From a virus: DNA of 20,130 nt. The stretch covers positions 1 to 20,130 of IMG/VR virus record IMGVR_UViG_3300027608_000209. The stretch is one strand, 5' to 3'. The notes beneath the pieces are model-generated. The model was not told the origin of the DNA, did not search any database, and worked only from the letters and a program-made list of their open reading frames with translations. The position numbers were made by a program, and so were the translations under genes. Shown here in pieces: positions 1 through 20,130 of this stretch (positions are counted from its first letter, which is position 1; each line of letters starts with the position of its first letter).

Positions 1-14
1 ATTGATATGACTAT

Positions 15-1703
15 TTATTCTTCGTCAGGTACACGGCGCTGGGCGAACCTTGCTCCGTATGCCTTGCTTACAAGTTGATTTACCATCTGCTCTTCTTGGG
101 GGGTAATGACTGGACCAGGCATTGGTCCCCCATCAGGAGAGCCTCCTGCTGAAGATACACTAGCACCTCCAGCCGAAGTCATTTCAGGACCGTCAGGTCC
201 TGGAACCATACCAGTGGCAAGCATTACTGCCATCTGGATTTGAGCATTTAGCATGTCAAGAGCGCCTTGATCCATAGCGTCATCTTGCAATTCCTCAAAG
301 ATTTCGTCCATCTTTTCGTTCGGGAATTCTTCGCCAAGAATACGCAAGGCACCACGCTTGGATTCCAAACCAAGTGCCATCTTTGCTTGAACCTCATTGA
401 GTTTAATAAGTTGGTCAACAGGCAATGGCTCAGGCCAGTGGACAGTTGTCTTATAGGTCAAAGGGTCAGCAGGATCTAATTGAGTTGCTTGGTCACGCTC
501 AGGCATAGCCGATTTGCTTGGGTTGTACTGGAGCATTTGTGGCTCAAATACAGCCGCTGTACGGATAACAATTTCGTTGACACGCTCAAGACCCTTAGTA
601 AAGTGAACCTTTTTCATCATAAAACGGTTCATCATTGGCTGGTATTGAATAGCCAAAGCAACGCCAGATGTGTTAGACACGGGTTGGAATTGACCAAGTG
701 CAGTTTCAGGAACACCAGTCATTTCGTGCATAGTGCGCTTTAGAAACTGGATGTACTCCAAGGCTCCTGACATCTCACCACGAGATTCAAGGTTGAAAAC
801 GCTGGCATCTTTAGGAAGACCTGCCCACACTTTTTTAGGTCCACGCTCCAACTGGGAAGCCTTAGCACCAGTGATGATAGTGACAGGTGCGGCGTGGTAG
901 TTGATGATGTCAGAAACTTCAACCATCTTTTCGTTAAGTTCACGGTTCAATGGGATGATGTCCCAGATGTCTGACTGACCCCAAGGAGATGATGAGATAG
1001 AAGTATTTGGAATATGTACAACAGGAATTGTGCCCAAAGCATTTGGATATTGGTCAATCAATTCGTCATTGATGAACTGTTGAATCATGTCGTCAGAAAG
1101 GATTTCAGTGAATGTATATACCTGACGAGTTCCTTCAGGAGAGGTACCCCAGAAACGGTATTTAAGTTTAAAGCGCAACAAACGATCACGGTCATGTGGG
1201 TGATACTCAGGAAAACAATGCGCTGGGTTCAAAGGAATAATACGAATTCTTCCTTCAATGGGAACACCTACGGAGTCCACATAAGGCTCTTCATAAGCAA
1301 CTTTGACAAAACAGTCACCAGTTACAGATGCTAATTGACCCATTTCCCAAAGAACATAATGTTTTGAGTTGTGATTTTCCCATACTTGTGCAAGAAGATG
1401 AGGAATAATTGCTGAGTTTTGTTCAGGACAACGAAATTGAATACCTTTACCAAAGCAGAAGTTGGTGATGTAGTCCGACATTACACGGACATAGTTCATG
1501 TAGAACTGAGATTCACCCATCTCACGGCGATATGACCAGTGGTGACCAAGGTACCAAGCCCATGCCGCAGAGTAACGGTTCAGGCGTGGGCCATGAACCT
1601 CAAATTCTTCGTCTGCGAGTTCTACCAATCCAAGAGGAGAAATAGCAACTGTAAGGTCGCTAGATGCCGCTCTATAAGATGGGGACCAAAAGTCCATTGC
1701 CAT
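15..1703 (-). CDS. Phage portal protein
   Basis: Portal proteins form the dodecameric ring at one capsid vertex through which the terminase pumps DNA and to which the neck attaches. This 562-aa product is a typical portal length. The N-terminal half has the SPP1/Gp6-like pattern of many aromatic and amphipathic segments (for example YYMNYVRVM-like helices near residues 67-80). The middle carries a 'GIPVVHIPN'-like strand (here GTIPVVHIPN, about residue 224) and a long helical stretch that includes MTGVPETALG (about 329-338), a portal hallmark. The C-terminal 100 residues are Gly/Pro-rich and acidic, probably flexible. The start ATG lies 13 nt after the previous stop, with AAGG about 8 nt upstream. 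It is the last gene in the window. Portal identity rests on recognised family pattern and its place downstream of the terminase. Confidence 0.88.
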   Translation of the reverse strand: MAMDFWSPSYRAASSDLTVAISPLGLVELADEEFEVHGPRLNRYSAAWAWYLGHHWSYRREMGESQFYMNYVRVMSDYITNFCFGKGIQFRCPEQNSAIIPHLLAQVWENHNSKHYVLWEMGQLASVTGDCFVKVAYEEPYVDSVGVPIEGRIRIIPLNPAHCFPEYHPHDRDRLLRFKLKYRFWGTSPEGTRQVYTFTEILSDDMIQQFINDELIDQYPNALGTIPVVHIPNTSISSSPWGQSDIWDIIPLNRELNEKMVEVSDIINYHAAPVTIITGAKASQLERGPKKVWAGLPKDASVFNLESRGEMSGALEYIQFLKRTMHEMTGVPETALGQFQPVSNTSGVALAIQYQPMMNRFMMKKVHFTKGLERVNEIVIRTAAVFEPQMLQYNPSKSAMPERDQATQLDPADPLTYKTTVHWPEPLPVDQLIKLNEVQAKMALGLESKRGALRILGEEFPNEKMDEIFEELQDDAMDQGALDMLNAQIQMAVMLATGMVPGPDGPEMTSAGGASVSSAGGSPDGGPMPGPVITPQEEQMVNQLVSKAYGARFAQRRVPDEE

Positions 1704-1716
1704 AAGTTAGACCTTA

Positions 1717-2403
1717 CTACTTTTTCTTTGGTGGTGGTTTCAATTGACTACCAGTTCCAAGAAAAATAAAGTTTCCTTGACCTGCTGGCACCACTGCCTT
1801 TTTCTTACCACGACCACGGGAAAAAGTTTGTCGTTCTGTTGTGTTTCCAAATACTACTTCATCACCAATAGGTGCGTCAGAAGTAGTATATCGTTCTGCT
1901 TCACCTGGTTGTAATTCCACATTGCCACCTGCACGCTTTAGTACATCGGGGTGTAGTGGGTTATATTCAGTAGTAAATGTACGAAGGTTAAAATTACCCA
2001 TCTGATTCCCAGCAACAGTAGCACCACGGGCTTCCTTGTTTCCTTGAGAAGTTTCTGGGTACACTTTAGAAACATCTAGGAAAACCTGTGGAGTTTCGTT
2101 CTCGTCTTCGTCAATCCAAGTACCAAGTGCTCTATGTGGATGGCCTGTCAAAGCGGCGTGATGTTCTGGAGTATGCATATAGCGAGTGACATCACTTACA
2201 CCAAAGTCATCTACAGGAACACGGTCTTCAAAGCCACCAAGTGATACAGAAGTTCCCGATTCAGCAGGCTCACCTGTTAATGCAAAAGTAGTAGACCCAC
2301 CATACTTCTGGGTAGTTTCGGCTACTGCGCTAGGGTTAACCTTGTTGGATTTGTTGTATACAAAACTGTCAGGATTAAAAATTTCATTTTCATTAGCGGG
2401 CAT
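1717..2403 (-). CDS. Hypothetical phage protein, 228 aa, upstream of portal
   Basis: Unrecognised. It is a soluble 228-aa protein with no signal peptide or membrane segment. The central block (about residues 90-150) has a GTWIDEDE...VFLDVSKVYPE strand pattern followed by GNQMGNFNLRTF. This resembles small phage proteins in which a 'W-(I/V)-D...LDVS' core is followed by a conserved 'NQ' helix, but I cannot name a Pfam family. The ends are rich in Gly, Pro and Lys (terminal PPPKKK) and look disordered. It overlaps the preceding gene by a TAATG junction at 2403 and is followed 13 nt later by the portal, so co-expression with head genes is likely. A minor virion protein or an internal protein is possible. 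Confidence 0.8.
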   Translation of the reverse strand: MPANENEIFNPDSFVYNKSNKVNPSAVAETTQKYGGSTTFALTGEPAESGTSVSLGGFEDRVPVDDFGVSDVTRYMHTPEHHAALTGHPHRALGTWIDEDENETPQVFLDVSKVYPETSQGNKEARGATVAGNQMGNFNLRTFTTEYNPLHPDVLKRAGGNVELQPGEAERYTTSDAPIGDEVVFGNTTERQTFSRGRGKKKAVVPAGQGNFIFLGTGSQLKPPPKKK

Positions 2404-2726
2404 TAATTGCCAGCCTTTGAAGCCGCTTTCTTAGCAGGAGCCACTTTCTTAGCAGGAGCCTTTTTAGCAGTGGCTTTCTTTTTAGCCACTTCTGCCTGAA
2501 CTTCTTCTACAAGTTCTGGAAGTTCTTCCGAAGCCTTGGCAAGAAAGTTTGCTGTACCCCTGTCACCGATCATGGTACTTGCATAGGCAAGACCTGTGAT
2601 AACAAGTGGCATGATTGCAGCCTGTGCGCCTGGGTCAATATTTGCCTTAGCAAGAAAAAACGAAAGTGCGCCGACAATGGCACCCTTTAGAGTCTGGTCT
2701 GCGACCTGTTGGTTCTTTGTAGCCAT
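2403..2726 (-). CDS. Small membrane protein with histone H1-like Lys/Ala tail (holin-like)
   Basis: The 107-aa product has two likely membrane helices (about residues 13-30, TLKGAIVGALSFFLAK, and 36-54, QAAIMPLVITGLAYASTM). An acidic amphipathic helix follows (67-81), then a strongly basic tail of AKKAPAKK-type repeats to the C terminus. Two short hydrophobic helices plus a basic tail is the general design of small phage holins. The tail length and its histone H1/HU-like composition are unusual. The start is well supported: AAGGAG lies 5 nt before the ATG. The product may insert in the inner membrane as a holin or pinholin, or associate with membrane and DNA. No enzymatic motif is seen. The holin assignment is inference. 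Confidence 0.75.
   Translation of the reverse strand: MATKNQQVADQTLKGAIVGALSFFLAKANIDPGAQAAIMPLVITGLAYASTMIGDRGTANFLAKASEELPELVEEVQAEVAKKKATAKKAPAKKVAPAKKAASKAGN
2426..2460. repeat. 18-bp tandem repeat encoding the Lys/Ala/Pro tail
   Basis: The 17-mer CTTTCTTAGCAGGAGCC occurs at 2426-2442 and again at 2444-2460, giving an 18-bp (six-codon) tandem unit. It encodes the APAKK(A/V) repeats of the basic tail of the overlapping membrane protein. The identity at nucleotide level suggests recent duplication, so tail length may vary between relatives. Confidence 0.85.
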
Positions 2727-2757
2727 TAGTGCTCCTTAAATGGGTCACTTAATGATA

Positions 2758-3375
2758 CTATTTTTTTACTTCTCGTTCTTGCGTAAAGGCTTGGAAGGGT
2801 GAACCCGTATATGGATCAAATTTGCTGGCTACAGCAAGAGCCTTGTTAGCAATAGTTTTTGCCTGTTGCGCACTCAGTTTCTTACCCCCTGCAAGGGTCT
2901 GTAGGGCACCAAGAGCATAGGAAGACCCTGTACCAATGGCATAGATTCCAGCCGTGTCCGATGTCCACGAGTAGTCTCCGTCAATAATATAGAGGGTTCC
3001 ATGAACCACCAAAATAATGGTGGACCCATGTTCAGCCATATGTTCAGAGCCTTCACGCTCTGGGACAGAATAGCCCTGCTCGTCAAAACAGGTGCGTAAT
3101 GCTGGGATGAACTGTCGGGTAATGAACTGGTCTAACTTTTTACCGTAGGCGTGCAAGGGTGGAGGAGGTGGTGTGAAAGCGTGATGAAGGATGTTGATGG
3201 CTCTCACATCACCTGCGGCTCCAAGGATGTATTTACCATTTGCGGCAATCTTGCTAGAACCTGCCCCAAGTGTAGTTACTTGGTATGCCATACCTGATTC
3301 GTCAAAAGACGATATACGACTGTCAGTACAAATAACAGCGTAGTTGTCACCCTGAATACCTACGATAGTTGTCAT
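2758..3375 (-). CDS. Proteasome beta/HslV-like N-terminal-threonine peptidase
   Basis: 205 aa. The N terminus MTTIVGIQG places a threonine directly after the initiator Met, as in HslV, so Met removal would expose the catalytic Thr1 of an Ntn hydrolase. Counting from that Thr, Asp17 lies in TDSR, and a lysine in GAGSSKI (residue 41, after an insertion) fits the conserved catalytic Lys33. GAAGD follows (51-55). The motif GTGSSYALGAL matches the beta-subunit GSG(S)xxAxGAL signature, and DPYT near the C terminus matches the Asp166/Ser169 pair. A five-proline stretch (66-70 region) is unusual. An in-frame start exists upstream at 3411, but the ATG at 3375 overlaps the previous stop (TAATG) and gives the family N terminus, so I chose it. 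Family membership is strong. The role (protein turnover, host remodelling or virion maturation) is unknown. Confidence 0.9.
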   Translation of the reverse strand: MTTIVGIQGDNYAVICTDSRISSFDESGMAYQVTTLGAGSSKIAANGKYILGAAGDVRAINILHHAFTPPPPPLHAYGKKLDQFITRQFIPALRTCFDEQGYSVPEREGSEHMAEHGSTIILVVHGTLYIIDGDYSWTSDTAGIYAIGTGSSYALGALQTLAGGKKLSAQQAKTIANKALAVASKFDPYTGSPFQAFTQEREVKK

Positions 3376-4538
3376 TATGCTTTGTATTCCTTGTTGTGAT
3401 ACATCGCCCAACCATCACGAATAGGGATCATCTCAAGATTGAATTCAGCGTCACCGTCTTTGTATGTCACCACACAGAGACCTTGTTGCCAATTTTCAGT
3501 GATGGTCATTGGACGACCATCAAGGTCAATGCCACCTTTAGTGGAAGGTACAACACCATCTACACGAGCAAGACAACCAGCAGAGGCGGCAAGAATAGTT
3601 TTGCGACCATCGTAATCTTCACGAGTTACTTCAGCCCATTCACGGCGATGAATATGTCCATAAAGAACGGATGTCTTCTCATTAGCCAAGTACATGTGTG
3701 CGGTAGAGCCATTGCTCTTAACACGAGTACCGTGGATAACTTTCAACTTCTGGTTAATCCAGTAGTAACCAGCAGGGTAGCCAGGAACATACTTAACATT
3801 AAAGTCATCAAAACGACACAAGAATGGAACAGATAACACAGGCCAGTTATCTGGTGTGTCACCACGCCTCAAACCAAACGAAGCCTTAGCATTGTCCAAT
3901 GTGTAGTTGACAAGGCGCTCTTCATGGTTACCTGCAAGCCACACAATTTCAGCATCTGGTGCAATTGCACGGAGTCGGGCACACAAAATAGTGGCGTAAT
4001 CAATGGACTTTTGAGTCGTCAATGCGTAGGCAGGACTAAGTCGGTACTTACCAAACTCAGCAAAGTCCAAGTTATCACCATGCATAACAACTTTTTCAGG
4101 TTTCAAATCCTTAATCATTGCAATACAAATATCAATAGCGGCTTCGTCATGTATTGGTTCTAGTTCACCGTGTGAGTTACGGAAATAACCAATCTGCATA
4201 TCAGGAAGAACTACTGCTGTGTTCCATTCTGTTTGCTTGTTACTTTTTGTAACTTTTACAGGTGGCAACTTAACTGCTGGTCCCTGCTGAACAGGATTCC
4301 ATTCAGGACCTTCTGCCCACTTGGGTGAGAACTGAATAGCACTTAAGTCATGTATTTGTGCTTCACCGTCAGCATCTTTTGTTAAAGATTGGTAAATAGA
4401 TACACGCTTGACAGAACCAATTTCATTGATATCAATGTTTTGTCGTTCTAATACTTCAAGCAACTTACCAAGAGCCTTGGCATTGTTTGCTGGTTTATTA
4501 AGATCACTCGCCAAGTCGCTCACAAGGGCACTCTCCAT
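3375..4538 (-). CDS. Calcineurin-like metallophosphoesterase
   Basis: 387 aa. The C-terminal two thirds carry the dimetal phosphoesterase motifs in order: PDMQ (Asp113, with Gln115 where His is usual), GDNLD (154-158), GNHEE (203-207), a His in VIHGT (269) and GHIH (294-297). The first 105 residues form a separate, mostly helical N-terminal region of unknown role. Such enzymes hydrolyse phosphomono- or diesters and include Mre11/SbcD nucleases. The substrate cannot be read from the sequence. The DxQ variant of the first motif also occurs in phage members, as far as I recall, and need not abolish activity. The gene start overlaps the HTH gene by 35 nt and its stop overlaps the start of the proteasome-like gene (TAATG), so the two are likely translated together. 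Confidence 0.87.
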   Translation of the reverse strand: MESALVSDLASDLNKPANNAKALGKLLEVLERQNIDINEIGSVKRVSIYQSLTKDADGEAQIHDLSAIQFSPKWAEGPEWNPVQQGPAVKLPPVKVTKSNKQTEWNTAVVLPDMQIGYFRNSHGELEPIHDEAAIDICIAMIKDLKPEKVVMHGDNLDFAEFGKYRLSPAYALTTQKSIDYATILCARLRAIAPDAEIVWLAGNHEERLVNYTLDNAKASFGLRRGDTPDNWPVLSVPFLCRFDDFNVKYVPGYPAGYYWINQKLKVIHGTRVKSNGSTAHMYLANEKTSVLYGHIHRREWAEVTREDYDGRKTILAASAGCLARVDGVVPSTKGGIDLDGRPMTITENWQQGLCVVTYKDGDAEFNLEMIPIRDGWAMYHNKEYKA

Positions 4539-4797
4539 TTATGTGTCGTTGAATTGTACTGATGCTGACGGAATGACCGTGCTTACGCAAGTTTTGTGTG
4601 AGCCATGACGCACTGTAAGTTTTTGAACGACCTTGACCTCTATCGGCTTTAATCAATTCAATGGCTTTATTAAGAGCCTCAATATCCTTTTCTTCCATGT
4701 CTGACATCATGACGGACAACTTGCAATGAACTTGGTTAGCGTTCAAGCGAGGTGCCATCAAATCGTCATACAAAGACCTTTTGTCTTTGTTTGTCAT
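4504..4797 (-). CDS. Small helix-turn-helix DNA-binding protein (RHxxGxCxC type)
   Basis: 97 aa. Residues 62-88 (SASWLTQNLRKHGHSVSIST then IQRHING) read as a helix-turn-helix, with the second helix starting at SISTIQRH. The CPC pair (Cys90, Cys92) follows directly. This 'WL...LR..G..vs.sTiqRHi.g.C.C' pattern is one I associate with small actinophage HTH proteins. The N-terminal half is an acidic helix (32-52). AGGGAG lies 5 nt before the ATG. It is the first gene after an 85-bp gap that contains inverted repeats, and could bind there. A regulator is the simplest reading. A terminase small-subunit-like role is possible but the gene is not next to the large subunit. Confidence 0.72.
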   Translation of the reverse strand: MTNKDKRSLYDDLMAPRLNANQVHCKLSVMMSDMEEKDIEALNKAIELIKADRGQGRSKTYSASWLTQNLRKHGHSVSISTIQRHINGECPCERLGE

Positions 4798-4822
4798 CTT
4801 GACTCCCTGGGGTATCTATGCA

Positions 4823-4873
4823 AAGTTCTATTCAAGAACTTATTGTGCATCGTAGCATGAACTGACGCACAAT
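4823..4873. promoter_or_regulatory. Paired inverted repeats in the gap upstream of the HTH gene
   Basis: The 85-bp gap 4798-4882 holds a perfect 7-bp inverted repeat with a 5-nt loop (AAGTTCT-ATTCA-AGAACTT, 4823-4841). Next to it is a second 7-bp inverted repeat (ATTGTGC 4842-4848 and GCACAAT 4867-4873). Neither is followed by a T-run on the minus strand, so a factor-independent terminator is unlikely. Their position just upstream of the HTH gene suits an operator or promoter region. No convincing -35/-10 pair was found. Confidence 0.45.
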
Positions 4874-4882
4874 GCTAAGACC

Positions 4883-5092
4883 CTACTTCGTCAAATGCCA
4901 ATCAATATGGTCGTCAAGACGCACGCCTACACGGTCAACACTGGACTGCACTTTGTCCAATCTGTGCATTACTTGATCGTGGTCAACACTGTTAGTTTGT
5001 TTCATTGATTTAAACTCTTTAATTGCAATACCTACAAGAGTTACAAATGCACCAATGACGGCGACAATGATAGAAGCGATTGCTGGGTCCAT
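4883..5092 (-). CDS. Small membrane protein with C-terminal coiled coil
   Basis: 69 aa from ATG 5092: one N-terminal membrane helix (residues 4-24, AIASIIVAVIGAFVTLVGIA), then a charged coiled-coil region (about 36-62) ending in DHIDWHLTK. An in-frame start at 5182 would add 30 residues lying over the preceding gene. I reject it because ATG 5092 forms a TAATG overlap with that gene's stop and gives a clean membrane N terminus. One TM plus a heptad-like tail ending in 'H-x-x-W-H' is a design seen in actinophage membrane proteins near lysis genes. A holin or holin accessory role is possible but unproven. Confidence 0.72.
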   Translation of the reverse strand: MDPAIASIIVAVIGAFVTLVGIAIKEFKSMKQTNSVDHDQVMHRLDKVQSSVDRVGVRLDDHIDWHLTK

Positions 5093-5982
5093 TAGAGATA
5101 CGGTTGTCCTGCACGCTTTGGTCCAATATTTCGTATTGAACCATCTGGGTTTGTTCGTTCTAAATCCTTTGCAACCACCCATTGCAATGCTTGAGCATCC
5201 CTACCTGTAAGTCTTGGGAAGCGTTTTTGAACACTTGGAAGTTTGGACGATGAGCGAACTACTTCTTCGTAGTCTTCATGTCGTGTTGGTGTTCCTCGGA
5301 GATTACCTGCGGTACCAATTCCACGACTACTAGTTGGGCCATGCCAAGCACGCATTTCATTTGCAATAATATCCGCATGGCGACCATCAATAGTTATCGC
5401 ATCAGTATCTCCAGCAAGGTTCAACATAAAATTATGTTGTTTTGGGGATGTTCTACGAGACAGCAATTCAATAGGGTCTGCCCCACCACGGATGCGTAGG
5501 GCAGTAGATATGTTTGCGTCATACGCCTTACTTAATGAAGGGTAAGCCTCAGTAAGCATTGCAGTTACCTCTGGAAGACGGCTAGTGCGCATAGCATGTT
5601 GTGCATATTCAGGAGAGCCTTTGAGAATACCTCTTGCTTTTAATTCTCTGTTATGTGCTTGACCAATTCGTGCAAGTTGTGCACTTTGCATAACCATTTT
5701 TGCATGTTCAGGCTTCATGCGATCTAATTCTTCAAGAACACCAACATTATGCGTGTCAAAGTCAAGTCCAGGAGACACTGCTGACATCATTCCAGCGCCT
5801 CTAATATGGCTAACGCCCATTGAAGCGGAGCCTTCACGAGCGGCTCTTTCAGCATTTGGGTACCAAGATAACCCCGCTTCGGCCTGATGCTCAGTAGCAC
5901 CAAGCATCATACTTTTTAAACGATTTCTAGCGTTTGCAAAATTTTCAGGATTTTTTTCTTTATTTACATCAAAAAAAGCCAT
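5092..5982 (-). CDS. DUF7178-like phage protein
   Basis: 296 aa. Motifs in order: GLSWYPNA (37-44), GMMSAVSPGLD (64-74), a long helical middle, AITIDGRHADI (195-205) and AQALQWVV (263-270). I recognise this series (xxWYPNA, AALSP, a conserved 'TIDxHA' and a C-terminal 'QAxxW') from a widespread phage family of unknown function (DUF7178). Its helical layout recalls HhH-type DNA glycosylases, with the Asp of TIDGRHA as the candidate key residue. That comparison is tentative. Here the family core is enlarged by a middle insertion of about 100 residues. TAATG overlaps at both ends tie it to its neighbours. It may be a DNA-binding or virion-associated protein. There is no experimental role I can cite. 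Confidence 0.78.
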   Translation of the reverse strand: MAFFDVNKEKNPENFANARNRLKSMMLGATEHQAEAGLSWYPNAERAAREGSASMGVSHIRGAGMMSAVSPGLDFDTHNVGVLEELDRMKPEHAKMVMQSAQLARIGQAHNRELKARGILKGSPEYAQHAMRTSRLPEVTAMLTEAYPSLSKAYDANISTALRIRGGADPIELLSRRTSPKQHNFMLNLAGDTDAITIDGRHADIIANEMRAWHGPTSSRGIGTAGNLRGTPTRHEDYEEVVRSSSKLPSVQKRFPRLTGRDAQALQWVVAKDLERTNPDGSIRNIGPKRAGQPYL

Positions 5983-6422
5983 TACATTTCCTGACCGTAA
6001 TCAGCGTTTTCTTTATTTACCTTACGATAAGCGGCAGAACCACGCTTACGCTGGCGACTAGAGTCAACTGGTCGGGAAGGACGGCGCACTGGCTGTTGCT
6101 TCTTATCAATGTCCAGACGACCTGGTTTGAAGTTGTCTAAAGGATCGGTGTAAGGGATACCAATTCCAGACATATGGCGCTGAACATCAATACCACCACG
6201 AGGACCCATTGGTGTAGGAACAAATGGGTTAGGGTAATCAGTCCCATATTCGGGTCGTTGATAAAATTGTTCACTCATAAACTCTTTTTTGCTGGTACGC
6301 AAAACAGGTGAGAAGTTATAAGAGACCATGGCTCCTGCATACACAGGAGCAATAGGCATACTAGCCGTAGAGGTAGGACCGCTACTGTCCTGTGCAGGAG
6401 CGCTGTTTGATGCGCCCTCCAC
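5982..6422 (-). CDS. Hypothetical Pro/Arg-rich protein, probably disordered
   Basis: 146 aa from a GTG codon at 6422, 5 nt after the previous stop. No clear ribosome-binding site precedes this GTG. An internal ATG at 6278 (MSEQFYQRP) is preceded by AAGAG and would give 98 aa, so the true N terminus is uncertain. The product is rich in Pro, Ser, Gly and Arg, with a basic stretch near the C terminus (RRPSRPVDSSRQRKRGS, about 113-129). No membrane segment or domain was recognised. Its position between terminase and portal suggests a head-associated or packaging accessory role, by context only. Confidence 0.62.
   Translation of the reverse strand: MEGASNSAPAQDSSGPTSTASMPIAPVYAGAMVSYNFSPVLRTSKKEFMSEQFYQRPEYGTDYPNPFVPTPMGPRGGIDVQRHMSGIGIPYTDPLDNFKPGRLDIDKKQQPVRRPSRPVDSSRQRKRGSAAYRKVNKENADYGQEM
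6331..6350. repeat. Inverted repeat with 7-bp arms inside the coding region
   Basis: GCTCCTG (6331-6337) and CAGGAGC (6344-6350) form a perfect hairpin with a 6-nt loop. On the transcribed strand the right arm contains AGGAG, 2 nt before an in-frame ATG (Met32 of the overlapping gene). That spacing is too short for a normal Shine-Dalgarno site. Confidence 0.5.
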
Positions 6423-6427
6423 GAGTA

Positions 6428-6829
6428 TCAGTCGTAAACGACAGTTGGGTTCGGACGGTTCATGTGTCCACCCGTGTTGTACTCGTACTCAAAGTATGGC
6501 ATTGAGTCGCCTGCAACTGAACCTTGAACAAACTCGCTGAGAACAGTAGGAGCCTCAATCCAAGATGCTGCACCCACATGGGCACGCTCCTGCATTGTCT
6601 GCTCTGCATGCTTGTAGAACATCTCAGGGTTGTTGTGGTTCATACGCATTGGAGATGGAGCGGTGTCCATGTATGCACCTTGAGCGAAGTCATTAGGGAC
6701 ATCGGTATCGGTGGCGACTCCCTCTTCAAAACGAAGAGGACCTTTGTTCATTGGAATGCTTGGAGCAAACCCACGCTCAAAAATATGTTCTCCACGCTCT
6801 GGGAACATTGGAACTGGTGAAACTGGCAC
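6428..6829 (-). CDS. Hypothetical protein next to terminase, 133 aa
   Basis: The protein starts at a GTG: GGAGG lies 9 nt upstream (6840-6844) and no ATG occurs near. It is proline- and methionine-rich with many short acidic and aromatic motifs (HIFERGF, MFYKHAEQTMQERAHVGAASW, YFEYEYNTGG). It lacks membrane segments and has one clear helix (about 68-84). The order terminase, this gene, then head-region genes suggests a small virion or packaging accessory protein. No family was recognised. Confidence 0.72.
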   Translation of the reverse strand: MPVSPVPMFPERGEHIFERGFAPSIPMNKGPLRFEEGVATDTDVPNDFAQGAYMDTAPSPMRMNHNNPEMFYKHAEQTMQERAHVGAASWIEAPTVLSEFVQGSVAGDSMPYFEYEYNTGGHMNRPNPTVVYD

Positions 6830-6890
6830 TTTGTTATTCCTCCATAAAAGGGGTATTGACTTTCTACAAGAATACCATTTTTTAAAGGGT
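6830..6890 (-). promoter_or_regulatory. 61-bp gap with strong Shine-Dalgarno and a weak inverted repeat
   Basis: On the minus strand the gap between the terminase stop and the next gene carries GGAGG (6840-6844), which decides the GTG start at 6829. It also has a 6-bp inverted repeat (GGTATT 6852-6857, AATACC 6871-6876, 13-nt loop) next to an A-run. This could be an mRNA processing hairpin or a promoter or operator. No convincing -35/-10 pair is visible. Confidence 0.4.
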
Positions 6891-8453
6891 CTATCTGAAA
6901 AACGGGCTATTGGACGCTTGCACCTGTGGCATTGTGTCCATAACTGTCAAAGAACAGGCAATAGCCAATGAATCTGGATAGTCGTCAAATGCACCACGCT
7001 CGTTAGGAGCCGCCGCTAATAAGTACGGTCCTTTATAGATTTTTTCAAGGTCAGACATCTGCTGGTTAAAACGCTTCCATGTACGAGTACGGCGAGCCTT
7101 AGAATGTCCTGGAAGAATCAATTGGTCTCTTTGAATAAGTTCCGTCAGATGCACCCAGCGCTCGTTCTGAGCCTTTGAATCAGACGAGATAGGTAAAACC
7201 TCAATATCGGGTAGAAGTAGCGCCAGACGCTCTGCTACAGCGCCTCCTACGCCCTGTGAGTCCACTCCTACACGAAGCAGGTCATAATGGCGAAGGAAGT
7301 CAATAATATGGAAATATTGGGCTTCCCATTCTTCGTTGTTAATCTCAAGCCAGTTAAGTACACGGTGTTCATAGAAGCCAAATGGGTCTGGATGGTCCCA
7401 ATCAACCCACACAATAGTCACAACCGTGGAGTCATTAGAACGAGCCACATCTATGCCTGCCACACAAGGTGTGCGCCACCATTCTTTGACCAAAGGCATA
7501 GATTGGTCATATAGGCGATCCATGCGTTCTTCAGTAACAAACATTCCTTTTTCAAGAATAAATTTATTACAGTAAGACATCTGGAATTCATCGGAGTCTT
7601 CACCAATACGCAGTTTCTCTTTAGAGATAAATTTAGAGTAATTATCGTTGTATTTTGATGCAATACGGTAATCGTACTCAAAATGGGCTTCACGAAACTT
7701 TCGTCCACCATTGGCAGAACGGCGCTTATTGTACTGAATCATACGATAGAAATAAGATTTCTGTCTGTTAGCAGTTCCTGTTAATGCAATTGTTCCGTTG
7801 TTGAACGCCAGCATAGGCTTGATTGACTTAGCAATCATGGTCTCATCGGCTTCCTGAGCCTCGTCAATAAGGACAAAGTGGTAGGTCTTAGATTCAATCT
7901 TTGCCTTGGGGTTACAAGTCTGCATACGGCATAGTGAGCCAGCGTGCTTCAAAGTAATAAGACGACCACGACCACGAGTACCACCACCTGTTGCTTTGTC
8001 ATCAATCTCAGGGTCAAGCAAGAATTGCATTGCGTGATCACTTGTCAACTTAGAAACAATACGACTGAATACAGTTTCAGCCTGTTCTTCTGTTGGCGCA
8101 AATACACCTACCCAAAAACCTTTATTGAACTTCTCTAACCATGTCGGATAGATGGGAGCCAATTTGGGAAGGATGACCATCATGCCAGCCATAACTGCTG
8201 AAAGAACTTCTGATTTACCAGACTGACGAGTTGCTACAACAGTCAACTCATCACCATCTCCTAACACAACAGATTCAACAATGCGATATGCAATCGGGAT
8301 TTGGTAGGGAAAGAATTCAATGTCGCAGAACTCTTCAGTAAAGATAATGATTCGTTTTACTAATTGGTCAACGAATTCAGCCGATGTCTCGTCCAGTTCT
8401 TCGGGGTCACCAAAGTCCTCCAACGGTTCAACAAGATCGTCCTGTTCAATCAT
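6891..8453 (-). CDS. terL: Terminase large subunit (ATPase/nuclease)
   Basis: The packaging motor: an N-terminal ATPase drives DNA through the portal and a C-terminal RNase H-fold nuclease cuts the concatemer. This 520-aa protein shows Walker A ATRQSGKS (74-81), Walker B VLIDEA (194-199), the coupling motif LTGT (224-227), and the nuclease acidic residues in GIDVARSND (Asp335), VGVDSQG (Asp398) and FDDYPDS (Asp490-494). Length and motif order are normal, and nothing suggests inactivation. The start ATG overlaps the stop of the small upstream gene (ATGA, 8453-8450). A classical small subunit was not identified. The 73-aa gene just upstream is a positional candidate. Confidence 0.96.
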   Translation of the reverse strand: MIEQDDLVEPLEDFGDPEELDETSAEFVDQLVKRIIIFTEEFCDIEFFPYQIPIAYRIVESVVLGDGDELTVVATRQSGKSEVLSAVMAGMMVILPKLAPIYPTWLEKFNKGFWVGVFAPTEEQAETVFSRIVSKLTSDHAMQFLLDPEIDDKATGGGTRGRGRLITLKHAGSLCRMQTCNPKAKIESKTYHFVLIDEAQEADETMIAKSIKPMLAFNNGTIALTGTANRQKSYFYRMIQYNKRRSANGGRKFREAHFEYDYRIASKYNDNYSKFISKEKLRIGEDSDEFQMSYCNKFILEKGMFVTEERMDRLYDQSMPLVKEWWRTPCVAGIDVARSNDSTVVTIVWVDWDHPDPFGFYEHRVLNWLEINNEEWEAQYFHIIDFLRHYDLLRVGVDSQGVGGAVAERLALLLPDIEVLPISSDSKAQNERWVHLTELIQRDQLILPGHSKARRTRTWKRFNQQMSDLEKIYKGPYLLAAAPNERGAFDDYPDSLAIACSLTVMDTMPQVQASNSPFFR

Positions 8454-8671
8454 GCTGGGGTACGGCTCTGTAGTTCATCCCAAAGGTTTTTAACTAGATT
8501 CATAATAGTGGTGAATTCCTCTGGGTCTGCCTTGTGATACGCCCATTTATCATAAGAAGCACCAAGTTCCATAAGACATGCATTAAGCCAACCACGCAGT
8601 TGACTTTCATCCATGTTTTTAATTCTGTCAGGCCGTGGTGGTTCTTGCTTGGTTGTTTTTTTGAATATCAT
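8450..8671 (-). CDS. Small helical protein directly upstream of terminase
   Basis: 73 aa from ATG 8671. The frame stays open to a TTG at 8683, and an internal ATG at 8614 would avoid overlapping the previous gene, so the start is uncertain. GGAAA lies a few nt before ATG 8671. The product is mostly helical, with MDESQLRGWLNACLMELG followed by a second helix FTTIMNLVKNLWDELQ. Its stop overlaps the terminase start (ATGA), so the two are probably translationally coupled. Terminase small subunits often occupy this place, but this is shorter than usual and has no visible HTH. Function unknown. Confidence 0.7.
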   Translation of the reverse strand: MIFKKTTKQEPPRPDRIKNMDESQLRGWLNACLMELGASYDKWAYHKADPEEFTTIMNLVKNLWDELQSRTPA

Positions 8672-9086
8672 TCCAATTTCCAATTTCTGAAGCGCTGATG
8701 TCTAGGTAACGACCTTGTACAGCAGATAAAGTACCAGCAGTGTCATCAAGATTTTGACGATAACAAACACCAATCTGAATACTGCGCTTAAACATAGCAA
8801 CATAAACGCCACGACCCTTACGCCACGGCTCAGATAATTCATGCATTGTTCCAAAACCAACAGAAATTAATCGGTTGTCTGAACGAACAATCCAATAGAT
8901 TGGACCAATGCCTTGCACTGTGTCTTTTGTTCCCCTAAACACAAGCCATGCATATGTTGAAAAAGGAATGACAAATGCAAAATGTTGAAACAATGTCATG
9001 TACAAGTACACCAACATAAAAACTAAAGGGCCATACCCTAAAATATAACTAACTTTTTTATAAATCCTGCGTGTGTAGTCTGTCAT
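8628..9086 (-). CDS. Membrane protein, two TM helices, unknown function
   Basis: 152 aa. A short basic N terminus is followed by a hydrophobic region that fits two membrane helices (about residues 14-31, ILGYGPLVFMLVYLYMTL, and 35-50, HFAFVIPFSTYAWLVF). A soluble C-terminal domain of about 100 residues follows, with strands such as IYWIVRSDNRLISVGFG and GVYVAMFKRSIQIGVCYRQ. The strand pattern 'vR..n..isvGfg...PWRkGrGvyv..f.rs..iGvc' resembles small phage membrane proteins of unknown function. It overlaps its upstream neighbour by 29 nt. A lysis or superinfection role is possible and unproven. Confidence 0.72.
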   Translation of the reverse strand: MTDYTRRIYKKVSYILGYGPLVFMLVYLYMTLFQHFAFVIPFSTYAWLVFRGTKDTVQGIGPIYWIVRSDNRLISVGFGTMHELSEPWRKGRGVYVAMFKRSIQIGVCYRQNLDDTAGTLSAVQGRYLDISASEIGNWNDIQKNNQARTTTA

Positions 9087-9645
9087 CTCGTGAACCTATT
9101 CTGCCGTACCTGTAGTTGTTAAGGAATTGATTGATAAAACGACCTTTTGAGGTACTGTTTGCAAAGTTATTATAAACGCTTTCAGGGACATGAGAGTATT
9201 TATAAACATCGTTTGCACGACTACCGTTAAGGTGTGGCTGAAACTTAACATACACAGTACCTAATGTGTTTGTATGTGTAGCCACCCCTGCCTTTTCAAT
9301 TAAATATTCACGGTCTGGTGAATGTGGTACAAACTTGTGTGAAGCAACCCGTGTACTTTTCCCTGGACCTTGATTATAATTGTCTTTTGGCGGCTTTGCA
9401 TCAATAACTGTTTGAGTAGTGTAATCAATGGTAAGTCCACCATTTTCCCCAATTTCCATGGGGTTTCTTTTAGGTACTCGTGGTGTACCAAACATCTCAA
9501 ATTGAGGTAGATGAGACTCTTCTACCTCTCTATCAGGGATGGTCTGAGGTATTAATTGACGCATCTCACGATTAGCGCCAATACGCCCTTCTTCAGCAAG
9601 AAGGTCGGTTAGTGGTGATCTACCTAGTCTCTTCCTCGGAGCCAT
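9058..9645 (-). CDS. KTSC-domain protein
   Basis: 195 aa. The C-terminal part (about 128-181) reads as a KTSC domain: strand GTVYVKF, then VYKYSHVPESVYNNF, then STSKGRFINQFLNNYRY, with the conserved Ser-Lys-Gly turn before the last helix. KTSC domains are small alpha/beta units found in phage and bacterial proteins, without a settled function. The preceding 125 residues are basic and Pro-rich without a recognised fold. The start ATG lies inside the previous small gene (26-nt overlap), with AGGAAG just upstream. Its place between the endolysin and terminase regions gives no clear role. Confidence 0.75.
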   Translation of the reverse strand: MAPRKRLGRSPLTDLLAEEGRIGANREMRQLIPQTIPDREVEESHLPQFEMFGTPRVPKRNPMEIGENGGLTIDYTTQTVIDAKPPKDNYNQGPGKSTRVASHKFVPHSPDREYLIEKAGVATHTNTLGTVYVKFQPHLNGSRANDVYKYSHVPESVYNNFANSTSKGRFINQFLNNYRYGRIGSRDDRLHTQDL

Positions 9646-9751
9646 TATCTTCCTGTTGATTGAGGGCTGCTTTTAGAACAGCCAATTCAATATTTAAACG
9701 AGAAATCTCATTTGAGAGATGTTTGATTACTTCTTGTGGGTTAATTTCCAT
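9620..9751 (-). CDS. 43-aa coiled-coil microprotein
   Basis: MEINPQEVIKHLSNEISRL begins a heptad-patterned helix that runs to about residue 32, followed by an acidic tail (QQEDNGSEEE). An in-frame start at 9802 would place 17 residues over the endolysin end and include no family-like sequence, so ATG 9751 is chosen although its Shine-Dalgarno site is weak. Such short 'ELA.LKAALN' coiled-coil proteins are common near phage lysis and tail genes. A structural or chaperone-like function is a guess. Confidence 0.65.
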   Translation of the reverse strand: MEINPQEVIKHLSNEISRLNIELAVLKAALNQQEDNGSEEETR

Positions 9752-9768
9752 AAGAGCACTATATCGTA

Positions 9769-10302
9769 TTAAGCGGCACCTGGTTTTGGTAGTGCACGCC
9801 AAGCGGCTTCAAACTTTTCTGCGTCTTTAGCCATCTCAGGAGAAAGTTCTAAGTGCAACCACTTGCCTCCAAAAGAACCAGCATTATCGTCCTGGGTGAA
9901 AATTTTTACCCCTGCCTCGTTCTCACCTCTTGAGCACCTGAAGCCTCTTCCATAGCCAGGTTTGCCATCCTTGACATCCTTGTCAAAGGCGTAGTCGTGA
10001 ATCTCCTCAATGCCTAGTTCCTTGGTGTATTTGATAAACCAATTCCACATTTCAACGCCAACCTTGCGATCCGTATAGCCGATGTCTACAGCGGCACCAG
10101 TAGCGTGAACGCTGAGGTATTTCTCCATACCAGGGTCACCAATCTTCTTGCCCTCTGTCTTAGAATTTCGCATCAATCTTGGGGAATAAATCCCCATATT
10201 GGTAGTTTTCCATCTGCGCTTACACAAATCAGCAAGTTTTTCAGTTCCAGGCTGTGCCTTCTTACCATCAAAACTTGGGTAATAACTATATTTTCTTGGC
10301 AT
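9769..10302 (-). CDS. Endolysin: M15-type zinc D-Ala-D-Ala peptidase
   Basis: A peptidoglycan peptidase that cuts the stem peptide to release progeny. The 177-aa protein shows the M15 metallopeptidase pattern SVHATGAAVDIGY (64-76), supplying zinc ligands His66 and Asp73, and WLHLEL (149-153), supplying the catalytic Glu152-type and third zinc His150. It has no signal peptide and no separate cell-wall-binding domain, so it probably needs a holin to reach the wall. GGGAG lies 5 nt before the ATG. It sits alone, without an adjacent obvious holin. The nearest holin-like genes are several kilobases away. A virion-associated lysin is less likely, because the size and layout are typical of a stand-alone enzyme. 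Confidence 0.87.
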   Translation of the reverse strand: MPRKYSYYPSFDGKKAQPGTEKLADLCKRRWKTTNMGIYSPRLMRNSKTEGKKIGDPGMEKYLSVHATGAAVDIGYTDRKVGVEMWNWFIKYTKELGIEEIHDYAFDKDVKDGKPGYGRGFRCSRGENEAGVKIFTQDDNAGSFGGKWLHLELSPEMAKDAEKFEAAWRALPKPGAA

Positions 10303-10339
10303 AAACGCTCCCTGAGACTAGGTATGTGTCTATTTTAGC

Positions 10340-10585
10340 CTATTCTTCAGTCTCGGAAAAAGGAGTGATGTCCGCAGACAGCACAACGGCCTCTTTATCA
10401 GCGGGGATATTACTCACGGATGGGTCAGCAATCATCTTTGCTACCTCAGTTTGAAAGACTTCGTCTACAGCAATGCGGCACCGTTCATGGACAACATTAT
10501 CTATCCACTCTTGTATGTCTTTTACAAACATACCTAGTGCTTTTCTTTCAGCATTTGTTAGAGAAACAGTATATGTATTCATCAT
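10340..10585 (-). CDS. Small helical protein between baseplate and endolysin genes
   Basis: 81 aa starting MMNTYTVSLTNAERKALGM; the start overlaps the previous stop (TAATG at 10585). It is helical: NAERKALGMFVKDIQEWIDNVVHERCRIAVDEVF forms one long amphipathic segment, followed by a loop and an acidic end. The pattern 'NAE.KAL......DiqeWi.N....R...A..e' recurs in small phage proteins encoded after tail-fibre genes. It may be a trimerisation or assembly helper. Function unknown. Confidence 0.72.
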   Translation of the reverse strand: MMNTYTVSLTNAERKALGMFVKDIQEWIDNVVHERCRIAVDEVFQTEVAKMIADPSVSNIPADKEAVVLSADITPFSETEE

Positions 10586-11295
10586 TACCTCAATAAGTAT
10601 CCCATAAAGCCACTGACAAGGTTACGACCTGTGTCGTTAAAAATGTCGGTTGAACCGCTAAAAATGATGCTACTAGGGTTGTAACAACTAGCGGTAATAT
10701 AGTCCCCTACAGACAAACTCATCGTATGTTGTGAGATTGCATGGTGTTGTTGACCATTACCGTAGTGAAAAATTCTTGTTGCGTCTAGACCGTTACGACC
10801 AATGGCTACTTCATAACTAGCACTTGAGATAGTTCTGGAGGACAAAATATGTGTGAACACATACACACCTGCTACGGGGACAGTAAACCTACCAGTAGAT
10901 GTGTTGTAGTGGTTTCCCACATTTAATTGAGCGTTGTCGTAGACAATTGTCCCTGTGGCGGGTGTAAATGTAGAAGCAGTTTTACGAGCCACAAATGCAG
11001 GTATTGCTGGAAGGGTAACGGTACCTGTAAAAGTTGGACTTGCCAAAGGTGCCTTTGTATTTAGTTGAGTTTGAATAGAGTCAGTTTGTACCCAAAATAC
11101 ATTAGTTAAATTTGCGTCATCAGAGGTAACAACAATTTGTGCTCCAATAGATGGTACAGACCAAGGTGCACTACGACCAATATAAGAAATACTTACTTCT
11201 GAGTTAACCCCCAAAAGAGAAGGTATTTTTACACGGATCTCTCCCGTTGCGCTACTGGAGTAGGTAACAAGTGCCCTGTGGATTTGATGATGCAT
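10585..11295 (-). CDS. Baseplate/tail protein: OB-like N terminus fused to C1q-like domain
   Basis: 236 aa. Residues 5-72 (RALVTYSS...GEIRVKIPSLLG...SAPWSVPSIGAQIVV...NVFWVQT) resemble the OB-fold of phage baseplate hub and spike proteins, in which 'GR(I/V)RV.iPsl' and 'P.vG..V.V' are typical. A fibre linker KAPLASPTFTGTVTLP (81-96) follows. The C-terminal 135 residues fit a C1q/TNF-like trimeric receptor-binding head: ASTFTPATGTIVYD, RFTVPVAGVYVFTHIL, then TMSLSVGDYITASCYN and a terminal GFMGYLL strand. This would place a receptor-binding head on a baseplate attachment module. AAAGGA upstream of ATG 11295 is moderately spaced. Confidence 0.78.
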   Translation of the reverse strand: MHHQIHRALVTYSSSATGEIRVKIPSLLGVNSEVSISYIGRSAPWSVPSIGAQIVVTSDDANLTNVFWVQTDSIQTQLNTKAPLASPTFTGTVTLPAIPAFVARKTASTFTPATGTIVYDNAQLNVGNHYNTSTGRFTVPVAGVYVFTHILSSRTISSASYEVAIGRNGLDATRIFHYGNGQQHHAISQHTMSLSVGDYITASCYNPSSIIFSGSTDIFNDTGRNLVSGFMGYLLR

Positions 11296-11319
11296 AAAAC
11301 TAGTGATCCTTTTAGGTTG

Positions 11320-12420
11320 TTACTGTGAGACAGATTCTATCAATGTTTTGCGTAGTTCAAATGCTGTATAAGTGTCATTTACTATTTGTTTTATTTTATC
11401 TTCTACATCTTTTAAAAGATTCAAAACAACTTCTTTTTGTTCAAACCCTAAAGCGTTGTCAGTCATAAACCTTTTATGAAACAAAATTACTTCGTTATTT
11501 AATTTTGTAGTTTCAATTGTTGCGATTTCATAAGCATCCCACGATTCAGGGTAAAGAGATACTAAATGCGACAAAGTAAGATGAGAAAAGTTCTTTTTGA
11601 TGAACATGTCTGCTTCTTCTGATAATGGCTGAACATCCTCTGGGCGTACACGAGCAGTCGGATTACCTTTTAGATATTCAAAGATTTGCATATCAGGCTG
11701 GTTAGACACAAGCGTTTGTTCTATTCCCAGTTGTTGTGCAAACTCAAACGCCTTCACTGCGACAGATTCCGTGTTACTAAATGGTGCCTGTGACACTTGC
11801 GCCCATTCCAAAATCAACTTCAAAGCCTCACCTAAACTGTAAGTAGCAAAAGGCGTAATTGAATTGTTCATCAACTCTGTCTTGTTGTTTTTGTTTTCTC
11901 GTTCAATATAAACAAGATGACCTACACCATTAATTGATAATAGTGGTTCATAAACAAGCAATGCATCAGCAACATCTGGCACAACAATTGTTGAATCACC
12001 AATTGGGTCTGTAAACAGTTCAACACCGTAAAGTCCAGCATCACATCGCCATTGGTTGTCAAACGATGGAACGGGTGCGGAATTCATAAATATAAACCCG
12101 CCATTGTCTACGCTGTTTATACCATGTTTGTAGTATTGATGGATGCGCTCAAACTTTTGAAGATTAACAATTTCAGAGATAATACCATTTGTTGCAATTA
12201 AATTATGTTTGTGTTGGCTTTCTTTTTCATCAGTAAACGCAATTAAAACATGATTATCTTGCATTTTGAATAATGAACAATCTTCAAAAAGTACATTGTT
12301 ATTTACTTCTTCGTAATACAACTCAATGTTTTCAGAAGTTGCATCTATGTTTTGTAACATAAAAAACATAGAGTAGTCATTAACTACAGTTGGAATAAAA
12401 GGGTTAATATTCATAATCAC
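11320..12420 (-). CDS. AT-rich gene of unknown function inside the adhesin locus
   Basis: 366 aa from GTG 12420 (GTGA overlap with the previous stop) or 364 aa from ATG 12414. I cannot assign a family. The N-terminal 170 residues look like mixed alpha/beta with many Asn, Ile and Tyr (NIELYYEEVNNNVLFE, GFIFMNSAPVPSFDNQWRCD). The C-terminal half is helical, with ALKLILEWAQVS, AVKAFEFAQQLGI and a final coiled-coil-like VVLNLLKDVEDKIKQIV. No signal peptide or TM is seen. Base composition is clearly more AT-rich than the flanking tail genes (for example 13 G/C in 12241-12300), and Asn/Lys/Ile codons dominate, suggesting a separate origin. An adhesin chaperone or a tail protein acquired by transfer are options. 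Confidence 0.8.
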   Translation of the reverse strand: MIMNINPFIPTVVNDYSMFFMLQNIDATSENIELYYEEVNNNVLFEDCSLFKMQDNHVLIAFTDEKESQHKHNLIATNGIISEIVNLQKFERIHQYYKHGINSVDNGGFIFMNSAPVPSFDNQWRCDAGLYGVELFTDPIGDSTIVVPDVADALLVYEPLLSINGVGHLVYIERENKNNKTELMNNSITPFATYSLGEALKLILEWAQVSQAPFSNTESVAVKAFEFAQQLGIEQTLVSNQPDMQIFEYLKGNPTARVRPEDVQPLSEEADMFIKKNFSHLTLSHLVSLYPESWDAYEIATIETTKLNNEVILFHKRFMTDNALGFEQKEVVLNLLKDVEDKIKQIVNDTYTAFELRKTLIESVSQ

Positions 12421-13457
12421 GGTCCATAATAATAGAAATACATCAAACCTGCACCACCAGCACTGTTATCGTGACCATTTCCTCCAGAACCATATGTGTT
12501 GTTTGCTCCCCTACTTCCCTGTGCGTTGTCCCCTCTTCCTCCGCCGCCAGCGCCTCCTGCATATCCATATGCTGAAACTCCTGCTCCACCATTTCCGCCA
12601 ATACCACCCTGTGATTGGTTTGCTACAGCGTTTCCGCCTCCGCCTCCAGCGCCACCGCCACCGCCATTTGCAAAAGCAAAGTAATTAGTTTTTCCAACTA
12701 CCCATGACGCAGATGCACCAGAACCACCACCGTTTACACCGTTTACACCACTTCCTGAGTTACTACCGCTTACTTCAAGGCCACCAACACATCCGACACC
12801 ACCAGTTGCCGCCATTGAGAATGTTGCATGACTTATAGAAGATGTTCCACCATTACCACCGTTTCCAGTTCCACCTGCACTACCACCACCACCAATAGAA
12901 ATAGTTAATGTATTACTGTTAGACGCACTAAGCGTTCTGCTAGACGAAATGCTGTAACCGCCACCTCCAGCGCCACCACCAATAGTTCCACCACCGCCAC
13001 CTCCACCAATTAAGAACACATTGTAGATAGTTGGTGCAATAGCACTACCACCTGTAGGTGTAATGGATTGAATTGTGGCATTTGAACCGTAACCAGCAAC
13101 GCCAGGTTTGTATTCTTTAACTCCCCAAGTAGTAAATGATGTTGACGAAGAAGTAACTTGCCCAATTCCGTTAGTAACTACGGCACGAACATCATAAGAA
13201 ACTCCAGCAGTCGGTAAACCTGTTTGGTTTGAGTAAACGCTTTGGCTACCACCAGTCAAACCAGTAATTGTTGAACCATCTGTCCAAGTGGAGTCAACAG
13301 TTTTTTTAAATTGAAACTTAACGCTTGTTGTTTGTAAGTTTGGATTTACCGTTGCGTTGAATGTGGCTCGGTCTTGGTTGAAGTTAGTAACGGCATTGAT
13401 AGTTACCGTTGGTAATTCAGTAATGCTTGCGGCAACTATCCCACGATGGATAGGCAT
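12417..13457 (-). CDS. Glycine-rich tail adhesin with Fn3/Ig-like N terminus
   Basis: 346 aa. Residues 12-112 form a beta-sandwich of fibronectin III/Ig type (PTVTINAVTNF, TVNPNLQTTSVKFQF, YDVRAVVTNGIGQVTSSS, ending SFTTWGV). From about 150 to 337 the chain is a glycine-rich domain with blocks such as VFLIGGGGGGG and NGGGGGAGGGGGN. It ends in an aromatic tip (GLMYFYYYGP). Blocks of Gly-rich sequence with intervening variable loops recall polyglycine-sandwich adhesins such as gp38 of T2/S16-type phages, so a host-receptor role at a fibre tip is inferred. The ATG overlaps the previous stop (TAATG), and its own stop overlaps the AT-rich gene. Confidence 0.83.
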   Translation of the reverse strand: MPIHRGIVAASITELPTVTINAVTNFNQDRATFNATVNPNLQTTSVKFQFKKTVDSTWTDGSTITGLTGGSQSVYSNQTGLPTAGVSYDVRAVVTNGIGQVTSSSTSFTTWGVKEYKPGVAGYGSNATIQSITPTGGSAIAPTIYNVFLIGGGGGGGTIGGGAGGGGYSISSSRTLSASNSNTLTISIGGGGSAGGTGNGGNGGTSSISHATFSMAATGGVGCVGGLEVSGSNSGSGVNGVNGGGSGASASWVVGKTNYFAFANGGGGGAGGGGGNAVANQSQGGIGGNGGAGVSAYGYAGGAGGGGRGDNAQGSRGANNTYGSGGNGHDNSAGGAGLMYFYYYGP

Positions 13458-14041
13458 TATGCGCTCAAATCACCAATAAGGACAAAACTGTTAGTTCCAA
13501 TACAAAACAAAGTAGCAGAAGAATACTGGGTTCGCAGTTTCAATCCTGGGGTTCCAACAAGGGTTGCACCACCAGCAGAAACGGTAACTTGACCAGCACC
13601 CAAACTCAATAGATCAAGGCTTTGACCAGCAGTGAATCCAAGAGAAGTACCGACAGTTACGGTCACAGCAGAAGCGTTATTTAATGTAACCATATTTCCG
13701 AGGTCAGCAGTAAGTAATTGATATGTGGTTCCTGTTTGTGTGTTGACAGTTTGTGTTGAGTTAAAACCACCCGTTGCTCCCGTAGCGCCAGTAGCACCCG
13801 TAGCACCAGTAGGACCAGTTACACCGCTGGCGTTTATCCACGCAGTTCCATTGTATTGCAGAACCTGATTAGTGGCAACGCTTGTTATAGCAACATCTGA
13901 AAGGTCATCAATTGACCCGACAGTAGAGGCAGTGCCTGGAACAAACTTAGTTCCGTTGTATTTTAATACTTGATCACTTGTTGCGCCAGCAGGGTCAATC
14001 TCAACGCCCTTGACAAATAAAGATTTGAGAAAGTTAGCCAT
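13457..14041 (-). CDS. Tail-fibre protein with short collagen-like segment
   Basis: 194 aa. The N-terminal part contains two copies of a fibre motif, VLKYNGTKFVPG (25-36) and VLQYNGTAWINA (60-71). A collagen-like run of Gly-X-Thr triplets spans 73-92. The C-terminal 100 residues form a beta-rich head (TVNTQTGTTYQLLTADLG, AVTVTVGTSLGFTAGQSLDL, FVLIGDLSA) like trimeric fibre tips that bind surface sugars. The related YNGTAW motif is found in the neighbouring 411-aa fibre protein, so the two were probably built from shared modules. Confidence 0.8.
   Translation of the reverse strand: MANFLKSLFVKGVEIDPAGATSDQVLKYNGTKFVPGTASTVGSIDDLSDVAITSVATNQVLQYNGTAWINASGVTGPTGATGATGATGATGGFNSTQTVNTQTGTTYQLLTADLGNMVTLNNASAVTVTVGTSLGFTAGQSLDLLSLGAGQVTVSAGGATLVGTPGLKLRTQYSSATLFCIGTNSFVLIGDLSA
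13766..13825 (-). repeat. Gly-X-Y triplet (collagen-like) tandem repeat
   Basis: A 60-nt stretch encodes GVTGPTGATG and four further GAT units, a short collagen-like triple-helix segment. Repeats of the 9-nt unit make length variation by slippage possible. On the plus strand the unit reads as variants of GTAGCACCA. Confidence 0.8.
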
Positions 14042-14074
14042 AATAGTCCTCTACTAAGGTAGCACAGGGCTACC

Positions 14075-15310
14075 CTAAGCCAAGATTACTACTCGGTATT
14101 GGTTAGCAGTTGGTGCTGTCGCAAAGTATAGGGTAGTTGTGCTACTGGTGTTGACGATATCAGCGTAGACAACTTCACCAGATGATACTTCATAAACACT
14201 AACTACTAAATCTGCGGTTGCAAGACCATGTGTAATTGCATAGGAAGTAGCCGATGTAGAAAGAGTTTCAGAATGCTTTTGCTTTGTCCATACAGGGGCA
14301 GATGCGCCAGCAAGGAGTGAGTACCCTGTAGTACCAAGTGCAAGGGTGCTAGTTGTAGCAGAACCTGTTTGATAGACAATTGAACCAGCGGCCCCACCAG
14401 TAACATTGGTTGCTGTCGTTGCTGTTGAAGCATTACCTGTGTACTCAGTTGCTGACAGAACTTGAGTTCCAGCAACTTTAATTACTTTTCCAGATGCAAG
14501 GTCAATATGCTCAGAAGATGTCCAAGACGATGTAGCGGATACCCAGTTCCATGTCTTGTCGGTGGCACCTTTAAGGGTAATACCACCACCATCTGCGGTG
14601 GTGTTGGTTGGTGTGGTTACTGAACCAAGTTCAAGGTTCTTGTCATCCACAGTAATTGTGGTGCTAGAAAGAGTAGTCGTTACACCATTAACAACAAGGT
14701 CACCCGCAATAGTGACTGTTCCAGAGGCATTACCTAAGTTAAGAGTAGTTGCCGCACCAGCAAAGTTAACTGTGGTAGCCGTGGTGTTAAGTAGATCAAA
14801 CGAAGCACTACCTGTGGTAAGCGAGGTAGTAATTGCAGGGCTGGTACCGAATACAAGGACACCAGAGCCAGTTTCATCAGAGATGACTCCAGCCAGTTCA
14901 GCAGATGTAGTTGCCGCAAAAACGCTTAACTTGTCAGTTGTCTTAGCAACATTAGTGATAGCACCAGAGGCACCATTGACCGTTGTAACGCCCGTAGAGG
15001 ATGTTAAATAAGCAGTTGTGTCAAGTTCCCATGTATTGGCTGCTGTCTTCTTAAGAAGTCCAGAGGTGCCTACAAGTGCAGCAATAGCCGCAAGGTCACC
15101 ATCATATGGTTGCCAAGTGCCAGAAGCACCAGATGAAAGTTCTATCCACGCTGTACCGTTGTAATACTTGAGTTTATTTGCACCACCGTTAGTATCAAAA
15201 TAGATACCACCAGCCTTTTGGTTAGTTGTAGGTGCTGTACCAGCATTATGAACAACGGCATTGAGGAGTTCATTGCCATTGAGATTGACATTATTTAGAA
15301 ACTTTGACAT
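14075..15310 (-). CDS. Large tail-fibre protein
   Basis: 411 aa, Ala/Thr/Gly/Ser-rich, mostly short beta strands as in triple-stranded fibre shafts. The N terminus (MSKFLNNVNLNGNELLNAV) and the YNGTAW motif (about 49-54) are typical fibre attachment modules. Long stretches follow that match phage fibre shaft sequences: TLNLGNASGTVTIAGDLVVNG, DDKNLELGSVTTPTNTTADG. The last 70 residues form a compact C-terminal domain: HSETLSTSATSYAITHGLA ... LYFATAPTANQYRVVIL. A similar domain ends the 133-aa protein upstream. TGAGG precedes ATG 15310 by about 5 nt. Confidence 0.85.
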   Translation of the reverse strand: MSKFLNNVNLNGNELLNAVVHNAGTAPTTNQKAGGIYFDTNGGANKLKYYNGTAWIELSSGASGTWQPYDGDLAAIAALVGTSGLLKKTAANTWELDTTAYLTSSTGVTTVNGASGAITNVAKTTDKLSVFAATTSAELAGVISDETGSGVLVFGTSPAITTSLTTGSASFDLLNTTATTVNFAGAATTLNLGNASGTVTIAGDLVVNGVTTTLSSTTITVDDKNLELGSVTTPTNTTADGGGITLKGATDKTWNWVSATSSWTSSEHIDLASGKVIKVAGTQVLSATEYTGNASTATTATNVTGGAAGSIVYQTGSATTSTLALGTTGYSLLAGASAPVWTKQKHSETLSTSATSYAITHGLATADLVVSVYEVSSGEVVYADIVNTSSTTTLYFATAPTANQYRVVILA

Positions 15311-15317
15311 TTAATCC

Positions 15318-15719
15318 TCACGAAAAGTATGCTTTTCCACCAAAACTGGCAGAAAATGAGATGGAAACTTGATTCTCTGTTATATATGATACATCACCTA
15401 TGACTAAGTTACCGCCGTTATCAACCACGCTTACGGACGGAAAAAACCCCAAATTGTGAGAAATAGTCCATGTGGACGCTGAAACACTTTGAGTATAAAC
15501 ATACTGACCTGCTATTGGTAAAACAAAGTTAAGTGTTTGAGAAGGGGCCGTTCCTGTAATGGTGACAGCCGCTGTGCCACCAGTGGTTACGGTACCAACG
15601 GCAAGGACATTGGCAGGTCCAGCCACACCTGGGTCGTGAATTTCTAGAGTATTCTTTGAAACACTTCCTGATACAACAACTGTTTTATTAGAAGACCTAG
15701 TTACTTCTACACTACTCAT
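15318..15719 (-). CDS. Small tail-fibre/receptor-binding protein
   Basis: 133 aa. The N-terminal half has low-complexity TAAVTITGTAPSQTLNFVLP strands typical of phage fibre tails. The C-terminal half, from YTQSVSASTWTISHNLGF to GKAYFS, matches a compact beta domain found at the end of phage fibre proteins ('WtisHnLG..PsVsVvD..G..viGdV.yi.enqvsisFs...gGkAy'). The same pattern closes the adjacent 411-aa fibre. The start overlaps the previous stop (ATGA, 15719-15716). It is probably a fibre component or hinge. Confidence 0.8.
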   Translation of the reverse strand: MSSVEVTRSSNKTVVVSGSVSKNTLEIHDPGVAGPANVLAVGTVTTGGTAAVTITGTAPSQTLNFVLPIAGQYVYTQSVSASTWTISHNLGFFPSVSVVDNGGNLVIGDVSYITENQVSISFSASFGGKAYFS

Positions 15720-16432
15720 GTGGGGGGTGCGGAAATGGATGCTTCAACCACAAGAGTTCCTGAAGCAAGACAATCCCAATCTCCTGCTGAATCTTGGACG
15801 AATAGGTCGTAAGAGTAAGAGCCAGATGCTACGGTGTTTTGGTCTGAGATGTGTAGTTCAAGTGTTCCCCCTGCTTTTGGAGCCAAATAACCTCTTCGGT
15901 TGGCAGGAAGGGCGATAATAGTAGCCTCGTTAGGAACTGTGGAAAACCAACGAAGGTCAACAACGGTTGTACCACTACCATTTTTAGCCTGCATAAAGGC
16001 GCTCTGGACAGCGATAACGACCCCAGCCGAGTCTTTCCATGTGAAGGTACGGCGATAATCCGTGCGTTGCTTATAACGGATTTCCATAGCCTGTGAGTCC
16101 TCCAAGGGCGTAATATTGTCTAATGCAGATACAGTAATTGTACCTTTTGATACTGGTTGCTGAATGCCACCAACTGTGGCTAAAACATCGTAGTTTAATT
16201 CACCTAGTGGTAGATCTTGTGTTTCTTCTGCCGTAAGGCACAAAAGGATGCCATTTTCAGTAGTTAAAGTAATTGTAATTTCTGCAATGGTTATGTCACC
16301 AGTTTTGATGTAGGCACGAGCATCAGTAGGGCGTTGCAAACGGTGGGAACGCCGATCTTTTACAATGATGAGCCGTTCCCAAGGAAGCCCTCGTGACAGG
16401 GTGTAGTTAACGGTGCGAATGTTTTGCGCCAT
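15716..16432 (-). CDS. Tail/baseplate fibre-attachment protein with duplicated domain
   Basis: 238 aa. Two halves look homologous. The first (1-110) has YTLSRGLPWERLIIVKDRRS, then a strand series ending ISKGTITVSALDNI. The second (116-238) has IRYKQRTDYRRTFTWKDSAG, then strands ending LASGTLVVEASI. Each half has a 'polar strand, WK/KD turn, beta sandwich, final GT(I/L)xV strand' plan, like BppU-type upper baseplate or fibre-anchor proteins. No catalytic motif is seen. It leads the adhesin module, and its stop overlaps the next fibre gene, so a connector role is likely. Confidence 0.72.
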   Translation of the reverse strand: MAQNIRTVNYTLSRGLPWERLIIVKDRRSHRLQRPTDARAYIKTGDITIAEITITLTTENGILLCLTAEETQDLPLGELNYDVLATVGGIQQPVSKGTITVSALDNITPLEDSQAMEIRYKQRTDYRRTFTWKDSAGVVIAVQSAFMQAKNGSGTTVVDLRWFSTVPNEATIIALPANRRGYLAPKAGGTLELHISDQNTVASGSYSYDLFVQDSAGDWDCLASGTLVVEASISAPPT

Positions 16433-16457
16433 ATACCTATTCTACTTCAGTATAGGG

Positions 16458-16622
16458 TTACTCGCCGCCTTTACCAAAACCAGACAGGATATGCACCGTC
16501 AGGGCAACTCCACTAATCCACAGGCCGTAGGTGCGCACTTGTCCAGACAAAGTAATTAAAACTAACGCTGTGCCAGCAAGGGTAAAGGCTAAACCTTGGA
16601 GTTCTTCAAAAAATCTATTCAT
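16458..16622 (-). CDS. 54-aa membrane protein
   Basis: A short gene found by reading the strand directly. The start ATG overlaps the stop of the threonine-rich gene (ATGA, 16622-16619) and the stop TAA is at 16458-16460. The product MNRFFEELQGLAFTLAGTAL begins with a short amphipathic segment. Two hydrophobic stretches (about 11-26 and 31-48) fit two short membrane helices, with a GKGGE tail. Size and topology suit a holin, antiholin or small membrane partner of the upstream surface protein. Confidence 0.7.
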   Translation of the reverse strand: MNRFFEELQGLAFTLAGTALVLITLSGQVRTYGLWISGVALTVHILSGFGKGGE

Positions 16623-17782
16623 TGTTGCTTCCTACTAGGGGTTGATGACTGAGAACCACTGGTGGACGAAGAGACAGGAACTACTGGTGCCATAAATAAT
16701 ACCCCAGTTGCGGCAACTAAGATTTTTCGTTGCATAACATTGATTGTGGAACCACGGGGCACATATTTATCAAATTTTCCGCCAAAGATGTTAATCTCCT
16801 CCTCAAAGGAGGCTTTAACTTCATCGGAAGCGCCAGATACAGCGTCAACCAATTGGTCGGCTTGATCGTCTGTAAGACTAGATACATCTACAGAGTCAAA
16901 GATTTCAGTTGCTTGGTCTGCCGTTACTGATTCAAGAACATCTGGGTTGGTGGCAAGAGCAGTTGCTTCTTCGGCACTGACACCTTCTTCAATAATGTTT
17001 TCCACAGCCGCTTGTACTTCTGATTGTGGAAGCATACTGATAGCGCCTAATAGAGCAGTAACTTCTGGGTCAACTTGTGGTAGTTCAGGAGTTATAGGTG
17101 CTAATGTGGTCGTAGTCGGAACCGTAGTGGAGGTTGTAGATGTTGAAGATGTTGTTGTCGTGGTTGCCACAACCACAGCAGGCACAGTGCTGGTCGTGGT
17201 GGAAGCGACTGAGGTCGTGGTGGTTGGCGCAAGAGTTGTTGAAGTTGTCGTTGTGGTTGTCGGCAATACTGTTGTGGTGGTTGTTGTCGTTGTGGTGGTC
17301 GTTGTCGTAGATGTGGAAGTGGTGGTGCTTGTTGTGGTCGTTGACGATGTTGTTGTGGTTGTCTGTTCTACTGTGGTAGTTGTCTGCATAGACCCAACCC
17401 CATTGAACCCCAGTTCATACTGTAAATTCCAGCCTCCACCTGTACGCCAAGCGTTAGGGTCGCCACAGCAGATACCAGCCCTCAGTCTGTAACGACCAGC
17501 AGGTACGGCTATAGAGATGTACGACTGTAAACCATACGAGTCATCATTCGCTGCGAGTTGTACGCCTTGTTCGTCATAAAGCCACAGCATCGGGTCTGAG
17601 TTGTACCCAGTAACCATGTAGGTTTGCGCTACGAATTGTGTTGGTTCTGAATAGTCAAACCAAACATCTGTTGGTTCTGTGATTATTAAGTTTTCGGCTT
17701 TTACGGGGGCCGAATAGAATCCCAAAAATGTGAGCATTACCCACAAGAAACAACTTGTAACCCGTACACGGGATTTAAGCAT
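16619..17782 (-). CDS. Secreted, membrane-anchored Thr-rich surface protein
   Basis: 387 aa. Residues 1-29 form a signal peptide (basic start, hydrophobic SCFLWVMLTFLGFYS, cleavage after APVKA). Residues 30-128 form a beta domain resembling PPC-type secreted domains (NDDSYGLQSYISIAVPAGRYRLRAG). Residues 134-229 are almost pure Thr with Ser/Val/Pro, a mucin-like stalk. A helical acidic domain (240-330) follows, then FEEEINIFGGKFDKYVPRGS and a single membrane anchor (352-369), leaving a short tail. This implies display on the infected cell surface rather than in the virion. Its role might be receptor masking, superinfection exclusion or cell adhesion. The architecture resembles actinobacterial surface proteins, so host origin is plausible. 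The Thr stretch is low-complexity. Confidence 0.83.
   Translation of the reverse strand: MLKSRVRVTSCFLWVMLTFLGFYSAPVKAENLIITEPTDVWFDYSEPTQFVAQTYMVTGYNSDPMLWLYDEQGVQLAANDDSYGLQSYISIAVPAGRYRLRAGICCGDPNAWRTGGGWNLQYELGFNGVGSMQTTTTVEQTTTTTSSTTTTSTTTSTSTTTTTTTTTTTTTVLPTTTTTTSTTLAPTTTTSVASTTTSTVPAVVVATTTTTSSTSTTSTTVPTTTTLAPITPELPQVDPEVTALLGAISMLPQSEVQAAVENIIEEGVSAEEATALATNPDVLESVTADQATEIFDSVDVSSLTDDQADQLVDAVSGASDEVKASFEEEINIFGGKFDKYVPRGSTINVMQRKILVAATGVLFMAPVVPVSSSTSGSQSSTPSRKQQ
17096..17383 (-). repeat. Threonine-codon low-complexity tract (mucin-like stalk)
   Basis: About 96 codons encode Thr with scattered Ser, Val, Pro and Ala. The plus strand therefore reads as GTT/GTC/GTG/GTA repeats, which produce a long valine-rich false ORF. 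Mixed third positions (not one repeated codon) indicate selection for the amino-acid composition rather than simple slippage. Confidence 0.9.
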
Positions 17783-17796
17783 TGATCAAGTGTACC

Positions 17797-18246
17797 CTAA
17801 CGCCGATAGCGTGCGCCACGAGGTCCGAGGTGAACTGCGGACATTCCTGTTGAAACATCTTCACCAGTTTTTTCGTCAGTCATAGACCCAGGTCGTATAC
17901 GCAAACTGCGAGTGCTTCGTGGTGGTTCAGGTCTTACAATTCCTTCAACAAAGGTATTTCGGGTCTTTCCTCCTGATGGGTTTGCAAGGAACTGTGTCAA
18001 TGCTCGTTTGTCAACTTTCATCTGAGCATCTGATAAAACAATATTATCGGTCTGACCTTGGACTCTGCCTTGATGCAATACACTAAAAATTGGTTGACCA
18101 AGGGCTTCTGTGGCAGGGGAATGCATATGTACTCTAACTTTTTTGTCAAGTAACCCTGACATGCCTGTGTCACTTAATAGGCGTACAGTGTAATTTCTTA
18201 CCTTGTGGGTTTCTTTAAATTGTTCACTATTTTCAGTGCCAGCCAT
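17797..18246 (-). CDS. Hypothetical protein, 149 aa, first gene after the large gap
   Basis: Unrecognised. The N-terminal half is a mixed alpha/beta region (VRNYTVRLLSDTGMSG, KKVRVHMHSPATEALGQ, PIFSVLHQGRVQGQTDNIVLSD) and the C-terminal third is basic and Pro/Arg-rich (PEPPRSTRSLRIRPG, ending GPRGARYRR). No clear Shine-Dalgarno site precedes the ATG at 18246; the sequence TATAATG there looks like a -10 box by coincidence. It follows the 112-bp intergenic region with the candidate promoter and hairpin, so it may be the first gene of that transcript. Confidence 0.72.
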   Translation of the reverse strand: MAGTENSEQFKETHKVRNYTVRLLSDTGMSGLLDKKVRVHMHSPATEALGQPIFSVLHQGRVQGQTDNIVLSDAQMKVDKRALTQFLANPSGGKTRNTFVEGIVRPEPPRSTRSLRIRPGSMTDEKTGEDVSTGMSAVHLGPRGARYRR

Positions 18247-18271
18247 TATACAATTTTACCAGAGACACGAA

Positions 18272-18299
18272 GAGGGACCGCCCTCAAGCAGTCCCCCTC
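18272..18299 (-). other. GC-rich hairpin in the leader of the downstream gene
   Basis: On the minus strand GGGGGAC and GTCCCTC pair (one G-U) around a 12-nt loop, in the otherwise AT-rich gap 18247-18358. There is no following T-run, so it is not a good factor-independent terminator. It lies between the candidate promoter and ATG 18246 and could be an mRNA-stabilising or regulatory leader. Confidence 0.4.
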
Positions 18300-18321
18300 G
18301 GTGGGTTAGACCTCATTAATA

Positions 18322-18351
18322 ATTATACACAACTGTGAATAAACATGTGTA
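18322..18351 (-). promoter_or_regulatory. Candidate minus-strand promoter overlapping the DnaA-box cluster
   Basis: A perfect -10 hexamer TATAAT (18327-18322) has TACACA (4/6 match to TTGACA) 18 bp upstream (18351-18346). A transcript would begin near 18315 and leave a leader of about 70 nt before ATG 18246. It overlaps the inverted DnaA-like boxes, so DnaA or a repressor could control it. The spacing is acceptable but the -35 is weak. Confidence 0.4.
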
Positions 18352-18354
18352 TAA
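18323..18354. promoter_or_regulatory. Cluster of three DnaA-box consensus sites (possible origin or DnaA-binding locus)
   Basis: Three exact matches to TTATNCACA lie within 32 bp: TTATACACA at 18323-18331 (plus), TTATTCACA at 18334-18342 (minus) and TTATACACA at 18346-18354 (minus). The outer two form a perfect 9-bp inverted repeat with a 14-nt loop. The surroundings are AT-rich and non-coding. One random match per roughly 33 kb is expected when both strands are counted, so three together are not chance if the sites act as such. A replication origin, DnaA titration site or an operator whose consensus resembles the DnaA box are alternatives. Confidence 0.6.
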
Positions 18355-18358
18355 CTAC

Positions 18359-18721
18359 TTATCGTTGGTCCCAATACTCGTCATGATTTTGCTCATAATC
18401 TGTTCTGTTGGGGTATATATCTTCAAACTGTGAAGCCAAGTGTGTAGCGGCTGGATGAATGGTCAAACCCCAATTAATAAATGATTTAGGGTAACGGTCA
18501 TACAAATGTTGCATAAGCGCTTTAGCATGGCCTTTTCCTTCACGATGGCTTTTTAAATAGTCAATGTCAATTTGAGAGTTACCATCATCATTGGTGTAAT
18601 TATCAAAAGAAACACGAGCAAGGTTTCCACTATCCATGTTGGATAATGTCAGGGAATGTGAACCTTTATCAAGTTTGCTATGGGTTACATGGAATTGACT
18701 ACTTAGGTTATTGCGATTCAT
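18359..18721 (-). CDS. GNAT-like acetyltransferase (tentative)
   Basis: 120 aa from ATG 18721 (an in-frame TTG lies one codon upstream). The core QIDIDYLKSHREGKGHAKALMQHLY (50-74) fits the GNAT strand beta4 and pyrophosphate-loop helix. The loop EGKGHA takes the place of the Q/RxxGxG/A signature, with Glu instead of Gln/Arg. The next segment (SFINWGLTIHPAATHLASQFE) matches the following strand and helix seen in phage members. The protein is shorter than most GNATs and lacks an obvious N-terminal beta1-alpha2 portion. GAGGGAG lies 7 nt before the ATG, in an 18-nt sequence identical to that of the neighbouring gene. The acceptor is unknown. Confidence 0.62.
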   Translation of the reverse strand: MNRNNLSSQFHVTHSKLDKGSHSLTLSNMDSGNLARVSFDNYTNDDGNSQIDIDYLKSHREGKGHAKALMQHLYDRYPKSFINWGLTIHPAATHLASQFEDIYPNRTDYEQNHDEYWDQR

Positions 18722-18735
18722 CAATAAACTCCCTC
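18718..18735 (-). repeat. Duplicated ribosome-binding and start region, copy 1
   Basis: The 18-nt minus-strand sequence GAGGGAGTTTATTGATGA includes the Shine-Dalgarno GAGGGAG and the ATG of the GNAT-like gene. An identical copy occurs at 19155-19172. Confidence 0.9.
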
Positions 18736-19158
18736 TTATTCACTAACTTTTTTCGTATTTTTTATTGCTTTAGGGTTGATGGCATAAGAAATATCATCTC
18801 CCTTAAACCCTTCGTCAACATTTTCATAGGGGTACACATCATAAGGTTTTCCTGATGGGTGTGAATATGCTGGGTGGCTCAAATCAATAGAGTTTTCATC
18901 TAGACGATGCCCAAGGTCTGCCCAAAAACCATCTTCTGGGTCTTCACGAGCAAGTATTACTTTTGGGTACACCGTAGCCTCAGGATGCAGTTCAATTTTA
19001 TGTATTGTTGCAGGTGCCGTGCGGTCCAACAACCCACTCTCCAACCGTTCTTTAGCCTGCCTTGTGCTTCCTGCGTGAATCCAGTCAGGGTTATCACGCC
19101 AGTTAGGGTTAGTGGTGCCATGAAACAGTTCTGGGTGAAGGTGCTCACTGGCGCTCAT
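18736..19158 (-). CDS. ADP-ribosyltransferase-like protein (tentative)
   Basis: 140 aa from ATG 19158; a TTG start one codon upstream is also in frame. The N terminus LFHGT (His13) followed by HAGSTRQAKERLE (28-40) resembles the 'HGT ... hxGs..aA..R' start of ART-fold and related phage proteins. The C-terminal part has VYPYENVDEG (108-117) and DDISYAINPKAIK (121-133), similar to 'Y.NevE.....Sy.i.P.aIk'. A complete catalytic H-Y-E triad cannot be assigned with certainty, and toxin-like or housekeeping roles are both possible. The TGATG overlap couples it to the zinc-ribbon gene. It could modify host proteins or transcription machinery, as many phage ARTs do. Confidence 0.6.
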   Translation of the reverse strand: MSASEHLHPELFHGTTNPNWRDNPDWIHAGSTRQAKERLESGLLDRTAPATIHKIELHPEATVYPKVILAREDPEDGFWADLGHRLDENSIDLSHPAYSHPSGKPYDVYPYENVDEGFKGDDISYAINPKAIKNTKKVSE

Positions 19159-19172
19159 CAATAAACTCCCTC
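19155..19172 (-). repeat. Duplicated ribosome-binding and start region, copy 2
   Basis: The same 18-nt sequence GAGGGAGTTTATTGATGA as at 18718-18735. Here it is also the last codons of the zinc-ribbon gene (EGVY stop), so it is read both as protein and as the start site of the ART-like gene. Confidence 0.9.
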
Positions 19173-19289
19173 ACAACAAGAGTCCCTAGAGCCACAAGAT
19201 TCGCAGACATAATGAGCGTGTTCAGGGCGCATTTGACCACCACACCACACACATTGCTCAGACAGGTCACAGGACTCTTCATCTGTCAT
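19158..19289 (-). CDS. 43-aa zinc-ribbon-like microprotein
   Basis: Found by reading the strand directly. It starts at ATG 19289, which overlaps the previous stop (ATGA), and ends at TGA 19160-19158, overlapping the next ATG. It contains CVWC (Cys13, Cys16) and CESC (Cys29, Cys32), a classical CxxC...CxxC zinc ribbon, plus Cys7 and a Cys38-Cys39 pair. Small zinc ribbons often bind DNA, RNA polymerase or other proteins. The target is unknown. Confidence 0.72.
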   Translation of the reverse strand: MTDEESCDLSEQCVWCGGQMRPEHAHYVCESCGSRDSCCEGVY

Positions 19290-19441
19290 GACACTATCAG
19301 AATGATGTCCCAGGAACTAGCGGCTACTTGAATGGCCTTAGATAAGGAAATGTGCTTATATCCACTTGCTTTGGCTAGATTTGTAGCAATTTTAATGGCA
19401 TCACTGATAATTACAGTGTGCACAGGATATGTTACAAACAT
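19286..19441 (-). CDS. 51-aa hypothetical protein
   Basis: Found by reading the strand directly. ATG 19441 lies 3 nt after the previous stop and the TGA overlaps the zinc-ribbon start. The product (MFVTYPVHTVIISDAIKIAT...) has a hydrophobic N-terminal strand and an amphipathic helix, and ends in a hydrophobic strand, DIILIVS. It reads like a compact alpha/beta or coiled domain. The tight packing on both sides supports it as a gene. No function is assigned. Confidence 0.55.
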   Translation of the reverse strand: MFVTYPVHTVIISDAIKIATNLAKASGYKHISLSKAIQVAASSWDIILIVS

Positions 19442-19444
19442 TAT

Positions 19445-19738
19445 TTAATATTCTGCGGAGGTTACACCAGAGTCAGAATCAAGTAACTGTGTCCAAAGGC
19501 CGTGGTTGGTGCAATCCACACAACCTTCTTCACTACAACCACAACGGGCAGTAATGGCTTTTGCAAAAGCGGCTTGGTTTCTCTGACCACGAGTCAAGAA
19601 TCCACGCCTGCCCCCTCCACCTGTTTCACCAGCACTCATAGCAACGGTGTTGGCACTATTACTTGTGACAGTAGAACGAGGAGAACGACTATTGACATCA
19701 GGTCCGTGTCCGAGAGTGTTTTTTGTGAGATCAGGCAT
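19445..19738 (-). CDS. Small cysteine-cluster protein, 97 aa
   Basis: A Gly/Ser/Thr-rich N-terminal half (probably disordered) is followed by GFLTRGQRNQAAFAKAITA and a cluster CGCSEEGCVDCTNHG (66-80), with Cys66, Cys68, Cys73, Cys76 and His79 as possible metal ligands. The ATG follows the holin-like gene by 18 nt. A zinc-binding knuckle is plausible. A role is unknown. Confidence 0.65.
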   Translation of the reverse strand: MPDLTKNTLGHGPDVNSRSPRSTVTSNSANTVAMSAGETGGGGRRGFLTRGQRNQAAFAKAITARCGCSEEGCVDCTNHGLWTQLLDSDSGVTSAEY

Positions 19739-19756
19739 ACAACTATTTTACCCTAT

Positions 19757-19987
19757 TCAGGAACTCTTTTTTTCCACCTTGTTAAAAACATCATTTATTT
19801 CGTCTATTGTCAATTTGCCATCGTCCATAAAGGCACGGGCTAATCCCTCAACAACAAAGGACACGCCACCGATACCTGCCATCAACATGGCTTTCCACAG
19901 GGGCACCCCAGCAATAGCGCCTGCTCCAACTACTGAAAGACCAGTAGCGGCAAAAGCGGCGAGAATTCGTAAAAAAATCTGTTTCAT
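19757..19987 (-). CDS. Holin-like membrane protein
   Basis: 76 aa. Two hydrophobic helices (about 4-27, IFLRILAAFAATGLSVVGAGAIAG, and 32-49, KAMLMAGIGGVSFVVEGL) are followed by a charged tail DDGKLTIDEINDVFNKVEKK (55-74). Two TM helices and this tail are what I expect of actinophage holins that let endolysin cross the membrane. The tail resembles half an EF-hand loop (DDGKLTIDE). The start overlaps the previous stop (TAATG). It is not adjacent to the endolysin. Confidence 0.75.
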   Translation of the reverse strand: MKQIFLRILAAFAATGLSVVGAGAIAGVPLWKAMLMAGIGGVSFVVEGLARAFMDDGKLTIDEINDVFNKVEKKSS

Positions 19988-20130
19988 TATTTCCTTTTAC
20001 GGCGTTTAACATATTGAACAGCACCCTCATCACCAATTTGTGATTTTGGAACCATCCATGAGATACTTCCCACATCCTCACGGCGGTTTCGGTATGGGGT
20101 AACAATTCCTTTTTCAGCAATTCCTAAAGT
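19987..20130 (-). CDS. C-terminal fragment of an unidentified phage protein
   Basis: The last 47 codons of a gene that begins beyond the right edge. The visible end, ...GIVTPYRNRREDVGSISWMV and then PKSQIGDEGAVQYVKRRKRK, is basic, and its stop TAA overlaps the holin-like ATG (TAATG). An overlapping 90-aa frame at 19848-20120 is a shadow. Not enough sequence to name it. Confidence 0.7.
   Translation of the reverse strand, partial: TLGIAEKGIVTPYRNRREDVGSISWMVPKSQIGDEGAVQYVKRRKRK

Follow-up and report, generated by a model that had tools for sequence, protein, structure and literature searches.

A phage-encoded proteasome-like threonine peptidase that probably acts as a self-gated ring and travels with a metallophosphoesterase gene

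Introduction

Several described systems come close to the phage peptidase reported here, among them BPH and HslV. BPH (beta-proteobacterial proteasome homologue; PDB 5ovs, 5ovt) has been solved as a heptameric double ring and, like the phage protein, is made without a propeptide, while HslV has in common with the phage protein the Thr1/Asp17/Lys33 set and a conserved GSGG/GTGS region. To our knowledge, the proteasome homologues that phages themselves encode have no known function so far. BPH carries a long acidic pore loop and has no known unfoldase, whereas the loop of HslV is very short (Fuchs et al. 2021, PMC8665760). The same survey reported neither a co-occurring AAA+ partner nor an informative gene context for phage proteasome homologues (PMC8665760).

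We investigated a 20,130-base DNA fragment from a virus of freshwater bacteria (IMG/VR record IMGVR_UViG_3300027608_000209, which has nothing beyond this fragment), referred to below as the window. An earlier note on this DNA had proposed that it encodes a proteasome/HslV-like peptidase of the Ntn type with intact catalytic residues.

Gene, product and catalytic residues

The peptidase gene spans 2758-3375 and is read from the minus strand, with its ATG at 3375 and its stop codon ending at 2758; a plus-strand reading of the same positions was ruled out by stops throughout. The product of 205 aa begins with MTTIVGIQGDNYAVICTDSRIS, so that it starts Met-Thr-Thr. Numbering the residues from Thr1, we located the codons of Thr1 at 3372-3370, Asp17 at 3324-3322 and Lys41 at 3252-3250, a GTGS motif at residues 147-150 and the sequence D186-P-Y-T189. 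The start, Asp17, Lys33 equivalent, GTGS and D-x-x-T pair listed in the earlier note were thus all found in the minus-strand product. The protein matched a single Pfam family, PF00227 (Proteasome; E 4e-9, above the family cut-off), as well as PHROG 1040, 'peptidase HslV family' (phrog_1040; E 1.4e-25). When a profile of 51 phage homologues was used, solved HslV and BPH chains were the best sequence matches.

We then aligned 64 distinct homologues. Thr1, Asp17 and Lys41 were each invariant (64/64), and Thr2, the oxyanion-side AAG and GxG were invariant or nearly so; by alignment, Lys41 is the equivalent of Lys33. No conserved active-site substitution was found among these homologues, which leaves the catalytic set intact as had been proposed. 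The dN/dS ratio of 25 pairs had a median of 0.019 and a maximum of 0.15, indicating strongly purifying selection. Conservation began at MTT in all peptidase lineages and no propeptide was seen. Removal of Met from Met-Thr starts is established, and the beginning of conservation at MTT in every lineage means that Thr1 would become exposed in this way. Judged by its sequence, the peptidase looks catalytically competent.

Predicted fold and pore loop

An AlphaFold monomer model of the peptidase, built with 51 sequences, reached a pLDDT of 86.7 and a pTM of 0.84. It showed the strand and helix order of a proteasome beta subunit and the Ntn alpha-beta-beta-alpha fold, with H1 to H4 present. Topology and alignment together place Thr1, Asp17 and the Lys33 equivalent at one predicted site in this fold. 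The closest solved structures were BPH (E 1e-11, TM 0.72/0.79), then HslV, then 20S beta subunits, and the closest predicted viral structure was an uncultured-phage protein named HslV (TM 0.85/0.90). Because the matches to PF00227 and phrog_1040, the sequence matches to HslV and BPH, the fold match to BPH, the invariant Thr1, Asp17 and Lys41 and the low dN/dS agree, we rejected a chance resemblance. The protein is very likely a phage-borne group-I (HslV/BPH/AAH branch) proteasome-like threonine peptidase, and in this respect the earlier proposal was borne out.

The loop after H2, which is the pore loop, was 17-21 residues long with 2-5 net acidic residues in 64/64 homologues, in a region of low model confidence. 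The earlier note had considered a solitary HslV/Anbu-like ring. Since BPH is the best fold match and the acidic loop of 17-21 residues is like that of the unfoldase-free BPH, a solitary ring is favoured, but the Anbu-like part of that suggestion proved wrong by sequence. A BPH-type ring is the more probable form of the phage peptidase. The two proteins are about 20% identical, and the heptameric double ring is solved for BPH, whereas the phage assembly is inferred.

Compared with BPH, the phage protein also has a lengthened S3/S4 hairpin, and its Asp17-to-Lys spacing is 24 residues instead of 16. This extra length falls at the insertion site of the connectase helices (PMC8665760), so that the peptidase could instead be a specific processing enzyme or a connectase-like ligase, whose specificity would come from this longer hairpin close to the active site. 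We consider this very improbable: the insertion of about 8 residues is non-helical in the model and is missing or shorter in L041 and in the cultured phage DSL-LC01, and H1 to H4 are present in the peptidase, while connectase is without H1 and H2.

Relatives and class membership

The peptidase is of a kind that is already known from at least 575 IMG/VR loci encoding relatives, from cultured phages and from the survey of Fuchs et al. 2021; 23 phage records encode relatives as well. A scan of 84,980 genomes with the homologue alignment gave one match, in a MAG, which is probably a stray phage contig. In the tree, the window's clade comprised 39 phage sequences (support 93/83) and stood apart from HslV (100/99) and Anbu. 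Rhizobial, Streptomyces and Paraburkholderia proteins grouped with other phages, apart from the window's clade, on deep branches that were weak.

We next compared the peptidase with each described class. Membership in HslV was rejected: the NCBIfam HslV models gave 32-34 bits against cut-offs of 137-158, the clade is separate, and no hslU lies beside the phage gene. Anbu was rejected as well, as the phage profile gave Anbu proteins scores of -1.5 to 3 bits and the model is without the C-terminal helix (H5). PPH proteins have about 140 residues and no H2 (Fuchs et al. 2021), in contrast to the 205 aa of the phage protein and its long helix at 78-99.

The nearest cellular relatives found were plasmid-borne rhizobial and Streptomyces proteins, which scored 60-67 bits with the profile versus 13-34 for HslV. 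By taxonomic description (alphaproteobacteria, Actinobacteria), this group is a candidate for the AAH class of Fuchs et al. 2021. AAH-type cellular proteins and phage relatives such as MTATph1 resemble the window peptidase (hhalign E 8e-20, 32% identity), and the PP motif and the loop are common to both. The AAH-type cellular set differs in that its members start MTCIVGL or MTVIVGL, have a shorter Asp17-Lys spacing and form a separate clade in the tree. The PHROG 1040 phages PBECO4, pT24 and Tunturi_5 belong to the same family as the window peptidase, but their peptidases are 23-27% identical to it and lie outside the head locus, in nucleotide-metabolism or host-takeover regions where annotated.

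Gene settings and the question of an unfoldase

Four settings of the gene were observed. In setting A, the window type, the order is terminase, further genes, small HTH-like gene, metallophosphoesterase, peptidase, small Lys-rich gene, an unknown gene, portal, coiled-coil scaffold and major head protein (MCP). Setting B has a small HTH-like gene, phosphoesterase, peptidase and WhiB among regulators; in setting C, the peptidase lies beside small regulatory and holin-like genes; and setting D is that of giant phages, with the peptidase near a ubiquitin-like/AAA+ cassette. In the cultured phage DSL-LC01 (48% identity), the peptidase adjoins WhiB about 5.4 kb before the terminase. In more distant cultured phages, its neighbours are genes for ThyX/MazG, dCMP deaminase, RNA ligase/kinase, Sir2 or PhoH. 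Relatives thus have the peptidase amid regulatory, nucleotide-metabolism or RNA-repair genes. A phage-like contig with peptidase, phosphoesterase and WhiB (L131, JAURLY010000091.1) was binned in a 'Gammaproteobacteria' MAG; the presence of WhiB suggests that the contig comes from an actinobacterial phage and was misbinned.

As the earlier note had stated, no ATPase partner or alpha subunit was present among the window ORFs. HslU-, ClpX- and ClpP-type genes were absent from the A-type genomes searched, which gave no AAA_2 match and whose sole AAA matches were weak ones in frames of 222-225 aa (G001, G013, G018). With no ClpP or strong AAA+ match in the window's relatives, an unfoldase of the host is possible. 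The peptidase could then be a proteolytic chamber that is fed by a host Clp, ARC/Mpa or other AAA+ protein, hijacking the unfolding activity of the host to break down proteins of either host or phage. Chambers of the HslV type generally depend on an ATPase, and the host of window-type phages is probably an actinobacterium, as judged from WhiB in the relatives and from the host of DSL-LC01. However, in its length and acidity the pore loop resembles that of BPH and not that of HslV, no docking feature was identified on the peptidase, and the window phage itself has no assigned host. We therefore regard feeding by a host unfoldase as rather unlikely, and a self-gated BPH-type ring remains the preferred reading.

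Linkage to a metallophosphoesterase and independence from head genes

The window carries a terminase large subunit gene at 6891-8453 (minus strand; phrog_2, E 1.3e-23) and a portal gene at 15-1703 (minus strand; phrog_64, E 1.3e-42). The peptidase lies between them, which agrees with the packaging/head region given in the earlier note. Immediately upstream of the peptidase, at 3375-4538 (minus strand), is a calcineurin-like metallophosphoesterase of 387 aa (phrog_20266, E 1.6e-79), whose stop codon overlaps the peptidase start by one base (TAATG). Its motifs PDxQ, GDN, GNHE, H and GHIH were invariant. The phosphoesterase is preceded by a small helix-turn-helix-like protein gene at 4504-4797 (minus strand; 97 aa, weak HTH match). 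Directly downstream of the peptidase, at 2403-2726 (minus strand), a small protein of 107 aa is encoded that contains hydrophobic stretches and has a tail rich in Ala and Lys. Elsewhere in the window, the product of a minus-strand gene at 16619-17782 has a start resembling a signal peptide and a long tract rich in Thr and Ser, and its homologues recur in 14 related-phage loci.

Of the 64 distinct homologues, 24 had the phosphoesterase directly adjoining the peptidase (-1 to +9 nt). These came from portal as well as WhiB settings and included 16/16 of the portal-type loci with upstream sequence. An immediately adjacent phosphoesterase was missing in 40/64 homologues, so the link is inessential to the family. 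In L037-L039, the phosphoesterase upstream of the peptidase is replaced by a member of another calcineurin-like family (phrog_284 exonuclease), which two DNA methyltransferase-like genes separate from the peptidase.

We compared pairwise divergences in 11 related A-type head loci by Mantel tests. The peptidase closely followed the phosphoesterase (rho 0.80, Mantel p 0.0003; partial rho given portal 0.79). Given the phosphoesterase, its partial correlation was -0.16 with scaffold and 0.01 with MCP, neither significant, while portal and scaffold followed each other (rho 0.88). The HTH-like gene followed the portal (rho 0.80) and not the peptidase (0.14), and the 107-aa protein partly followed the peptidase (rho 0.71) and the phosphoesterase (0.69). 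So the phosphoesterase, peptidase and small protein genes form a short block whose history is apart from that of the head genes on either side. Whether peptidase and phosphoesterase also function jointly is evenly balanced. The model of the phosphoesterase was of moderate quality (pLDDT 73) and matched Mre11/SbcD weakly (TM 0.3-0.4), so that the enzyme may be either a nuclease or a phosphatase. PADLOC gave no match for the peptidase or the phosphoesterase.

These data also bear on the suggestion that the peptidase is an unusual maturation protease, recruited into the head locus of the window's lineage to remove the scaffold during prohead maturation. Its position between terminase and portal fits such a role, as the peptidase is always in the head locus in the window's own group, where scaffold and MCP come after the portal with no protease gene between. 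A search for proteases of the S78 and ClpP/S14 types gave no match in the A-type genomes G001, G008, G013 and G018 (three of them 94-97 kb), and the lack of S78 or S14 in the first three of these also speaks for the role. However, the separate history of the block speaks against a protease adapted to scaffold or capsid. Homologues that are 62-72% identical were situated in loci other than the head locus, and a prohead protease of the S78 type is encoded separately in relatives of groups B (G002, G003, G016) and C (G004, G007, G014) as well as in DSL-LC01. In G004, unannotated frames of portal and capsid size lie on the two sides of the S78 protein (695 aa), and the peptidase lies elsewhere. 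The MCPs, of phrog_1357/Phage_capsid_3-4 types, begin with an N-terminal stretch that is short and variable, and they lack a delta-like domain. Membership in the S78/S14-type head proteases was rejected, as the peptidase matched PF00227 only. The maturation role was accordingly not upheld: the peptidase is very probably not a capsid protease, and we hold head maturation in the window's lineage to be quite unlikely.

In the B-type genomes G002, G003 and G016, the S78 domain is part of very long frames (2,900-3,970 aa), and in G003 (L144:9635-18463) it lies N-terminally, which suggests a giant head polyprotein.

A ubiquitin-like/AAA+ cassette in giant relatives

Giant freshwater sister phages (L135:1918-10335 in G010, L134, L136, L137 and L192-L214) carry, in this order, genes for a JAMM protein, a ThiF/E1 protein, a ubiquitin-like protein, a CDC48/PAN-like AAA+ protein and an E2-like protein. 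The JAMM protein matched Prok-JAB just under the cut-off (E 2e-5) and PRTRC_A weakly; the ThiF/E1 protein matched PF00899 (E 7e-14) and PRTRC_ThiF (3e-7). The putative ubiquitin-like protein is 83-85 aa long and ends GEKG, and the putative E2 was recognised by its PN..G..CL motif alone, both assignments being based on motif and gene order. The AAA+ protein of 533-540 aa has domain matches to CDC48 (8e-32) and PAN (3e-31). The cassette resembles the PRTRC-type ubiquitin-like cassettes, since PRTRC_A and PRTRC_ThiF were the best NCBIfam matches of JAMM and ThiF, weak and below cut-off; it differs from them in that the giant phages add the AAA+ protein and a proteasome-like peptidase in the same region.

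We examined 21 cassette contigs, comprising 19 contigs with 20 loci from an AAA+ search plus G011 and G017. In 11 of them, the peptidase followed 8.5-13.6 kb downstream of the cassette and had the same orientation (12 copies, two in G010); it was absent from the other 10, most of which are probably incomplete. G010 (268 kb) holds two diverged cassette copies, at about 16-33 kb and 232-252 kb, whose AAA+ proteins are 64% identical and which are each accompanied by a separate peptidase gene. G009 and G010 (L132:3652-5064, L133:3573-4991) and G017 also encode an AAA_2 ATPase that resembles ClpX/ClpB and has about 473 aa (PF07724, E about 1e-51); its gene adjoins a RecA-like gene on the other strand.

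The giant-phage cassette and peptidase together make a candidate phage tag-and-degrade system. The peptidase clade as a whole might then be the proteolytic arm of such a system, with the AAA+ protein unfolding tagged proteins into the peptidase, which in the window lineage would have become detached and paired with the phosphoesterase instead. This broader reading is doubtful. The window's relatives are without the cassette, no HbYX docking motif was found on the giant-phage AAA+ proteins, their C-termini were not clearly different with versus without the peptidase, and co-occurrence among related phages can arise by inheritance alone. In the literature, incompletely covered, we found no paper describing the combination of such a cassette with a proteasome-like peptidase.

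Discussion

In the explanation that we favour, host methionine aminopeptidase would remove Met and expose Thr1 with no propeptide. The subunits would most likely form a BPH-like double ring, in which the long acidic pore loops may limit entry, and the ring would cut proteins that are small, unfolded or delivered to it, with no dedicated unfoldase encoded by the window phage. The peptidase is probably translated together with the metallophosphoesterase, and the two seem to move between phages together. As it travels with the phosphoesterase and not with the capsid genes, its cleavage of proteins most likely takes place within the infected cell, where it would act as an accessory enzyme and not as a capsid maturation protease. 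A first guess at its targets would be host regulatory or proteolysis-sensitive defence proteins. On balance, we infer that a self-gated BPH-type threonine peptidase ring that acts in the infected cell and is transferred with a metallophosphoesterase is the likeliest account, with activity, ring form, gating and substrates all predicted.

As far as the available literature shows, it is new that the peptidase is linked to a phosphoesterase, that its history is independent of the head genes and that giant relatives have it in the neighbourhood of ubiquitin-like and AAA+ genes. These findings provide two testable contexts for phage proteasome homologues, namely a co-transferred, overlapping phosphoesterase in the window lineage and a conserved ubiquitin-like/AAA+ cassette, encoded on the same strand, in giant relatives. 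If the cassette is functional, bacterial viruses would run their own ubiquitin-proteasome-like pathway.

Follow-up and report, generated by a model that had tools for sequence, protein, structure and literature searches.

A putative host-DnaA-responsive promoter in a mobile regulatory cassette of a probable actinophage

Related systems and layout of the locus

Host DnaA reportedly stimulates transcriptional activation of ori-lambda, in work by Szalewska-Palasz (1998, cited in PMC8203912), and at the locus considered here host DnaA would likewise act on phage transcription; there, however, activation forms part of lambda replication control, whereas here a tandem pair of DnaA boxes lies across a core promoter. 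In E. coli, most in vivo binding of DnaA is at box pairs with a spacing of 2 or 3 bp, both boxes being needed, and widening a 3-bp gap by 1 bp greatly reduces the binding (Stringer and others, PMC11317965). These double DnaA boxes (purH, polA, nrdA, mioC; PMC11317965) are tandem TTATNCACA-type 9-mers, 3 bp apart, at a promoter, as is the pair of this work, although the latter lies in a phage genome with a probably actinobacterial host and is a predicted binding site. As regards gene exchange, the promoter early stem-loop (PeSL) cassettes of T4-like phages (Arbiol 2010, Comeau 2014, cited in PMC4503421) are similar in arrangement: they too combine a conserved promoter and a stem-loop between swapped genes at an apparent site of modular shuffling. 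As far as they are portrayed in PMC4503421, the differences are that the present cassette occurs once per genome (PeSL several times) and in an unrelated phage, that its hairpin is placed in the leader after the promoter, with no U-run and not as an intrinsic terminator, and that it carries an exchangeable upstream element. The SAS/ESAS of cluster K mycobacteriophages (PMC3203893) also represent a conserved sequence, partly with inverted repeats, tied to the start codons of varied actinophage genes; nevertheless, they consist of a 13-bp sequence in 11-19 copies, while here a single long module holds a promoter and DnaA boxes (PMC3203893).

The window, that is, the whole 20,130-nt stretch of viral DNA analysed, contains the following features:

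17797..18246, minus strand: downstream gene, 149 aa, no assigned function (no Pfam or PHROG match)
18247..18358, minus strand: complete cassette of promoter and hairpin, present once in each of the 94-kb and 84-kb relatives
18266..18303, minus strand: leader hairpin, 16 base pairs with a 4-nt loop, conserved fold
18315, minus strand: predicted transcription start, inferred at 7 nt past the -10
18322..18331, minus strand: extended -10, TGTG-TATAAT; TATAAT invariant in 13 modules, also those without the double box
18323-18331, plus strand: DnaA-box match 1, exact TTATNCACA
18334-18342, minus strand: DnaA-box match 2, exact TTATNCACA; proximal box, TTATTCACA, about -27 to -19, in tandem with the distal box and 3 bp from it; relatives' variant TTATGCACA
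18346-18354, minus strand: DnaA-box match 3, exact TTATNCACA; distal box, TTATACACA, about -39 to -31, holding the -35-like TACACA; relatives' variants TTATCCACA and TTATTCACA
18359..18724, minus strand: upstream cargo gene, 121 aa, no assigned function; other genes in its place in relatives
18736..19161, minus strand: upstream cargo gene starting MSASEH, 141 aa as given in the ORF list
19158..19289, minus strand: 43-aa zinc-ribbon gene (CVWCGG...CESCGSRDSCCEGVY), far border of the variable gene slot

The genes flanking the gap all run leftward, and a search of viral contigs for relatives of the 149-aa protein returned none. A first reading of the window from its letters (the sequence-only reading) had described this as the only large intergenic gap; it is indeed a real one (18247-18358, 112 bp), but a larger one separates listed ORFs at 19162-19444. 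The latter is partly filled by the conserved zinc-ribbon gene, too short for the ORF list, which constitutes the constant upstream border of the slot, 38-936 nt from the hairpin in 12 distinct loci; at locus L111 the module comes directly after it. Starts resembling MSASEH, MSANEH or MSASDH were observed in many otherwise different cargo genes (18736-19161, L006, L022, L023, L112, L115, L119), and this common beginning may be an N-terminal tag or a start context that they share. On the downstream side, eight of nine ATGs, that of the 149-aa gene included, stand 58 nt from the CCACCGAG motif, although the downstream genes differ. A leaderless micro-ORF from ATGAGG was considered and rejected, because neither its frame nor its start codon is retained in relatives (alignment, by eye).

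Box cluster, promoter core and leader hairpin

The three TTATNCACA sites first noticed have been borne out in position and strand, and are the only exact matches in the window. Dinucleotide shuffles gave a mean of 1.31 exact matches per window, so that the chance figure of 0.6 per 20 kb offered initially was about half of the shuffle expectation, and three matches anywhere in 20 kb are unremarkable (17 of 100 shuffles). Three within the observed span appeared in none of 1500 Markov simulations, the Poisson estimate being about 1e-6, while one-mismatch matches in the window were no more numerous than expected (25 against 26). The cluster is real, far beyond chance, and comprises two different things, a tandem pair and a box at the -10. 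Chance AT-rich promoter sequence might explain the site outside the pair, which is just TGTG-TATAAT; as an account of the boxes as a whole it is extremely improbable, in view of a triple-cluster probability near 1e-6 and of four distinct operators exactly conserved outside position 5.

In fact, the first box consists of TGTG plus the TATAA of the -10. It is exact in four modules lacking the pair (L113, L115, L117, L119) and inexact in the pair-bearing L112, and is therefore a promoter element, not in itself evidence of DnaA. Thus, from the DnaA reading originally given to all three sites, 18334-18342 and 18346-18354 are kept and 18323-18331 becomes a -10 element. The outer inverted repeat was likewise rejected as a functional unit, being imperfect in L006, L008, L012 and L112, which means that the boxes, and not the palindrome, are conserved. 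The sequence-only reading had named, as one pattern that would speak against DnaA, relatives that keep the outer repeat and lose box bases; the opposite was seen, variation within the pair being confined to N.

Modules carrying the pair (class a: the window, L002, L006, L008, L012 and L112) provide four distinct operator sequences only. In every one of them the pair keeps its register at -39 and -27 with a gap of 3 bp, and 8 of the 9 positions per box are unchanged, though the sequence of the spacer and the flanking genes vary. At position 5 the distal box has A, C or T and the proximal one T or G, all four bases being represented overall. The arrangement is that of a double DnaA box: both 9-mers are near the TTATNCACA consensus, stand in tandem and have a gap within 2-3 bp. 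The pair occurs once per record. Host DnaA probably binds it.

The promoter core does not depend on the pair for its conservation: in the minus-strand alignment, TATAAT, GAGG, ACCCACCGAG and the hairpin are kept in 13 of 13 distinct modules, and the cassette is very probably a functional leftward promoter. As for the hairpin, the gap gives a fold z of -3.9, and all 16 pairs are formed in the 13 distinct sequences even though seven of the pairs vary, one of them by a G-C/C-G exchange in six sequences; the G-U pairs place the hairpin RNA on the minus strand. No credible match to it was present in Rfam. An intrinsic terminator was rejected, since no U-run follows the stem and a terminator scan finds none at the hairpin. 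A covariance model located one copy each in the 94-kb and 84-kb relatives.

Exchange of operators and the competing readings

A three-box pattern scan of viral contigs yielded 20 stretches, eight of them contigs with the window's module; the others fell, by eye, into about seven unrelated viral lineages with DnaA-box clusters, and the same three-box geometry (2-bp inverted, 3-bp tandem) was observed in L003, L004, L005, L007, L014, L017 and L019. To avoid selecting on the boxes, a box-blind scan with the adjacent hairpin was also carried out (11 stretches with the strict pattern, 20 contigs with the loose one). Hits of the hairpin pattern in genome contigs look like chance matches and come without the module. 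The neighbouring T-rich gene has 76 relatives, the module being found only in those close to the window.

In class b (L022, L114, L115, L119) the place of the DnaA pair at the -35 region is taken by TAATTCTCA, twice, with a 10-bp period; in class c (L111, L113, L117) the operator is TAATTATACCTAAT, and in L023 it is deleted, the core and the hairpin being common to all of these. In class c, TAATTATACCTAAT and the -10 were also seen to make an inverted repeat, TAATTATAC-N8-GTATAATTA. The exchange affects both sides of the cassette. The window and L002 share a module 99.2% identical over 126 bp between unrelated genes, with homology resuming beyond them, while between L002 and L022 homology covers the part downstream from the -10 and reappears further upstream, the operator and the upstream gene being different, and L112 and L115 have the same upstream gene and different operators. 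The cassette sequence probably also serves as homology for the exchange of cargo genes.

This exchange bears on the possibility that a phage-encoded repressor or -35 activator has the repeats as its operator, the DnaA-box match being fortuitous and specificity having drifted into the TTATNCACA, TAATTCTCA and TAATTATACC classes. Such a regulator would fit an element exchanged while the promoter core stays, as in L112 and L115, and the likeness of TAATTCTCA to TTATTCACA, which agree in 7 of 9 positions and have almost the same location, as in one family of shifting specificity. Phage activators, lambda CII for example, moreover typically have direct repeats over the -35, and the class-b repeats are absent from the host-like genomes searched, where no signal was obtained (one one-mismatch hit, four in controls). 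Nevertheless, a free fifth position and a 3-bp gap are specific to DnaA sites and to host dnaA regions, and a phage regulator would often be expected to serve several promoters, while the pair is present only once per record. A phage regulator is, on balance, rather doubtful.

A host-DnaA-dependent replication origin, another of the options initially put forward, would agree with DnaA boxes in an AT-rich stretch and with one cluster per phage. It would not agree with the sister phages, in which the same module lacks the boxes; a DnaA-box cluster sought elsewhere in the class b and c genomes was found in none, with scattered single boxes only. In the 94,013-base relative G005 (three other relatives have 94.5-94.9 kb) the module lies within an operon that runs leftward between 29.9 and 82.8 kb, some 50 kb from DnaB and primase genes of the phage's own at 24-27 kb. 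The GC-skew switch that had been suggested as a check is absent at the module (77 kb in the 94-kb relative), which makes an origin unlikely, the turn occurring at the strand switch near 82.8 kb in a phage of weak skew. With the boxes moreover overlapping a promoter, an origin is very improbable. That the boxes merely titrate host DnaA, stopping host initiation and having no role at the promoter, can be regarded as highly unlikely as well: many replicated copies of a pair would bind DnaA, but there is one pair per genome, further boxes are not in excess, and the register to the -10 is fixed. The idea that the rest of the phage is depleted of DnaA boxes was rejected, as comparison with permuted patterns showed no depletion.

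Probable host and control by DnaA

The presence of a WhiB gene in the 94-kb relative and a TerL 46% identical to that of Streptomyces phage BRock indicate that the host of these phages is probably actinobacterial, WhiB being regarded as an actinophage mark and also carried by cultured 'Ca. Nanopelagicales' phages (PMC10202952). Low-GC freshwater Actinobacteria would be compatible with the GC content of 0.44. The 3-bp tandem pair occurred 24 times in 395 Actinomycetia genomes (reversed control, 0), and 13 of these 24 loci, nearly all of low GC, hold dnaA. Among 41 low-GC genomes of one actinobacterial family, reached via a genome carrying the motif and hence mildly biased, 26 gap lengths were allowed (reversed control, 3 hits); the gap was of 3 bp in 15 of 34 tandem pairs and of 1 bp in 11. 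dnaA was present at 23 of the 25 fetched loci with 1-3-bp gaps, where the box was almost always TTATCCACA (62, as against 3 TTGTNCACA), the host of the phage itself being inferred. In two host-like loci (L169 and L176, near 1500), a further double DnaA box was observed between rhomboid-like and CrgA-like genes, the contig carrying another pair about 9 kb away.

Among the options of the sequence-only reading, the DnaA-controlled promoter is supported, the boxes lying across a conserved promoter core with a spacing and orientation preferred by E. coli DnaA (PMC11317965) and used beside dnaA in low-GC Actinobacteria, while the origin is not. A host-DnaA-responsive promoter, set in a mobile regulatory cassette with a double DnaA box, is a probable interpretation of the locus. 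Comparison with relatives supports its promoter core and hairpin, the start codon at a fixed distance, the conservation of the boxes, the gene swapping on both sides and the swapping of upstream elements, whereas the binding of host DnaA to the pair is an inference. In the proposed mechanism, the double DnaA box would cover the -35 region and the spacer of the leftward TGTG-TATAAT promoter, whose transcript would begin with a leader bearing the 16-bp hairpin, followed by a start codon at a fixed distance. Host DnaA on the pair would repress the promoter until DnaA becomes scarce, e.g. when titrated by replicated phage copies. Given binding, repression is moderately probable; it is favoured because the pair sits across the core promoter and because extra DnaA boxes, by titrating DnaA, derepress the E. 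coli dnaA promoter and raise dnaA transcription (PMC8203912). Activation by DnaA from the -35 position is a possible alternative. In either case DnaA control would not be essential, since related modules replace the pair (TAATTCTCA pairs, TAATTATACCTAAT) or delete it.

More tentatively, the cassette may be a standard promoter-leader with pluggable upstream elements, in which the class-a plug is the double DnaA box, so that the level of host DnaA and its titration by replicating phage DNA would time the expression of the variable genes, sister phages plugging in other elements at nearly the same register. Should DnaA control hold, a phage of probably freshwater low-GC Actinobacteria would have a promoter that reads the host replication initiator, and the elements exchanged among close relatives would constitute a natural promoter set for testing the effect of DnaA on phage gene timing. 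The cassette, in addition, shows PeSL-like gene swapping in actinophages.
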